Shown here one piece after another: positions 1-64,000 of a stretch of DNA of 64,000 bases (position 1 is its first letter; the number at the start of each line of letters is the position of its first letter). The stretch is from positions 310,001 through 374,000 of the forward strand of contig NZ_CADIKI010000001.1 of the NCBI RefSeq assembly GCF_902859935.1. Reading direction: 5' to 3'. This DNA comes from Paraburkholderia fynbosensis. GTDB lineage: Bacteria; Pseudomonadota; Gammaproteobacteria; Burkholderiales; Burkholderiaceae. The notes beneath the pieces are model-generated. The model was given only the letters and a program-made list of their open reading frames with translations. It made no database searches and was not told the origin of the DNA. A program made the translations under genes and the position numbers.

Positions 1-7
1 CAAGGAA

Positions 8-1018
8 TTACAGAAAATGGTGGCCAAACCACCAGGCCGCCGCGGACAGCACTGCCGAGGCCGGAATCGTCAGAATCCACGCCCAGACGATGTTGCCGGC
101 CACACCCCAACGCACCGCGCTGAGCTTCTGCGTTGCGCCCACACCGACGATCGCGCCGGTAATCGTATGCGTGGTGGACACCGGAATGCCGAGCCACGAC
201 GCAGTAAACAGCGTGATCGCCCCGCCCGACTCCGCGCAAAAACCGCCGACCGGCTTGAGCTTAGTAATTTTCTGGCCCATCGTGCGGACGATCCGCCACC
301 CGCCGAACAGCGTGCCGAGGCCCATCGACAGATAACAGCCGCCGATTACCCATAGCGGTGGCGCGTCCGCGGACGCCGACGCGATGCCGGTCGCGATCAG
401 CAGCATCCAGATAATGCCGATGGTTTTCTGCGCATCGTTGCCGCCGTGGCCGAGGCTATATAAACCTGCGGACACCAGTTGCAGACGCCGGAAACGACGG
501 TCGACCTTGCTTGGCGGCGTGCGGAAATACATCCACGACACCGCCAGCATAAAGAACGAGCCGAGCACGAAGCCCAGCAGCGGCGAGATGAAAATGAACG
601 CCACCGTCTTGAGCAGGCCGTCCATGTTGAGCGAGCCCCAGCCCGACTTGGCGAGCGCGGCGCCCACCAGCCCGCCGATCAGCGCATGCGACGAACTGGA
701 CGGGATGCCGTAAATCCAGGTGATGACGTTCCAGCCGATCGCGCCGACCAGCGCGCCGAAGATCACGTAGTGGTCGACGATGTTGGGATCGATCGTGCCT
801 CGGCCGACGGTCGCGGCCACTTTCAGGTGAAACACGAAATACGCGATGACGTTGAACGCCGCCGCGAAGGCCACCGCCTGCTGCGGCTTCAGCACGCCAG
901 TGGAAACGACCGTGGCGATCGAATTCGCCGCGTCGTGGAAACCGTTCATGAAGTCGAAAATCAGCGCGACGGCGACCAGGCCGGCAACGACCCAGATGGC
1001 GAGTTGTATCGATTGCAT
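8..1018 (-). CDS. PiT-family inorganic phosphate transporter
   Basis: This inner-membrane, cation-coupled phosphate permease of the PiT family has 336 residues and many hydrophobic segments. The two inverted PiT signature repeats are visible: an NGFHDAANS segment near residues 25-33 and GHGGNDAQKT at 190-199. Two further paired loops, GIPSSSSHA (104-112) and GIPVSTTHT near 277, match the same internal duplication. It follows the DUF47 gene directly, and the stop and start codons share one base (TAATG), so the two are cotranscribed. Bacterial PiT transporters are commonly paired with a DUF47/PhoU-like partner. The reading frame ends seven bases from the window edge and looks complete. Low-affinity phosphate uptake is the likely role; the metal-phosphate substrate form cannot be read from the sequence. 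Confidence 0.93.
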   Translation of the reverse strand: MQSIQLAIWVVAGLVAVALIFDFMNGFHDAANSIATVVSTGVLKPQQAVAFAAAFNVIAYFVFHLKVAATVGRGTIDPNIVDHYVIFGALVGAIGWNVITWIYGIPSSSSHALIGGLVGAALAKSGWGSLNMDGLLKTVAFIFISPLLGFVLGSFFMLAVSWMYFRTPPSKVDRRFRRLQLVSAGLYSLGHGGNDAQKTIGIIWMLLIATGIASASADAPPLWVIGGCYLSMGLGTLFGGWRIVRTMGQKITKLKPVGGFCAESGGAITLFTASWLGIPVSTTHTITGAIVGVGATQKLSAVRWGVAGNIVWAWILTIPASAVLSAAAWWFGHHFL

Positions 1019-1644
1019 TATGCGTTTTCCAGCACAATGCCTTCGATGATGTTCGCTACATCTTCACATTTGTCCGTGATCGTCTCGAGCAATTCGTAGA
1101 TTGCTTTCAGCTTGATCAGGGTCTTGACGTTGTCTTCCTCGCGGAAGAGCTTGGACATTGCCGAGCGCAGCACACGGTCGGCTTCCGATTCCAGACGGTC
1201 GATTTCCTCGCACGCCTTGAGAATCTGGCTAGCCTGCTTCATGTCCGACAGCAGGCTGACTGCGAACTGCACGCGCTCCGACGTTGCCGTGCAGATGTGC
1301 GCGAGCTGGCTGGCTTCCGAGGTCACCGCCTGCACGTCGTACAGCGAGATAGCGGTGGCGACGTCCTCCATCAGATCGAGGATGTCGTCCATCGTGGTGA
1401 TCAGCTTGTGGATCTCATCGCGGTCGAGCGGCGTGATGAAGGTCTTGTGCAGCAGGTCGATGGTTTCGTGCGTGAGCTTGTCAGCGGCCTTCTCGGCTTT
1501 TTGCACGTTTTGCTTATGGGTTTCCGCCTCTTGCAGATTGTCAATCAGCAGTTCGAGTTCGCGGCTCGCCGAGACGATACATGCTGCGTGTGCATTGAAA
1601 ATTTCAAAGAACTTGCCCTCGGTGGGCATGAATCGACCGAACAT
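1018..1644 (-). CDS. DUF47 family PhoU-like phosphate transport regulator
   Basis: This 208-residue, almost wholly alpha-helical protein belongs to the DUF47 family, which resembles PhoU. Charged heptad-like helices run throughout, with acidic clusters such as DRDEIHKLITTMDDILD that resemble PhoU metal-binding motifs. It has no signal peptide or membrane segment, so it should be cytoplasmic. It lies upstream of the PiT transporter with a one-base overlap and probably modulates that transporter. The effect of DUF47 proteins on transport is known only in outline. Confidence 0.9.
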   Translation of the reverse strand: MFGRFMPTEGKFFEIFNAHAACIVSASRELELLIDNLQEAETHKQNVQKAEKAADKLTHETIDLLHKTFITPLDRDEIHKLITTMDDILDLMEDVATAISLYDVQAVTSEASQLAHICTATSERVQFAVSLLSDMKQASQILKACEEIDRLESEADRVLRSAMSKLFREEDNVKTLIKLKAIYELLETITDKCEDVANIIEGIVLENA

Positions 1645-1758
1645 TGGGATCCCGAAAATTGGTCACGTAATGGCTGACATAAAACCGCCATATTGTACCG
1701 TTGCGGGGCTTGTGTCGCACTTTGAAAGCGCCGTTACAACAGGCGCCTGTTTGTAGCT

Positions 1759-3144
1759 TTACTCGCTGTAGAAATTCTGCGCACCGGCAAAATTGTCGAA
1801 CTTCGTAAATTGGCCATGGAACGTCAGCCGTACGGGGCCAATCGGGCCATTCCGCTGTTTACCGATGATGATTTCGGCGGTGCCCTTGTCCGGGCTGTCC
1901 GGGTTATAGACTTCGTCGCGGTAAATGAACAAGATCACGTCCGCGTCCTGCTCGATAGCGCCGGATTCACGCAGGTCGGACATGATGGGTCGCTTGTTGG
2001 GGCGTTGTTCCAGACCTCGGTTGAGCTGCGACAACGCGATCACCGGCACGTCGAGTTCTTTGGCGAGACTCTTTAGCGAACGGGAGATTTCCGAAATTTC
2101 AGTCGCGCGGTTTTCGCCGGACGACGACCCGCTCATCAGCTGCAGGTAGTCGATGATGATCAGACCCAGCTTGCCGCACTGGCGCGACAGTCGGCGTGCG
2201 CGCGAGCGCAATTCCATGGGGTTCAACCCGCCGGTTTCGTCGATGAAGATTTGCGCTTCGCTCATTTTCTGCACCGCGTGCGTGAGCTTGGGCCAATCCT
2301 CGTCGGTCAGACGGCCGGTTCGCATACGGTGCTGATCCAGCCGGCCGACGGAGCCGAGCATACGCATCGTGAGCTGCGAGCCCGGCATTTCCATCGAGAA
2401 CACGGCGACCGGCAGACCATACTCGACCGCCACATATTCGCCGATGTTCATCGAAAACGCCGTTTTACCCATCGACGGACGCCCGGCGACGATGATCAGC
2501 TCGCCGCCGTGCATGCCTGACGTCATGCGATCCAGATCGACGAAGCCGGTCGGCGTGCCGGTCACATCGCTCGGGTTCGCGGTGTGATACAGCGTGTCGA
2601 TGCGCTCGACCACTTCGGTCAGCAGCGGCCCGATTTCCAGGAAGCCCTGGGTCCCGCGCGCGCCGTCTTCAGCGATCGAAAACACCTTCGATTCGGCTTC
2701 GTCCAGCAATTGCCGGACTTCCTTGCCTTGCGGATTGAATGCATCGGCCGAGATTTCGTCGGCGACCGACACCAGCCGGCGCAACACCGCGCGATCGCGC
2801 ACGATTTCGGCGTAGCGGCGAATATTGGCCGCGCTCGGCGTGTTCTGCGCCAGTGCGTTCAGGTAGGCGAGACCGCCGACCTCTTCCGCCTTGCCCGAGG
2901 TGCCGAGCGCCTCGTACACGGTGATCACGTCGGCCGGACGCGTCGCCGCGATCAGCTTGCCGATGTGCTCGAAGATGATGCGGTGGTCGTAGCGGTAAAA
3001 ATCGCTCTGCGAGAGGAAGTCGGCGATGCGGTCCCATGCCGCGTTGTCGAGCAGCAGGCCGCCCAGCACCGATTGCTCGGCCTCGATCGAATGCGGCGGG
3101 ACTTTCAGCGACTCGAGTTGGGGATCTTTGGACGGTGCGTTCAT
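1759..3144 (-). CDS. dnaB: Replicative DNA helicase DnaB
   Basis: DnaB is the hexameric 5'-3' helicase that unwinds DNA at the replication fork and binds DnaG primase. At 461 residues the length is usual for the family. The N-terminal primase-binding domain begins near PHSIEAEQSVLGG (18-30). The RecA-like domain carries Walker A GRPSMGKT at 221-228 and a Walker B strand ending LIIIDYLQLMSG. No intein interrupts the nucleotide-binding loops. It lies 133 bp downstream of rplI on the same strand but beyond a strong hairpin terminator, so it probably has its own promoter or relies on read-through. Confidence 0.97.
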   Translation of the reverse strand: MNAPSKDPQLESLKVPPHSIEAEQSVLGGLLLDNAAWDRIADFLSQSDFYRYDHRIIFEHIGKLIAATRPADVITVYEALGTSGKAEEVGGLAYLNALAQNTPSAANIRRYAEIVRDRAVLRRLVSVADEISADAFNPQGKEVRQLLDEAESKVFSIAEDGARGTQGFLEIGPLLTEVVERIDTLYHTANPSDVTGTPTGFVDLDRMTSGMHGGELIIVAGRPSMGKTAFSMNIGEYVAVEYGLPVAVFSMEMPGSQLTMRMLGSVGRLDQHRMRTGRLTDEDWPKLTHAVQKMSEAQIFIDETGGLNPMELRSRARRLSRQCGKLGLIIIDYLQLMSGSSSGENRATEISEISRSLKSLAKELDVPVIALSQLNRGLEQRPNKRPIMSDLRESGAIEQDADVILFIYRDEVYNPDSPDKGTAEIIIGKQRNGPIGPVRLTFHGQFTKFDNFAGAQNFYSE

Positions 3145-3206
3145 GGAGTGGAATTATCGGGTAATCGGGCGGCCGGGGCGAGCGCAAAAACGAAAAAAAC
3201 GGGCAC

Positions 3207-3239
3207 AAAAAAAGCAGGGGCCGGTTACCCGGCCCCTGC
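3207..3239 (-). terminator. Rho-independent terminator after rplI
   Basis: An 11-bp perfect stem (GCAGGGGCCGG at 3214-3224 against 3229-3239) with a four-base loop is followed, on the minus strand, by a run of seven T (3207-3213 read in reverse). It lies just downstream of rplI and upstream of dnaB, so it should end the rpsF-priB-rpsR-rplI transcript. Confidence 0.85.
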
Positions 3240-3277
3240 CCTTCGCCAGCACCATCCTGGCAGGTACTAGCTGATGC

Positions 3278-3730
3278 TTAGACGTGTTCGCCGATCACAG
3301 CCACCGTCACATCGACCAGAACGTCGGTGTGCAGCGAAACTTGAACTGCGTGGTCGCCGACCGTCTTCAGCGGGCCTTCCGGCAGACGCACTTGCGCCTT
3401 TTCCACTGCGAAGCCTTGCTTGACCAGTGCGTCAGCGATGTCGGCGTTCGTCACCGAGCCGAACAGACGGCCGTCGACGCCAGCCTTCTGGCCGATCTGA
3501 ACCGTCGAACCTGCCAGCTTTTCGCCTTGAGCCGAAGCGGCCGCCAGCTTTTCAGCAGCGACCTTTTCGAGTTCTGCACGACGCACTTCGAATTCAGCCA
3601 GGGCTTCCTTCGTTGCACGGCGAGCTTGCTTGTTCGGGATCAGGAAGTTACGAGCGTAGCCGTCCTTGACCTTCACGATATCGCCCAGGTTGCCCAGATT
3701 GACGACTTTTTCCAGAAGAATGATTTGCAT
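3278..3730 (-). CDS. rplI: 50S ribosomal protein L9
   Basis: L9 binds 23S rRNA at the base of the L1 stalk. The 150-residue product has the typical N-terminal globular domain ([17 protein letters not shown], then a GYARNFLIP segment), a long charged connecting helix rich in Ala, Glu and Lys, and a C-terminal domain. It is the last gene of the rpsF-priB-rpsR-rplI operon, 27 bp after rpsR. Confidence 0.97.
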
Positions 3731-3757
3731 TCGGATGCTCCTTATCGCGTCGTCGGG

Positions 3758-4033
3758 TTAGGCCTTGTGCTGGTCGGTGTACGGCACCAGCGCGAGGAAA
3801 CGTGCGCGCTTGATTGCCGTATCCAGCTGGCGTTGATAGTGCGACTTCGTACCCGTGAGACGCGCCGGCGTGATCTTGCCGTTTTCGCCGATGAAGTCCT
3901 TCAGCGTTTCGAGGTCCTTGTAGTCGATGTGATCGACGCCAGCGGCCGTGAAACGGCAGAACTTCTTGCGCTTGAAGAGCGGATTTTGTTGCTGACGACG
4001 CTTGTCGAATTTCTTACCAGTCGGGCGGGGCAT
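3758..4033 (-). CDS. rpsR: 30S ribosomal protein S18
   Basis: S18 binds the platform of the 30S subunit together with S6. The chosen start gives 91 residues beginning [13 protein letters not shown], as in betaproteobacterial S18; the frame stays open upstream to 4255 but that extension overlaps priB out of frame and has no S18 similarity. The core [17 protein letters not shown] and the basic C-terminal half are intact. The start lies two bases after the priB stop, so the two are translationally coupled. Confidence 0.97.
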
Positions 4034-4035
4034 GT

Positions 4036-4335
4036 TCAGTCCTTTCCAATGTCCTGCAATGCTGTGATGTGAAATACCAGAGTTCTTGCGTTGCGGTGCT
4101 TTTTTGCCAGAAAGCCTGTGAAGAGCGTTTCCACGCCCATCGGACAGCTTTCCAGCCTGCCGCTCGCTTCGCCTGCTGCGACTGCCTGCATGGTCAGTTC
4201 GACCTGGCGGGCAATACCCGCTTCGACGACTTCCGTGCGATGCTGCAACGTGCATCCTGCGATCGGAACGCCGGCGGGGGTGTACCGCACCGGTTCGCGT
4301 TCGACGACGCTGGCCGTGAGTTGCAGCCGGTTCAT
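4036..4335 (-). CDS. priB: Primosomal replication protein N (PriB)
   Basis: PriB is a dimeric single-stranded-DNA-binding OB-fold protein that bridges PriA and DnaT during replication restart. The 99-residue product begins [20 protein letters not shown], the usual opening of betaproteobacterial PriB. It retains the aromatic and basic strands of a short OB fold and lacks the acidic C-terminal tail of SSB. It sits between rpsF and rpsR, its classical location. Confidence 0.94.
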
Positions 4336-4386
4336 GAAGCCTTTGGCGAAAGCGACGCTTGGGTCTGGTAGCTTAAATAGTGTGTC

Positions 4387-4761
4387 TTAAGCCTGCGCTT
4401 CGGACGGTTGCGTAGCAGCCGACTTCTTGGCTTCTTCGCGCTGCACTTCCTTCATCATCGGCGACGGGCCGGTTTCGGCCTTCTTCATCTTGACGATCAG
4501 GTGACGCAGAACAGCGTCGTTGAACTTGAATGCGTGTTCCAGCTCGTCGAGCGTGGTTTGGTCGCATTCGATGTTCATGCAGACGTAGTGAGCCTTCGCG
4601 AGTTTCTCGATCATGTAGGCCAGTTGGCGACGGCCCCAGTCTTCGATACGGTGGATCTGGCCACCGTGCGAGGTGATCGTGGACTTGTAACGCTCGATCA
4701 TGGCGGGCACTTGCTCGCTCTGATCCGGGTGCACGATAAATACGATTTCGTAATGACGCAT
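4387..4761 (-). CDS. rpsF: 30S ribosomal protein S6
   Basis: S6 partners S18 on the 30S platform. The 124-residue form starting [19 protein letters not shown] fits the family; a longer in-frame opening to 4878 adds 39 residues without similarity. A GGAGTG element (reverse of the cactcc at 4765-4770) lies just before the ATG. The ferredoxin-like core and the [18 protein letters not shown] region are present. The C-terminal tail is Ala/Glu/Lys-rich. It is the first gene of the ribosomal operon. Confidence 0.96.
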
Positions 4762-5082
4762 ATTCACTCCTTGTGGATTAAAGCCACCCGGGCGTCGGAA
4801 CCGGTGCGGCAAGTGAGAAGCCAAAGAGTGTAACTCGAATGGGGCCGGGCTGCAAGATATCTCGTTAGCGCGGCGCACGAATCGGGTGTGTTTTCAAAGG
4901 TTTAGGGGCGCACGGGCAGATGGAGTGAGAAAAGCTGGAGTGGCTTTTGACACTTGTGCCTGCCTGTTGCGTCAGGGCACTGTCCGCCCACCGGGCGAGC
5001 CCGCAGACCAGCTTTCTGCCCTGCTGCGCTCGCCCCTCTCCGTTACCGCGCATCGGCACTTGGCACCCGCTCCCCCAAACCT

Positions 5083-6102
5083 TCAACCGCCTTCGCTTCG
5101 CTCACTGCCGCCTTGCAAGCGCGCCCTGAGCGCCGCTTCGAGACCGCTCAACGCGTCCGGCGCGGCGTCGGTGATCGCCCACCAGGTCATGCCTTGCGCG
5201 TCCCAGTGGGCGATCGAATAGCCTTCGTGGCCGAGTGCCGCAGGCGCCGCGCCATCCGCGCCACGGCCTGCCCCCGCGCCAGCCTGCGGGAACACATATA
5301 CGTCGATCACGTGCTTGCGATAGCGATACACCAGTACGGCCACCCGCTGATGCGCGATGTAGTCGAGCCGGCCGCCCTCCAGCGCGAAGCCGCTGGCCGC
5401 GAGATCCTCGACGGGCGGCGAATAGTCGAGCCGGCCGTTGAACCATGGCTTGACCGTATGCCGGTCCGTCGAAATCACGTCGATGTCGCGTCCCGAGACC
5501 TGCGCCCGCACATGACTTTCCACGAGTTCGTCTGCAAACGGCGTGAAATCGGCCGGGCGCCGCCAATTCAGCGTGACGACCACGGCCACCGCGCACAGCG
5601 CGACTGCGAGCGCCGCCATCCATCCCGGCGCGAAGAGGCGCTGCGCGCCGCCCGCGGCGAGCGGCTGCCCAGCGCCGCCGGGCGAGCCGCCCCAGCCGCC
5701 CGGCTTGCCCCCGCCCGGAGCGCGTGCCGGCCCCTGAAACCAGTGCTTCAGCCAGCCGCCAAGCCGCTGCGGCCATGCGGACTGGCGCGGAGGCTTCTCG
5801 TCCTCCGTCGAGGCGTCCGGCATCGCCGCAGCCCCCGCAGCCGCAGACCTCCCGGACGCCGCAGACTCCACCAGCGCCTGATCCACTTGCGGCAATCCGG
5901 CGACGATCCGCGCCCGCAGTGACTGCGGCGCGCGATGATAAGGTGCTGCGCGCAGCGCGTCGCCCAGCGCCCGCAGGTGTTCGCTTTCACGCCGGCAGGC
6001 CTCGCAGCTCTCGATATGCTGCTGGACGCGCCGTGCATCCGGCGCGGGCAATTCGTGATCGGCATTCGCATCGAGGAGCGGCCGTGCTTCGTTACAGTCC
6101 AT
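5083..6102 (-). CDS. Anti-sigma factor, zinc-finger transmembrane type
   Basis: This predicted membrane-bound anti-sigma factor has 339 residues. The N-terminal zf-HC2-like region contains the HxxxCxxC pattern HIESCEAC (29-36), which in this family binds zinc and the sigma factor. A Gly/Pro-rich linker follows, then one membrane segment near residues 155-178 (APGWMAALAVALCAVAVVVT), then a periplasmic domain of about 150 residues that may sense the inducing signal. The start overlaps the end of the upstream sigma-factor gene by 11 bp, the usual coupling for such pairs. What it senses cannot be told from sequence. Confidence 0.88.
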   Translation of the reverse strand: MDCNEARPLLDANADHELPAPDARRVQQHIESCEACRRESEHLRALGDALRAAPYHRAPQSLRARIVAGLPQVDQALVESAASGRSAAAGAAAMPDASTEDEKPPRQSAWPQRLGGWLKHWFQGPARAPGGGKPGGWGGSPGGAGQPLAAGGAQRLFAPGWMAALAVALCAVAVVVTLNWRRPADFTPFADELVESHVRAQVSGRDIDVISTDRHTVKPWFNGRLDYSPPVEDLAASGFALEGGRLDYIAHQRVAVLVYRYRKHVIDVYVFPQAGAGAGRGADGAAPAALGHEGYSIAHWDAQGMTWWAITDAAPDALSGLEAALRARLQGGSERSEGG

Positions 6103-7015
6103 CCGGCGTCTCCTTGGCGGGGCCGGCGGCGTTGCCGCCGGGGAGGTTCAGAGGCCGGCCGTTCGCAGACGCCCGGAGTGGCATGACCGTCGCGCCAGGG
6201 GGCTTGCCGGCGACGGGTATGGCAGCGCGAGCGTCGTTGCCGCCGCCCGATTCGGCAGCGCGTGTGCCAGGCGCGCGACCGCTCTCACGCGGATCGGCGC
6301 AATCCGCCCGCGAAGGCGGCGCAGAAGCGGCGGATCGCAAATGCCCGGAAGACGGCGCACCGTTACGCGCGTCAGCCGTGCCCCCCGCCGACGCACCACC
6401 CACCGTCCCGCCACCGCCCGCCACGCCCTGCGTGTCCACCAGCAGCGCGGCCAGCTTGCGACGCCCGCGCGCGAGCCGCGACATGACCGTGCCGATCGGC
6501 ACATCGGCCACCGCGGCGATCTCCCGATAACCCATCTCTTCGAGTTCCCGCAGAATCAGCACCTCCCGATACTCGACCGGCAGCAGCGCCAGTGCCTCGT
6601 GCACCCGCCTCGTATCCTCGTCACGGATCAGGAGCGCCTGCGGATCGGCGCCGCCCACGCTCCAGCCGTCGAAAGTGGCCTCGTCCATGGTCTCGTCGAA
6701 TTCGAGCATGTCGTGTGGCGACGCGCGGCGGCGCCACTCGGTGTACCAGGTGCGGCGCACGATCGCCAGCAGCCACGGCCGCGCGGAATCGCCGCGAAAC
6801 GTATCGAAGAAGCGGAACGCACGCATGAAGGCTTCCTGAACCACGTCCTCCGCGTCGCTGGCGTTGCCGCACAGCCAGCGCGCGAGGTTGTACGCGGCGT
6901 CGAGGTGCGGCAGCGCGAGCTGCTGGAAACGGCGGCTCCTCGCTGCATCGGTTTCGCCTCGCCCGCAGGCATCGGCATCGGTTTCGGTCTGGACCACCTC
7001 GGCCCTCCAGGGCAT
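6092..7015 (-). CDS. ECF RNA polymerase sigma factor with C-terminal extension
   Basis: This sigma-70 family factor of the extracytoplasmic-function group has 307 residues. Region 2 spans about residues 35-105 and includes NASDAEDVVQEAFMRAFRFF. Region 4 spans about 140-200, with LPVEYREVLILRELEEMGYREIA split between the two helices of the helix-turn-helix and ending RLARGRRKLAALL. Beyond region 4 lies a tail of about 95 residues rich in Gly, Ala, Pro and Arg with no recognisable fold, which is unusual because most ECF factors stop near 180-210 residues. It overlaps its anti-sigma partner by 11 bp. The first 30 residues are weakly supported and the true start may be internal. Confidence 0.9.
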   Translation of the reverse strand: MPWRAEVVQTETDADACGRGETDAARSRRFQQLALPHLDAAYNLARWLCGNASDAEDVVQEAFMRAFRFFDTFRGDSARPWLLAIVRRTWYTEWRRRASPHDMLEFDETMDEATFDGWSVGGADPQALLIRDEDTRRVHEALALLPVEYREVLILRELEEMGYREIAAVADVPIGTVMSRLARGRRKLAALLVDTQGVAGGGGTVGGASAGGTADARNGAPSSGHLRSAASAPPSRADCADPRESGRAPGTRAAESGGGNDARAAIPVAGKPPGATVMPLRASANGRPLNLPGGNAAGPAKETPDGL

Positions 7016-7168
7016 TGCGGCTAGGCTGTGCGGCTCGTCGTCAGGTTCCTCTTATCGCATAACCGGCCACACGCCGAGTTTATTCCCGCCACCGCCGCCA
7101 ATCCGCCAAAAGATCGGCGCGTGCACTCCGCGCCCTGCTCATGGCCCTCGCCGCCCGCGCCTCTTTTG

Positions 7169-8083
7169 TTAATAAGCCGGCCGGTTCCAGTAATCCTCGC
7201 TTGCGTACATCTCTTTCAGATAATCGATGAAATAGCGCACCCTGGCCGGCACATAGCGCTGCTGCGGGTAGACCGCGAGAATGTCGTAGTCGGGCAGCGC
7301 GAATTCGTCGAGCACGGTTTCGAGTTCGCCGCGCGCCAGCTGCTGCTGGATTTCCCACGTGGAGCGCCAGCCGAGCCCAAGTCCTTCGGACACCCAACGA
7401 TGCAGCAGTTCGCCGTCGTTGCAGTCGAGCCTGCCGCCCACGCGCACGGTCGCCAGCTTGCCGTTGCGGCGAAAATACCAGCCACGGTTCTGCCCGCCTT
7501 GCAGATTGAACGCGAGACAGTTGTGGCGCGGCAGATCTTCGAGCGTTTTCGGCTTGCCGTGCCGGCGGAAGTAGTCGGGCGTGCCGCACACCACGCGCCG
7601 GTTCGACGCCAGCTTCACGGCGACGAAGTTCGGATCGACCGCGCCGCCGATGCGGATCGACAGGTCATAGCCCTCGCGCACCAGATCCACGACCCGGTCG
7701 GTCAGATTGAACGACACCTGCAACTCCGGCTTGTCGGCAAGAAACGCCGGCGCGAGCGGCGCAACGTGCTTACGCCCGAACGCGGCCGGCGCCGATACGA
7801 TCAGATGGCCGTTCACCGCGCGGCGTCCGGCGCTCAGTTCGTTTTCTGCCTGATCCCACTCGGTCAGCAGGCCGCGGCAGCGCTCCAGAAATGCGGCGCC
7901 CTCTTCGCTGACCACCAGGCGCCGCGTCGAGCGGTACATCAGCTTCACGCCGAGGCGCTTTTCGAGCGCGTCGATGCGGCGGCCGAGAATCACCGGCGAC
8001 ACGCCCTCCTCCAGCGCGGCAGCCGCGAGGCTGCCCGCGTCCGCGACCCGCACGAAGGTTTCGATCTGTTTGAAGCGGTCCAT
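7169..8083 (-). CDS. LysR-family regulator, divergent from gcl
   Basis: This 304-residue LysR-type regulator has an N-terminal winged helix-turn-helix (MDRFKQIETFVRVADAGSLA through RRIDALEKRLGVKL) and a periplasmic-binding-protein-like effector domain. The start at 8083 is chosen because a strong GGGGAGGAGA ribosome site lies just upstream; an earlier in-frame codon at 8113 lacks one. It is divergent from gcl-hyi-glxR across a gap of about 180 bp, so regulation of that operon is likely. The effector is not evident; glyoxylate or a related metabolite is a guess from context. Confidence 0.88.
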   Translation of the reverse strand: MDRFKQIETFVRVADAGSLAAAALEEGVSPVILGRRIDALEKRLGVKLMYRSTRRLVVSEEGAAFLERCRGLLTEWDQAENELSAGRRAVNGHLIVSAPAAFGRKHVAPLAPAFLADKPELQVSFNLTDRVVDLVREGYDLSIRIGGAVDPNFVAVKLASNRRVVCGTPDYFRRHGKPKTLEDLPRHNCLAFNLQGGQNRGWYFRRNGKLATVRVGGRLDCNDGELLHRWVSEGLGLGWRSTWEIQQQLARGELETVLDEFALPDYDILAVYPQQRYVPARVRYFIDYLKEMYASEDYWNRPAY

Positions 8084-8264
8084 CGCTGTCTCCTCCCCTG
8101 CAGAACCGGTCACTGCCCGGGCTCACGCCGGGCCTGGCGCCCATTCAATACTTTTTGTTTCGGAATAAGCGACCCGCACTGATCTTATCAAACCTTTAGG
8201 TCGGGCCTACAGTGGCCTCAACACGCTTGAATTCGCCCCAATCCCAGACATTCAGGAGACATTC
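8084..8264. promoter_or_regulatory. Divergent LysR/gcl promoter region
   Basis: This 181-bp non-coding stretch separates the two divergent starts. It contains an AT-rich patch at about 8150-8170 and dyad-like sequence CTTATCAAACCTTTAGG around 8182-8198 that could hold a LysR T-N11-A site. I cannot assign a definite -35/-10 pair. A GGAGA ribosome site lies at 8251-8255, before gcl. Confidence 0.45.
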
Positions 8265-10040
<1,776 letters not shown>

Positions 10041-10166
10041 GCGTCACCGGTTGCGCAGCACTGCGCGATGAATGCGACGGGCAGCGTCGCCATGCCGAAC
10101 TGCCCTTCGCTTTCGCCAGAAGCCTCAAGACTCATTCCACCGACCGACCAGAGAGACACACGCACC

Positions 10167-10976
10167 ATGCCGAAATTTGCAGCGAATCTCACCATGCTGT
10201 TCAACGAAGTCCCGTTCCTCGACCGCTTCGCGGCGGCGGCGGACGCGGGCTTTCACGCCGTCGAATTCCTGTTTCCGTATCCGTATCAGATCGCCGAGTT
10301 GAGCGAGCGCCTGCAGCAGAACCGTTTGAAGCTGGTGCTGCACAACCTGCCGGCGGGCAACTGGGAAGCGGGCGAACGCGGCATCGCGTGTCTGCCGGAT
10401 CGCGTGGGCGAGTTTCAGGAAGGCGTGGGACGCGCGATCGAATACGCGAGCGCGCTGAAGGTGCCGCAACTGAATTGCCTCGTCGGCATTCCGACGGCGG
10501 GTGTCGATGCGGACAAGGCGCGCACGACGATCGTCGAGAACCTGCGTTTCGCCGCGGACGAACTGAAGAAGGCCGGTATCAAACTGCTGGTCGAGCCGTG
10601 CAACGCCTACGACATTCCCGGCTTCGCGCTGAACCGTTCGAGCGAGGGCCTCGACGTGATTCGCGCGGTCGGCTCGGACAATCTGTTCCTGCAATACGAC
10701 ATCTATCACATGCAACGGATGGAAGGCGAACTCGCAGCGACCATCAGGAAGAACCTGGCGCAGATCGCACACATCCAGCTCGCCGACAACCCGGGCCGCA
10801 ACGAACCGGGTACCGGCGAAATCAACTACCCCTATCTGTTCTCGCTGCTCGATTCGATTGGCTATGACGGCTACGTCGGCTGCGAGTACAAGCCGCGCAC
10901 GACCACCGCCGCCGGCCTTTGCTGGGTGCAGAGCGTGGCCGGGCAAACGCGCGGCGCGGCGCACGTGGCGGCCTGA
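10167..10976 (+). CDS. hyi: Hydroxypyruvate isomerase
   Basis: Hyi interconverts hydroxypyruvate and tartronate semialdehyde. The 269-residue product starting MPKFAANLTMLFNEVPFLDR has the family's xylose-isomerase-like TIM barrel, with conserved segments HNLPAGNWEAGERG, LVEPCNAYDIPGF and QYDIYHMQRMEG that supply metal-binding Glu, Asp and His residues. The start at 10167 follows a GAGAGA ribosome site; the frame is open 33 codons upstream but that part does not match the family. It lies 126 bp after gcl and 74 bp before glxR. Confidence 0.95.
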   Translation: MPKFAANLTMLFNEVPFLDRFAAAADAGFHAVEFLFPYPYQIAELSERLQQNRLKLVLHNLPAGNWEAGERGIACLPDRVGEFQEGVGRAIEYASALKVPQLNCLVGIPTAGVDADKARTTIVENLRFAADELKKAGIKLLVEPCNAYDIPGFALNRSSEGLDVIRAVGSDNLFLQYDIYHMQRMEGELAATIRKNLAQIAHIQLADNPGRNEPGTGEINYPYLFSLLDSIGYDGYVGCEYKPRTTTAAGLCWVQSVAGQTRGAAHVAA

Positions 10977-11050
10977 GCGGCAAGTCGGGCGCTTCACGCC
11001 CCGAAGGAAGTGCCCCCAGGCACACCAAACAACCCTGGAGATTCAGACAC

Positions 11051-11959
11051 ATGGCAAAGATCGGTTTCATCGGCCTCGGCATCATGGGCGCGCACATGGC
11101 GCGCAACCTCATCAAGGGCGGTCACTCGCTGTTCGTGAACGGCGCCTATCCGGTGCCGGAAGACCTCGCCAGGACGACCAGCGTGGTCGCCAATTCGACC
11201 GCCGTCGCGCAGGCCGCCGACATCGTCGTCATCATGGTGCCGGACACGCCTGACGTCGCCAACGTGCTGTTCGCCGACGATGGCGTCGCCGCCGGTCTTA
11301 CGAAGGGCAAGCTCGTGATCGACATGAGTTCGATCTCCCCGCTCGACACGCAAGCCTTCGCGAAAAAGATCAACGCACTGGGCGTCGACTATCTCGACGC
11401 GCCGGTGTCGGGCGGCGAAGTCGGCGCGCGCGAAGCATCGCTGACGATCATGGTGGGCGGCCCGGAAAAAGCCTTCGCGCAGGCAAAGCCGCTGTTCGAA
11501 CTGATGGGCAAGAACATCTCGCTGATCGGCGAGAACGGCGCGGGCCAGACCTGCAAGGTGGCGAACCAGATCATCGTCGCGCTGAACATCGAGGCGGTGG
11601 CCGAAGCGCTCCTGTTCGCGTCGCGTTCGGGCGCCGATCCGGAGCGGGTGCGCAAGGCGCTAATGGGCGGCTTTGCGTCGTCGCGAATTCTCGAAGTGCA
11701 CGGCGAGCGCATGACCAAACGCACGTTCGATCCGGGCTTTCGCATCGAGCTGCATCAGAAGGATCTGAACCTCGCGCTCGATGGCGCACGCAAGCTCGGC
11801 ATCGCGCTGCCGCATACCGCGAGCGCGCAGCAGTTGTTCAGCGTGTGCGCGGCGAACGGCGGCAAGGCCTGGGATCACTCGGCGATGGTGCGCGCGCTGG
11901 AAATCATGGCGAACTACGAAGTCGCACAGGCGCCGGGCAGCGAAGCCAAGGCGGCTTGA
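11051..11959 (+). CDS. glxR: 2-hydroxy-3-oxopropionate (tartronate semialdehyde) reductase
   Basis: This 302-residue beta-hydroxyacid dehydrogenase reduces tartronate semialdehyde to D-glycerate with NAD(P)H. It shows the Rossmann motif GFIGLGIMG (5-13), the substrate-binding DAPVSGG (117-123) and the catalytic GAGQTCKVANQ loop with Lys169. The ATG at 11051 follows a CTGGAGATT ribosome site; the frame extends upstream without family similarity. It is the last step of the glyoxylate-to-glycerate operon. GarR and GlxR paralogues cannot be told apart by sequence alone; context favours GlxR. Confidence 0.95.
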   Translation: MAKIGFIGLGIMGAHMARNLIKGGHSLFVNGAYPVPEDLARTTSVVANSTAVAQAADIVVIMVPDTPDVANVLFADDGVAAGLTKGKLVIDMSSISPLDTQAFAKKINALGVDYLDAPVSGGEVGAREASLTIMVGGPEKAFAQAKPLFELMGKNISLIGENGAGQTCKVANQIIVALNIEAVAEALLFASRSGADPERVRKALMGGFASSRILEVHGERMTKRTFDPGFRIELHQKDLNLALDGARKLGIALPHTASAQQLFSVCAANGGKAWDHSAMVRALEIMANYEVAQAPGSEAKAA

Positions 11960-12615
11960 CGCGCAACCAGTCATGCAATGAAGCGACAGGCCAATCGGGG
12001 AGGCATGCCGCAAGCGTCATCAGCAAGACCGGTGACGCACACGTACAAAAAAATACATCAAAGCGTCATACCGATTGCCATGATCTGCGCATCGTCGCTT
12101 TCACGGCAATCACAGGTGGGGCGCCCGTTCGTCGCGCAGCATGCGCGGCGCAACGGGCAAATCGTGCCGCTCTGGGCTGAGAGCGGCAAGTGGGGTCCGC
12201 AGCGGCGCCCGGCGATGCCGGGGAAGCCTTGGTCGGTCAGACGTCGTCGTCGGGTGTCCGGCTGTCGGATTCATCATCATGCTTTTTCCGCCACGCACCA
12301 GTCGCCGCGGCAGTCACGCGCACCAATAGCAATCACGGCTCGCGCCCGCTTGCACGTCCGTTTGCATTTGCTTGCAACTCCCCGCCTTCCCCCGAACCTT
12401 TTTTGACACATCGTCGCGCGCTTTTCTCCTACACTCGTTGAGTCCGGCTGCACGCGTGACGGACACCACGCGCCCTGAGTTGTTTCTGGTGATGGCGCCT
12501 GGGCATGGCGTCCTGCCTGTCGCAGCGCGTGTCGTCCTTAGCGTTTGCCTGATTTCTCAACCAGTGCCTAACCCGTGCGTAATTTTTTTGCGCCACCACG
12601 TCAGGAGAGTGATCG
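11960..12615. other. Intergenic region, no convincing gene
   Basis: These 656 bp hold only short frames with no family resemblance or ribosome site. A TTGACA hexamer at 12403-12408 and TACACT at 12430-12435 are 21 bp apart, too far for a normal promoter, so the promoter of the downstream BON-LysM gene is not resolved. The region is a plausible long leader or relic sequence; I see no tRNA or clear terminator. Confidence 0.4.
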
Positions 12616-13104
12616 ATGGGTATTCTCAGTTTCATCAAGGAAGCCGGCGAAAAGCTGTTCGGCGCCGCCTCTACGCCCGCCCAAGCCGCACCCGCCGCGC
12701 CCGATCTGGCCGCCCTGAATAAAACCGCGGGCGACGCGATCGCCACTTATATCCGCAGCCAGGGCCTCGACGCGACCAATCTTCAGGTCACGTACGACGG
12801 CACGAGCCATACCGTCACCGTCGCCGGTGAGGCGGCAGATCAGCCGACCAAAGACAAGATTCTCGTCGCCGCCGGCAACGTGCAAAACGTCGACAAGGTC
12901 GACGATCAACTAACTGTTACGACGCCGGCCGCCGCGCCGACGCAGTTCCATACGGTCGTATCCGGCGACAATCTGTGGAAGATTGCGGAGAAGTACTACG
13001 GCAGCGGCGCGAAGAATGATGTGATCTTCCAGGCGAACACGCCGATGCTGAAGAGCCCGGACAAGATTTACCCGGGCCAGGTGCTGGTGATTCCGCCGCA
13101 GTGA
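12616..13104 (+). CDS. kbp: BON and LysM domain protein (Kbp/YgaU type)
   Basis: The 162-residue protein has a BON domain at about residues 35-98 and a LysM domain at about 110-160 (QFHTVVSGDNLWKIAEKYYG to PGQVLVIPP). It opens MGILSFIKEAGEKLFG with no signal peptide, the same architecture as E. coli Kbp (YgaU), a cytoplasmic potassium-binding protein that aids growth at high potassium and under osmotic stress. An Ala/Pro-rich linker near residues 18-30 makes it slightly longer than E. coli Kbp. An AGGAGAG ribosome site precedes the ATG, and a strong terminator follows. Confidence 0.9.
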   Translation: MGILSFIKEAGEKLFGAASTPAQAAPAAPDLAALNKTAGDAIATYIRSQGLDATNLQVTYDGTSHTVTVAGEAADQPTKDKILVAAGNVQNVDKVDDQLTVTTPAAAPTQFHTVVSGDNLWKIAEKYYGSGAKNDVIFQANTPMLKSPDKIYPGQVLVIPPQ

Positions 13105-13163
13105 TAAGGCCGGCGTGACACGCCCTTCCGTATCGGCGTAAAGACGCACGCGGAAAACGACAA

Positions 13164-13202
13164 CGCGGCGCTCGGGTCATCGGCCCGAGCGCCGCGTTTT
13201 TT
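13164..13202 (+). terminator. Rho-independent terminator after kbp
   Basis: A perfect 13-bp stem (13164-13176 with 13184-13196) and seven-base loop is followed by TTTTTT at 13197-13202. It ends the kbp transcript, 60 bp after the stop codon, ahead of the convergent asparaginase gene. Confidence 0.9.
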
Positions 13203-13266
13203 ATCGAGCGTTCACAATATGCAGCACCGGCGCGAGCCGCCAGTCGGCAGAGCTAGCGCAGCCTCG

Positions 13267-14280
13267 TCAGTAGGTGTCGAACACCTTCTGCAATGCAACC
13301 GGCCCCGTGCCACCCGCGGCCAGCGCCAGCATCAGCAGCACCCGCGCCTTGTACGGATTCAGCGAACCCGCGCTGATGAAACCGAGCGCATCGTCGGCGG
13401 CGGCGCCGTTGTGCATCACGTGTCCCGAACCCACGCGCGACGCACGCACTATCGCCACGCCTTGCGACGCGGCATCGGCGAGCGCCTGCAGCATCGACAG
13501 GTGAATCGAGCCATTGCCCGTGCCGGCGACGACGATACCGCGCACCCCGGCGGCCACCAGTGCATCGACGGCGATGCGCGACACGCCCGCATAGCTCGTG
13601 ACGATCTCCACATGCGGCCAGTTCGAGCCGATCACGAACCCCGTGGCGAGCGTATGCGCGCGCACCACGGCGCGCTGGAATTCCACGCGGCCGTCCTGCA
13701 CCCAGCCGAGCGCGCCGATCTCCGGCGACTGGAACGCATCCACCGCGTACGTGCTCGTCTTGACCACGTCTCGTGCGCTGTGAATGCGGTTGTTGAACGC
13801 GACCAGCACGCCCTGCCCGCGCGAGCCCGCATGTGCGGCAACGGTCACCGCATTCAGCAGATTCAGCGGACCATCGGCTGACAGTGCGGAGGCCGGGCGC
13901 ATCGCCGCGGTGAGCACCACCGGCTTGTCGGACTTGACGGTCAGATGCAGCAGATACGCAGTTTCTTCGAGCGTGTCGGTGCCATGCGTGACCACTACGC
14001 CATCGACGTCGTCGGTGGCGAGCAGCGTATTGATGCGTTGCGCGAGCGTGGTCCAGAGCGACATTGCCATGTCTTTGCTGTCGACGCTGGCAATCTGTTC
14101 GGGCGCGATCCGCGCCACCGTCGACAGGGCCGGCACCACGGCCAGCAATTGATCGACGCCGACGACGCCCGCCTGGTAGCCGGACGTATTGGTCTCGTCC
14201 GCGGCCGCCCCGGCGATCGTGCCGCCGGTCGCCAGCACGGCGATGCGAGGCAGCGCGCAAGAGGATGTCAAAGTATTCAT
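13267..14280 (-). CDS. L-asparaginase, type II-like
   Basis: This 337-residue enzyme hydrolyses asparagine (and often glutamine) to the acid and ammonia. The two catalytic threonine motifs are present: LATGGTIAG with Thr21, and VVTHGTDTLEET with Thr101 and Asp102. The start at 14280 gives MNTLTSSCALPRIAVL; the frame opens 12 codons earlier without a ribosome site. There is no convincing signal peptide, so a cytoplasmic form is possible despite type II-like motifs. It is convergent with kbp. Confidence 0.92.
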   Translation of the reverse strand: MNTLTSSCALPRIAVLATGGTIAGAAADETNTSGYQAGVVGVDQLLAVVPALSTVARIAPEQIASVDSKDMAMSLWTTLAQRINTLLATDDVDGVVVTHGTDTLEETAYLLHLTVKSDKPVVLTAAMRPASALSADGPLNLLNAVTVAAHAGSRGQGVLVAFNNRIHSARDVVKTSTYAVDAFQSPEIGALGWVQDGRVEFQRAVVRAHTLATGFVIGSNWPHVEIVTSYAGVSRIAVDALVAAGVRGIVVAGTGNGSIHLSMLQALADAASQGVAIVRASRVGSGHVMHNGAAADDALGFISAGSLNPYKARVLLMLALAAGGTGPVALQKVFDTY

Positions 14281-14440
14281 GGCGGCGATTGTAAGCGATG
14301 CGCCGCGCGCCGCCACGCGGGATTAAACGGATGCCCGTTCGTTTCGGCCCGGCCCGACGTTCGCGCCAGGCGACGCGTGACAGGCGCGCATCGAGTCACG
14401 CGCCAAACCCGCACCGGACCTCGACGGCCCGGCGCCCTCC

Positions 14441-15367
14441 TCAAACCGCTTCGCGCAACTGCGCGGCGATGTCCGCTTCGTTCAGCTGCGGCGCGAACAT
14501 TTCGATCAGCCGGTAGGCGTAGGCGCGCAGGAACGCGCCCTTACGCAGACCGACACGCGTCGTGCTCGCTTCGAACAGATGCTGCGTGTCGAGCGCGACC
14601 AGTTCGGTGTCGCGCTTCGGATCGTAGGCCATCGCCGCCACCACGCCGATGCCCATGCCGAGTTCGACGTAGGTCTTGATCACGTCGGCGTCGATCGCGG
14701 TCAGCACGACGTCGGGCAGCGCCCCCGCTTTTGCGAACGCCTGGTCGATGTGCGAGCGGCCCGTGAAGTCCTGGTCGTACGTGACGATCGGGAATTCGGC
14801 GATCTCGTCGAGCGTCAGATTCGGGCGGCCCACCAGCGGGTGATCCTTCGGCACGACCACGACGTGATGCCACGAATAGCACGGGAACGTGACGATATCC
14901 GGGAAGCGGTCGAGCGCTTCGGTCGAAATGCCGATATCCGCTTCGCCGTTGATGATCATCTGCGCGATCTGCTGCGGACTGCCCTGGCGCAGCGCCAGAT
15001 GCACCTTCGGAAATACTTCGGTGAACTGGCGAATCACCTTGGGCAGCGCGTAACGTGCCTGCGTGTGGGTCGTCGCCACGACGAGATGGCCACTGTCCTG
15101 ATCGGCGAACTGGCGCGCGACGCGGCGCAGATTCTCCGCGTCGAGCAGCATCCGCTCGATCAGCTGATGCACCGCCTTGCCCGGCTCGGTCAGGCCCGTC
15201 AGGCGCTTGCCGCGCCGGATGAAAATATCGACGCCGAGTTCGTCTTCCAGATCCTTGATCTGTTTCGATACGCCCGACTGCGACGTGTACAGCACGTTCG
15301 CCACTTCGGTCAGATTCATGTTCTGACGCACAGCCTCGCGCACGAAGCGCAATTGCTGGAAATTCAT
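14441..15367 (-). CDS. cysB: CysB-family LysR regulator of sulfur assimilation
   Basis: The 308-residue protein matches CysB/Cbl from its first residues (MNFQQLRFVREAVRQNMNLT). The helix-turn-helix reads NVLYTSQSGVSKQIKDLEDE, and the effector domain has the family's ATTHTQARYALP motif around residue 100, which binds sulfate or acetylserine-type ligands. It is the last gene of a same-strand block with the sulfate transporter genes and is expected to activate sbp-cysTWA under sulfur limitation. CysB and Cbl are hard to separate; location beside cysA favours CysB. Confidence 0.93.
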   Translation of the reverse strand: MNFQQLRFVREAVRQNMNLTEVANVLYTSQSGVSKQIKDLEDELGVDIFIRRGKRLTGLTEPGKAVHQLIERMLLDAENLRRVARQFADQDSGHLVVATTHTQARYALPKVIRQFTEVFPKVHLALRQGSPQQIAQMIINGEADIGISTEALDRFPDIVTFPCYSWHHVVVVPKDHPLVGRPNLTLDEIAEFPIVTYDQDFTGRSHIDQAFAKAGALPDVVLTAIDADVIKTYVELGMGIGVVAAMAYDPKRDTELVALDTQHLFEASTTRVGLRKGAFLRAYAYRLIEMFAPQLNEADIAAQLREAV

Positions 15368-15498
15368 TTGTATGTCTCCGGTTCAGCCAGAGTTGAGTTA
15401 TTCGAGTTGTATCGAAACACCGGTCGACGTTGCGCATCCGTTTACGTCGCCCCGTGTGTTGCCGTGTGATGCGCGCGGTCTGTCGCTGCGCGCCTGCC

Positions 15499-16557
15499 TC
15501 ACTGCGCCGGAAATACGCGCAGTGCGCGCGGCACCGCCGTCACCCCGTCGCCAACCGCCAGTTGCAGATCACGCCACGATTCGCGATCGAGTTCGGCTTC
15601 CAGCAGATTGCCTTCGCGGCCCGCGAGTTCGACGCGCACCGAGCCGCCCAGCGTCACCACGCGCCGCACGTCGACGACGATGCCTTCGCGATGACCCGCC
15701 GCCTGCGGATACAACTGCAGATCGTGCGGACGCACGTAGGCGAAAGCCGGACCGCTAAAACTGGCGGTAATCGCGACCGGCAGCGCGGCGCCGTCGACCA
15801 CGAAGCCGCTCGCGTCGACCTTGCCGTGCAGACGGTTCGCCGCACCGAGAAACTCGTAGACGAACGAGGTCTGCGGATGGTCGTACACGTCCTGCGGACT
15901 GCCTACCTGCTCCACATGACCGCGATTGAGCACGACGATGCGGTCGGCCACTTCGAGCGCTTCTTCCTGATCGTGCGTGACGAAGATCGTCGAGATATGC
16001 AGATCGTCGTGCAGACGCCGCAGCCAGCTGCGCAGCTCCTTGCGCACCTTGGCGTCGAGCGCGCCGAACGGCTCGTCGAGCAGCAGCACTTTCGGCTCGA
16101 CCGCGAGCGCGCGCGCCAATGCGATCCGTTGCCGCTGACCGCCCGACAGCTCCGACGGATAGCGTTGCGCGAGCCAGTCGAGTTGCACGAGCTTGAGCAG
16201 TTCATGCACTTTCTCGCGGATCACCGCTTCGGATGGCCGCTCCTTGCGCGGCTTCACGCGCAGGCCGAACGCCACGTTCTCGAACACCGTCATGTGGCGG
16301 AACAGCGCGTAATGCTGGAACACGAAACCCACCTCACGCTCGCGCGCGCCGACCGTCGCGACGTCCTGCCCTTGCAGAACGACCTGGCCGCCGTCCGCGT
16401 ATTCGAGTCCGGCGATCACGCGCAGCAAGGTGGTCTTGCCACAACCCGACGGCCCGAGCAGCGCAACCAGTTCGCCCGGCGGAAAATCGAGCGAGACGTT
16501 GTCCAGCGCGACGAAATCGCCGAAGCGCTTTTGCAGGTGACGAACAGTGATACCCAT
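15499..16557 (-). CDS. cysA: Sulfate/thiosulfate ABC transporter ATP-binding protein
   Basis: CysA powers the sulfate/thiosulfate importer. The 352-residue protein has Walker A GPSGCGKT (35-42), the ABC signature [15 protein letters not shown] from 137 and Walker [14 protein letters not shown] from 158. A C-terminal TOBE-like domain follows from about residue 240. Its start codon shares one base with the cysW stop (TAATG), showing translational coupling. Confidence 0.97.
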
Positions 16558-17630
16558 TACAGCTCTCCTTGCTTGAGCGGGTGTTGCTGCGATGCATGCG
16601 TCGTATTGACGGACTGCTGGAAAGAAGACGGAACGGAACGCGACCCGGCGTGCGATCCCGATGCGGCGACGGTGGACGGCGTCGGCGGCCCAGCGTAGGC
16701 AGGCACATCGCGCGCGGCCGACAGTTCCGCCGACATATGGCGCTCGGCGAGCAGCTTGAGCCCCAGCGTCACGAGTGCGAGCAGGGCCAGCACCGACGCC
16801 ACGGCGAACGCCGCCGAGAAGTTGTATTCGTTGTAGAGAATCTCGACGTGCAGCGGCATCGTGTCGGTCTGGCCACGAATGTGGCCCGACACCACCGAGA
16901 CCGCGCCGAACTCGCCCATCGCCCGCGCGTTACACAGAATCACGCCGTACAGCAGACCCCACTTGATGTTCGGCAGCGTGACGCGGCGAAAGATCTGCCA
17001 GCCCGAGGCGCCCAGCACGTGCGCGGCCTCTTCTTCGTCGTTGCCTTGCGCCTGCATCAGCGGGATCAGCTCGCGCGCGACGAACGGGAACGTGACGAAG
17101 ATAGTCGCCATCACGATGCCCGGCACCGCGAAGATGATCTGCACGTCATGCGCCTGCAGCCACGGACCGAACCAGCCTTGTGCGCCGAACATCAGCACGT
17201 AGATCAAACCCGAAATCACCGGCGACACCGAGAACGGCAGATCGATCAGCGTGGTCAGCAGCGCCTTGCCGCGGAATTCGAACTTCGCGATACACCACGA
17301 GGCCACCAGACCGAACACGAGATTCAACGGCACTGCGATCGCGGCGGTCATCACGGTCAGCTTGATGGCCGCGAGCGCATCGGGATCGGCGAGCGCTTCG
17401 AAATAGAACGCGAGACCCTTGTTCAACGCCTGGTAGAACACGGCCACCAGCGGCACGACCAGGAACAGTGCGAGAAACAGCAGCGCGATGCCGGTCAGCA
17501 GCCAGCGCACCACGGGCCGCTCGGTCACCGGATCGGGCCGGCGCGCGACGTTCAGCGGCGCATGCGCGGCCACGGCCGCGGTCACGCTCTGCGCCGCACG
17601 GTTCACGTCATGCTCGGGACGGCGGCTCAT
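16557..17630 (-). CDS. cysW: Sulfate ABC transporter permease CysW
   Basis: CysW is one of two inner-membrane subunits of the sulfate importer. The 357-residue protein starts [13 protein letters not shown] at 17630, in a 4-bp ATGA overlap with cysT. Six membrane segments and the ABC-permease EAA loop ([21 protein letters not shown]) are visible. The C-terminal tail of about 60 residues ([19 protein letters not shown] and on), rich in Ser, Gln and His, is longer than in E. coli CysW and looks unstructured. Confidence 0.96.
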
Positions 17631-18526
17631 TGCGCACCTCCGCCGATCGCCGCCACGCCGGTTGCCGTGCCGGGCGCCGGGCCCGCGCTGCCGCGGCTCG
17701 TGCGGCGCTGCAAGTACCATTGCAAGGTATTGACGAACAGCAGCATCAGGAACGACACCACCAGCATCACCACCGCCAGCGCGGTCGCGCCGGCGTAGTC
17801 GTACTGCTCGAGCTTGGTGATGATCAGAAGCGAGGTGATTTCCGATTTCATCGGCACGTTGCCGGCGATGAAGATCACCGAGCCGTATTCGCCGAGCGCA
17901 CGCGCGAACGCGAGCGCGAAACCCGTCAGGAGCGCCGGGAACACCGCCGGCAGCACGACACGGCGAAACGTCAGCCAGCGCGTCGCGCCGAGGCACGCGG
18001 CGGCCTCTTCCTGCTCGCGCTCGAACTCTTCGAGCACCGGTTGCACCGTGCGCACGACGAACGGCAAGCCGATGAAGGTCAGCGCGACCAGCACACCCGC
18101 CGGCGTGAAGGCGATCTTGATGCCGAGCGGTTCGAGAAACTGCCCGATCCAGCCGTTGCCCGAGTACACCGCCGCGAGCGAAATGCCGGCGACCGACGTG
18201 GGCAGCGCGAACGGCAGATCGACCACCGCGTCGACGATGCGCTTGAAGGGGAACGTGTAACGCACCAGCACCCACGCCACCAGAAAGCCGAACACCGCGT
18301 TGATCAGCGCGCCGCCGAGCGCCGAGAAGAACGTCAGCCGGTACGACGCGAGCACCCGCGGCGACGTGACCGCGCGCACGAACTGGTCCCAGTCGAGCGT
18401 CGCGGTCTTGAGAAAGGTCGCCGCAAGCGGAATCAGCACCACGAGGCTCAGATAAGCCACCGTGATGCCGAGTGTCAGGCCAAAGCCGGGCAATGCGCTC
18501 GGCTTTCGGAAGGTCAACGTCGTCAT
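17627..18526 (-). CDS. cysT: Sulfate ABC transporter permease CysT
   Basis: CysT (CysU) is the second inner-membrane subunit. The 299-residue protein starts [19 protein letters not shown] at 18526. It has six membrane segments and the EAA motif [21 protein letters not shown]. The frame stays open upstream to 18649 but the earlier part lacks similarity. It overlaps cysW by 4 bp and is separated from sbp by about 150 bp containing stem-loops. Confidence 0.96.
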
Positions 18527-18598
18527 GCTGGATACTCGTTCAGGTTGATGCTGGCGTTTGATCTTCGGCCAACGGGTCCGGATTCCGGTTGGCCAGAT

Positions 18599-18617
18599 GC
18601 GCGCCCACTGGGCGCGC
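18599..18617 (-). repeat. Stem-loop between sbp and cysT
   Basis: An 8-bp perfect inverted repeat, GCGCGCCC against GGGCGCGC with a three-base loop, lies in the gap between sbp and cysT; an imperfect second hairpin (GGCCAAC... against ...GTTGGCC) precedes it at about 18568-18594. Neither is followed by a T run on the minus strand. Such structures often stabilise the upstream binding-protein mRNA or cause partial termination. Confidence 0.5.
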
Positions 18618-18674
18618 CCGGGAAGTGGCGCGCCGCCGCGCCGGTGCATCGATGCCGGTTAGGGCATCGACAGG

Positions 18675-19706
18675 TTATTGAGGCTGGTAGATCGAGTCGA
18701 ACACACCGCCGTCGGCAAAGTGCGTCTTCTGCGCATTGGCCCAGCCGCCGAACGAATCGTCCACCGTGTATAGCTTCAGCTTCGGAAACTTCGCGGTCAG
18801 GTCGGCCGGCACCTTGTTCGAACGCGGACGGTAGAAGTTGCGCGCGGCGATCTCCTGGCCTTCCTCGCTATACAGGAAGTTCAGATACGCCTCGGCCAGC
18901 TTGCGCGTGCCGCGCTTGTCGACGACCTTGTCCACCACCGCCACCGGCGGCTCGGCCAGAATGCTCACCGACGGCACGACGATTTCAAACTTGTCCGGAC
19001 CGAACTCCTTCAGCGACAGGAACGCTTCGTTTTCCCACGCGATCAGCACGTCGCCGATGCCACGCTGCACGAAGCTGGTAGTCGCGCCACGCGCGCCCGA
19101 GTCCAGCACACCGGCGTTCTTATACAGCTTGCCGACGAATTCCTTCGCTTTCTGGGCATTGCCGCCCGGCTGATGTTCCGCGTACGCCCACGCCGCGAGG
19201 TAGTTCCAGCGCGCGCCGCCCGAGGTCTTCGGATTCGGCGTGACGATCGACACACCCGGCTTGGTCAGATCGTCCCAGTCCTTGATGTGCTTCGGGTTGC
19301 CCTTGCGCACGAGGAACACGATCGTCGACGTGTACGGCGACGCGTTGTCCGGCAAGCGCTTTTGCCAGCCCTTGTCGAGCAGCCCCTTGCCGGCGAGCGC
19401 ATCGATGTCGTAGGCGAGCGCGAGGGTGACGACGTCCGCCTGCAGGCCGTCGAGCACCGAGCGCGCCTGCGCGCCGGAACCGCCGTGCGACTGCTTGAAG
19501 GTGATCGTCTCGCCGGTCTTCGTTTTCCATTCCTTGCCGAACGCCTGGTTGACCTCCTGATACAGCTCGCGCGTCGGGTCGTAGGAAACGTTCAGCAGCG
19601 TGGTGTCGGCCGCATGCGCCGGTGTCATCGCGCCGGCCGCGCCGAACGCGAGCGCCGCGATGAATTGCTTCGTTTTGCGAGCCAGCCCCGTGTGTCGATG
19701 ATTCAT
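18675..19706 (-). CDS. sbp: Sulfate ABC transporter periplasmic binding protein
   Basis: This 343-residue protein has a Sec signal peptide with likely cleavage after AHA near residue 32. The mature part begins [20 protein letters not shown], the signature of Sbp/CysP, and includes [18 protein letters not shown] and the conserved [13 protein letters not shown] segment. It delivers sulfate to CysTWA. It is the first gene of the operon, and a 300-bp divergent region with lexA lies upstream. Confidence 0.96.
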
Positions 19707-19972
19707 GTCTTTCTCCGCGTGTGGTGCGCTGAAACCAGCGTGGTGTTGTTCTGCGTCGCGGTCACGTGCACATGAGCGGCAACTGGAAGGCAGTCTATCG
19801 AAGCCCTTTCATCATTAAAAATAATGTTTCTTCATTCTTTAATACGCAAAAGTGGTAATGACAGCTGGATAAGGCGTTGCGGCAGGAAAACGGGTGCTTT
19901 AACGCCGATCACGAGCGCCGCGGCGGCACCCAGGGTCACGAACTTAAAGTAAAGCTTGAATTGCGCCGAATA
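19707..19972. promoter_or_regulatory. Divergent sbp/lexA regulatory region
   Basis: The stretch nearest sbp contains an AT-rich block at 19808-19850 (CATTAAAAATAATGTTTCTTCATTCT lies within it, read in two overlapping parts) that is a good candidate for CysB binding and the minus-strand sbp promoter, as CysB sites are AT-rich and degenerate. On the lexA side, TTGAAT at 19956-19961 and TATAAA at 19977-19982 form a possible promoter with a 15-bp spacer. Assignments are inferred. Confidence 0.4.
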
Positions 19973-19988
19973 CTGTATAAAAATACAG
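19973..19988. promoter_or_regulatory. LexA SOS box 1
   Basis: CTGTATAAAAATACAG is a perfect CTGT-N8-ACAG LexA operator. It overlaps the probable -10 element of the lexA promoter, so LexA binding would block transcription of its own gene. Confidence 0.9.
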
Positions 19989-19992
19989 TCAC

Positions 19993-20008
19993 CTGTTCAT
20001 ACATACAG
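19993..20008. promoter_or_regulatory. LexA SOS box 2
   Basis: CTGTTCATACATACAG is a second CTGT-N8-ACAG operator, four bases after the first and five bases before the lexA ATG. It occupies the position where a ribosome site would be expected, and no clear Shine-Dalgarno sequence is seen. Confidence 0.88.
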
Positions 20009-20013
20009 TGGCC

Positions 20014-20664
20014 ATGACAAAACTCACCGCACGACAGCAGCAGGTTTTCGATCTGATTCGCCGGGCGATCGAACGCACCGGCTTCCCGCCCACCCGAGCG
20101 GAAATTGCCGCCGAGCTGGGCTTCAGCTCGGCCAACTCGGCAGAAGAACATTTGCGCGCGCTCGCTCGCAAGGGTGTGATCGAACTCGCCGCCGGCGCGT
20201 CACGCGGTATTCGCCTGTTGGCGGGCCCGGAAGATTCACCGCATCAGTTCACGCTGCCGCACTCGAGCATCATGCAGCTATCGCTGCCGCTGATCGGCCG
20301 GGTGGCTGCCGGCAGCCCGATCCTCGCGCAGGAACATATCTCGCAGCACTTCGCGTGCGATCCGGCGCTGTTCTCGAGCAAGCCCGACTACCTGTTGAAG
20401 GTGCGCGGGCTGTCCATGCGCGACGCGGGCATCTTCGACGGCGATCTGCTCGCGGTGCAAAAGAAGAGCGAGGCGAAAGACGGTCAGATCATCATCGCCC
20501 GGCTTGGCGACGACGTCACGGTCAAGCGCCTGAAGCGTCGGCCGAACGGCCTCGAGCTGATCGCGGAGAACCCCGATTACGAGAACATTTTCGTTGAAAC
20601 CGGCAGTGCGGAATTCGCGCTGGAGGGCATCGCCGTGGGGCTGATCCGCCCTGGCGAGTTCTAA
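20014..20664 (+). CDS. lexA: SOS repressor LexA
   Basis: LexA represses DNA-damage genes and cleaves itself when RecA filaments form. From the ATG at 20014 it has 216 residues. The N-terminal winged helix contains [22 protein letters not shown]; the self-cleavage bond is Ala99-Gly100 in GRVAAGSP; the catalytic dyad is Ser134 (GLSM) and Lys171 (VKRL). A GTG at 20008 would add two residues but lies within the operator. Two tandem operators precede the gene, so it is autoregulated. Confidence 0.97.
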
Positions 20665-20725
20665 GCCACCGCGCCTGTTCGCTTAATCCCACGCCGCATC
20701 AACACTGCATCGCCTGGAGAGACTC

Positions 20726-21070
20726 ATGGAACGCCTTGCCCGCCTGCTGCCCTTTCGCCAGTTCGGCCGTTTGCGCCATTTGCGCAATCTGGTGCCTTGC
20801 TCATTGATCGAAGCACCGGCTCAGGACTGCGCGTCGCTGTTCGACGCGCCCGCTGATACAGCGAGCCTGCCGTCGTCGTTGCCGGCGTTTGCCCGTGTGT
20901 CGTTGAACTCCGGGTTGAATACGGCGGAGCCTGCACGGCGCGCGCCGGTGCGCGTCTATCATGGACCGTCGCGACTGATCATGGTGGGCACGGTCGACGC
21001 GGTGTGCCGCATGATCGACCGTTGCATTGCCGATGAAGCCAATGTGCATGGTGCGGTCTTCGAATCGTGA
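20726..21070 (+). CDS. Hypothetical protein downstream of lexA
   Basis: I do not recognise this 114-residue protein. A GGAGAG ribosome site precedes the ATG, 61 bp after lexA and with no terminator between them, so cotranscription under SOS control is plausible. The N-terminal part is basic and Leu/Arg-rich (RLLPFRQFGRLRHLRNL), the middle is Ser/Pro/Ala-rich, and the C-terminal RVYHGPSRLIMVGTVDAVCR looks like the ordered, conserved part. In pseudomonads the cell-division inhibitor sulA follows lexA, but I see no SulA motif here. Confidence 0.7.
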   Translation: MERLARLLPFRQFGRLRHLRNLVPCSLIEAPAQDCASLFDAPADTASLPSSLPAFARVSLNSGLNTAEPARRAPVRVYHGPSRLIMVGTVDAVCRMIDRCIADEANVHGAVFES

Positions 21071-21231
21071 GCGTGTGTGTCATGCGCAGGAAATAGGCCG
21101 CACCGTGCCTCACGCATCGCGGTTGTCGTGCTCGCTTTTCAGACCTGCTGTTCGGATATTTGCATAGAATGGGATTGTTTTTGCGGGGCCGTAGTCCACG
21201 TTAAATCCAATCTGATCGGGAGTTCCATTCG

Positions 21232-21837
21232 ATGACAGGTCCGACACGAACCAAGGGCGCCGCCACCCGGCCGCTGCTCATCACGCTGGTTGTAGTCGTA
21301 GTGATTGCGGCACTCGGGTTTGTTTACGCGTCACCCTATATCGCGCTGAATAATCTCAAAAGCGCGGCAGATGCGCGCGACGCGCAAACCGTCAATCAAT
21401 ACGTGGATTTTCCCGCGTTGCGCGACAGCCTGAAGGAGCAGATCGCAGGCATGCTGACGCGCCGGCTGGACGCGGATAACGACAGCAAAATGGCCACCAT
21501 CGGCGCGATGATCGGCGTGACGCTGATCGGTCCGCTGGTGGATTCCTATGCGACACCAGACGGCGTCGCAGCCTTACTGAATGGCATGCCGCCGCGCGGC
21601 GATCCTGGCGAACATCCGCCTGCCGCAGCCACGCAAACGCCTGCCTCTCCCGCCGCTGGCGACACCCCCACCCCCGCAACGGCCCCGGCATCTCGGCAAA
21701 CCACGGCAGGCTATCGCGGCCTCAATGAGTTCGTCGTCACTTACCGGCGCGGCGAAGCCAACGCGCACTACTCGGCGGTCTTCCGGCGCGAAGGTTTGTT
21801 CACGTGGAAGCTCGCCGCGATCAATCTGAACGAATGA
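21232..21837 (+). CDS. DUF2939 family membrane-anchored protein
   Basis: The 201-residue protein has one N-terminal membrane anchor (residues 15-33, LLITLVVVVVIAALGFVYA) and an exported domain beginning SPYIALNNLKSAADARDAQTVNQYVDF, the hallmark of DUF2939. An Ala/Pro/Thr-rich low-complexity segment lies near residues 125-157, before the C-terminal FVVTYRRGEANAHYSAVFRR strand pair. Its function is unknown. A GGGAG ribosome site precedes the start. Confidence 0.85.
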   Translation: MTGPTRTKGAATRPLLITLVVVVVIAALGFVYASPYIALNNLKSAADARDAQTVNQYVDFPALRDSLKEQIAGMLTRRLDADNDSKMATIGAMIGVTLIGPLVDSYATPDGVAALLNGMPPRGDPGEHPPAAATQTPASPAAGDTPTPATAPASRQTTAGYRGLNEFVVTYRRGEANAHYSAVFRREGLFTWKLAAINLNE

Positions 21838-21898
21838 CCGGCCGGCCGTCACGGCCAGCCACTCGCTCCATACGCGCGTCCCTACGCAGCGAGCCGCA

Positions 21899-22363
21899 TC
21901 AAGCCGCGGCTTGCTGCTGCTCCTGCGCGGAAGAACACGCCACCAGAATGCTGCATGACACGCGATCGAGCAGCGGCGTGTTGCCTGCCCCCATCCACCA
22001 TCGCGACAAGCCGGTGCGGCAGCGATGTCCTACCACCACGAGATCGACATGCAGGTCATTGGCGAGGTTCGCAATCTCGTCGATGGGATGACCGAACGCG
22101 AAATGCCCTTGCGCGTTCACACCGCGTTCGGTGAGCCAGTCCACCCCTTCCTGCAGGATGTCGCGCGCGGTTTTTTCGAAGCTGCCGCAGGCCACATCGG
22201 TCAGCAGACCCGCGCTTTGCGCAATGCTGGAGCGCATGTCCACCACGGACAGCAGATGCGTTTCGGCCTTCAGGTCCAACGCGAGGTCGGCGCCGCAACG
22301 CAGCGCTTTGCGGCCTTCGCGCGAGCCGTCGTAACACAGCAGAATTTTTTGGTAGCTCGCCAT
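21899..22363 (-). CDS. Universal stress protein (UspA family)
   Basis: This 154-residue single Usp domain opens YQKILLCYDGSREGRKALR and ends with the nucleotide-binding GHRCRTGLSRWWMGAGNTPLL, close to the G-2x-G-9x-G-S/T pattern of ATP-binding Usp proteins. It is cytoplasmic and expected to act in stress survival. GGGAGA lies upstream of the start. A tail of glutamines ends the protein. Confidence 0.9.
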   Translation of the reverse strand: MASYQKILLCYDGSREGRKALRCGADLALDLKAETHLLSVVDMRSSIAQSAGLLTDVACGSFEKTARDILQEGVDWLTERGVNAQGHFAFGHPIDEIANLANDLHVDLVVVGHRCRTGLSRWWMGAGNTPLLDRVSCSILVACSSAQEQQQAAA

Positions 22364-22636
22364 GGTTTTCTCCCTTCGCGCGGGAAGCGCGGTCTGAATG
22401 AATCATGGTGCGCCGCAATTCAGGTTGCAAGGGATGGAAAACGCTAAGTGCGCGGGCCGTGCGCCCTAAACCGGTGCGCGCGGGCTTGTCCGGGCTTAGC
22501 AGTGGTTTGGCAAACGGATGCGGCAGTGCAAAACCCGGCCTCCGAATCGCTATCTGCCTGCCGACGTCAACCTGCCGATGCCCTAGAATAGGCGGCCTTC
22601 CCGGCCATTCGCGTTTCCCGGAGCCTCGATCGAGTT

Positions 22637-23551
22637 ATGCCTGAAGCCGCCATTGAATTCCACCAGGTCAAGAAAAGCTACGGCGAGAAAACGGTCGTCG
22701 ATGGACTGTCGTTTCATGTCAACGCCGGAGAATGCTTCGGCCTGCTCGGCCCGAACGGCGCGGGCAAGACGACCACCTTGCGCATGCTGCTCGGCATCGC
22801 GGCACCCGACGCCGGCGCGATCCGCCTATGCGGCGAGCCGATCCCCGGCCGCGCGCGGGTCGCGCGGGCGCGTGTCGGCGTGGTGCCGCAATTCGACAAT
22901 CTCGATCCCGACTTCACCGTGCGCGAAAACCTGCTGGTGTTCGGCCGTTACTTCGGCCTGAGCGCCGCGCAGTGCCGCGCGATGGTGCCGTCGCTGCTCG
23001 AATTCGCGCGGCTCGAAAGCAAGGCCGATGCGCGCGTGAGCGAACTGTCGGGTGGCATGAAACGGCGTCTGACGCTGGCACGCGCGCTCGTCAACGACCC
23101 CGACGTGCTGATCATGGACGAGCCGACCACCGGCCTCGATCCGCAGGCGCGTCATCTGATCTGGGAACGGCTGCGCTCGCTGCTCACGCGCGGCAAGACG
23201 ATCCTGCTGACCACGCACTTCATGGAGGAAGCCGAGCGCCTCTGTCACCGGCTATGTGTGATCGAAGAAGGCCGCAAGATTGCCGAAGGCGCGCCGAGCG
23301 AGCTGATCGCATCCGAGATCGGCTGCGACGTGATCGAGATCTTCGGTCCCGATCCGCTTGCATTGCGCGATGAACTGGCGCCGCTCGTCGAACGAACCGA
23401 GGTCAGCGGCGAGACGCTGTTCTGCTACGTGAACGACGCGCAGCCGGTGCATGCGCGGCTCAAGCAGCGCGCCGATCTGCGCTATCTGCACCGGCCGGCG
23501 AATCTGGAGGACGTGTTCCTGCGGCTCACGGGCCGCGAGATGCAGGATTGA
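22637..23551 (+). CDS. nodI: NodI-like ABC transporter ATP-binding protein
   Basis: The 304-residue ATPase has Walker A GPNGAGKT (38-45), signature [15 protein letters not shown] and Walker [23 protein letters not shown], the pattern of the NodI/drug-exporter (DRA) group. A C-terminal domain continues to [12 protein letters not shown], typical of NodI. In rhizobia NodIJ exports lipochitooligosaccharides; in Burkholderia relatives NodI/J-like pairs occur without nodulation genes, and none are seen here, so the substrate is unknown. Confidence 0.9.
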
Positions 23552-23598
23552 AGACACCGCCGCCGCCGAAGCCATCACGACACCGCACGAGACACGCA

Positions 23599-24426
23599 AT
23601 GGACGCACGCACTTACGAAACCCCTGGCGACACGCCGTCGAAACAGGAGCCCTTCGCCGCCTTTCCGGCCAACGCCGTCAACTGGATTTCGGTATGGCGC
23701 CGCAACTATCTGGTCTGGAAGAAGCTCGCGCTCGCGTCGATGTTCGGCAATCTCGCCGATCCGATGATTTATTTGTTTGGCCTCGGCTTCGGACTGGGGC
23801 TGATGGTCGGACACGTCGACGGCGTGTCGTACATCGCGTTTCTGGCGGCGGGCACGGTGGCGTCGAGCGTGATGATGTCGGCGAGTTTCGAGTCGATGTA
23901 TTCGGGCTTCTCGCGCATGCACGTGCAGCGCACGTGGGAGGCGATCATGCATACGCCGCTCACACTCGGTGACATCGTGCTGGGCGAGGTGATCTGGGCG
24001 GCCAGCAAGTCGATGCTGTCAGGTGCGGCGATTATGCTGGTGGCGGGCGCGCTCGGCTACGCAAATTTCCCGTCGATGCTGCTGGCGTTGCCGGTGATCG
24101 TGCTGACCGGGCTCGCGTTCGCGAGCATCGCGATGGTGGTGACGGCGCTCGCGCCGTCGTACGACTTTTTTATGTTCTATCAGACGCTGGTATTGACGCC
24201 GATGCTCCTGCTCTCCGGCGTGTTCTTTCCCGCATCGCAACTGCCCGCGGCCGCGCGAGCGGTGACCGGCGTGCTGCCGCTCGCGCATGCGGTCGATCTG
24301 ATGCGCCCGGCGATGCTCGGGCGGCCCCTCGACAACACGCTTTTGCATCTGACCGTGCTGGCGGCTTATGCGGTGGGCGGGTTTGTCGTGTCGGCGATTC
24401 TGTTTCGACGGCGGATGATGAAATAG
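23599..24426 (+). CDS. nodJ: NodJ-like ABC transporter permease
   Basis: This ABC-2 type permease has six predicted membrane segments and matches NodJ in [35 protein letters not shown] (read as overlapping segments) and [14 protein letters not shown]. The ATG at 23599 gives 275 residues; a TTG at 23548 would add 17 and overlap nodI by 4 bp. Either way the two genes form one transcription unit and one exporter. Confidence 0.9.
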
Positions 24427-24558
24427 CCCCCGCCTGTCGAATACATTGAATACGACGAATGATTTCAATAGCCGCACGTGGCGTGCGGCCTGATGGACCT
24501 GCGGCAACCCGAGGCGCGTCGGTGCCCGCATCCGCGCGCGCCTGAAAAACAATTGCCT

Positions 24559-24981
24559 TCAGTCCTCTTCGTCCGTCCACGGAATGTCGACGTCGGAGAT
24601 GAACGCCACCGTCGCGAACGGGCCGCCATCCTGGCGCCCGATCTTGCCATCTGCGCGCTGCCATTCGACCCGGAACACCGTGCCCGGATCGTCGGCAATC
24701 AGGCGCACGGTCCGAACCTCATCGGGATCGGCTTCCTCGACCGGACCATCGAGCGAAACCTGCAGTTCCTGCGGCCACAGTCCATCGGCGGGATCGTAAA
24801 TCTTGTCGCCATCGGGAATCAGCGTGAACGCTTCCACACCGATGGTCGCCGAAGCGTCGACGATCATCTTGCCCAGCGCGCGCAGCAAGGCTGTCGCCCG
24901 TGCCGAATTCGCCTGACGGATTGCCAGATCCCCGCGCGTGAGCGCCTGCTCGAGTTTTGGGTTTGTTTTTTGTTGCGCCAT
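24559..24981 (-). CDS. Conserved hypothetical protein (140 aa)
   Basis: I do not recognise the family. The 140-residue protein is acidic, lacks signal or membrane segments, and alternates helices (ARATALLRALGKMIVDAS) with probable strands (TVRLIADDPGTVFRVEWQR). The C-terminus is very acidic (DVDIPWTDEED). Codon use matches neighbouring genes and the frame has no overlapping rival, so I take it as real. It is convergent with nodJ. Confidence 0.75.
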   Translation of the reverse strand: MAQQKTNPKLEQALTRGDLAIRQANSARATALLRALGKMIVDASATIGVEAFTLIPDGDKIYDPADGLWPQELQVSLDGPVEEADPDEVRTVRLIADDPGTVFRVEWQRADGKIGRQDGGPFATVAFISDVDIPWTDEED

Positions 24982-25545
24982 TCGATGTCCTGAGTCCTAT
25001 CGCTCTGTTGTGTGCGGCGGGCACGTCGGTGGCCTGCCGCGCTCGATTTTTCGGGCTGAATCCTACCACTGGTGCCCCTCAGGGGGACTTCCTTCGGGCG
25101 TGCGCTGCAGCATTGCAGTACCCGCGGTCCGGTTCCTCCCGGTCGCCTCCGTCCACCTCAGTTTAGGTCGTGAATCGGGTTCCTGGAGGGACATTTGCCT
25201 GCCAGCTGGCGAACGCGGTCTTTTCACATGTGAGCACGCGCGACCGCTGCGCCGGTCACCGCCCCCTACCGGTGTGGCGATGACTAGCGCAAGCGTTGGC
25301 GTCGCTCGTGGCGATCCGGCTGCTCGATGCAAGCGCTCATCGCGTTCGCGCCCGGTGTGTTCAGGATGTTTGTTCTATGCGGAGGGCGGGAAGTTGGCAC
25401 GCGCTTCAAGCGGCGGTGTGGGCGAAGCGAGGCAAACGACATCGCAGCCGCTCTGCGACCACGCCGGAGCGAGCTGCCACGTGGGTTCATGCCTCGCTCG
25501 AAACCACTTCGAACCAGGCTTGTCGACCCACGCTCGACGACCCCA
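24982..25545. other. Intergenic region of unclear content
   Basis: This 564-bp stretch has weaker codon bias than its surroundings and no frame with protein-like character on either strand. It contains many short direct repeats of CGC/GCG but no terminator-like hairpin or tRNA. It could be a decayed gene remnant; I cannot name a source. Confidence 0.35.
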
Positions 25546-26598
25546 TCAAGGCGCCGGGTTCGGCTGCAATTCATGCTGCGCGTCGATCTCCGCAAGCACT
25601 TCCGGCGAAAGCTTCACCTCGGCGCTGGCGATGTTTTCCTTCAACTGATCGAGCGAGGTCGCGCCGATCAGATTGCTGGTCACGAACGGCCGGCTATTGA
25701 CGAACGCGAGCGCGAACTGCGCGGGCGACAGGCCATGACGTTTCGCGAGTTCCACATAGCGCGTGGTCGCCTGAACCGCTTGCGGCTTGCTGTAACGCGC
25801 GAAGCGCTCGAACAGCGAGATGCGGGCGCCGGCCGGACGCGCGCCGCCTTCATACTTGCCCGACAGCCAGCCGAACGCGAGCGGCGAATAGGCAAGCAAG
25901 CCGATGTTGTCGCGATGCGCGTACTCGGACAGACCCGCTTCGTACGTGCGGTTCAGCAGGCTATACGGATTCTGGACGCTGACGATGCGCGGCAAGCCGA
26001 GCTTTTCGGCCGCGCGCAGGAACTGCGCGACACCCCACGGCGTTTCATTCGACACGCCGATGTGGCGCACCTTGCCCGCCTTGACGAACTCGGCGAGCAC
26101 CGACAGCGTTTCTTCGATCGGCACGGTGTACGCGTCGTCGACCCACGGATAAGCGGGACGGCCAAACGTCATCGTGCTGCGATCCGGCCAGTGCAGTTGA
26201 TACAGATCGACATAGTCCGTTTGCAGGCGCTGCAGGCTGCCGTCGAGCGCTTCGGTGAGGTTCTTGCGATCGAACTGATTGCCCTCGCCGCGAATATGGC
26301 GCGGGTTGTGCGGCTGACGCGCCGGTCCGGCGATCTTGGTGGCGAGCACGATTTTCTCGCGAGCGCTGCGATGCTGCGCGAGCCAGGTGCCGATATAGCG
26401 TTCCGTCGAACCCTGCGTTTCGGCGCGCGGCGGCACCGGGTACATTTCGGCCGTGTCGATCAGGTTGACGCCATGATCGAGCGCGTAATCGATCTGCGCA
26501 TGCGCTTGCTGCTCGGTGTTCTGCTCGCCCCACGTCATGGTGCCGAGACCGATCAGGCTAACCTGCACATCGGAGTCGCCGAGTCTGCGGTGTTCCAT
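25546..26598 (-). CDS. Aldo/keto reductase (Tas-like)
   Basis: This NADPH-dependent oxidoreductase of the AKR superfamily has 350 residues. The family's Asp48 and Tyr53 are in NLIDTAEMYPVPP, a Lys lies in VLATKIAGP, and the substrate loop includes YQLHWPD. It resembles E. coli Tas, a (beta/alpha)8 barrel of uncertain substrate. The C-terminal segment NPAP ends about 50 residues after FVTSNLIGATSLDQLKENIA, the cofactor phosphate-binding region. Monocistronic. Confidence 0.9.
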   Translation of the reverse strand: MEHRRLGDSDVQVSLIGLGTMTWGEQNTEQQAHAQIDYALDHGVNLIDTAEMYPVPPRAETQGSTERYIGTWLAQHRSAREKIVLATKIAGPARQPHNPRHIRGEGNQFDRKNLTEALDGSLQRLQTDYVDLYQLHWPDRSTMTFGRPAYPWVDDAYTVPIEETLSVLAEFVKAGKVRHIGVSNETPWGVAQFLRAAEKLGLPRIVSVQNPYSLLNRTYEAGLSEYAHRDNIGLLAYSPLAFGWLSGKYEGGARPAGARISLFERFARYSKPQAVQATTRYVELAKRHGLSPAQFALAFVNSRPFVTSNLIGATSLDQLKENIASAEVKLSPEVLAEIDAQHELQPNPAP

Positions 26599-26740
26599 CT
26601 ATCTTGTCCTGTTGAATAGGTGAACGGAAAGCGCTGACGTTACCACGCCGACGCAATGCCTGCATCGAGGCTAGAATGCGAACCGGGCGGGCATCGCCCA
26701 CTTTTTCGCACTCAACAGGCCACGCTTCGATCCTTCCGCG

Positions 26741-26953
26741 ATGAATCCCGAACACCTCGAACTGCTGGTCACACGCGTGATGCCCTACGGAAAATATAAA
26801 GGCCGTGTGATTGCCGACCTGCCCGGCCATTATCTAAACTGGTTCGCGAGCCAGGGCTTTCCACCGGGCGAAATCGGCCGCCTGCTCGCCCTGATGCAGG
26901 AGATCGATCACAACGGTTTGAAGCCGCTGCTCGAACCCTTGCGCAAGCGCTGA
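26741..26953 (+). CDS. DUF3820 family protein
   Basis: The 70-residue protein carries the DUF3820 core MPYGKYKGRVIADLPGHYLNWF (residues 14-35, given in two overlapping runs: MPYGKYKG and IADLPGHYLNWF). The same motif occurs at the end of some exonucleases and in a small family annotated as quorum-sensing-regulated virulence factors. It is cytoplasmic; the function is not established. Confidence 0.88.
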   Translation: MNPEHLELLVTRVMPYGKYKGRVIADLPGHYLNWFASQGFPPGEIGRLLALMQEIDHNGLKPLLEPLRKR

Positions 26954-27168
26954 TAGCCGCGCGATGCGAGCCGGTTCGATTAAAGCGAAGCCGGATGAAA
27001 GGATCGGCGCAGGCTACGTGCAAGCCATGCAGGCGGTACAAATCTATACAGTCTTTTCTTGCGCCGCGCACTCGCGTGGACTTAAATCAGCATAAGCCAT
27101 CGCGTCGTCGCGGATGGTCCGATGGCCCGCTTGAAGCTTCGCATCCGATCCCGCTTACCCGTCCGTCC

Positions 27169-27414
27169 ATGCCCGAATTCAGTCTGCCCGCCCTGCTGGA
27201 ATTTATCGGTCACGACCTCTCGCCCGTGCGTGCCGTCATCGTCTTTTTTCTGATCGGCTATCTGGTGGTCGGACTGCCCTTGCATTTTCGCCGGGGCGCT
27301 GCGTCGCGCGACATCTGGGGCACGGCCGCCGGCGTGACGATGGCTGCTATCTATGCGGCGTTCATCATCGGTGTGTACCCTGCGCTGCATCATTCGGGGC
27401 TGGTGCCGCATTAG
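27169..27414 (+). CDS. Small hypothetical membrane protein
   Basis: The 81-residue product from ATG 27169 (MPEFSLPALLEFIGHDLSP) has two predicted membrane helices, VRAVIVFFLIGYLVVGLPL and TAAGVTMAAIYAAFIIGVYP, with a basic loop between them. No family is recognised. A longer opening from 26995 adds an implausible basic segment. Supported by coding character and hydrophobicity pattern only. Confidence 0.6.
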   Translation: MPEFSLPALLEFIGHDLSPVRAVIVFFLIGYLVVGLPLHFRRGAASRDIWGTAAGVTMAAIYAAFIIGVYPALHHSGLVPH

Positions 27415-27489
27415 CGTGCCTGGCATTGCGGGCTTCGCGCGATCGATGCGCTCGCACCGACACGTCGGCGTGACTGGCCCGGAAGACGT

Positions 27490-29108
27490 CGTGCGTCGGT
27501 ACTCATACTCAGAGGCTAGCTCATCCAAAGCATCAGCCGCCATCAAATCCGGTCCAAGCCCCTCTAACAGTGGTTCGAGTAACGTCCGCCGCGGCTGGCA
27601 GCGACGCACCGAGCTCCGGTAAAGCGGACGCCGCACCTGCGCCGAACTCGCCGTGTTGACCTGACGCGCCGTTTGATGAAACGCAAGACAGCGATCGTCC
27701 CAGTCTAGCCCGCAATGCGCGAGCATCCGCTGCACGGTCGCTTCGAAATCGTCGATCATCTGCTCGTACTGGACCTCGATCATTACGCCTTCGGGCAGCG
27801 CGCTTCGCCAATGCGCCATCAACGCATCGTACGCACGACAGTAGCGGCCGAGTGCGCCGAGGTCGTAACCGAATGGCACGTCGTGAAAGAGCCGGGGAAA
27901 ATCGACAGACAGGTTTGCAATGGCGAACGGCGGCTATGGATGAAGCGCGCGTTCGGCAGCGCCAGATGGATCAGCCCGACATTGATGAAATTGAACGGGC
28001 ATTTGTCGGTAAAACGGCAGGGATGTGGCGCTGTACGTTGTGCGTCGTTGTCCAGCGAACCATGCATGCGATCTCGCGCCGCATTCTCCCTATCGCTCTG
28101 GCATTCAGGCAGCGCGCGGCGCATGAGTTCCAGATAGTCGGCCCCGAGCATGCGCAAGTGCGGCGCGCCCACGCCATGCAGTGCCGCGATGTCGATCCTC
28201 AGCGGATTGTCGGCGTCCCGGCGCAGGCACTGCGTCAGCGCTACGCCGAATTCCGTGCGCTCGCCCGCCCCGACCACCTGCGGATGGCTCACCAGGATCT
28301 GCTCGATCAAGGTCGAGCCCGGGGCACGGCATGCCGACGATAAAAATCGGCGCGGCCGACGGATCGCCAAGACGCGCGCCGCCGCGAGCGCGTCCGCGCT
28401 GTGCATCTGCGGCAACTGAGCGAACAGGCCGAGCGTTTCGGCTTCGATATAACGCACGCCGGCGCGATGCAACGCGTTGACTTCAGGATGTGATCGAACG
28501 ACGCGTCGTGGCGGCCTACGCCGGACAATGCCTCGCCATATGCGAAGTGAAGCTCCGCCTGATCGGCCGGGCTCAGCGAAGCGGCGTCGCCGGCTAGCTG
28601 TTCGAGCGATGCGAACACGGGATCGTCTGCAGCGAGACGGCTCGTCTGCACGAAGTTGCGATAATAGAGCGGCACGCGCGGGGCGCCGTCGATCGCGCGA
28701 TGGTATGCCTCATGCGCCTCGTCAAACTGGCCGAGCGCCTGCAGACAGTTGCCCATGTTGTCGTTCGAGCCGTCGGCGCCCGGGTTCAGTTGCACCGCTG
28801 CGCGGTACGCGTCCACGGCCTGTTCGAGCCGATGCATGTGCTCGAGCGGCCGGCCGAGTCCGTGATGCAAATCCACGTTGGACGGATTGCGCGCGAGCGC
28901 GTCGCGATAACGGTCGACGGCGTCCGGAAAGCGCTGCAACGCAGCCAGTGTCGCGGCGAGCCGTTCGTAATTGACGGCATCGGAGGGATCGAGCGCGGCA
29001 CGCGGCTTCAAAGCAGGACAGCGCGGCGTGGAGTTCGCCACGCGCGATGCACGTCGCGCCTTCGACGCGTTTTGCTGACGCGGCAATCGGCGATGGATCG
29101 CGATCCAT
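27490..29108 (-). pseudogene. TPR-sulfotransferase pseudogene, multiply frameshifted
   Basis: Read on the minus strand from about 29108, this locus encodes tetratricopeptide repeats (ELHAALSCFEAA, then YERLAATLAALQRFPDAVDR, NVDLHHGLGRPLEHMHRLEQ, NDNMGNCLQALGQFDEAHEA) followed by a sulfotransferase domain (IFIVGMP, STLIEQILVSHPQVVGAGER, TDKCPFNFINVGLIHLALPN, YDLGALGRYCRAYDALM). Parts lie in different frames: shifts are needed near 29010, 28475, 28370, 28325 and 27895, and another likely near the C-terminus. The 5'-PAPS loop region GMPRSGST is disrupted exactly at the frameshift near 28325. The intact relative would be a TPR-sulfotransferase fusion of roughly 530 residues. It is almost certainly non-functional unless indels are sequencing errors. 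Confidence 0.82.
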
Positions 29109-29403
29109 CGCCAGCGCGTGAGATTCGACGCGTGCATGGGGTGGGGATTCGGAGACGATTGTGTGAGCGGAAATTAGCAGGCGTCCCCTACAGTTGGTTT
29201 GCGAATAATTAACCAACTGTTACCGGCATGCGCATTGGTAAGGTGATGGAAGACTACCGCGATGGCTGGCCGCCATTGATTCGATCGCCAATAGGTGACT
29301 CACGGACGCGAGTTCGCTCGTGACGCATCGTAATGTGTGGACACAAATGCTTCTGAACTCCCTCGCAGGCGATTTTTCTCATGCTTAAACGAGGGAGAAA
29401 ATC

Positions 29404-29742
29404 GTGAGCAGGCTAGTTGCATCGATCGCGCTGTCAGCGCTGGCGGCAGGTCTGACCGGATGCGCGGTTGCACCCGGATATGATTATGGCTACGCGCAGC
29501 CCTATTACCCTGGCTACGGATATGCGTACGGGCCACCGTATGTACCGGCTTATGGAACGGTAGGTATCTGGGGAGGCTGGGGTGGAGGCCCGTGCTGTTA
29601 TCACGGTGGCCATTGGCATGGGCGCGGTGGTTGGCATGGCGGTGGCGGGGGCTGGCACGGCGGCGGGTATGGCGGATCGCACGGCGGTGGCACATGGAGC
29701 CGCGGTGGTGGCGGCAGTGGGCATGGGGGACATGGCCATTGA
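29404..29742 (+). CDS. Gly/His/Tyr-rich lipoprotein
   Basis: This 112-residue protein has a lipoprotein signal peptide with lipobox LTGC (Cys20). The mature part begins with a Tyr/Pro/Gly segment (GYDYGYAQPYYPGYGYAYG) and ends in a Gly/His/Trp repeat region with many GGWHGGG- and GGHGH-type units. Twelve or more histidines plus CC at about residues 64-65 suggest metal binding, by analogy with His-rich envelope proteins. AGGGAGAAAATC precedes the GTG start. No family is assigned. Confidence 0.75.
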   Translation: MSRLVASIALSALAAGLTGCAVAPGYDYGYAQPYYPGYGYAYGPPYVPAYGTVGIWGGWGGGPCCYHGGHWHGRGGWHGGGGGWHGGGYGGSHGGGTWSRGGGGSGHGGHGH

Positions 29743-29800
29743 GGGGCGGTGCAGTGGTTGATTGACGCGGCTGGAGCGAGGTCACCAAACGAACGCCAAA

Positions 29801-29836
29801 ACAAAAACGGCGTTGTGATTTCTCACAACGCCGTTT
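29801..29836 (-). terminator. Rho-independent terminator after tRNA-His
   Basis: A perfect 14-bp stem (29805-29818 with 29823-29836) and four-base loop is followed on the minus strand by TTTTTGT. It lies 26 bp beyond the 3' end of tRNA-His and probably ends that transcript. Confidence 0.88.
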
Positions 29837-29861
29837 GCAAAACTCTACCGCTCGAATTCTT

Positions 29862-29938
29862 TGGGGTGGCTGATGGGGCTCGAACCCACGACAACAGGAA
29901 TCACAATCCTGGACTCTACCAACTGAGCTACAGCCACC
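29862..29938 (-). tRNA. tRNA-His (GTG)
   Basis: The minus strand folds as a standard 77-nt tRNA: acceptor GGTGGCTG pairs with CAGCCACC, the D arm is AGCTCAGTTGGTAGAG, the anticodon GTG sits in GGATTGTGATTCC, and the T arm is CGTGGGTTCGAGCCC. The extra 5' G (G-1) typical of tRNA-His and an encoded CCA end are present. Confidence 0.97.
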
Positions 29939-29992
29939 ACTGACATCTGCTTGACTTGCCGGAAAAATCTGGCTCGTCGATGAAGAAACGAG

Positions 29993-29998
29993 ATTATA
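29993..29998 (-). promoter_or_regulatory. Possible -10 element upstream of tRNA-His
   Basis: A perfect TATAAT on the minus strand lies 55 bp upstream of the tRNA 5' end, just after the dusA stop codon. No good -35 is found at 16-18 bp, so this is weak; cotranscription with dusA is the alternative. Confidence 0.35.
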
Positions 29999-30026
29999 CG
30001 AACAAGATTTCCGTTTGCCTAGTCCT

Positions 30027-31028
30027 TTATTCAAAAATTTCGTTCGGCTCACGCAGATGCTGTCTTGCCTCGTCGAAGATGCTCAGATCGCGCGCGGCCA
30101 GGCGTTTGCTATCGGACAAAACGCGCCGCCAGCCACGCGCCCCTACCTCGCCGCGATAAAGACCGAGCGCATGGCGCGTGATCGCGCCAAGATATGTGCC
30201 GCGCGCCATTTCAGCGGCGCAATAGTCGATCAGCTTCGCTTCGACCTGCTCGCGCGTCAGCGGCGTTTGCGTCGAACCGTAGAAGCGCGCGTCGACCTCG
30301 GCGAGCAGATACGGGTTGTGATAAGCCTCGCGCCCGAGCATCACACCATCGACGTGTTGAAGATGGAACTCGACTTCATCAAGCGTCTTGATGCCGCCGT
30401 TGATGATGATCTCCAACTCCGGGAAGTCGCGCTTCAACTGGTACGCGTAGTCGTACTTGAGCGGCGGAATCTCGCGATTTTCCTTCGGACTCAGGCCCTT
30501 CAGGATGGCGTTGCGCGCGTGCACGACGAACACGTTGCAGCCGGCGTCTGCAATCGTGCCGACGAAATCGCGCACGAAGCCGTATTCCTCGACCGCATCG
30601 ACGCCGATGCGGTGCTTGACCGTCACCGGCACCGAGACCGCGTCGCGCATCGCCTTCACGCAGGCGGCCACGAGTTGCGGCTCGTTCATCAGGCACGCGC
30701 CGAACGCGCCGCGTTGCACGCGCTCCGACGGGCACCCGCAGTTCAGATTGATTTCGTCGTAACCCCACTGCTCGCCGAGTTTCGCCGAACGGGCGAGGTC
30801 GTCGGGTTCGCTACCGCCGAGTTGCAGCGCGACGGGCGCTTCCTCGGGAGCGAACGCAAGATGGCGCGGCACGTCGCCATGCAGCAGCGCGCCGGTCGTC
30901 ACCATCTCCGTGTAAAGCCACGTATGGCGCGAGATGACGCGATGCAGCGAGCGACAGTGGCGATCAGTCCAGTCCATCATCGGCGCCACTGAGACGCGGC
31001 GCGGGCTGGGGATTCGAGGTGAAGACAT
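30027..31028 (-). CDS. dusA: tRNA-dihydrouridine synthase A
   Basis: DusA is an FMN enzyme that reduces uridines 20/20a in the tRNA D loop. The 333-residue protein has the family's RVSVAPMMDWTDRHCR opening, the active-site NLNCGCPSERV with catalytic Cys, KHRIGVD and a C-terminal helical tRNA-binding domain. It lies directly upstream of tRNA-His, one of its possible substrates, by location only. Confidence 0.96.
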   Translation of the reverse strand: MSSPRIPSPRRVSVAPMMDWTDRHCRSLHRVISRHTWLYTEMVTTGALLHGDVPRHLAFAPEEAPVALQLGGSEPDDLARSAKLGEQWGYDEINLNCGCPSERVQRGAFGACLMNEPQLVAACVKAMRDAVSVPVTVKHRIGVDAVEEYGFVRDFVGTIADAGCNVFVVHARNAILKGLSPKENREIPPLKYDYAYQLKRDFPELEIIINGGIKTLDEVEFHLQHVDGVMLGREAYHNPYLLAEVDARFYGSTQTPLTREQVEAKLIDYCAAEMARGTYLGAITRHALGLYRGEVGARGWRRVLSDSKRLAARDLSIFDEARQHLREPNEIFE

Positions 31029-31423
31029 GGGGCAGCCAGATGGCGTGAATCAAAACGCCAATTTTACCGCAACGCGGGAAAGCGCCTGGTCGGGGCGGAT
31101 AACTGGCTGTTGAGTGCTCATGTTCCCTGGCTTCCCGGCTTCGCTGGGGTCGCCAAGGCCGCCGCCTCGCCCAACCCAATAACCCGCCTGCGAACAAGCC
31201 TTTGGACTCCAAAACCGCTTGGTCATCAGGGCCGGATCGCCGCCGAGGCTTGTGCCGCAGGCCTCAGATGAATTATTCCGAAATCAGGAATAGTAATTTC
31301 AGTTTATCGGCACAAATTTTCGATAGTAGGGGTATACACTGCATTCCATCGACGTTGCAGCTACACCTCACCGGCCTGCGACGCCCTCCTGAAATGAAGT
31401 CGAAACGTTATCGGAGTCACACC
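31029..31423. promoter_or_regulatory. Upstream region of the exported 88-aa protein
   Basis: This 395-bp gap between dusA and a small exported-protein gene holds an AT-rich block at 31270-31340. Within it are the dyad ATTCC-N7-GGAAT (31275-31291) and TATACA at 31333-31338, which may be a -10 element. No gene is seen. Confidence 0.4.
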
Positions 31424-31690
31424 ATGAAGACCAAGCTCATCGCCGCCCTGCTGGTTGCCGCTTCTGCCTCGATCGCCGCCCCCGCTTTTGCTAGCGGCTA
31501 CGGCCCGGCACCGTTCTATCGTCCGTCGGTCGGCGCACCGGCTTCGCAGCAAGGTCAGAACGCGCAAACCGTCGCGGCTGAACGCGCCAATAACGAAGCG
31601 AATGCCTACGGCGGCGTGAAGAACGTGTCGTCGCAATCGGGTACGCGTGAGCCGGTTTCCGGCCCGCAATCGGTTTTCTTCGGCCACTAA
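31424..31690 (+). CDS. Small exported hypothetical protein
   Basis: The 88-residue product starts MKTKLIAALLVAASASIAAP and has a clear Sec signal peptide with likely cleavage after AFA (residue 23). The mature 65 residues are Gln/Asn/Ser/Gly-rich with no Cys and no recognised domain. The chosen ATG follows CGGAG; a longer frame from 31202 includes the promoter-like region. Periplasmic or secreted; function unknown. Confidence 0.75.
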   Translation: MKTKLIAALLVAASASIAAPAFASGYGPAPFYRPSVGAPASQQGQNAQTVAAERANNEANAYGGVKNVSSQSGTREPVSGPQSVFFGH

Positions 31691-31977
31691 ACACTCGCCG
31701 TCGAACCCGCTGCCTGCAAGGGCAGCGGCCTGGCTGGGCGCCGCGCATGCAGGACTGATGCCGGCGCCCAGTGGCGTTTACGGCCCAGCGTGCGAGGCGC
31801 CACGCGTCTGCGCGTCAAACACCCGCTCGTAAAAGCCGGGCCGATGATTCATCGAAACGATCGCGCTCTGCAATAGCGATGAACGCGGCGCCCGTCAGGT
31901 CCACAGCGCGCCGCCCGCTTCAGCAAGCATGGCTCGGCGGCAAAAGCCGAACATCCGAGTTCGCGGTATCCCCGCCA

Positions 31978-32220
31978 CTATTTCGCCAGGCCCGCATCGA
32001 TCAATTCCCGCGCCGCGTGAAAGCCGGCCTCGGCGGCGGCACGTTCGGTCGACCACAAGCTGTCGATATGCACGAGCTGCCAGTCGACCACCACGGTGCC
32101 CTCGCGCAGCACCCGAAAATGCGCCTTGACGCCCGTCAGCACCTGCTCGACTGCCACCTCGATGTCGTAGTCCTGATAGCGCTCCTCGTAGTCCCCCATG
32201 TCGAGGCCCTTCGGCTCCAT
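31978..32220 (-). CDS. Small conserved-looking hypothetical protein (80 aa)
   Basis: The start at 32220 is set by a strong GGAGGT site five bases upstream, giving 80 residues beginning MEPKGLDMGDYEERY. The sequence DIEVAVEQVLTGVKAHFRVL and WQLVHIDSLWSTERAAAEAG suggests a small alpha/beta protein. No family recognised, no signal peptide. The stop lies 285 bp after the convergent exported-protein gene. Confidence 0.65.
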   Translation of the reverse strand: MEPKGLDMGDYEERYQDYDIEVAVEQVLTGVKAHFRVLREGTVVVDWQLVHIDSLWSTERAAAEAGFHAARELIDAGLAK

Positions 32221-32361
32221 ATCCACCTCCATGAGTGCTGTATGAGTGCCCGTATGCCGCCCGTGAAATGTCGGCGGCGGGACCCCCGGCGTCCGGCGAG
32301 CGCGCGCACCGGTCCGCGGCACCCAGCGGCGCCTTTGCGGACTGCCCTTGCTGTCCGACGA

Positions 32362-32556
32362 TCAATCGCAATCGCCGGAAAGATACTGCCGCCCGCTACA
32401 GGTGATCTGGACTTCCCCGCCCGTTTCGGCAACTAGGCCACCCGCCAGCAATTCCGCGGTGACTGACTGCGCGAGCTGCGGCGCCGGTTGACCGACGCCG
32501 ACGTCGTTCAGACGCCGCAACGCTTCAACCGCTTCGGGACTCAATGATTTCGACAT
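32362..32556 (-). CDS. Small hypothetical protein (64 aa)
   Basis: This 64-residue product begins MSKSLSPEAVEALRRLNDVG and could be a small winged-helix-like fold (AVEALRRL..., then AELLAGGLVAETGGEVQIT). It has no signal peptide. CGGAGAC precedes the ATG. It is on the same strand as, and 141 bp upstream of, the 80-residue gene. No family assigned. Confidence 0.6.
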   Translation of the reverse strand: MSKSLSPEAVEALRRLNDVGVGQPAPQLAQSVTAELLAGGLVAETGGEVQITCSGRQYLSGDCD

Positions 32557-32966
32557 GGCCGTCTCCGGTCGGAATGTTCAATTCATCCTAGCAACTTTCG
32601 CAGACGTATGGAGGTGCGCGTCAACGCATAGACGTTGCGCGGCGGACTTTGGATAGAGGTATGGAGCTTGCTCGCCTGCTGCTGCCTACTCACCTTCATG
32701 ACCGATGCCCTGCTGGCAGCCTCTACCATACCGGTCCCGGCAAGCGCGCATCACGCGAGCCGCCGGCACGCGGGAAGTCTTCATAGAAACGCTTCCCCCG
32801 TAAGCATTGCGGGCCGCGCGGGAGCGAATGTCGGCGTATCAGAGCGATGGGCGCCGAAGAGCGGAATGGGAGGACGGCACGCGCCGCCGGCGTCTGCACC
32901 GGGTCCATCGCCACAATTGGCGCCGGGGCATAACCACTAGGCAACCTCATCGCAGCGGAGGATCAA
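32557..32966. other. Intergenic stretch with a doubtful ORF
   Basis: A frame at 32635-32940 (101 codons, plus strand) starts with a hydrophobic segment, WSLLACCCLLTFMTDALLAA, but its remainder is low-complexity and it has no ribosome site. I do not call it a gene. The rest holds the likely promoter of the downstream exported protein. Confidence 0.35.
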
Positions 32967-33230
32967 ATGAAGCGAAGTAGATGGACAACGCTGGGCGCCG
33001 GCATCGCGCTCGCAGCGGCCACCGCAATCAGCATCACCCCTGCCGCATTCGCACAAACCGCGAAAACAGCGCCAGCGGACAGTAGCGCGTCGATGGCAAA
33101 ACCGCCCGAAGCCGCGTCCGGCTCCGGCGGCTCGAGCAATCCCGACAACATGCCGATCAAACGTCCGCGCCAGCCGACCAACGACCGGATGATGCACGAG
33201 CCGCCCGCCAGCGGCGCGAACGCGAAATAG
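32967..33230 (+). CDS. Small exported Pro/Ser-rich protein
   Basis: The 87-residue product has a Sec signal peptide (MKRSRWTTLGAGIALAAATA, cleavage after AFA near residue 29). The mature part is short, Ala/Ser/Pro-rich and basic near KRPRQPTNDRMMHEPP, with no Cys. GGAGGATC lies just before the ATG, a strong ribosome site. No family recognised; periplasmic location predicted. Confidence 0.72.
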   Translation: MKRSRWTTLGAGIALAAATAISITPAAFAQTAKTAPADSSASMAKPPEAASGSGGSSNPDNMPIKRPRQPTNDRMMHEPPASGANAK

Positions 33231-33245
33231 CGGCGGCTTTAGACG

Positions 33246-33461
33246 CTACAGGCGGGCGATTGACACCTCCGTCGACTTCACCAGCGCGACCACTTCGGAG
33301 CCGACCTTCAGTTCGAGTTCGTCGACCGAGCGCGTGGTGATCACCGATGTGACAATGCCGAACGGCGTCTCCACGTCGACCTCGGACACCACCGAGCCGC
33401 GGATGATTTCCTTGACCTTGCCTTTGAACTGATTGCGTACGTTGATTGCGGAAATGCTCAT
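33246..33461 (-). CDS. Single-domain Mop/TOBE molybdate-binding protein (molbindin)
   Basis: The 71-residue protein is one Mop domain: SAINVRNQFKGKVKEIIRG, then VVSEVDVETPFGIVTSVIT, ending ALVKSTEVSIARL. Free-standing Mop proteins form hexamers that bind molybdate, and also related oxyanions, in the cytoplasm. It lies 47 bp downstream of ssuB on the same strand, so it is likely cotranscribed with the sulfonate genes. GGAGT precedes the start. Confidence 0.92.
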   Translation of the reverse strand: MSISAINVRNQFKGKVKEIIRGSVVSEVDVETPFGIVTSVITTRSVDELELKVGSEVVALVKSTEVSIARL

Positions 33462-33508
33462 ATCGAGTGACTCCAGAGATGCGGTTAAAACAGATCAGGC
33501 CAGCAAAC

Positions 33509-34531
33509 TCAGATGGCCCAGCGGACGTCTGTCGGCCGCGTGAGACGGCCAGCGTCACGCGCGTCGTACGGGCGATCGGAGAGCGCGTCGTCGTTCGGCG
33601 CGTTCTTCAGCACGCGTTGCAACACGTGGTCTTCGAGCGCGGCGAAACCGGCCGACGCGCGCGCCCGCGGACGATCGAGCGCAACCGGCTGATCGAGTGC
33701 GATGCGCCCTTCTTCGATCAGCAGAATCCGGTCGCCGAGCGCCACGGCTTCATGCACGTCGTGCGTGACGAGCAGCGCGGTGAATCGATGCTCGCGCCAC
33801 AGGCGTTCGATCAACGCGTGCATTTCGATCCGCGTCAGCGCGTCGAGCGCGCCGAGCGGCTCATCGAGCAACAGCAATTGCGGACGATGCACGAGTGCCC
33901 GCGCCAGCGCCACGCGCTGGCGCTGGCCGCCGGAAAGCTGTGCCGGCCAATCGTTGGCGCGTTCGAGCAGGCCGACTTCGGCGAGCACGGCGCGCGCATC
34001 TTCACGCGCGCTGCGGCCGAGACCTAGCATCACGTTGTGCAGCACGCTCTTCCACGGCAGCAGTCGCGCGTCCTGGAACATGATGCGGGTGTCCAGCGGG
34101 CCGCCGTTTTCGGCGCGCTTTTCGAGCACGCCCGCGCTGGTCTTTTCGAGGCCCGCGACGAGCCGCAGCAAGGTCGACTTGCCGCAACCGCTGCGGCCGA
34201 CGATCGCGACGAAACTGCCGCGCTCGATCGACAGATCGAAATCGGACAACACCTTGCGCCCGCCGTACTGCTTGCCGACGCCACGCAACTGCACCGAGTA
34301 ATCGGACGACGAACGGGACGCGCCGGGTGCGCCGTTGCGCGCGAGCGTGCCGTCGGTTTTTAGCGCGTCGCCCCGCGTCGTCGCTCGCGGCTTGCCGTGG
34401 GTCGAATCGGCATGCTCGAAGCCCGCGGCTTGGTCCGCGTCGTGATCGGCGATCCGCGGCTGCGCGATTTCGGCTTCGAGATCGCTGCCCGCAATCGCAC
34501 CGAACGATGCCGACAATGTCGTTGCGTTCAT
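33509..34531 (-). CDS. ssuB: Aliphatic sulfonates ABC transporter ATP-binding protein
   Basis: SsuB energises sulfonate import. The 340-residue protein carries Walker [11 protein letters not shown], signature [15 protein letters not shown] and Walker [17 protein letters not shown]. The N-terminal 75 residues before the domain ([15 protein letters not shown] to [15 protein letters not shown]) are an unusual, probably disordered extension; E. coli SsuB has only 255 residues. The start overlaps ssuC by 4 bp (ATGA). Confidence 0.92.
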
Positions 34532-35397
34532 GCTTTCGCTCCTCGTTGATAGGCCGGATGCCAGCGCAGCGACACCCGCTCCAGGCTCTTCGCAAGCACG
34601 TCGGCGAGTTTGCCGAGCGCCGCGTACAACAGAATGCCGACCACCACCACGTCCGTTTGCAGGAATTCGCGCGCATTCATCGTCATGTAGCCAATACCCG
34701 ATTGCGCGGAAATGGTCTCGGCGACGATCAGCGTGACCCACATCAGCCCCAACGCGAAACGCACGCCGACGAGAATCGACGGCAACGCGCCCGGCAAAAT
34801 CACGTGGCGGTATAGCGCGAAACCTCTCACGCCATAACTGCGCGCCATTTCGATCAGGTTGGCGTCGACCGATCGGATACCATGAAACGTGTTCACGTAG
34901 ACCGGGAAAAACACGCCGAGCGCGACGAGAAACACCTTCGCCTGCTCCTCGATGCCGAACCACAGGATCACGAGCGGGATCATCGCGAGCGCGGGGATGT
35001 TGCGGATCATCTGCACGGTCGAATCGAGCGCGACTTCGGCGGGCTTGAACAGTCCCGTCGCGAGTCCGAGCACGAGACCGATGCCGCCGCCGATCGCGAA
35101 TCCCGACACCGCGCGCCACGTGCTGACCTTCACGTCCGCCCACATTTCGCCGGACTGGATCAGCGACCACGCCGCCTTCACGACCGCGAGCGGTTCGGGC
35201 AGCACGCGCGTCGACAGGACGCCGCTGCGCGCGGCGAATTCCCACGCGAGCAGAATTACGAGCGGCGCGATCCATGGCGCCAGATGCGCGCCGATGCGGC
35301 GCAGCGCGCCCGCGTCGGCGCTTGCGTTCGCGTTGGCGTCCGCCCCCCCGTTTGGGTTCGCATCGCCGCGAGCCGCCCCCAGAGTGACTTGAGTCAT
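34528..35397 (-). CDS. ssuC: Aliphatic sulfonates ABC transporter permease
   Basis: SsuC is the inner-membrane channel. The 289-residue protein has an Ala/Asn/Asp-rich N-terminal tail (about residues 8-30), six membrane segments and the EAA-type loop [28 protein letters not shown] is the ribosome site for ATG 35397. It lies 56 bp after ssuD. Confidence 0.94.
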
Positions 35398-35452
35398 GAT
35401 GGTTTTCCTCATTGCTTGTCGAAGCTCGTCCGTGCCGGAGGCACCCGTGCGC

Positions 35453-36613
35453 TCAGCTCGCGCTCGCCGCCTTCGGCAGATAGTTGTTGCCGACGATTTC
35501 GCCGAACGGCCCCGACAGCGGACCATTCGAAACCTTGTTGCGGCGGTTCGGCAACAGCGGGAACACCAGTTCGGCGAAGCGATACGACTCTTCCAGATGC
35601 GGATAGCCCGACAGGATGAAAGTGTCGATGCCGAGCTCGGCATACTCCTTCATGCGCGCGGCGACCTGCTCCGGATTGCCGACCAGCGCGGTGCCGGCGC
35701 CGCCCCGCACGAGGCCCACGCCCGCCCACAGATTCGGATAGACCTCGAGTTCGGCGCGCCCGCCGCGCTTGCCGCCGTGCAGCGCGGCCATGCGGCGCTG
35801 ACCTTCGGAGTCCATCTTCGAGAACGAGGCCTGCGCGCGGGCGATGGTGTTGTCGTCGAGCTTGCTGATCAGCTTGTCGGCGGCGGCCCACGCTTCTTCT
35901 TCGGTCTCGCGCACGATCACGTGCAGGCGAATGCCGAACCTGATCTCGCGGCCATGCACCGCGGCGCGCGCGCGAATGTCGGCGATCTTCTTCGCCACCG
36001 CCTCGGGCGGCTCGCCCCACGTCAGATAGGTGTCGATATGCTGGCCCGCCATGTCGTGCGCGGCCGGGGACGAACCGCCGAACCACAGCGGCGGATGCGG
36101 GTTCTGCACCGGCGGATATAGCGCCTTGCCGCCCTTCGAACGCAGATGCTTGCCTTCGAAGTCGATCGCGTCGTTGGTGTGCGACGCGCTGAGCAGCTTG
36201 CGCCAGATGTGCAGGAACTCATCGGTGATTTCATAGCGCGTGTCGTGATCGACGAACACGCCGTCGCCTTCCAGTTCGGCCGCATCGCCACCGGTCACGA
36301 CGTTGATCAGCAGACGGCCGTTCGACAGACGGTCGAAGGTCGCCGCCATACGCGCGGCAAGCCCCGGCGACGAAAGACCCGGACGGATCGCCACCAGGAA
36401 CTTCAACCGTTTGGTCGCGGCGATCAGGCTCGAGGCGACGACCCAGGCGTCTTCGCACGAACGGCCCGTGGGCAGCAGCACGCCTTCATAGCCGAGCGTA
36501 TCGGCGGCGACGGCGATCTGCTGGAAGTAGTCGTAGTCCGCTGCGCGTGCGCCTTGGGACGTACCGAGATAGCGGCTGTCGCCGTGAGTCGGAATGAACC
36601 AGAACACCTTCAT
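35453..36613 (-). CDS. ssuD: FMNH2-dependent alkanesulfonate monooxygenase
   Basis: SsuD cleaves alkanesulfonates to aldehyde and sulfite with reduced flavin. The 386-residue protein begins [19 protein letters not shown], characteristic of SsuD, and has the luciferase-like barrel with SYLI-type substrate loops and [20 protein letters not shown]. It is the first of ssuD-ssuC-ssuB-mop. The flavin reductase SsuE and binding protein SsuA that usually accompany it are absent from this window. Confidence 0.96.
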
Positions 36614-37114
36614 TTTGCTGCTCCTGCGTGTTCGAAACCGGGTTGAACGGCGACGATGCGGGAAGGGTCCGCGCACACGCCGGCCGCGCGCATCCGTCCG
36701 GCACGCGACCGGAGGGTGCAACGAGAAAGAGTGAGAAATGGAGCGTGGTGGCCGCGGGCTACGCGCGACAGCGCCGGCGCGCTTGCGCCATGCGGCGGGT
36801 GAAGATCGGCATCAGGCAGGACATCGCGACGGCTTCCCTCGACCAGACGTGCACATGACACGCTCGATTAACGGACGACGGCGCCAAACGCCGTCTGCAT
36901 GAAGAAGCAGTCTATGGATCGGCGGGCGCCTTTTGAACGATTTTTTTTAGCTTAGGTTTTCCACTTTCGTGATTAGCCCGACGCTAAAGCATACGGGGTG
37001 TTGCGCTTTATGCACGCGGGAAACGGGGTACCCCTATATATAATGGCGCACATTTTCCAATAATCCGGTGCAGGCCACGCGAATGACGCCGCCTGTACCC
37101 TGGCGGTGCAATGC
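36614..37114. promoter_or_regulatory. Regulatory region upstream of ssuD
   Basis: This 500-bp gap contains no gene. The part at 36930-37060 is AT-rich for the window (a T-run near 36941-36949, then GCTTAGGTTTTCCACTTTCG) and probably contains the sulfur-responsive promoter of the ssu operon. A TATATATAAT-like element at 37037-37044 lies on the plus strand near the divergent membrane-protein gene. CysB-family control is likely but not shown. Confidence 0.45.
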
Positions 37115-37540
37115 ATGCAAAAACTCATCCTGCCGTTCGTCGCCGGTTTTCTGGCATCCCTGTTCTTTCACGAATCGACGCTGGCGCTGATGCACGCAGC
37201 GGGCATGATCGATCCCACCGGTTTTTCGACAGCGCCGTTCTTACCGCTGGAACTGCCTGAGTTCATCGCGAATGCAATCTGGAGCGCGTTCTGGGCCGTG
37301 CTGATGGCATGGCTGCTGCGCGTCGCACCGCACCGGCGCGCGCCGTGGGTACCGGCCTTCGTGTTCGGCGGCGTCGTGTTGACCGCGGCGAGCGTGTTCG
37401 TGATCGACCCGCTGCGCGGCATCTGGCCGAGCGGCAACATGCTGCCGCGCCTCGCGGTGGGGTTCGCGGCGAACGCCATGTGGGGCTGGGGCGCGCTGGT
37501 GTTCATGCGCGCGTTTATGGCGAGCGAAGACGAAGAGTGA
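37115..37540 (+). CDS. Hypothetical membrane protein (141 aa)
   Basis: The product starts MQKLILPFVAGFLASLFFH and has four predicted membrane helices, including the N-terminal one, AIWSAFWAVLMAWLLRV, VPAFVFGGVVLTAASVFVID and the last near residue 120. No family recognised. The frame could also open at GTG 37106. It ends with an acidic tail (ASEDEE). Confidence 0.72.
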   Translation: MQKLILPFVAGFLASLFFHESTLALMHAAGMIDPTGFSTAPFLPLELPEFIANAIWSAFWAVLMAWLLRVAPHRRAPWVPAFVFGGVVLTAASVFVIDPLRGIWPSGNMLPRLAVGFAANAMWGWGALVFMRAFMASEDEE

Positions 37541-37693
37541 GGGGCCTGGCGGAGAGTCGACTGCGGCGATACGCGCTGACACGCTGAAGGGTCGACTTGT
37601 AGTGTTGCGGGCTTTGCGGGTTTCACGCCAGCGCACTTGCAGGTTGATGCCCGCAACCATGCCCGCATAAACCCGTTCACTTCACTCCTCTCT

Positions 37694-38830
37694 TTAACCG
37701 CGCAAGTCACGCAACGGATGTTCGTCCGCCAGCCACGGGCTCTCGAACATTTTCTCCACGTCGGCCGCGCTCACGTCTTCAATGCGCGCAAAGCGCCAGC
37801 GCGGCGCGTTGTCCTTATCGATGATGCGCGCCCGAATGCCTTCGAGCGTGTCGCCCACGAGAAAGCTCGAGCGCGTCAGATCGAGATCGCGGCGCAGCAC
37901 GTCGGCCATCGACCCCTCCCCGCGCGTCACCACTTCCAGCGACACCGCCATCGACAGCGGTGAGCGCTCACGCAACACGCCGATCATCTGTTCGGCCCAC
38001 TCCGCTGCCTCGCCCTCATGGGCGCGCTCCTGTTCGAGCGACGCAAGGATCCGCGCGACATCGGGCAACGCGAAATGCCGGTCGATCAACACACGCGCGC
38101 CGGCCAGCGACGAAGCCTCCGGCGCTGGCACGACATGCTGGGCGAGCGCCGCCCGCTCGATGCATGCAACCACGTCCGCGCCGCGCTCGAACGGTTCGCT
38201 GCGCAACGTGTCGAGCAGCGCGGGCAATGCCGCATCGTCGAAATACACATCGGCGAGACCCGCGTAGAGCGCATCGGCCGCGCCGATCGTCTCGCCGGTC
38301 ACCGCCAGGTAGCGGCCGATCGCGCCCGGCGTGCGCGCCAGAAACCAGCTCGCGCCGACATCGGGAAAGAGCCCGATGCGCGTTTCCGGCATCGCCATCT
38401 TCGTCGAGCCGGTGACCACGCGCAGGCCGCCGGTGCGATGCGCGCCTTGCGAGATGCCCATGCCGCCGCCCATCACGACGCCATTCATCAACGCGATGTA
38501 CGGCTTCGGATAAGTGAAGATCGCGTGATTGAGACGATATTCCCCGGTGAAGAACACGTCGCGCGTGTCATGCTCGCCGCGCTGCGCCGACTCGTACAGA
38601 AACCGGATATCGCCGCCCGCGCAGAACGCGCGGGGGTGCGGGCTGCGCACGACGACGGCGAGCACGTCGGGATTGTCGCGCCACTGATCGAGCGCCGCGT
38701 GGATCGCGCGAATCATGCCGCTCGACAGTGCGTTCAGCGCCTTCGGCCTTTCCAGTTCGATGAAGCCGATGCGGTTGGCTATGTAAGTCGCGACTTCGTC
38801 GCTGACGGCGGGCGAGGCGGAGATGGACAT
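37694..38830 (-). CDS. Enoyl-CoA hydratase/3-hydroxyisobutyryl-CoA hydrolase family protein
   Basis: This crotonase-fold enzyme has 378 residues. The family's oxyanion-hole segments are SPHPRAFCAGGDIRFLYE and MGGGMGISQGAHRTGG; PETRIGLFPDVGASWFLAR carries the acidic residues typical of 3-hydroxyisobutyryl-CoA hydrolase (HIBCH). Length and the C-terminal half match HIBCH better than a simple enoyl-CoA hydratase of about 260 residues. It would act in valine breakdown. The start at 38830 is the first plausible one; an upstream basic stretch is not protein-like. Confidence 0.88.
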   Translation of the reverse strand: MSISASPAVSDEVATYIANRIGFIELERPKALNALSSGMIRAIHAALDQWRDNPDVLAVVVRSPHPRAFCAGGDIRFLYESAQRGEHDTRDVFFTGEYRLNHAIFTYPKPYIALMNGVVMGGGMGISQGAHRTGGLRVVTGSTKMAMPETRIGLFPDVGASWFLARTPGAIGRYLAVTGETIGAADALYAGLADVYFDDAALPALLDTLRSEPFERGADVVACIERAALAQHVVPAPEASSLAGARVLIDRHFALPDVARILASLEQERAHEGEAAEWAEQMIGVLRERSPLSMAVSLEVVTRGEGSMADVLRRDLDLTRSSFLVGDTLEGIRARIIDKDNAPRWRFARIEDVSAADVEKMFESPWLADEHPLRDLRG

Positions 38831-38876
38831 GGCGTACGAGGCGCAGCGGCGCTGAGTGAAGTGGAACTGAACGTTA

Positions 38877-39782
38877 TCACGCGCCCGTGGTTTTGCGCTT
38901 CGTGGCCGGACTGTGGGTCTTGCCTCGCGGCGCTTTGCCCGGCTTGCCGCCCGAGCCCGGCGACGACGGGGCACTGCCGCGATCGGCGGGCGATGTGGTC
39001 TGCATGTCTGCGGGTGGTTTCCTCCCCGCACCGGCCGTCCTCGCGACGCGGCGCGATGGCGAGGCGCCCGCTTGTGATGTGCCGAGCCAGGCGTCGAGTG
39101 CGATGTCCACCACCGTATCGAGCGGTGCGGTTGGAAACACCGGACACGTGAGGTTCAGCGCGACGATGCCGTGCAGGGTCGCCCAGAATGCCTCGGCCCA
39201 CACAGCGGTATCCGTCGAAACCGGCAGGCGCCCCGCCGCTTTGAGTGCTTCAAGCGCCGCAATCATCAAGTGCAATGCAGTCGCGCCGGGGTCGGCGTCG
39301 GCGGTGGTGGCGGCTGCGTCGTCGCTCACCTCGCTAGCCGGCGGCGTCGCCGGTGCCATTGCGTTCGTCGCGGTGAGCGCCTTGGCCTTATCTGCAACCG
39401 AAGCTCCCGCGCCGGCCAGCGCCGCCCCCATATAACTCTGATCCTCCATGAAGATCAGTCGATACGTCTCCCTATGGGTGACGCCGAACGCAACATAAGC
39501 GCGCCCGAGCGCCTTCAACCGCTCAGCCGGATCGACGATCCCCGCGAGCGGCATGAAGGTCTCCAGCAATTGCGCATAGCCCTCCGCGCACAAGGCACGC
39601 GCAATCTCGTCGCGGCTAGCGAAATGCAAATACAGCGTGGCGGGTGAATATTCGATGGCGTCGGCGATCTTGCGCATCGAGAGCGCGGCGAAACCTTCAC
39701 GCATGACGATGCGCCGCGCAGCATCGAGGATGCGTTCGCGCAGCGCCTGTTTCTGGCGGCTTTTTCGTTCGGTGATTCCCAT
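38877..39782 (-). CDS. TetR-family regulator
   Basis: The 301-residue protein has an N-terminal TetR helix-turn-helix (LRERILDAARRIVMREGFAA, then SPATLYLHFASRDEIARAL). The ligand domain includes a long Ala/Thr/Asp-rich insert near residues 125-165 and is followed by a disordered, basic Ser/Pro/Gly-rich tail of about 70 residues (GKAPRGKTHSPATKRKTTGA at the end). Both additions are longer than usual. It is divergent from an NAD-dependent epimerase gene, with a palindromic operator between them, and an earlier start at 39818 is possible. Confidence 0.9.
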   Translation of the reverse strand: MGITERKSRQKQALRERILDAARRIVMREGFAALSMRKIADAIEYSPATLYLHFASRDEIARALCAEGYAQLLETFMPLAGIVDPAERLKALGRAYVAFGVTHRETYRLIFMEDQSYMGAALAGAGASVADKAKALTATNAMAPATPPASEVSDDAAATTADADPGATALHLMIAALEALKAAGRLPVSTDTAVWAEAFWATLHGIVALNLTCPVFPTAPLDTVVDIALDAWLGTSQAGASPSRRVARTAGAGRKPPADMQTTSPADRGSAPSSPGSGGKPGKAPRGKTHSPATKRKTTGA

Positions 39783-39834
39783 GCCGGACATTTTCAGATT
39801 GACAAACTGAAAAGTCAATTTAAACTGAACACCG

Positions 39835-39857
39835 TTTACTGAACAGTGTTTAGTAAA
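39835..39857. promoter_or_regulatory. Palindromic TetR operator candidate
   Basis: A near-perfect 23-bp palindrome, half-site TTTACT-R-AACA facing TGTT-Y-AGTAAA, lies in the divergent gap between the TetR gene and the epimerase gene. A related half copy (AAACTGAACACC) adjoins it at 39822-39833. This size and symmetry are typical of TetR operators. Confidence 0.7.
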
Positions 39858-39915
39858 TTTTCAATCGTCATCTGAATGTGCGAGCGCGATTCGGCGCCGC
39901 CTGCGAGGAGTCGTC

Positions 39916-40914
39916 ATGGAAGAGTCAGGGAAAGTGGGTTTGTTCGGCGCTGCGGGCGCGGCCGGTCGAATCATCGCGGCGGCTTTGAGCGCGGCGGGTC
40001 GTGACTACCGCGTCGTCGGCCGCTCGCGCGAGCCGCTCGAAGCGGCGTTCGGCCACGACCCGCGCGCCGAAATCGTCACGTGGAATCCCGACGACGCCGC
40101 GTCGATTCGCGCGGCGGCCGCCGGCTTGCAGACCGTGATCTACCTGGTCGGTGTGCCGTACGACCAGTTCGCCGCCCATCCGCCGCTGATGGAAAAAACG
40201 CTCGCCGGCGTCGTGGCCGCGGGCGTGGAGCGCTTCATCCTGATCGGCACGGTGTACCCGTACGGCCGCGCGCGCAGCAATCCGATCAACGAGGATCATC
40301 CGCGCGAGCCTCACACATTCAAAGGCCGGATGCGGCTCGCGCAGGAAAATCTCGTGCTGGCGGCGCATGGCCGGCACGGCCTCTCGACGCTGGTGCTGCG
40401 TCTGCCCGACTTCTACGGTCCCTGCATCGAGCGCAGCCTGCTGAACGGCGTGTTCGAGGGCGCTGCCGCCGGCAAACGTGCACAGATGATCGGCCCGCTG
40501 GACGTGCCGCACGAATTCATTTACCTGCCGGACATCGGGCCCGTGGTCGAGACGCTCACCCGCACGCCCGACGCCTATGGACGCTGGTGGCACCTCGCCG
40601 GCGCTGGCACGCTCACGCAGCGCGAAGTGGCGCGGCAGGCTTACGCGCTGACGGGCCGGGCACCGAAGCTGATGGTGGCCGGCAAGACCCTGCTGCGCGT
40701 GCTCGGCCTCGTCAATCCGCTGATGCGCGAGTTGGTGGAGATGAACTACCTGATGACCGAGCCGGTCGTGCTCGACGATTCCGCGCTGACGAGGCTGATC
40801 GGGTCGATCGTCAAAACGCCGTACGAGGAAGGGATCCGGCGCTGCGTCGAGGCCGCGCGCGACGCGGCATCGGCTCACGGCACGACGCAGCGAAGCGCCA
40901 CGAAAACGGTTTGA
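39916..40914 (+). CDS. NAD-dependent epimerase/dehydratase family protein
   Basis: This short-chain (extended SDR) protein has 332 residues. The dinucleotide-binding motif is GLFGAAGAAGRII (8-20). The catalytic YxxxK appears altered: TVYPYGRARS occupies the expected position, with Tyr present but Lys replaced by Arg or shifted. Downstream segments (VLRLPDFYGPC, HEFIYLPDIGPVVETL) match NAD-dependent epimerases of the WcaG group. Substrate unknown. It is probably regulated by the divergent TetR protein. Confidence 0.87.
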   Translation: MEESGKVGLFGAAGAAGRIIAAALSAAGRDYRVVGRSREPLEAAFGHDPRAEIVTWNPDDAASIRAAAAGLQTVIYLVGVPYDQFAAHPPLMEKTLAGVVAAGVERFILIGTVYPYGRARSNPINEDHPREPHTFKGRMRLAQENLVLAAHGRHGLSTLVLRLPDFYGPCIERSLLNGVFEGAAAGKRAQMIGPLDVPHEFIYLPDIGPVVETLTRTPDAYGRWWHLAGAGTLTQREVARQAYALTGRAPKLMVAGKTLLRVLGLVNPLMRELVEMNYLMTEPVVLDDSALTRLIGSIVKTPYEEGIRRCVEAARDAASAHGTTQRSATKTV

Positions 40915-41033
40915 ATGGCGCAGCCCGCGCTGGGGCCGCGCATGCCAGCGAAACCGGCGCGGGTCGATCGGACTTTATCGTTACCGCGCGTTCGCACGAA
41001 TGTGTCGCACGTATGAGGCGGGCAAGAGCCGGA

Positions 41034-41318
41034 CTAGTCCGCCAGCTTACCGGGTGGGAAATGGCCGCTCCTGAGCAGCACAGGCGTGCCGTTGCTGATC
41101 TGCAAGTGCTCGCGCGCCACGGCCTCGATGCGCGGACGGCCGGCATCGAACGCGCGCAGCCAGCCTTCGCGGTCCTCCGTGTAGGCGCCGAAGTGGTCTT
41201 CGAGCGCTTCGACCGAAATCGCGCACGGAACCGGCTCGCCGTCCACCAGCGCGGGAAAGACTACGGTCAGATTGGAGCCGCGGTAGGCAGGCGCGTCCGC
41301 GGGAAACCGAATTTCCAT
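41034..41318 (-). CDS. DUF1488 domain protein
   Basis: The 94-residue product from ATG 41318 begins MEIRFPADAPAYRGSNLTVV and continues ISVEALEDHFGAYTE, matching DUF1488. GAGGCG lies before the start. The frame remains open to 41519, where a longer start would overlap the upstream small gene by 4 bp, but the extra 67 residues have no similarity. Function unknown; such proteins are common in Burkholderia. Confidence 0.82.
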   Translation of the reverse strand: MEIRFPADAPAYRGSNLTVVFPALVDGEPVPCAISVEALEDHFGAYTEDREGWLRAFDAGRPRIEAVAREHLQISNGTPVLLRSGHFPPGKLAD

Positions 41319-41518
41319 GGTCGCCTCATCAGAAGGTTCCGGCACGAAGGCGGCGCCGGCCAGAACTGGCCGCGCGCCGCCAACCCCGCTATGGTACTCG
41401 TGCGGCCCGAGCGCGGTCCAGCGGGCTGCGGAGCTTTCTTCTGAGTTATCGGGCGCGATTTCGGGTGCGTTTTTTTGTGGGCCTGCAGCGGCGAGTTTGC
41501 CCGTATTCCGTGCTGGCA

Positions 41519-41782
41519 TCAGTGTCCACCCAATAGACGGTCGACATAGTCGCGCGCCGCCTGTTCAACGAAAACCAGCGCGTCCGCCTCGCTGCCGAAG
41601 CGTTGCTCTCCGCCGAGATCCAGCAGCGTTTCCATCCGGCGCGGATCGTCCGGACCGTGTTCGGCGAGACTCACCGAACCGACGTAGGTGCCGCCCGCCT
41701 CCGGCGCATCGGTGGCCGGCACGAAGCGCGCGGCGGCGCTGATGTAATAGCCGCGATAAGGTCCGCTGACCCGTTCAGCCAT
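41519..41782 (-). CDS. Hypothetical protein (87 aa) upstream of DUF1488 gene
   Basis: The protein begins MAERVSGPYRGYYISAAARF and is 87 residues long, with a likely beta-strand-rich first half and a helical end (SEADALVFVEQAARDYVDRLL). GGAGGAAGACT is the ribosome site. It has no signal peptide. It is on the same strand as the DUF1488 gene and probably cotranscribed. No family assigned with confidence. Confidence 0.7.
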   Translation of the reverse strand: MAERVSGPYRGYYISAAARFVPATDAPEAGGTYVGSVSLAEHGPDDPRRMETLLDLGGEQRFGSEADALVFVEQAARDYVDRLLGGH

Positions 41783-42047
41783 AGTCTTCCTCCTCGTTGC
41801 GATTGATGGAGCGCGCGGCGCGCAGCGCGTCGGCCTGCGCTTCGCCGCAGGTCCGCAGATGCCGTCGCACGCATGCGCTTCTGGCAAACAGCCAGTAAGT
41901 AAGGCGCCTCGCGCACCGATAAGTTCTACCGGAAGCGTATCGGCCGTCGCTGCGCATTGCACTTGTTCGGGTCGTGCGGGTCGAACTTCGACATCGGCAC
42001 GATCCGTGCTGCCGCAAGACGCGATTTTCGAGGGCGACGAGCGCAAT

Positions 42048-42239
42048 ATGGGAAAATATTTTCTACAGAACCAGGAACTGCCCGAGCCGGATGCGGCGAA
42101 CAAGTGGTTTGCGTATGCCGAAAGCCACGGCATCGACATTCCGAAAGCCATCAGCATCTGGGAAGACGCGGCCACCGAAAGCGGCGCTGAAAGCCGCCGG
42201 CTGGTCAGCGCAGCGGGCATCACGATCGAGACGCCCTAG
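42048..42239 (+). CDS. Small hypothetical protein (63 aa)
   Basis: The product MGKYFLQNQELPEPDAANKW begins at ATG 42048. It is helical and acidic, ends GITIETP, and has no signal peptide or Cys. A good coding pattern supports it, but no clear ribosome site precedes it; a longer frame opens at 41859. Family unknown. Confidence 0.55.
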   Translation: MGKYFLQNQELPEPDAANKWFAYAESHGIDIPKAISIWEDAATESGAESRRLVSAAGITIETP

Positions 42240-42311
42240 CTGTCGGCGCGCACGTCGCGTGGCGGCGTCGAGCCCACGAACCACCCGACCACCAGAAAGG
42301 AAATCATCACG

Positions 42312-42704
42312 ATGCATTTTATGACGCAACTGCGGACTCAACCGCGCCGCGCCGGCCGCTTCCGATCCACTACCGCGCTCGCGCTGCTCCGCCGGGTTGC
42401 GCTGTCGGCCGCCCTGCCCGCCGCCGTGCTGCTGGGCACGGGTCTCGCCGGTTGCGCATCGTCGAACACGACCTCGTTGATCAACCTGCCGAACGGCCAG
42501 ACCGGTTTCGCGGTGAATTGCAGCGGCGCCGACGCCGCTTCCAGTTGGGCCTCCTGCTACGTGCAGGCCGGCAACGCATGCGGCGCGACCGGCTACGAGA
42601 TCGTGTCGAAAGATAACGACGAAGGCGGCACCGCGGGCGGCAGCATCACCAACGTCGTATCGGCCAACGTGAAAAACCGTTCGATGATCGTGCGCTGCAA
42701 GTAA
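42312..42704 (+). CDS. Putative lipoprotein (130 aa)
   Basis: The product has a long basic n-region (MHFMTQLRTQPRRAGRFRST) followed by a hydrophobic core and lipobox LAGC (Cys48), so a membrane-anchored lipoprotein is predicted. The mature part has two cysteine pairs (NCSGADAASSWASCYVQAGN and the later GNACGATGYEIV) and a Ser/Asn-rich C-terminus ending MIVRCK. An AGGAAA ribosome site precedes the ATG. No family recognised. Confidence 0.75.
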   Translation: MHFMTQLRTQPRRAGRFRSTTALALLRRVALSAALPAAVLLGTGLAGCASSNTTSLINLPNGQTGFAVNCSGADAASSWASCYVQAGNACGATGYEIVSKDNDEGGTAGGSITNVVSANVKNRSMIVRCK

Positions 42705-42824
42705 GCGCCATCCCCAACGTTGGCGCCACTGAACGGCGGGCACCGACGTCACGCTCAACTTAGACCATGGCAATGCGGCGCACGAGATCCTGATCACCGG
42801 CGGACGCTGCGTCGCTTCGCTGGA

Positions 42825-43163
42825 TCAATGCGCCTGCATCTTCGAGAAGATGTTCAACACGGCGACGCCGGCGACGATCAGTCCGAGCCCGATGATCGCC
42901 GGCACGTCGGGCACCTGGCGGTACAGCAGCAGCGCGACCAGCGTGATCAGCACGATGCCCGCGCCCGACCACACCGCGTAGACGATGCCGACGGGAATGC
43001 TGCGCAGCGTCAGCGACAGGCAATAGAACGCCACGCCGTAGCCGAGCACGACGATCGCCGACGGCAGGAGCCGCGAGAAGCCTTCCGAGGCTCGCATCGC
43101 GGAAGTCGCAACCACCTCGGCGACGATCGCGATGCCCAGCAATGCGTAGGGCGGCACCCGCAT
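42825..43163 (-). CDS. SMR family multidrug efflux transporter (EmrE-like)
   Basis: This small multidrug resistance protein has 112 residues and four membrane helices. The essential membrane Glu is Glu16 in AIVAEVVATSAM. Helix 3 includes GIVYAVWSGAGIVLITLVAL and helix 4 PAIIGLGLIVAGVAVLNIFS, matching EmrE rather than the Gdx/SugE guanidinium group, though the boundary is not sharp. The start at 43163 is four bases after the stop of the upstream gene. Confidence 0.93.
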   Translation of the reverse strand: MRVPPYALLGIAIVAEVVATSAMRASEGFSRLLPSAIVVLGYGVAFYCLSLTLRSIPVGIVYAVWSGAGIVLITLVALLLYRQVPDVPAIIGLGLIVAGVAVLNIFSKMQAH

Positions 43164-43167
43164 TGCA

Positions 43168-43665
43168 TCAGACCTTGGCAAGCGCGAGCTTGCTGTAGTC
43201 GTGGCCTAGATGCGCGCACAGCGCCTCCACCACCAGTTCGTGATCGGCACGCTGCGGCAAACCGGACACGGTGATCGAACCGATCACCCCCGCGCCCGCC
43301 ACCGTCAACGGAAACGCGCCGCCGTGGGCGGCGTATTCCGTGTTCGGCAAGCCGTGCTTGTCGGCGAGCGTGCTGCCCGCCAGTTGCATCTTCAGGCCGA
43401 TCGCATACGAACTGCGGCGAAAATGCGCGACCGTGTTGCCCTTGCGGCGTGCCCAATCCACGTTGTCCGGCGTCGCGCCGCCGAGCAGGCTGAAGAACAG
43501 CGGCTGGCCGAAGGTGCGCACATCGATCGCAGCGGCGATGCCGCGCGCCTTCGCGACCTCGTGCAGATAGGCGCCAATTTGCCATGCGCGGTCGGCATCG
43601 AATTGAGGGAACACCAGGGCGTGTTCCTGAGCGGCAATCACCTGCAGATCGTGAGCGATATCCAT
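43168..43665 (-). CDS. UPF0303/heme-degrading domain protein
   Basis: The 165-residue protein belongs to the UPF0303 family, related to the HbpS/DUF336 fold. Conserved segments are [16 protein letters not shown] and [20 protein letters not shown]. It is cytoplasmic with no signal peptide. The biochemical role is not settled; some relatives bind heme or cobalamin. It is four bases upstream of the SMR gene and probably cotranscribed. Confidence 0.9.
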
Positions 43666-43889
43666 GGGGTTCAGAGCAAGGTAGGAGTTGAGGCGCTCGC
43701 CGTTGTTCGTGGTCCGGCGTGAACGCCCAGCGAGCCGCGCAAAGAGAACCTGATTCTAGCGCAGCGTTCATGACGGTCTTTGCCGCATGCGACGTGGCCG
43801 ATACGTGCGGCGACGTCGGATCCGCGCAAGCGGCGTATCGTGCAGTGCTCCGCGCCACGCGCGAAGTGAAGGCGATTCTTAAATAGCTG

Positions 43890-43918
43890 TTGCACTAGCG
43901 TAAGCTTTGCCCTATAAT
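43890..43918 (+). promoter_or_regulatory. Sigma-70 promoter for tRNA-fMet
   Basis: TTGCAC (43890-43895) and TATAAT (43913-43918) are separated by 17 bp, a near-consensus sigma-70 promoter. The tRNA begins 15 bp after the -10 element, so transcription starts about 8 bases before it. Confidence 0.9.
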
Positions 43919-43933
43919 CTTTTCTTCGACGGA

Positions 43934-44010
<77 letters not shown>

Positions 44011-44372
44011 AGAGCATCAACCGGTTGAAATCGTCGAAAAACATTGAAGGCTTGCCAAACCGGCAGGCCTTTTTTGTTTTGCGCTGCCGGCGGGCTCTTG
44101 CGCTGTGCATCCCGCACGTTCCCCCCGCGTGACTCTTTGTCTTTGCGCGATCTGCTCCAGATCCTCCACGCGCTACTACGCATCAGATTTCCGCACGATA
44201 CGCGTGACGCCGGCCACGGCCATCTCGTCACGCCGCCCGTCCATCCGGACTCCGAAGCGATCAGGTCCACGCCTCACGGGCGATTCCGACGCTTGCTCCG
44301 CCACGGGCCTTCGTCCCAATTAACCCTCCGCCCCGGTGATAAACTCCCATCACTCCTTCTCGTCTCCTTCCT
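44011..44372. other. Intergenic region after tRNA-fMet
   Basis: This 362-bp stretch holds the tRNA terminator at 44047-44075 and otherwise no gene. It ends with the upstream region of the NUDIX gene, where CTCCTTCTCGTCTCCTT is seen in place of a purine-rich ribosome site. Confidence 0.45.
44047..44075 (+). terminator. Rho-independent terminator after tRNA-fMet
   Basis: A stem AAGGCTTGCC against GGCAGGCCTT (one G-T pair) with a five-base loop is followed by TTTTTTG at 44070-44076. It lies 36 bp after the tRNA. Confidence 0.85.
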
Positions 44373-44918
44373 ATGAAATTCTGTTCTGTCTGCGGCCACG
44401 GCGTCAGTCTGAGCATCCCGCCGGGCGATAACCGCGAGCGCTTCGTCTGCGGCAGTTGCGGCACGGTGCATTACCAGAATCCGCGTAACGTGGTCGGCAC
44501 CGTCCCGGTCTGGGACGACAAGGTGCTGCTGTGCCGCCGCGCGATCGAACCGCGCTACGGCTACTGGACGCTGCCCGCGGGCTTCATGGAGATGGGTGAA
44601 ACGACCGCCGAGGCGGCTTCGCGCGAAACGCTGGAGGAAGCCGGCGCGCGCGTCGAAGTGCAAAGCCTGTTCTCCCTGCTGAACGTGCCGCACGTGCATC
44701 AGGTGCATCTGTTCTACATGGCGCGCCTGCTCGATCTAGAAATCGCCGCTGGTGAGGAAAGTCTCGAAGTCAAACTCTTCGAGGAACACGAAATTCCGTG
44801 GGACGAGATCGCCTTCCCCACTGTCGGCCAGACGCTACGGTTCTTTTTCGCCGACCGCGCCACCGGCAGCTTTGGCCTGCACACGGGCGATATCTTCCGC
44901 TCGCTGCGCGAAGGTTGA
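44373..44918 (+). CDS. NUDIX hydrolase with N-terminal zinc ribbon
   Basis: The 181-residue protein has a zinc ribbon (CSVCGHG at 4-10, CGSCGTVHY at 26-34) and a NUDIX box G70-x5-E-x7-REx-LEEAG (GFMEMGETTAEAASRETLEE). This architecture resembles NudC/NADH pyrophosphatase-like and ADP-ribose pyrophosphatase-like proteins, but it is shorter than NudC. The substrate is not deducible. It lies 9 bp upstream of aat on the same strand. Confidence 0.9.
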   Translation: MKFCSVCGHGVSLSIPPGDNRERFVCGSCGTVHYQNPRNVVGTVPVWDDKVLLCRRAIEPRYGYWTLPAGFMEMGETTAEAASRETLEEAGARVEVQSLFSLLNVPHVHQVHLFYMARLLDLEIAAGEESLEVKLFEEHEIPWDEIAFPTVGQTLRFFFADRATGSFGLHTGDIFRSLREG

Positions 44919-44927
44919 GCGGCGCGC

Positions 44928-45665
44928 ATGGTCCCTTGGCTCGGAACTGACGATCCGTTCCCGTCCGTCGAGCGTGCACTGGGCGCGACGAGCGGCGCGC
45001 CCGGCCTGCTCGCGGCGAGCGGCGATCTGTTGCCCTCACGGCTGATCGACGCCTATCGGCGCGGCATCTTCCCGTGGTATTCGGACGGCCAGCCGGTGTT
45101 GTGGTGGAGCCCCGACCCGCGCATGATCCTGCGTCCCGCCGAATTCAAACTGTCGCCGTCGCTACGCAAGACGCTCAGGCGGGTGCTGCGCGACGACGCG
45201 TGGGAAATCCGCGTCGACGATGACTTCGCCGCCGTGATGCGCGCCTGCGCACAAGCGCTGCGACGCGGACAGCGCGGGACGTGGATCACCGCCGACGTGG
45301 TCGAAGCCTATTCGTCGCTGCACCGGATGGGCGATGCGCATAGCATCGAAAGCTGGTTCGAAGGCAAGCGCGTGGGCGGCCTGTATGGCGTGTCGTTCGG
45401 CAAGATGTTCTTCGGCGAATCGATGTTCGCGCAGGCCACCGACGCGTCGAAAATCGCGCTGGCCGCACTGGTCGGCCACTTGCGCCGTCACGAAATAGAA
45501 ATGATAGACTGCCAGCAGAACACGTCGCATCTGGCATCGCTGGGCGGTCGCGAGATAGCGCGCAAGGCGTTCATCGCGCATGTTCGCGCGTCTGTCGACG
45601 CAGCGCCCATTCCCTGGCGCTTCGACAAGACCGCGTTACTCGAGATCGTCACGCGGGCGGCGTAG
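44928..45665 (+). CDS. aat: Leucyl/phenylalanyl-tRNA-protein transferase
   Basis: Aat adds leucine or phenylalanine to proteins with N-terminal Lys or Arg, marking them for ClpSAP. The 245-residue protein has [20 protein letters not shown] and [20 protein letters not shown], core motifs of the family. It is 9 bp downstream of the NUDIX gene and 107 bp upstream of bpt. Confidence 0.96.
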
Positions 45666-45772
45666 GAAGGAAGAATCAGGCCGAATCCGGACCCGCCGTC
45701 CACCGAGCCGCGGGTGACAAAACTGCAGGGTGCCGGGTTCGCATTACCAGAGACGCTTCGCGAGCTGCCAAC

Positions 45773-46594
45773 GTGACTCATCCCAACGAGCTGCCTCTTT
45801 CTCCGCTTTCAGCGTTGCAGTTTTATGCAACGGCGCCCTATCCCTGCAGCTATCTGGACGGCCGCATCGCGCGCTCGCAAGTCGCCACACCCAGTCACCT
45901 GATCAACTCCGACGTCTATACCGATCTCGTCAAGGCGGGTTTCCGGCGCTCGGGCGTCTTCACGTACAGGCCGTATTGCGACGGCTGCCGCGCCTGCGTG
46001 CCAGTGCGCGTGCCGGTCGAACAGTTCGAGCCGAACCGCACGCAGCGGCGCGTGTGGAAGAAGCACGGCGAGATGGTCGCCACCGTCGCGCCGCTCCATT
46101 ACGACGAAGAACACTACGCGCTGTACATGCGCTACCAGTCGGCAAGGCATGCGGGCGGCGGCATGGACCGTGACAGCCGCGACCAGTACGAGCAGTTCCT
46201 GTTGCAGAGCCGGATCAATTCGCGCCTCGTCGAATTCCGCGAGCCGCTGCCGGACCGGCCGGAGGCGGCCGGCATCCTGCGCATGATCAGCATGATCGAC
46301 ATTCTCGGCGACGGGCTCTCGTCCGTGTACACGTTCTTCGAGCCGGGGCTCACGCGAACCAGCTTCGGCACCTACAACATCTACTGGCAGATCGAACAGG
46401 CGCGTAGCCTGAAGCTGCCGTACGTGTATCTCGGCTACTGGATCCGCGAGAGCCCGAAGATGGCGTACAAGGCGAATTTCCGCCCGCTCGAAGGGTTGAT
46501 CGACGGCGCGTGGCGCGTGCTCGATCCCGCAAGCATCGATCTGCCGCCGGTCGATCTGGCGATTCACGGCAAGCGCGGACCGCTCAGGCCTTAA
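45773..46594 (+). CDS. bpt: Aspartate/glutamate leucyltransferase (Bpt)
   Basis: Bpt adds leucine to proteins beginning with acidic residues, feeding the same degradation route as Aat. The 273-residue protein has the N-terminal [13 protein letters not shown] and [14 protein letters not shown] motifs with the conserved Cys residues of this ATE1-like family. It begins with GTG. The pair aat-bpt gives a full Leu N-degron branch. Confidence 0.94.
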
Positions 46595-46697
46595 CACGGC
46601 GCGCCGTTCGCCTCGCTGCTGATTCAACGCCGGCGTCGCGCGCCAGCGGCGCCGCCGATTCTGTGAATCGGTCTCATTAAAACGCAAAACCGGTAAA

Positions 46698-47759
46698 ATG
46701 ACGGGTTCTCATTTTCCGGCCGCCCGGCTTCGTCCTGTGTTCAGTCCCCTCTACCCGCTTATTCGCGCCCAACTCTTTCGCATGGACGCGGAAGACGCTC
46801 ACCACCTGACTTTGCGCATGCTCGGCGCCGCCGGCCGCGCCGGCCTTGCCGGCGTGCTCGCGCCGCATGTGCCGGACGCGCCGCGTACCGTGATGGGGCT
46901 TACGTTCCGCAATCCGGTCGGGCTCGCGGCGGGTCTCGACAAGGACGGCGCGTGCATCGACGGACTGGCCGCGCTTGGCTTCGGCTTCATCGAAGTCGGC
47001 ACCGTGACGCCGCGCGCGCAGCCGGGTAATCCGCGCCCGCGCATGTTCCGCCTGCCGCAGGCGAACGCGGTCATCAACCGGATGGGCTTTAACAACGCAG
47101 GCGTCGACCAGTTCGTGAAGAACGTGCAGGCCGCGCGCTACCGCGGCATTCTCGGGCTGAACATCGGCAAGAACGCCGACACGCCGATCGAGCGCGCCGC
47201 CGAAGACTACCTGTACTGCCTCGAGCGCGTGTACCCGTTCGCGAGCTACGTGACGGTCAACATCTCGTCGCCGAATACGAAGAACCTGCGCCAGTTGCAA
47301 GGCGCGGGCGAACTCGACGCGCTGCTCGCAGCGCTAAAGGACAAACAGCAGCGCCTTGCCGACATGCACGGCAAGCTAGTGCCGCTCGCGCTGAAAATCG
47401 CGCCGGACCTCGACGACGAACAGGTCAAGTCGATCGCCGACACGCTCTTGCGCCACCGTTTCGAAGGCGTGATCGCGACCAATACCACGCTGTCGCGCAC
47501 CGCCGTCGCTGGCATGCAGCACGGCGACGAAGCCGGCGGCCTGTCGGGCAGGCCGGTGTTCGACGCCTCGAACGAAGTGATCCGCAAGCTGCGCGCCGAG
47601 GTGGGCGAGACGGTGCCGATCATTGGCGTCGGCGGGATTTTCTCGGGCGAGGATGCACGCGCGAAGCTGGCGGCCGGCGCGTCGCTGGTGCAGCTCTATA
47701 CCGGCTTCATCTATCGCGGTCCCGCGCTGGTGGCAGAATGCGCGCAGGCGCTGCGCTGA
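46698..47759 (+). CDS. pyrD: Dihydroorotate dehydrogenase (quinone), class 2
   Basis: PyrD oxidises dihydroorotate to orotate with a membrane quinone in pyrimidine synthesis. The FMN-binding barrel contains [19 protein letters not shown] and the catalytic-loop Ser in [15 protein letters not shown]. The N-terminal helical extension typical of class 2 is present. ATG 46698 gives 353 residues; a GTG at 46737 would give 340 and an N-terminus closer to other Burkholderiaceae PyrD. I cannot decide from ribosome sites. Confidence 0.95.
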
Positions 47760-47902
47760 GTCGCGATCGGTCATGGCCCGGGCCAGCTTGAGGCTTCGAC
47801 CCACCGGGCAATATAGACATAAGCAAACGATATTTTGGTTTTCGATAGCCTTTTAGTTAAGCTCTCGTCCGTTAAAACGCCAGACGTACAAAAAGGAACA
47901 CG

Positions 47903-48694
47903 ATGAAATTTGGCCTGCTTAAAAAGCTTCTGGTCGCCGGTCTGATCGGCGCGTCGTTCACCGCCGCCGCGCACGCGGAAGACCTGCTCGACCAGGTCAA
48001 GCAGCGCGGCACGCTGCGCATCGGTCTGGAAGGCACCTTCCCCCCCTTCAACTCGAAGGCGCCGTCGGGTGAACTGGTCGGCTACGACGTCGACATCGCC
48101 AAGGCGGTCGCCGCGAAGCTCGGCGTGAAGCCGGAATTCGTCACGACCGAATGGAGCGGCATCATCGCCGGTCTGCAGGCGGGCAAGTTCGATGTGATCG
48201 TCAACCAGGTCGGCATCACCGACGCGCGCAAGCAGGCTCTCGACTTCTCGCCGGCTTACACGTACTCGGCCGCGCAGCTGATCCAGCGTAAAGACGACAC
48301 GCGTGAGTTCAAGACGCTCGAAGACCTGAAGGGCAAGAAGCTCGGCGTCGGTCTGGGCACGAACTACATGGACATGGCGAAGTCGGTGCCGGGCATCGAC
48401 GTGAAGACGTATCCGGGCGCGCCCGAGTATCTGCGCGATCTGGCCGCCGGGCGGCTGGATGCGGCGCTCAACGACCGTCTGATGCTTGCGTACCTGCTGA
48501 AGAACTCGCAGCTGCCGCTGCGCACTGGCGCGAACGTCGGCGCGGGCAACCCGTCGGGCATTCCGTTCAGGAAGGGCAACCCGAAGTTCGCCAAGGCGAT
48601 CGCCGATGCGATGACCCAGCTCGAAGCGGACGGCACGTTCGCGAAGATCTCGGACAAGTGGTTCGGTATCGACGTCAGCAAGCCGATCAAGTAA
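47903..48694 (+). CDS. Polar amino-acid (probably cystine) ABC binding protein
   Basis: The 263-residue protein has a Sec signal peptide cleaved after AHA near residue 25 and a type-3 binding fold beginning DQVKQRGTLRIGLEGTFPPF. Conserved ligand-site segments are ELVGYDVDIAKAVAAKLG and GLGTNYMD. It resembles the cystine binders FliY/TcyJ and other polar amino-acid binders. The permease lies 345 bp downstream beyond a terminator. Confidence 0.88.
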   Translation: MKFGLLKKLLVAGLIGASFTAAAHAEDLLDQVKQRGTLRIGLEGTFPPFNSKAPSGELVGYDVDIAKAVAAKLGVKPEFVTTEWSGIIAGLQAGKFDVIVNQVGITDARKQALDFSPAYTYSAAQLIQRKDDTREFKTLEDLKGKKLGVGLGTNYMDMAKSVPGIDVKTYPGAPEYLRDLAAGRLDAALNDRLMLAYLLKNSQLPLRTGANVGAGNPSGIPFRKGNPKFAKAIADAMTQLEADGTFAKISDKWFGIDVSKPIK

Positions 48695-48710
48695 GACACG
48701 CGGTGTAAAA

Positions 48711-48751
48711 CGAAGGGCGGCATCGTCGGCGATGCCGCCCTTCGCGTTTTT
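48711..48751 (+). terminator. Rho-independent terminator after the binding protein gene
   Basis: A perfect 15-bp stem (48711-48725 with 48730-48744) and four-base loop is followed by CGTTTTT. It ends or attenuates the binding-protein transcript before the permease gene. Confidence 0.9.
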
Positions 48752-49039
48752 GCGGCATGGCGCCCATGCATGCTGCGTGAGCCCGCCTCGCCCGCGCGTA
48801 AGCGCCGCTGGACCGGCGCGTTGCCCGCAGACTGCTGCGTGGCGAGACGCCTCGCAGCGCATGACGCAAGCCGCGCAGCGCCACACCGACGGCGTATGGA
48901 AAGCCGCTTCCCGATCGCGCCGCCCCCGTCTCTATCGATACGCGCGCCCCCCCCACGCATTCAATCCCCACGGCAAGCGCGCCTTAACGCCCGCCAAAGT
49001 TTATGATGTGCGCTTTGTGCGCCAACCAGACCACCGCTC
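48752..49039. other. Intergenic region before the permease gene
   Basis: No gene is seen in these 288 bp. It is GC-rich with C-runs near 48946-48956. The permease may have its own promoter here, or depend on read-through of the terminator. Confidence 0.35.
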
Positions 49040-49699
49040 ATGTCCACCACCTCCCTGCTCGTCCAATCGCTTCCTGTGCTCGCACAGGGCGCCGTCCTGA
49101 CGGTCAAGTTCGCGGTTCTGTCGATGATCTTCGGCCTGATTGCCGGCGCCATGCTCGCGTTGATGGGCATCAGCCACAACCGGCTGCTGAACTGGATCGC
49201 GCGCATCTACGTGAGCATCATGCGCGGCACGCCGCTGCTGGTGCAGATCTTCGTGATCTACTACGGCCTGCCGAGCTTCGGCATTTCGCTCGATCCGACG
49301 CCGGCTGGCGTGATCGCACTGTCGGCGAACGTGGCGGCGTATCTGTCGGAGAGCATGCGCGGCGCGATTCTCGGGATTCCCAGCGGCCAATGGCTGGCCG
49401 CCTATAGCCTCGGACTCTCGCGCCGCCAGACGCTGCGCTACGTGATCGCGCCGCAAGCGTTGCGCATTGCGGTGCCGAGCCTGTCGAACAGTCTGATCAG
49501 CCTGATCAAGGACACCTCGCTCGTGTCGGTGATCACCGTGACCGAACTGCTGCGCAGCGCGCAGGAAATGATCGCGTCGACCTATCAGCCGCTGCCGCTC
49601 TATCTCGCCGCCGCCGCGGTGTACTGGGTGCTGTGCCAGGTGCTCGAATGGGCGCAGCGCTGGTACGAACGGCGCCTTGCGCTGCCGTCGCGCCACTGA
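49040..49699 (+). CDS. Polar amino-acid ABC transporter permease
   Basis: The 219-residue protein is a His/Glu/polar amino-acid permease (TcyL/YecS type) with about five membrane segments. The N-terminal ALTVKFAVLSMIFGLIAGAM-type motif and the EAA loop AYSLGLSRRQTLRYVIAPQA are characteristic. It probably partners the upstream binding protein. No ATPase gene follows in this window. Confidence 0.92.
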   Translation: MSTTSLLVQSLPVLAQGAVLTVKFAVLSMIFGLIAGAMLALMGISHNRLLNWIARIYVSIMRGTPLLVQIFVIYYGLPSFGISLDPTPAGVIALSANVAAYLSESMRGAILGIPSGQWLAAYSLGLSRRQTLRYVIAPQALRIAVPSLSNSLISLIKDTSLVSVITVTELLRSAQEMIASTYQPLPLYLAAAAVYWVLCQVLEWAQRWYERRLALPSRH

Positions 49700-49723
49700 G
49701 CGCCCCCCTCGCGCTCGGCCGCT

Positions 49724-50422
49724 CTAGCGGCCGGCGAGCGGTGACGCCGCGTCCAGCGGCGCGCCGAAGCGCCCGAAGCGCGGCTCGTAGTAGTGCTCCG
49801 GATCGAGCGAGAACGCGACGCGCCGCGTGCGGCCCATCAGTTCCGTGCGCGGGAAAAAGCCGAAGTACCGCGAGTCGGCGCTGTCGTCGCGATTGTCGCC
49901 GAGCATCAGATACTTGCCCGGCGGCACAATGACCGGACCGAACGAATCACGCGGGCTCGGCGCGTCGGGCGCGAGCCGCACCGCATGGGCGACGCCGTCG
50001 AAACGCTCGGTCAGATAATCGCCGTGAGACACGGCATCGCCCGACAGCGGCGCGAGTTTCAGCGGCTGGTAATCGGCGCGCACGCCATTCACATACAGCA
50101 CGTTCTCACGCATCGCGACGCTGTCGCCGGGCAAGCCGATCAGGCGTTTGACCATCAGCTCGTGGGCGGCCGACGAATCGATCGTGACGATGTCGCCGCG
50201 CTGCGGATCGTGCAGATGCAGGAGCGCGATATGCGTGAGCGGCACGCGCAGATCGTAGGCCATCTTGTCGACGAAGATCCGGTCGCCGATGCGGATCGTC
50301 GGCAGCATCGAGCCGCTCGGCACGACATTCCAGTCGGCCACGGCGCTGCGAAACAGCACCATCAGGAAAACAAACGCGACGAGGCTCCTGCTCTCGCGCC
50401 ACAGCTTGCCGAGCATGCGCAT
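49724..50422 (-). CDS. lepB: Signal peptidase I
   Basis: This S26 family peptidase cleaves Sec signal peptides at the membrane. The start ATG 50422 follows GGAGCC and gives 232 residues. The catalytic Ser38 lies in VPSGSMLPTI and Lys92 in MVKRLIGLPGD; the box LGDNRDDSADSRYFG is present. It has one hydrophobic anchor (AFVFLMVLFRSAVADW) instead of two, unlike the main LepB, so it is probably a second, shorter signal peptidase. A longer start at 50506 is open but unlikely. Confidence 0.9.
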   Translation of the reverse strand: MRMLGKLWRESRSLVAFVFLMVLFRSAVADWNVVPSGSMLPTIRIGDRIFVDKMAYDLRVPLTHIALLHLHDPQRGDIVTIDSSAAHELMVKRLIGLPGDSVAMRENVLYVNGVRADYQPLKLAPLSGDAVSHGDYLTERFDGVAHAVRLAPDAPSPRDSFGPVIVPPGKYLMLGDNRDDSADSRYFGFFPRTELMGRTRRVAFSLDPEHYYEPRFGRFGAPLDAASPLAGR

Positions 50423-50549
50423 GGCGAGGCTCCAGTGGAAGAAATTCGAAAGCGGCGTGCGCACACGCAGCGTGGCGCAGCGGCGCACCCGCGGGCATCG
50501 TACCATCGCAGCGCGCGGCGGCGCGTCTTCGGCGCCGCCCCCGCTGCAC

Positions 50550-51548
50550 TCACTCCCCGGCGAACTTCAGCCCCAGCGTCGCACGCGCCGCGTCGGCCAT
50601 CGCGATCATCTGCAACGATCTGGCGTGCGGCATCACCGGGCTCTCAAGCAGCCCTGCGCGGATCAGCTTGCAGAAGTGCGCGGTCTCGTAGTTCAGACCG
50701 CCGCCTTCGAACGGCGCGTCCAGTTCGACCACGCGGCCGTCGGCGTAGCGGATCGTCGCGCGCGACGGATTCCACCACGGCTCGTGAATCGTCACGTGGC
50801 CGCTGGGGGCCATCAGCAGCGCATCGCCCTTGCCATGCAGATCGAGCCCGCAGAAAAGCTGCGCGATGCCGCGCTCGTGCCGGCTATTCAGACTCGCGAA
50901 CGTATCGACGCCGGTCGCGCCGAGCCGCCCGAGCGTCTGCACTTCGTGCGGCGCGCCGAGCCAGTCCACCGCGAGAAACATTTCGTAGACGCCGATATCG
51001 AGCAGCGCGCCGCCCGCATGCTCGAACGACAGCGACGGATGATCGTCCGGCACGCCCGGCACCGAACAGCCCGCACGCACGAGCCCGATGTCACCGATCG
51101 GTTCGGCCGCGAGATGCTCGCGCAATTGTCTGTAGAGCGGGTAGAACGGCGGCTTCATCGCTTCCATGAAGAGCCGTTGCGCGGCGCGCGCGGCATCGAG
51201 CACGCGCTCGAGTTGCGGCCGGTTGATGGCGGCGGGTTTTTCGCACAACACGTGCAGGCCGGCTTGCAGCGCGGCGATCGCATAGTCGGCGTGACTGTCC
51301 TGGACGGTGGCGATATAGACCGCGTCGATCCCACTCGCGAGCAGCGCGTCGAAACTCGCGCACGCCTCGCCGCCGAATTCTTCGGCAAAAGCCTGCGCCG
51401 GTTGCGCGCGACGCGACCACAGCGCGCCGATCCGCGCATGCGGCACATGCGCGAGGCTCTGCGCAAAGCGCCGGGCAATCCGGCCCGTGCCGACAATCCC
51501 CCAGCGAATCACGCGGTTCGAGGGCTTTTCCTGCGTTGCAATCGTCAT
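50550..51548 (-). CDS. Gfo/Idh/MocA family oxidoreductase
   Basis: This NAD(P)-dependent sugar or inositol oxidoreductase-like protein has 332 residues from ATG 51548. The Rossmann motif is RWGIVGTGRIARRFAQSL; the catalytic segment CEKPAAINRPQLERVLDAA contains EKP. It has the C-terminal alpha/beta domain of the family. Substrate unknown. It is convergent with none; the GntR gene follows upstream on the same strand. Confidence 0.87.
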   Translation of the reverse strand: MTIATQEKPSNRVIRWGIVGTGRIARRFAQSLAHVPHARIGALWSRRAQPAQAFAEEFGGEACASFDALLASGIDAVYIATVQDSHADYAIAALQAGLHVLCEKPAAINRPQLERVLDAARAAQRLFMEAMKPPFYPLYRQLREHLAAEPIGDIGLVRAGCSVPGVPDDHPSLSFEHAGGALLDIGVYEMFLAVDWLGAPHEVQTLGRLGATGVDTFASLNSRHERGIAQLFCGLDLHGKGDALLMAPSGHVTIHEPWWNPSRATIRYADGRVVELDAPFEGGGLNYETAHFCKLIRAGLLESPVMPHARSLQMIAMADAARATLGLKFAGE

Positions 51549-51692
51549 CGTTTCTTCGGGTCCATGCGGTTCGGAACAGGCGCTATTGTCGCGCATGCCG
51601 AACGTGCACGCGTGGAGATCCGATGGCGTCTGCCGTGATCCGCTGTATCCCGCAGGAGAGCTCGCAGTAAAACCAGGCCACCGTATCCGCGC

Positions 51693-52412
51693 TCAGACGC
51701 GCGTGGGTGGCTCCGTTGAAAATTTGCCGCCGACTTCGCCGGCCGTAAAGTCGATCAAGGCCAGCGACGCAATTTCGGCTTCGTTCGGATCGCGCCGCTC
51801 GATCGCTTCGAGCACGCGTTGATGCGAACTCACCGCGCCCTCCCACAGGCCGTCCTTGTCGGTGACGATCGGGTTCACCGTCGAGAGCGCGCCGCGCACG
51901 ATCGCCGCCATCTGCTTGAAGAACTGATTGCCGCTCGCCACCACGATGCGGGTATGGAACAGTTCGTCGGCTTCCTGATAGCTGGCCTCGCCCGGGCGGA
52001 TCACGCGAAACGCCTCGAACGCCTCGCGAATGCCCGCGATGTCCGCGGCGCTGCCCCGCGCGGCCGCCTGCGCCGACGCGCGCGGTTCGATCAGGATGCG
52101 AAACTCGATCACGTCACGCAGAAACAGCGGATCGGGCTTCGCGCGAAAACGCCAGTTCACGACGTCCTCGTCGATCATGCGCCAGTCGCTCATTGGCCGG
52201 ATGCGCGTGCCGATTTTCGGCCGCACGTCCAGCATGTCGCGCGCGAGCAGCATCGACAGCGCCTCGCGCATGACGGTGCGGCTGACGTCGAACTCTTTCG
52301 ACAGCACATCCTGCGGTGGCAGGATCGCGCCGTACTTCTCTTCGACGATGCCGGTGACGAGTCCGTCCATCACCTTGCTGACCAGCGATCGATCTTTGTT
52401 TGCCTGTTCCAT
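51693..52412 (-). CDS. GntR/FadR-family regulator
   Basis: The 239-residue protein has an N-terminal winged helix-turn-helix (GAILPPQDVLSKEFDVSRTVMREALSML, quoted in part as LSKEFDVSRTVMREALSMLL) and an FCD-type all-helical ligand domain with metal-binding His/Asp/Glu positions (EADELFHTRIVVASGN). It lies 145 bp upstream of the Gfo/Idh/MocA gene and may regulate it. GGAGAG precedes the start. Confidence 0.9.
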   Translation of the reverse strand: MEQANKDRSLVSKVMDGLVTGIVEEKYGAILPPQDVLSKEFDVSRTVMREALSMLLARDMLDVRPKIGTRIRPMSDWRMIDEDVVNWRFRAKPDPLFLRDVIEFRILIEPRASAQAAARGSAADIAGIREAFEAFRVIRPGEASYQEADELFHTRIVVASGNQFFKQMAAIVRGALSTVNPIVTDKDGLWEGAVSSHQRVLEAIERRDPNEAEIASLALIDFTAGEVGGKFSTEPPTRV

Positions 52413-52882
52413 GGCACTCTCCCCGAAGCGGTGTTCACCCCGCGTAGCCTGTTGAATTGAGCGGCCCTGGCGTATCGTTTTTTATAGGTGCAGCAGTTCT
52501 TGACGATACGTTGCTAGCTTCAAAACATCTGCGCCAGTTGGGACACTTCCTGACAGGGTTATCCCTCTGATGAATTGTTTCGTTCGTGTAACGCAAAACG
52601 TTTCGATCGGCCATAAGCTTGTGCCTCAAGCGTGCCTGTGTTGAAAAATGTTCATAGTGCGAATACGCACGTAGCGGCGCGAATTGTCTGATTTGGGAGA
52701 ACTTACGGTCGGCTCCGTGGTGGCGGCGGTTGAAGAGAGACGCGCGGTCCGGGGACGTCGGCTTGCGTGATCGCAGGCGCTCAAGCCATTCGCAAACGAA
52801 GGCCACGTGCGCGCGCCAGGTTGCAGCGGCACGCTCATCGGACCCGACGGCACCGCACGGCCGGATACGCCCGCCGTACACG
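52413..52882. other. Intergenic region between gntR and manC
   Basis: These 470 bp have several short frames but none with coding character; a partially AT-rich block at about 52560-52680 may contain regulatory sites for the GntR gene. No terminator or tRNA found. Confidence 0.35.
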
Positions 52883-54466
52883 TCAAAACGACGCGCCCTC
52901 ACCCGCCTCGGTGCCGGCCTGATCGCGGCCGTATGGATCGTCGAAGCGCACGATGTCGTCCTCGCCGAGATAGCCGCCCGATTGCACCTCGATCATTTCG
53001 AGCGATGTCTTACCCGGATTTTCGAGCTGGTGCGCGACGCCGGGCGGGATATAGGTCGACTGATTTTCCGAGAGCAGGAAGCGTTCCTCGCCGCGCGTGA
53101 CGAACGCCGTGCCACGCACGACGATCCAGTGTTCGGCGCGATGATGATGCATCTGCAACGAAAGGCGCCCTCCCGGTTTGACGACGATGCGCTTCACCTG
53201 AAAGCGTTCGCCGCGGTCGAGCGAATCAGAAAAGCCCCACGGCCGCCCGGCCTTGCGATGCTCCTGCGCTTCGCCGCTGCGCTCCGCCTTCAGCCTGCCG
53301 ACGATCGCCTTGACGTCCTGCACGCGATCCTTCGCGGCGACCAGCACCGCGTCGGCGGTTTCGACCACCACCACGCCGCTCACGCCGACACACGCGACGA
53401 GGCGCCCTTCCGAATGCGCGAAGCTGTCGGTCGAGCCGTCGAACATCACGCGGCCGCGTGCGACGTTGCCCGCGCCATCCTTGGCCGACGCGTCCCACAC
53501 CGAGTCCCACGCACCCACGTCCGACCATCCCGCCACCAGCGGCACCGTGACGCCGACGAACCGCGCATCGGTGGCGACGCGCTCCATCACCGCGTAGTCG
53601 ATCGAATCGCACGGACACGCGGCGAACGCGTCGCGCCCGAGATGCAGGGCACCGTCGTCGTCGACGCTGGCCTGCTGGAAAGCGTCCGCGCACGCCGCCG
53701 CGATCACGGGCGCACACAGCTCGACAGCCGCCAGCCACACCGACGCACGCACCACGAACATGCCGCTGTTCCACCAGTACTCGCCGGAGGCGACATAACG
53801 TTCGGCGAGTTCTTCGCCATCGGGCTTCTCGACGAAGCGTTCGATCGCGCGCGCGCCGTGCGTGCCGAGCGCCATACCCGTGCGGATATAGCCGTACCCG
53901 GTTGCCGCGTGCCGCGGCGGCACGCCGAGCGTGACGATCGCACCGCGCGCCGCGTGCGCGAGCGCTTCGGCGAGCGCCACGCCGAACGCGGCGTGATCGG
54001 CGATCAGATGGTCCGCGGGCAGCGCAACGATGATCGGATCATCGCCAGCCGCCGCCGCGCGCGCGGCGAGCGCGGCGACGGTCAGCGCGGGCGCGGTATC
54101 ACGCGGCACCGGCTCGAGCACCATGCGCACCCGCTGGCCGCAGTGTTCGAGGCGCTCGCGCGTTTGCTGGTGCAACGCCTCGCAGCAGAGCACCAGCGGC
54201 GTGGCCGTCGCGAGCGCGGCGACGGACGATATGTCGTGCGCGGCCACCACGAACGCCTCGTCGAGGCGGCGCAGCGTGGCTTCGAGCAGCGATTCGTCGC
54301 CGATCAGATCGATCAGCTGCTTGGGATTGCGCTCGCGCGACAACGGCCAAAGCCGCGTGCCGGGCCCGCCTGCGAGAATCGCCGGCTGCACGGAAAAGCG
54401 CGCCGTTGTTTCGGAGACGCCCACGCGCGGAGCGAATGAATTGCCTGGTACTACGATACGATTCAT
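52883..54466 (-). CDS. manC: Mannose-1-phosphate guanylyltransferase/mannose-6-phosphate isomerase
   Basis: This bifunctional enzyme makes GDP-mannose and interconverts mannose-6-P and fructose-6-P. The 527-residue protein has the nucleotidyltransferase motif ILAGGPGTRLWPLSRERNPKQ (30-50), FVEKPDGEE, and a C-terminal type II isomerase cupin (GGRLSLQMHHHRAEHWIVV). It is the BceA/XanB class used in exopolysaccharide synthesis. The N-terminal 25 residues are longer than usual. Expression partners are not adjacent on this strand. Confidence 0.94.
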   Translation of the reverse strand: MNRIVVPGNSFAPRVGVSETTARFSVQPAILAGGPGTRLWPLSRERNPKQLIDLIGDESLLEATLRRLDEAFVVAAHDISSVAALATATPLVLCCEALHQQTRERLEHCGQRVRMVLEPVPRDTAPALTVAALAARAAAAGDDPIIVALPADHLIADHAAFGVALAEALAHAARGAIVTLGVPPRHAATGYGYIRTGMALGTHGARAIERFVEKPDGEELAERYVASGEYWWNSGMFVVRASVWLAAVELCAPVIAAACADAFQQASVDDDGALHLGRDAFAACPCDSIDYAVMERVATDARFVGVTVPLVAGWSDVGAWDSVWDASAKDGAGNVARGRVMFDGSTDSFAHSEGRLVACVGVSGVVVVETADAVLVAAKDRVQDVKAIVGRLKAERSGEAQEHRKAGRPWGFSDSLDRGERFQVKRIVVKPGGRLSLQMHHHRAEHWIVVRGTAFVTRGEERFLLSENQSTYIPPGVAHQLENPGKTSLEMIEVQSGGYLGEDDIVRFDDPYGRDQAGTEAGEGASF

Positions 54467-54521
54467 GAACGGTTCCCGTCGATGTCAGGTCTGGTCCGAT
54501 TCGTGATCCTGCAATGCCCCG

Positions 54522-55055
54522 TTACAGTAGCTCGAATGTATCGACGAGTGATTCACCGTCACGTGCACGGCGCCGCGCGCCAAAGCGCGGCTGACTGCTG
54601 CGAACCTGGCGCGTGAGACCGATGAACGGCACACCATGTTCGAGAAACGGCCCTTCCGTCTTGCGAAAACCGAATTGCTCATAGAAGCCGCGCAGATTGA
54701 GCGGCGCACTCACGCGCGCGGCGTGTCCGGGCCAACGTTCGGCGATCGCTTCCAGCACACGGTCGAGCAGCAGCTCCGCGGTGCCGTCGCCGCGCCGCAG
54801 CGGACTCGTGAGCACCTTGTCGATGGTGATTTCCGGATCTTCCGCGTCGCCGGGTTGCACACGAGCGTAAGCGAGGATCGGCATCGGCCTTCCCATATCC
54901 TCCACCGCGAACACGTGCAGCGCATTTTCATCCCGACCGTCCGCATCGAGGCAGACATGCGATTGCTCGACGACGAACACCGCGCTACGCGCCCGCAGGA
55001 TCAGATACAACTCGCGGGCCGAAAGCTGATCGAACTCCAGCGTCTTCCAATTCAT
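54522..55055 (-). CDS. GNAT N-acetyltransferase (ElaA-like)
   Basis: The 177-residue protein starts MNWKTLEFDQLSARELYLIL, as in ElaA, and has the acetyl-CoA loop region LRRGDGTAELLLDRVLEAI (Gly-rich). The start at 55055 has GGGGAA upstream; a GTG at 55067 is an alternative. It is divergent from the carrier-protein operon across 285 bp. The C-terminal tail is Arg-rich and atypical. The substrate is unknown. Confidence 0.88.
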   Translation of the reverse strand: MNWKTLEFDQLSARELYLILRARSAVFVVEQSHVCLDADGRDENALHVFAVEDMGRPMPILAYARVQPGDAEDPEITIDKVLTSPLRRGDGTAELLLDRVLEAIAERWPGHAARVSAPLNLRGFYEQFGFRKTEGPFLEHGVPFIGLTRQVRSSQPRFGARRRARDGESLVDTFELL

Positions 55056-55339
55056 CACATTCCCCACCGGTCAGAAAGTTCAACGAGGGTGACGGTGTCC
55101 ACCACCTTCGACGGCCTGGCTCGACATGCCGGCTCGTTGTCATGTCCACACGGTACGTCCGCGAAACTCGTGTTTCCGTGCGCCATCGCACTGACGCTCC
55201 GCTTTCTCAATCCTTAAATATGTTCCGGAGCCCGGCAACGATCTCGGTCGGGCAGATAAACGCGGAAAGCGCACACGTCTCACGCGTTTTCCGTCTACAT
55301 CATTTCAGGACCGTTGGACCATCAAGGGGGCACCGCACC

Positions 55340-55591
55340 ATGAAGACTGCATTGCGACGCATCATTTCCGAATCCGCCCGTCTCGACGTGCCGGTCGACA
55401 GCCTCGCGGACGACGCCGATCTCTACGCCGCGGGCTTGTCGTCGCTGGCGACCGTGCATCTGATGCTGGCCATCGAAGATGAATTCGACGTCGAGATCCC
55501 GGACCGCCTGCTGACACGCCGGCTCTTCTCGAGCATCGATTCGATGGCCGCTGCGATCACCGAATTGCAGCAGGGCAAGGCCGCAGCATGA
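55340..55591 (+). CDS. Acyl carrier protein
   Basis: This 83-residue carrier protein has the phosphopantetheine motif in DLYAAGLSSLATVHLMLAIE, with Ser35 as the expected attachment site (GLSSL in place of GLDSL). The acidic helix II (EDEFDVEIPDRLL) is typical of ACPs. It is the first gene of the operon, overlapping the next by 4 bp (ATGA), and is the likely cognate carrier for the amino acid ligase encoded two genes downstream. GGGGG at 55326-55330 is a weak ribosome site. Confidence 0.93.
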   Translation: MKTALRRIISESARLDVPVDSLADDADLYAAGLSSLATVHLMLAIEDEFDVEIPDRLLTRRLFSSIDSMAAAITELQQGKAAA

Positions 55592-56859
55592 GCGCCCCAC
55601 AGCCGGATGCGGCCAGCGCCGCAACCCCAGCGCACGACAGCGCTGAAGCGGCCGTCACGTTGACGACGGTCGAAGCCGAGCCCGGCTGGCGCGCGGCCGC
55701 GCACCGCTGCGCTGCGATAGCCGCGCAGTTCGCCGATGCGGTCGACCGCGACGCCCGCTTTCCCAGCGAAGCATTCGACGCGCTCAAACGCGAACGTCTG
55801 CTGTCGGCGATGGTGCCGAGCGCGTGCGGCGGCGCGGGATTGTCGCTCGCGGACATCGGCGCGATCTGCGAGACGCTCGCGCAAGGCTGCGCGTCGACCG
55901 CCATGATCTATGCGATGCATCAGATCCAGGTCGCCTGCGTCGAGGCGCATGGTGGCGAATCGGCGTGGCATCGGCGCCTGCTCGCGCAACTGGTCGAGCA
56001 TCAATGGCTGCTGGCGTCGGCGACTTCCGAGGAAACCATCGGCGGCAACATGCGCACGAGCGCCTGCTCGGTCGAGCTCGACGGTCCGCGTTTGCGGATC
56101 GAAAAGCTCGCACCGACGATCTCCTACGGCGCGCACGCCGACGGCATTCTCGTCACCGCGCGCCGCACCGCGGAGTCGGCGGCCGCCGACCAGGTGCTGA
56201 TCGTCGCGTTGCGCGATGACACGCAACTCGAAAAGCGTGGCGGATGGGACGCGCTCGGCATGCGCGGGACCTGCAGCGAGGGCTTCCGGCTGGTCGCCAC
56301 GGGACTCGCCGAACAGATCCTCGCGACGCCGTTCGCCGAGATCGCCGACCAGACCATGCTGCCGGTCTCGCACACGCTGTGGGCCTCCGTCTGGACCGGC
56401 ATCGCGATCGACGCGGTGAATCGCGCAAAGGCGTTCTTCCGCGCTCAGGCGCGCGCGACGCCCGGCTCGATTCCGCCGGCGGGCGTGCGCCTTGCCGAAG
56501 CGGTCGGCCTGCTGCAGATGATGCAGGCGCGCCTGTCGGTCGCGCTGGAAGCGGCACGCGCTGCGCATCAGGCGCGGCACGACGGTCCGCAGGCCGATGC
56601 GCCGCTCGCCGCGCTGCTCGGCTTCGCGTCCGACATGAACACGTTGAAGACCAGCATCTCGACCACCGCGCTGCAAGTCGTCCAGCAAGTGCTGATGATC
56701 TGCGGCATGGCGGGCTACAAGAACGGCACGCCGTACAGCGTAGGACGCCATTTGCGCGACCTGCACTCCGCGCCGCTCATGATCAATAACGACCGCATTG
56801 CGCAAAACACCGCGAGCCTGTTGCTCGCGCAGCGTCCTGCCGCACCGGGGAAAGCCTGA
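55588..56859 (+). CDS. Acyl-CoA dehydrogenase-like flavoprotein
   Basis: This 423-residue member of the acyl-CoA dehydrogenase superfamily has the N-terminal helical domain, a central beta-domain (LLASATSEETIGGNMRTSA, GMRGTCSEGFRLVA) and a C-terminal helical domain ending GRHLRDLHSAPLMINNDRIA. The Glu usually seen near the end (YEGTSEI) is replaced by INNDRI, so the base may differ or be absent. Relatives oxidise aminoacyl groups on carrier proteins in some pathways, for example PltE-type. It follows the ACP with an ATGA overlap and precedes the ligase with no gap, so it probably acts on the loaded carrier. Confidence 0.9.
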   Translation: MSAPQPDAASAATPAHDSAEAAVTLTTVEAEPGWRAAAHRCAAIAAQFADAVDRDARFPSEAFDALKRERLLSAMVPSACGGAGLSLADIGAICETLAQGCASTAMIYAMHQIQVACVEAHGGESAWHRRLLAQLVEHQWLLASATSEETIGGNMRTSACSVELDGPRLRIEKLAPTISYGAHADGILVTARRTAESAAADQVLIVALRDDTQLEKRGGWDALGMRGTCSEGFRLVATGLAEQILATPFAEIADQTMLPVSHTLWASVWTGIAIDAVNRAKAFFRAQARATPGSIPPAGVRLAEAVGLLQMMQARLSVALEAARAAHQARHDGPQADAPLAALLGFASDMNTLKTSISTTALQVVQQVLMICGMAGYKNGTPYSVGRHLRDLHSAPLMINNDRIAQNTASLLLAQRPAAPGKA

Positions 56860-57930
56860 ATGAACACGATGACCGATACCGCCGCGGCCGCTGCTGCCGC
56901 CGGCACCGTTGCCGACGCGAACACCGCGCCGGACTTTCGCGACGAACTGCTGGCCGCGGGCCTGCTGATCGATACCGGTGAAAACGGCCTGTACGGCCGC
57001 AGCCAGATTTTCGAGGATGTGCTCGAGCGCCTGAACGTGGCGATCACGCGTCTGGGCGCGGACCAGCAATCGGAAGTGCTGCGCTTTCCACCGGCGATGC
57101 GCCGCACCGACTTCGAAGACAGCGAATACCTGAAGAGTTTCCCGAATCTCGCGGGCACGATCCATTCGTTCTGCGGCGACGACCTGGGTCACCGCCGCCT
57201 GCTGCGCGCGCTCGACGACGCGCTGACCGACAGCGACAGCGACGACGAGCGCAGCGACGCATGGATGGCGCAGCAAAAGCCCACGCGCGTGGTGCTGACG
57301 CCCGCCGCCTGCTATCCGATCTATCCGGTGATGGCGCGGCGCGGCGCACTGCCCGCTGAAGGCCGCACGGTCGACGTGCTGTCGTACTGCTTCCGCCACG
57401 AACCGTCGCTCGATCCGGGCCGCATGCAGATGTTCCGGCAGCGCGAATACGTGCGCCTCGGCAGCGCGGAACAGGTGATGGCGTTCCGGCAGATGTGGAT
57501 CGATCGCGGCTCGCTGCTGGTGGCATTGCTGCAATTGCCGGTCGAGATCGATCTCGCCAACGATCCCTTCTTCGGCCGCGGCGGCAAGATCGTCGCCGAC
57601 AGTCAGCGCGCCCAGGCGCTGAAGTTCGAACTGCTGATTCCCATCGCCGATCCGCGCGGCAAGACTGCCTGCCTGTCGTTCAACTATCACATGGAGCACT
57701 TCGGCGCGATTTGGAAGATCGTCTGCGCAGACGGTGCTGTAGCGCATACGGGCTGCGTCGGCTTCGGCATGGAACGCATCACACTTGCGCTGTTCCGTCA
57801 TCATGGCCTCGACGTGAACGGCTGGCCTGACGAGGTGCGCGCGCTGCTGTGGGGCGACACCGAAGCGCGCGTCGCGCAAGGCCTGCAGAGCTTGCAGGCG
57901 AGCGCGGCACACACCGGAGGTGGCGCATGA
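56860..57930 (+). CDS. Amino acid:[carrier protein] ligase (class II aaRS-like)
   Basis: This 356-residue homologue of the catalytic domain of atypical seryl-tRNA synthetases lacks a tRNA-binding domain. Class II motif 2 is FRHEPSLDPGRMQMFRQREY (178-197) and motif 3 is GCVGFGMERITLALF (298-312). Cys151, Glu196 and Cys299 sit where family zinc ligands are expected. Characterised relatives activate glycine or alanine with ATP and load it on the phosphopantetheine of a small carrier protein. The ACP gene of this operon is the obvious partner. The low-complexity N-terminus (about residues 7-24) is variable in the family. Confidence 0.93.
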   Translation: MNTMTDTAAAAAAAGTVADANTAPDFRDELLAAGLLIDTGENGLYGRSQIFEDVLERLNVAITRLGADQQSEVLRFPPAMRRTDFEDSEYLKSFPNLAGTIHSFCGDDLGHRRLLRALDDALTDSDSDDERSDAWMAQQKPTRVVLTPAACYPIYPVMARRGALPAEGRTVDVLSYCFRHEPSLDPGRMQMFRQREYVRLGSAEQVMAFRQMWIDRGSLLVALLQLPVEIDLANDPFFGRGGKIVADSQRAQALKFELLIPIADPRGKTACLSFNYHMEHFGAIWKIVCADGAVAHTGCVGFGMERITLALFRHHGLDVNGWPDEVRALLWGDTEARVAQGLQSLQASAAHTGGGA

Positions 57931-58994
57931 ACCCGTCTCTGACATCCACGCCAATGAGCCCGTCCAGCGCTTTGCCGATGCCCCGGCGCGTCGAGGTGTC
58001 TGCGCGTGACAGCGCCGCCGCGCCGGGATCCGGCATGCGCCTGCGCGAACACGTGCCGCACGCGCTGCATCAGGGCGAGCGCGTGTGGCAGGAGACCAAC
58101 TGCTACGTCGATCTGTGGATCGAACTGTTGCATGGCTTCGGGCTCGACCCGCGCGCGGCGTTCGCCTTTACCGTCACACAAGATTTCGAAGGCGACCAGT
58201 TCACGTTCTTCAAATTCCCGCTCGACGACATCGAGCGACTGTACGGCACCCAAGTGCAGGAACTGGCCATCTACGATTCGCTCGAAGCGCGCGTGCTCGC
58301 GCAGACCACGCGCGGCCATACGGTGCTGGTGGAGGTGGACGGCTATTACTTGCCGAACACGCGCGCCACGTCGTATCGCCGCGAGCATCCGAAGACCACG
58401 GTGGGCATCGACTTCATCGATCCCGCCGCGCGCCGCCTCGGCTATTTCCACAACACCGGCTATCACCTGCTCGACGGCGAGGACTACGACGGCGTGTTCC
58501 GCAAACTTCCGCAATTCGCACAGCAACCCGATCTGCTGTTTCCATATGTGGAATTCGCCAAACAGGCGCGGCCCGCGCTCGAAGGCGCCGCGCTCGCGGA
58601 AACGTCGGCGGAATTGCTGTGCGCGCATCTGCAGCGAAGGCCGCTCGTCAATCCGATTTCGTCGTGGCGTGCCGCGTTTCCCGCGCATCTCGACATGCTG
58701 CTCGAACGCGGCGAGGCGTTCTTCCATCCGTACTCGTTCAACCTGATGCGGCAGCTCGGCGCGAACTTCGAGTTTCTGTCGAAGTATCTGCTGTGGCTGT
58801 CCGCGCAAGGCTTCGACATGCCCGCGTCGATCCCGGCCGCGGCGCAGCGCATCGCGTCGGAGTCGATGGTGATGCAGTTCCGGCTCGTGCGAGCCATCGC
58901 GCGCAGACGGCGCGATGCGTGCGAAGACTGCTTCGACGTGCTCGAAAGCGCCTATGAAGCGACCTTGCCACCGCTCGCCGCGCTGGTGCGATGA
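57927..58994 (+). CDS. DUF1839 family protein
   Basis: The 355-residue protein matches DUF1839, which occurs next to amino acid:[carrier protein] ligase genes. Its core runs from ETNCYVDLWIELLHGFGLDP (residues near 53-72) through FPLDDIERLYG, VEVDGYYLPNT, and SSWRAAFPAHL. The start overlaps the ligase stop by 4 bp (ATGA), so coexpression is certain. No function has been shown to my knowledge; a carrier-protein-dependent transferase is a reasonable hypothesis. The first 35 residues are Ser/Pro-rich. Confidence 0.9.
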   Translation: MNPSLTSTPMSPSSALPMPRRVEVSARDSAAAPGSGMRLREHVPHALHQGERVWQETNCYVDLWIELLHGFGLDPRAAFAFTVTQDFEGDQFTFFKFPLDDIERLYGTQVQELAIYDSLEARVLAQTTRGHTVLVEVDGYYLPNTRATSYRREHPKTTVGIDFIDPAARRLGYFHNTGYHLLDGEDYDGVFRKLPQFAQQPDLLFPYVEFAKQARPALEGAALAETSAELLCAHLQRRPLVNPISSWRAAFPAHLDMLLERGEAFFHPYSFNLMRQLGANFEFLSKYLLWLSAQGFDMPASIPAAAQRIASESMVMQFRLVRAIARRRRDACEDCFDVLESAYEATLPPLAALVR

Positions 58995-59036
58995 CGCGCG
59001 CTTCTCGCGCCATATAGCGTTTTTTGGGGGTTCGCA

Positions 59037-61721
59037 GTGGATGTACTGACGCACGGTGCGGCGGCCGATGACGCTCGCGGCGATGGTTCGATTGCGCATG
59101 CTGTCGCAACCACCACCATCGCCGCCTCACTCGCTGAAGCCGCGCGGATCGCCCCAACCGAGGAGGCGCGCACATGCGTGGCCGCACCGGACGAGGCGGC
59201 GACGCCATCACTCTGGCCGCAGCGGCTCGACACCGGCTGGCAGTGTGTCAGCACGCCGGCGGGCGCATGCGGGTCGCCTGCGGCGCTGCCCGCGCATGGC
59301 TGGCTCGCTGCGCCGGTGCCTGGCACCGTCGCAAGCGCTCGGCGCGCCGCAGGTCTGCTGGACGCCGCTCACCCTCCGCCCCTCGCGTTCGACGACCACT
59401 GGTATCGCGTCACGCTCACCGGCATAGGCAAACGCCGCTTGCGGCTGCACGGCCTCGCCACGCTCGCCGAAGTCTGGCTCGACGATGTGCGGCGCCTCGA
59501 CTCCGATTCGATGTTCGTCGCACATGATCTGGACATCGAACTGAATGGCAGCGCGACACTGGCGCTGTGCTTTCGCGCACTGACAGCCGCATTGACGGCA
59601 AAACGCCCGCGCGCGCGCTGGCGGCCGCGCCTCGTTTCGCCGCCGACGCTGCGCAACGTGCGCACCACACTGCTCGGCCATATGCCGGGCTGGTGCCCGT
59701 CGATTCAGGCGGTCGGTCCATGGCGCCCAGTCGAACTGCTGGGCGACGCGCCGCATGCATTCGACACGGTCGACCTGGCTAGCCGCGTCGATGGCGATGA
59801 CGGCATTGTTTCGCTCACGCTACGTTTCGCGTATCCACACGATGTCGCGACTGACGGCGCGACGCTCAAATGCGGCGCAGCTATTTCGTCTTTGCAATGG
59901 CGTGACGCCTATACCTTGACCGGCGCCGTGCGCGTGCCGCACGCCGAGCGCTGGTGGCCCCACACGCACGGCGAGCCGACTTTATATCCTTTGACGTTGC
60001 AACTCGATGACGATCGCTCAAATTCTTACTCTCTAGGCTCGATCGGCTTTCGCAGCATCGACGTGCAACGCGGCGCCGACGGTATGGGCTTCGCCATCCA
60101 CGTGAACGGCGTGCCCGTGTTCTGCCGCGGCGCGTGCTGGACCAGCGCGGACCTCGTGACGCTCGCCGGCACCGAAGCGCAACTGCGTCACACGTTCGAA
60201 CTGGCTCGCGCGGCCGGCATGAATATGCTGCGCGTGAGCGGCACGATGGTGTACGAGTCCGACGCGTTCTATGCGCTCGCCGACGAATACGGCCTGCTCG
60301 TCTGGCAAGACTTCGCGCTGGCAAATTTCGACTACCCGAACGATGCGGCCTTCCGTGCGTCGATCGAACTGGAAGCCGCGCAGTTTCTGACCCGCACACG
60401 ACGCTTCGCAGCGCTCGCCGTACTGTGCGGTGGCAGCGAAGCCGACCAGCAGGCGGCCATGCTCGGCCTGCCGCCTTCGCTGCGCGCACAAGCCGTGTTC
60501 ACTGAACTGTTACCCGCGATCGCCGCGCGCGAACGGCCGGACGTGCCGTATGTCCCCAACTCGCCTACGGGCGGAACGTGGCCGTTCTCCACCGACAAAG
60601 GCGTGACGCACTACTACGGGGTAGGCGCCTATCAGCGGCCGCTCGACGACGCGCGCCGCGCGCAGGTGCGCTTTGCCGCCGAATGCCTCGCCTTCGCCAA
60701 CGTACCGGACGACGCGACCTTGCACGACGCGCTGGGCACGATCCATTCGCACGATCCGCGCTGGAAGGCCGCCGTGCCGCGCGACCCTGGCGCCGGTTGG
60801 GATTTCGACGACGTGCGCGACCACTACCTGCGCACGCTGTACGGCGTGGAGCCGGCGCAGTTGCGCTATGAAGACCCCGTGCGTTATCTGGATCTGTCGC
60901 GCGCGGTGGTCGCGGAGGTGATGAGCGACGTGTTCGCCGAATGGCGGCGCGCGGACTCGACCTGTGCCGGCGGTTTGGTCTGGCAATTGCAGGATCTGCG
61001 CGCGGGCGCAGGCTGGGGTGTGATCGACGCCACAGGACGGCCCAAAAGCGCGCTACACGGGCTCGCGCACACATTGCAACCCGTCCAGATCACGCTGACC
61101 GACGAAGGCCTCAACGGCCTCGATATCCACCTGATCAACGAACGCGCACAAACGTTTAGCGGACGACTCGAACTGGTCTGCCTGCGCGATGGCAGCGTGA
61201 AGGTCGTGTCCGCGAGTTGCCCCGTCGAGTTGCCGCCGCGCAGCGCGCAACGTGTCGGCGCGGCCGCATGCCTCGGCCAGTTCTTCGACTTTACGCATGC
61301 CTACCGATTCGGCCCGCGCGCGCATGATGTCACGCTGGCGACACTGCGCGAGGCGGCAAGCGAAGAAATCGTTTGCGAGGCGTTTCATCTGCCCGATCGG
61401 CGCATGAGCGAGCGTCACGACATCGGTCTGACTGCCCTCGTCCAGCGCCGTGGCGACGGCTGGCAGCTCGTCATCGAAACAAAACGCTTTGCACGCTTTG
61501 TTCATATCATCGACCCACACTATCGTGGCGCGCGCGACTGGTTCCATCTCGCTCCACATCGCCCCGTCATCGTGCCTCTGATTCCTCTGACGTCAGTGGC
61601 GTCGCAAGAACGAATCGTTGCCCACGCATCCAGCTCAATGGTTAACGCTGATGCAACATGCGCGACACCCGCGGGTGAAGTGCGCGCGATCAATGCGATA
61701 TCCGCCACCTTTTATCGCTAG
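59037..61721 (+). CDS. Glycoside hydrolase family 2 (beta-mannosidase-like) protein
   Basis: The 894-residue protein shows the GH2 order: an N-terminal sugar-binding beta-sandwich (from LDTGWQCVSTPAGA), an immunoglobulin-like domain, and a TIM barrel with VFCRGACWTSADL and YGLLVWQDFALANFDYPND. Candidate catalytic acids are Glu468 in VLCGGSEAD, at the family's usual Asn-Glu position but with Ser in place of Asn, and Glu549 in RFAAECLAFANVPD. No signal peptide is seen, so it is predicted cytoplasmic. It starts with GTG 42 bp after the DUF1839 gene, with a GGGGG ribosome site. The first 50 residues are variable. Activity on a mannoside is a family-level inference. Confidence 0.88.
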   Translation: MDVLTHGAAADDARGDGSIAHAVATTTIAASLAEAARIAPTEEARTCVAAPDEAATPSLWPQRLDTGWQCVSTPAGACGSPAALPAHGWLAAPVPGTVASARRAAGLLDAAHPPPLAFDDHWYRVTLTGIGKRRLRLHGLATLAEVWLDDVRRLDSDSMFVAHDLDIELNGSATLALCFRALTAALTAKRPRARWRPRLVSPPTLRNVRTTLLGHMPGWCPSIQAVGPWRPVELLGDAPHAFDTVDLASRVDGDDGIVSLTLRFAYPHDVATDGATLKCGAAISSLQWRDAYTLTGAVRVPHAERWWPHTHGEPTLYPLTLQLDDDRSNSYSLGSIGFRSIDVQRGADGMGFAIHVNGVPVFCRGACWTSADLVTLAGTEAQLRHTFELARAAGMNMLRVSGTMVYESDAFYALADEYGLLVWQDFALANFDYPNDAAFRASIELEAAQFLTRTRRFAALAVLCGGSEADQQAAMLGLPPSLRAQAVFTELLPAIAARERPDVPYVPNSPTGGTWPFSTDKGVTHYYGVGAYQRPLDDARRAQVRFAAECLAFANVPDDATLHDALGTIHSHDPRWKAAVPRDPGAGWDFDDVRDHYLRTLYGVEPAQLRYEDPVRYLDLSRAVVAEVMSDVFAEWRRADSTCAGGLVWQLQDLRAGAGWGVIDATGRPKSALHGLAHTLQPVQITLTDEGLNGLDIHLINERAQTFSGRLELVCLRDGSVKVVSASCPVELPPRSAQRVGAAACLGQFFDFTHAYRFGPRAHDVTLATLREAASEEIVCEAFHLPDRRMSERHDIGLTALVQRRGDGWQLVIETKRFARFVHIIDPHYRGARDWFHLAPHRPVIVPLIPLTSVASQERIVAHASSSMVNADATCATPAGEVRAINAISATFYR

Positions 61722-62350
61722 CTTGTCGCACTGATCTAGGTATCGCGCGCGAGCCGCATAAAACCTCACACTTCGCGAACCCATGTGTCTGCCTGAGGGA
61801 ATCACTGTTGGTTTTTTTGCGACTTCCGGGTCGTCGAATAGATACTCCGTGCGGCAACGTACGCAACGCATTGAACACATCTGAATCAATTCCGGCACAT
61901 CGCGGACATCGCATCGCAACGCCCATGGCAAGGCTATTTCGCCTCCGGGACACCCGCTGCGTGAACCCCGTTGACACGCGCCAGGCCAATACCATCAACG
62001 GCTCCGGTCGTTTGAAACAAGCCCGCGAAACGCGGACCTCGATGCGGCGCGTTGTACAGATTTGAAACAAAAAGTCACATCCGGCTTCGCACGCCGCTAC
62101 GGCTTGGTTCGCTGCGCCGCACCAGCGCTCGCTTTAGGTAGCGTTGGCACACTCCTCGCTAATAGCTGAGCGCAACGCAGCGTCACCGCAGCAGGGTCCA
62201 CAAAAACGGCGGCGGCGCACCAGGCCAATACGGGGCCGAGTCTGTCCATCCTTCACTGCTCGCGAGGCAGTTGTGATTTCTTCACGGATGCAGACATCGG
62301 ATCAAAAACAGAAAGCCGCCCTCAACGCGACTTTCACGCGAGGACCGATC
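61722..62350. other. Intergenic region after the carrier-protein operon
   Basis: This 629-bp gap has no convincing gene. A minus-strand frame at 61635-61931 contains several Cys pairs (MRCVRCRTEY) but overlaps the GH2 gene end and lacks a ribosome site. A weakly AT-rich stretch at 62030-62080 may contain a promoter for the Crp-family gene. No T-tract terminator was found. Confidence 0.4.
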
Positions 62351-63085
62351 ATGTTGACACTTCAATCCGATCTGCACGGTAACCACTTGCTTGGAGCATT
62401 GCCGTCGCACGAATGGCAAGCGCTAGCTCCCCATCTCGAACTGGTTCATCTGCGCACCGAACAGTTGCTGTGCGACTCGGGTCAACGCATTCATCACGTC
62501 TACTTCCCGACGACCGCGATCATCTCGATGCTCTCGACGATGGAAGACGGCAGCTCGGTCGAAATCGCCGCGGTCGGCCGCGAAGGCATGACCGGCGTGC
62601 CGGTGCTCACCGGCGGCGAAACCATGCCGAACCGTGTGCAGGTGCAATGCGCCGGCTTCGCATACCGGATGAGCGCACAGGCGCTCAAACAGCAATTCGC
62701 GCGCTCGGACTTCCTGCGCCGCCTGATGCTGCTGTATATGCACGCCCTGCTCACGCAAGTCGCGCAAACCGCTGCCTGCAATCGTCACCATGCGCTGAAC
62801 AAGCAGCTGTGCCGCTGGCTGCTGATCGAAGTGGACCGCGTCGCGTCGAATGATCTGACGGTAACCCAGCAACTGATCGCCGACATGCTCGGCGTGCGCC
62901 GCGAAGGCATTACCGAAGCCGCCGGCAAGCTGCACGATGAAGGCCTGATTCATCACAGCCGCGGCCACATCAAGGTGCTCGATCGCAAGGGCCTCGAAGC
63001 GCGTGCATGCGAATGCTACGGCCTCGTCAAACGCGAATTCGACCGTCTTCTGCCGCGTCTGCGCCAGGCCGAAACCGTCGAATAA
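62351..63085 (+). CDS. Crp/Fnr-family regulator
   Basis: The 244-residue protein from ATG 62351 has a cyclic-nucleotide-binding-like domain (ALPSHEWQALAPHLELVHLR, DGSSVEIAAVGREGMTGVPV) and a C-terminal winged helix (QQLIADMLGVRREGITEAAG). The AGGA site at 62341-62344 supports this start; ATG 62288 gives 21 more residues. No FNR-type Cys cluster is seen at the N-terminus. It lies 36 bp upstream of the exopolysaccharide glycosyltransferase and may control that cluster. Confidence 0.9.
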   Translation: MLTLQSDLHGNHLLGALPSHEWQALAPHLELVHLRTEQLLCDSGQRIHHVYFPTTAIISMLSTMEDGSSVEIAAVGREGMTGVPVLTGGETMPNRVQVQCAGFAYRMSAQALKQQFARSDFLRRLMLLYMHALLTQVAQTAACNRHHALNKQLCRWLLIEVDRVASNDLTVTQQLIADMLGVRREGITEAAGKLHDEGLIHHSRGHIKVLDRKGLEARACECYGLVKREFDRLLPRLRQAETVE

Positions 63086-63121
63086 GCAAGGTGCCGCCCG
63101 ACCACCAGAATAAAGAAAAAT

Positions 63122-64000
63122 ATGTTCAGGAATACTACGCGGGTTCTCGATGCGCTTTTCGTGATTGCCGGAAGCCTGCTCGGACATTGGCTGCGCTTCT
63201 CGACGCCGATCGCGTTGTCAGACACCGAGCGTCTTCTGATCGCGTTCAACTGTCTGCTCGTGTTGCTGTTGTTTCCGGGCTTCGGCGTGTATGAAACGTG
63301 GCGCGGCAAGGCGTTGGCGCCGGTGCTGGCGAGAATCACGGCGGCGTGGCTGGTGGTGTCCGTCACCGGCCTCGTGCTGGTGTTCACGCTGCATCGTATG
63401 GACGCGGTGTCGCGGCTGTGGTTCGGTTACTCGACGCTGATCTCCGGCGCGATGATCATCGCCACCCGCTGCATCACGCACGTCGTGCTGCGCAGCGTGC
63501 GGCGACGCGGGATGAATGTCCGCACCGTCGCGATCGTCGGCGCGCCAGGCTTCTCGCGTACGCTGCTCGCGCATCTCGAACATGCGCCGCAAGCCGGCTT
63601 CAAACCGGTGTGCGTCTTCGACACCAGCATCGAAGGCGCCGCCAACTATGGCACGCGCCTGAAGCGCCTGCCGGTGCTGACCGATCTCGATGCGTTCGTC
63701 AACAAGGTGCGCAACGAGCGCGTAAGCGAAGTGTGGCTTGCGCTGCCGCTTTCCGAAGAACATACGATCTATCGCTTCACGCATATCTTCAGACACGACT
63801 TCGTGAATCTGCGCTTCGTCCCCGATGTACGCAGCCTCTCGCTGTTCACCCACGCGCTGGTCGACGTCGTCGGGTTACCCACGCTCAATCTGAGCGCGAC
63901 GCCCTTCTCGCCGCCGCAGATGTGGCCCAAGCTGATGTTCGACCGTCTGTTCGCTGCGCTCGCGCTGCTCGTGCTCGCGCCGGTGTTCATCGTGCTCGCG
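63122..64000 (+). CDS. Undecaprenyl-phosphate glucose phosphotransferase, partial (BceB/WcaJ-like)
   Basis: The gene runs off the window, leaving 293 codons. It begins MFRNTTRVLDALFVIAGSLL with four predicted membrane segments, then a soluble Rossmann-like domain (VRTVAIVGAPGFSRTLLAHL), and the start of the C-terminal sugar-transferase domain (KLMFDRLFAALALLVLAPVF). The family transfers glucose-1-phosphate to undecaprenyl phosphate as the first step of exopolysaccharide repeat assembly. The next genes should belong to that cluster, beyond the edge. The catalytic motif is not visible in this part. Confidence 0.9.
   Translation, partial: MFRNTTRVLDALFVIAGSLLGHWLRFSTPIALSDTERLLIAFNCLLVLLLFPGFGVYETWRGKALAPVLARITAAWLVVSVTGLVLVFTLHRMDAVSRLWFGYSTLISGAMIIATRCITHVVLRSVRRRGMNVRTVAIVGAPGFSRTLLAHLEHAPQAGFKPVCVFDTSIEGAANYGTRLKRLPVLTDLDAFVNKVRNERVSEVWLALPLSEEHTIYRFTHIFRHDFVNLRFVPDVRSLSLFTHALVDVVGLPTLNLSATPFSPPQMWPKLMFDRLFAALALLVLAPVFIVLA

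Follow-up and report, generated by a model that had tools for sequence, protein, structure and literature searches.

We identified five tandem genes in the 64,000-nucleotide stretch of DNA analysed here (the window) that may encode a carrier-protein pathway for amino acids. In a first step, the ligase would attach a small amino acid to Ser35 of the acyl/aminoacyl carrier protein (ACP), where it would likely be oxidised by the flavoprotein; N-oxygenation is our favoured guess. The DUF1839 protein would take the amino acid onto Cys59 and hand it, in amide linkage, to an amine, probably a sugar amino group, and the GH2 enzyme would probably act on the resulting glycoside. We give this reading a chance slightly short of even. 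The scheme in the preliminary description (loading, oxidation, transfer by DUF1839, GH2 action on a glycoside) agrees with the evidence except on two points, the nature of the flavoprotein and the fixity of the five-gene set. It would provide carrier-loading ligases, so far without one, with a testable purpose. By linking a ligase to an amide-synthase-fold protein, a candidate for aminoacyl oxidation and an enzyme of GH2_14 type, the operon would also turn the question of role into a short five-protein reconstitution in vitro, and DUF1839 and GH2_14 would gain a first physiological setting.

Organization and distribution of the operon

All five open reading frames lie on the forward strand in the order ACP, flavoprotein, ligase, DUF1839, GH2 (Table 1). 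ATGA overlaps join the ACP and flavoprotein genes and the ligase and DUF1839 genes, the spacing between the flavoprotein and ligase genes is zero, and a gap of 42 bp precedes the GH2 gene. The preliminary description had called the operon compact from these features, all of which were confirmed. Little is conserved past the ribosome-binding site in the 83 aligned regions 5' of the ACP gene, where a promoter or palindrome was looked for. Open frames of 667–704 amino acids in three genomes were rejected as ligase-flavoprotein fusions; in these the flavoprotein stops before the ligase match.

Table 1. Features of the operon and its neighbours in the window
Feature	Position	Strand	Basis or remark
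Acyl/aminoacyl carrier protein (ACP), 83 aa	55340..55591	+	Pfam PP-binding, NCBIfam NF005480
ACP Ser35, predicted phosphopantetheine site	55442-55444	+	invariant in 85 of 85 aligned sequences
Acyl-CoA-dehydrogenase-fold flavoprotein, 423 aa; predicted aminoacyl-carrier oxidase or N-oxygenase	55588..56859	+	Pfam, sequence and fold matches
Amino acid:[carrier protein] ligase, 356 aa, class II aaRS-like	56860..57930	+	NF005479; PDB 4h2w and 3mey matches
DUF1839, 355 aa, predicted carrier-protein-dependent amide synthase	57927..58994	+	Pfam, predicted fold, residue conservation
DUF1839 Cys59 codon	58101-58103	+	
GH2 enzyme of GH2_14 type, 894 aa, GTG start	59037..61721	+	Pfam, conserved catalytic residues
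GNAT-family acetyltransferase, divergent	54522..55067	-	Pfam; locus comparison
ManC-type mannose-1-phosphate guanylyltransferase / mannose-6-phosphate isomerase, context	52883..54466	-	Pfam; locus comparison
CRP-type regulator, context	62309..63085	+	Pfam; locus comparison
GumD-like gene, context; truncated by the window's end (462 codons in the genome)	63122..64000	+	PF13727

Genomes that carry the five genes together belong to four families within a single phylum, and Paraburkholderia xenovorans LB400 is among those with all five. DUF1839 and the ligase co-occur more often than by chance: in a 200-genome sample of the family, DUF1839 is present in 85 genomes, a ligase over the cut-off in 83 and both in 78, and in the phylum sample the ligase accompanies DUF1839 in all 12 genomes that have it (of 299, with a ligase over the cut-off in 21). 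The preliminary description had named a lack of conserved co-occurrence as one refutation of its proposal, and the proposal survived this comparison. The set of five is not invariable, however: the ACP, flavoprotein and ligase genes also occur without the other two, and DUF1839 outlasts decayed partners. Of the 19 ligase loci retrieved for the phylum sample, 8 have neither DUF1839 nor GH2, unlike the window, where both follow the ligase. DUF1839 remains while the flavoprotein, ligase and GH2 genes have decayed at 11 of 80 loci, which are the top 80 among 541 confirmed when ordered by similarity to the DUF1839 of the window.

These 80 loci, the 85 genomes (all DUF1839 genomes of the family sample) and 9 more from the phylum sample gave 210 overlapping, non-independent DUF1839 copies (198 unique). 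The tree comprised 100 of 208 rows after 90% clustering and removal of short operon rows. Two copies interrupted by a stop within the matched region (the operon copy of locus L155, and L252) were kept in the counts and left out of the alignment and tree. Protein homologues were the best 120 of 3640, the best 120 of 5810 and the best 120 of 6354.

Proposed loading and oxidation of the amino acid

The ACP scores 41.6 bits against Pfam PP-binding and 127 bits against NCBIfam NF005480 (cut-off 72), and the phosphopantetheine Ser claimed for it earlier is invariant. The ligase scores 524.3 bits against NF005479 (amino acid--[acyl-carrier-protein] ligase; curated cut-off 357) and has no Pfam match at E 0.001. 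Over residues 20-331 it matches PDB 4h2w (E 3.4e-83) and 3mey (E 2.1e-81), Bll0957 ligases of the same family and presumably from Bradyrhizobium. The previously suggested candidate zinc ligands, C151, E196 and C299 (Cys-Glu-Cys), are invariant in 89 of 89 sequences and align with residues of 3mey and 4h2w; we take them to be the zinc ligands of the ligase family. The view that the protein has no tRNA-binding domain was likewise upheld, leaving a class II core: of a 527-aa type-2 SerRS, it aligns only to residues 311-505. Loading of amino acids onto carrier proteins by related ligases has been demonstrated and, in the available text of a 2022 review, their chemistry is described as known but their role is not (PMC9437257). 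The papers listed in searches of the literature, which covered few subscription papers, included none on a pathway for these ligases.

The flavoprotein matches Pfam Acyl-CoA_dh_N (48.7 bits). Where acyl-CoA dehydrogenases have their catalytic Glu, a site placed by the register of the RD motif with the MCAD and IVD motifs as reference, Met398-Ile399 is found in 87 of 87 homologues. Because this Glu is missing, an ordinary acyl-CoA dehydrogenase is improbable, which changes the earlier scheme, and N-oxygenation appears at least as likely as dehydrogenation. The N-oxygenases ChmG (chalkophomycin) and KijD3/DnmZ also have the acyl-CoA dehydrogenase (ACAD) fold without the catalytic Glu. Sequence similarity to KijD3 (which we take PDB 3m9v and 4kcf to be) and DnmZ was found, with scores similar to those of other ACAD-fold enzymes and not exclusive. 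ChmG, likened to the flavoprotein by published description rather than by sequence comparison, works with a second ACAD (the ChmG/ChmH pair), whereas the window's operon has none. According to the available part of PMC10849742, ChmG N-oxygenates an aminoacyl-ACP (prolyl-ACP) and has Met at the catalytic Glu position.

DUF1839 and the GH2 enzyme

DUF1839 scores 441.6 bits against Pfam PF08893 (cut-off 22.5), and its predicted structure has the overall fold of CcbD/CtaG-type synthases. Among the matches listed in the ranked Foldseek and VIA results, it strongly matches the amide synthase CcbD, which favours the transfer step of the earlier scheme. The alignments behind the structure models were shallow: one had 67 sequences, with identities as low as 57%, and another had 38, with identities as low as 72%. 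Cys59, present in 85 of 91 sequences, opens helix 59-70 of the model and is equated with C19 of CcbD or C11 of CtaG by numbering only. His154, His175 and Asp186, which might supply the other members of a Cys-His-Glu/Asp triad like that of CcbD/CtaG-type synthases, are invariant (91 of 91), and Thr157 is conserved. R319, R322, R326 and R328 are mostly conserved, and were compared with a basic carrier-binding patch by end-anchored numbering, without superposition.

CtaG belongs to the closthioamide pathway and AziU3/U2, which forms an aziridine, to that of azinomycin; both CtaG and AziU3 come from antibiotic pathways. They act on other substrates, and no sequence similarity of DUF1839 to CtaG, AziU3/U2 or CcbD was detected; phmmer and hmmsearch of PDB chains list no CcbD/CtaG-type synthase. 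Lincosamide synthetase (LmbC/CcbC, a carrier domain and LmbD/CcbD) shares with the proposed pathway a carrier-bound amino acid and a CcbD-fold protein, the ligase and ACP corresponding to LmbC and the LmbN carrier domain, and DUF1839 to LmbD/CcbD. However, lincosamide loading is by an adenylation domain, whereas the operon's loading enzyme is aaRS-like. In the available text of PMC12945683, CcbD, an enzyme of an antibiotic pathway, uses a ping-pong Cys mechanism to couple proline from the carrier with an amino sugar.

The GH2 enzyme (30.9 bits against Pfam Glyco_hydro_2_N2) is closest to GH2 beta-mannosidases. Its acid/base motif, Ser467-Glu468 (SE, not NE), is found in 78 of 79 homologues and Glu549 lies at the nucleophile position; with both catalytic Glu retained, a dead enzyme is not supported. 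Gly402 is invariant, in a column not matched to the published GH2_14 Gly-for-His/Trp position. A crude scan of 16 N-terminal regions, reaching upstream of true starts, revealed no signal peptide (maximum 14-residue mean hydropathy 0.88-1.93). The SE motif, the lack of a visible signal peptide and the nearness to beta-mannosidases are shared with subfamily GH2_14, in which, by the available part of PMC12243196, SE is characteristic and a signal peptide is typically, though not absolutely, absent. Unlike the window's enzyme, GH2_14 has no carrier-protein context in that part of the description. Of the 146 unique DUF1839 copies next to a ligase, 143 are followed by a full-length GH2 gene in the same orientation, whereas none of the 34 unpaired copies that lack an intact ligase is. 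This ties GH2 to the ligase, and a chance neighbour is rejected.

Alternative readings and genomic setting

The flavoprotein may instead be a dehydrogenase or oxidase of the carrier-bound amino acid, forming an imine or dehydroamino acid as RedW/PigA or ColB1 do, with the rest of the pathway unchanged. This is possible but on the unlikely side: ColB1 ties in the fold comparison, the best PDB sequence match is 7p98 (labelled short-chain acyl-CoA dehydrogenase, titled cyclohexene-carboxyl-CoA dehydrogenase), and the NCBIfam RedW and PigA prolyl-PCP dehydrogenase models match at 24.6 and 22.8 bits, far under their cut-offs of 650 and 500, but the uniform Met-Ile at the Glu position argues against it. 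The published classification of DUF1839 suggests a papain-like enzyme, either a hydrolase or an amidase, whose task would be to strip acyl groups or cleave cell-wall material; we regard this as distinctly unlikely. A C-T/S-H catalytic set has been proposed (PMC10318531). In the literature searched, DUF1839 is mentioned in one paper. It is also doubtful that DUF1839 works as an active subunit paired with a Cys-less one that binds the carrier or acceptor. Copies with Cys59 and Cys-less copies are both present in 32 of the 34 ligase-bearing family genomes with at least two copies; Caballeronia is an example of a genus with both. The Cys-less copies retain His154, Asp138 and Arg322 (40 of 40 aligned). 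They are under purifying selection, with a median dN/dS of 0.19-0.20 where Cys operon copies have 0.27 (pairs limited to pS 0.05-0.6); by this measure a reading as decaying pseudogenes is not supported, though L252 has a stop within the matched stretch. However, the pattern depends on few lineages, and pairing is not required, because the window's genome and 44 of 78 ligase-bearing family genomes have a single copy.

As to the product, a glycosylated, diffusible small molecule (a signal or antibiotic-like) released by GH2 is conceivable, with a fairly low probability. The antibiotic pathways of CcbD, CtaG and AziU3, the GH2 enzyme without a visible signal peptide and the eight core-only loci are consistent with it; at five of the eight, no glycan-assembly family was found among the 10 neighbours scanned. 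However, most DUF1839 loci of the phylum sample have nearby GumD-like, ManC, Wzx-like flippase, GT4, polysaccharide export protein or exosortase-type hydrolase genes, a frequency given without a background rate. A more specific version of the carrier-protein pathway would lead to a surface glycan. The amino acid, charged onto the ACP by the aaRS-derived ligase and N-hydroxylated while bound, would be amide-linked by DUF1839 to a hexosamine, at its C2 amine, within a lipid-linked precursor. The product would then be edited in the cytosol by the GH2_14 enzyme, with an SE pocket that may suit 2-N-acyl sugars; in two genera DUF1839 would have diverged into one catalytic partner and one without the Cys. 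This chain is unlikely as a whole. If true, it would be a dedicated bacterial route from aaRS to glycan, parallel to NRPS and tRNA-dependent lipid aminoacylation. A search of the literature, covering few subscription papers, gave no paper that links exosortase, carrier protein and exopolysaccharide.

The GNAT-family acetyltransferase gene is a common neighbour in Paraburkholderia and Caballeronia loci, and a CRP-type regulator comes after GH2 in many Burkholderiaceae loci. Downstream in the window's own genome are the GumD-like gene, which we call GumD-type by likeness, and one glycosyltransferase-like open reading frame, recognised by eye.

Conservation and modular composition of the operon

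The five-gene operon is real and conserved. Its open reading frames, overlaps and spacing match the preliminary description exactly, and profile matches uphold the families proposed there: an ACP (NF005480), an ACAD-like flavoprotein, an amino acid:[carrier protein] ligase (NF005479; 524 bits against a cut-off of 357), a DUF1839 protein (PF08893; 442 bits) and a GH2 enzyme. The window's genome carries only one DUF1839 copy, 97% identical to that of Paraburkholderia sp. SG-MS1, and its nearest fetched relatives are Paraburkholderia. The recurrence of this gene order across genomes, put forward earlier as a check, was borne out at 68 of 80 related loci (the best 80 of 541 by likeness to the window's DUF1839), where all five genes are in place. 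At least the flavoprotein, the ligase and an intact GH2 gene are missing at 11 loci, and one stops at a contig edge.

Among 299 genomes sampled across the phylum, DUF1839 occurs in 12, which span four family codes (f1, f31, f44 and f67); all 12 also carry the ligase, which exceeds its cut-off in 21 genomes. In each of the 12, a DUF1839 gene is preceded by ACP, flavoprotein and ligase and followed by GH2. The ligase is found without DUF1839 in nine genomes, and in all eight such loci that were fetched the flavoprotein adjoins the ligase and both DUF1839 and GH2 are absent. Therefore, ACP, flavoprotein and ligase form a core, which DUF1839 and GH2 join as a two-gene module. Of 200 genomes sampled within the family, 85 encode DUF1839 and 83 a ligase that exceeds the cut-off, with 78 encoding the two together. 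DUF1839 stands without an over-cut-off ligase in seven genomes, one of which has a weak match of 114 bits; conversely, five genomes have the ligase and no DUF1839, and in one of them the ligase is split in two pieces.

At three ligase loci lacking DUF1839 (L136, L137 and L138) the ACP gene is divergent from flavoprotein and ligase and lies beside like-sized genes, which in L136 encode nucleoside-phosphorylase-family and IF-2B-family proteins. Of two further loci of this kind, L142 adjoins a class IV aminotransferase, and L143 adjoins a PLP enzyme of Cys/Met metabolism and a protein resembling homoserine O-succinyltransferase.

Cys59, second DUF1839 copies and eroded loci

DUF1839 is probably a carrier-protein-dependent acyltransferase, with Cys59 as its predicted acyl-accepting residue. 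We surveyed 198 unique copies. Outside the loci that pair two copies, all 130 copies with an adjoining ligase have Cys59, as do 9 of the 34 that have no intact ligase beside them. In the Burkholderiaceae genus g4 and its neighbour g173, all 16 ligase-adjoining operon copies carry Arg or Gln at this position, and each of those genomes has a second copy with Cys, which in 15 lies on the opposite strand past a CRP gene (and past GH2 where present) and in one is on another contig. The situation is reversed in genus g3, where Cys has been lost from the second, ligase-less copy. At the loci or genomes with two copies (L153–L168 and L125/L124), the Cys-bearing second copy usually adjoins ManC.

Counted by genome, a Cys-type copy is present in all 78 family-sample genomes with both genes and in nine of nine further phylum-sample genomes; it is missing in five of the seven family-sample genomes with DUF1839 and no over-cut-off ligase. 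Both kinds of copy occur in 32 of 34 ligase-bearing genomes with at least two copies, the exceptions being G408, with two complete operons, and G427, which is rearranged. The Cys-less copies are under purifying selection, with median dN/dS values of 0.19 and 0.20, against 0.27 in Cys-bearing operon copies. Thr157 is replaced by Ser or Ala in all 15 aligned g4/g173 operon copies, as would be expected if it works with Cys59; contrary to that expectation, it is kept in 24 of 25 other Cys-less copies. Because Cys changes only about five times on a tree of 100 copies, on which an independent-pairs test was not significant, this is a consistent pattern resting on few events.

Seven of the 80 loci (L011, L039, L041, L044, L045, L070 and L071) retain an intact DUF1839, with flavoprotein and ligase gone or in fragments and GH2 in pieces, and at L074–L077 no match to any of the other four operon genes was found. 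Ten of the 11 genomes with eroded loci could be searched for a ligase, which is lacking in those of L039, L041, L070 and L071 and lies elsewhere in the genome in six. Full-length GH2 accompanies 143 of 146 unique ligase-adjoining DUF1839 copies, compared with none of the 34 unpaired copies that lack an intact ligase. Thus, GH2 seems to rely on the ligase or the flavoprotein, and a further role for DUF1839 is possible. One of the three exceptions (L060) lies at a contig end; at L154 and L163, GH2 has disappeared along with the flavoprotein (wholly or for the most part), though ACP, ligase and both DUF1839 copies are retained, a joint loss that hints at a common step or branch for the two missing proteins.

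Three other loci (L170, L190 and L191) have ACP, flavoprotein and DUF1839 with neither an adjoining ligase nor GH2. Cys59 is replaced there by Ala, Arg and Ser, respectively, and His175 by Arg in L190 and L191.

Proposed chemistry

The function we consider most likely is amino acid loading, on-carrier oxidation and amide transfer to a sugar, a chain whose prospects, taken whole, we put slightly below even. The ligase would load the amino acid, as judged from its family. Its residues 20–331 align with enzymes of solved structure, and C151, E196 and C299 are invariant in all 89 aligned sequences. Parts of a 2022 review (PMC9437257) describe relatives that load amino acids on carrier proteins, naming Ala, Gly and Ser, and give the biological role of such ligases as unknown. 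Amide transfer is suggested by the distribution of DUF1839 and by its predicted fold, which resembles that of the amide synthase CcbD; oxidation on the carrier and a sugar acceptor are conjectural steps.

For the oxidation, N-oxygenation is our tentative first choice. The flavoprotein has a predicted ACAD/DszC-like fold (pLDDT 75.8), and all 87 aligned sequences share R390, D391, M398, I399 and N401. By the RD register, and with the MCAD motif as reference, we take I399 to be at the catalytic-Glu position of dehydrogenases. Sequence matches include DnmZ, a nitrososynthase and 3m9v/4kcf (KijD3); equally strong are matches to dehydrogenases and sulfur-compound monooxygenases, and fold scores of the predicted model did not separate the N-oxygenase, dehydrogenase and monooxygenase groups. 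Parts of one source (PMC10849742) describe ChmG as a KijD3-like, ACAD-fold N-oxygenase on prolyl-ACP with Met at the catalytic-Glu position.

The nearest solved relatives of the GH2 enzyme are GH2 beta-mannosidases. Both catalytic Glu residues are invariant (79 of 79), and the residue preceding the acid/base is Ser rather than Asn in 78 of 79. Such a Ser is tied to the C2 amine in a glucosaminidase subfamily of GH2, according to parts of PMC12243196, and this would fit a hexosamine derivative as substrate. A crude hydropathy scan of 16 GH2 N-terminal regions revealed no clear signal peptide.

Genomic neighbourhood

ManC and GumD-like genes lie near the operon in the window and in many relatives, as seen in a scan of selected neighbours. 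A GT4 gene and a Wzx-hydrolase fusion are found in L126, a Wzx-like protein in L132 and a polysaccharide export protein in L130. Two-domain hydrolases related to exosortase-A hydrolases 1 and 2, under the cut-offs of those models, occur in L126, L128, L131 and L134, and a similar two-hydrolase protein in L135. No glycan-assembly gene was found among the neighbours scanned at G107 and G191.

Coordinates of the operon, its carrier protein and genes upstream of related carrier proteins
Feature	Sequence	Position	Strand	Observation
Five-gene operon	window	55340-61721	+	ACP, flavoprotein, ligase, DUF1839, GH2
ACP	window	55340-55591	+	weak match to cispentacin biosynthesis carrier protein AmcB (38.7 bits, cut-off 80)
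Class II (D, K, N) synthetase-like protein and radical SAM protein	L126	3881-5988		directly upstream of ACP
Radical SAM protein	L129	12407-13483		directly upstream of ACP

The radical SAM protein of L126 has a weak lysine-2,3-aminomutase match, and the upstream proteins of L126 and L129 are perhaps merely EpmA and EpmB of EF-P modification.
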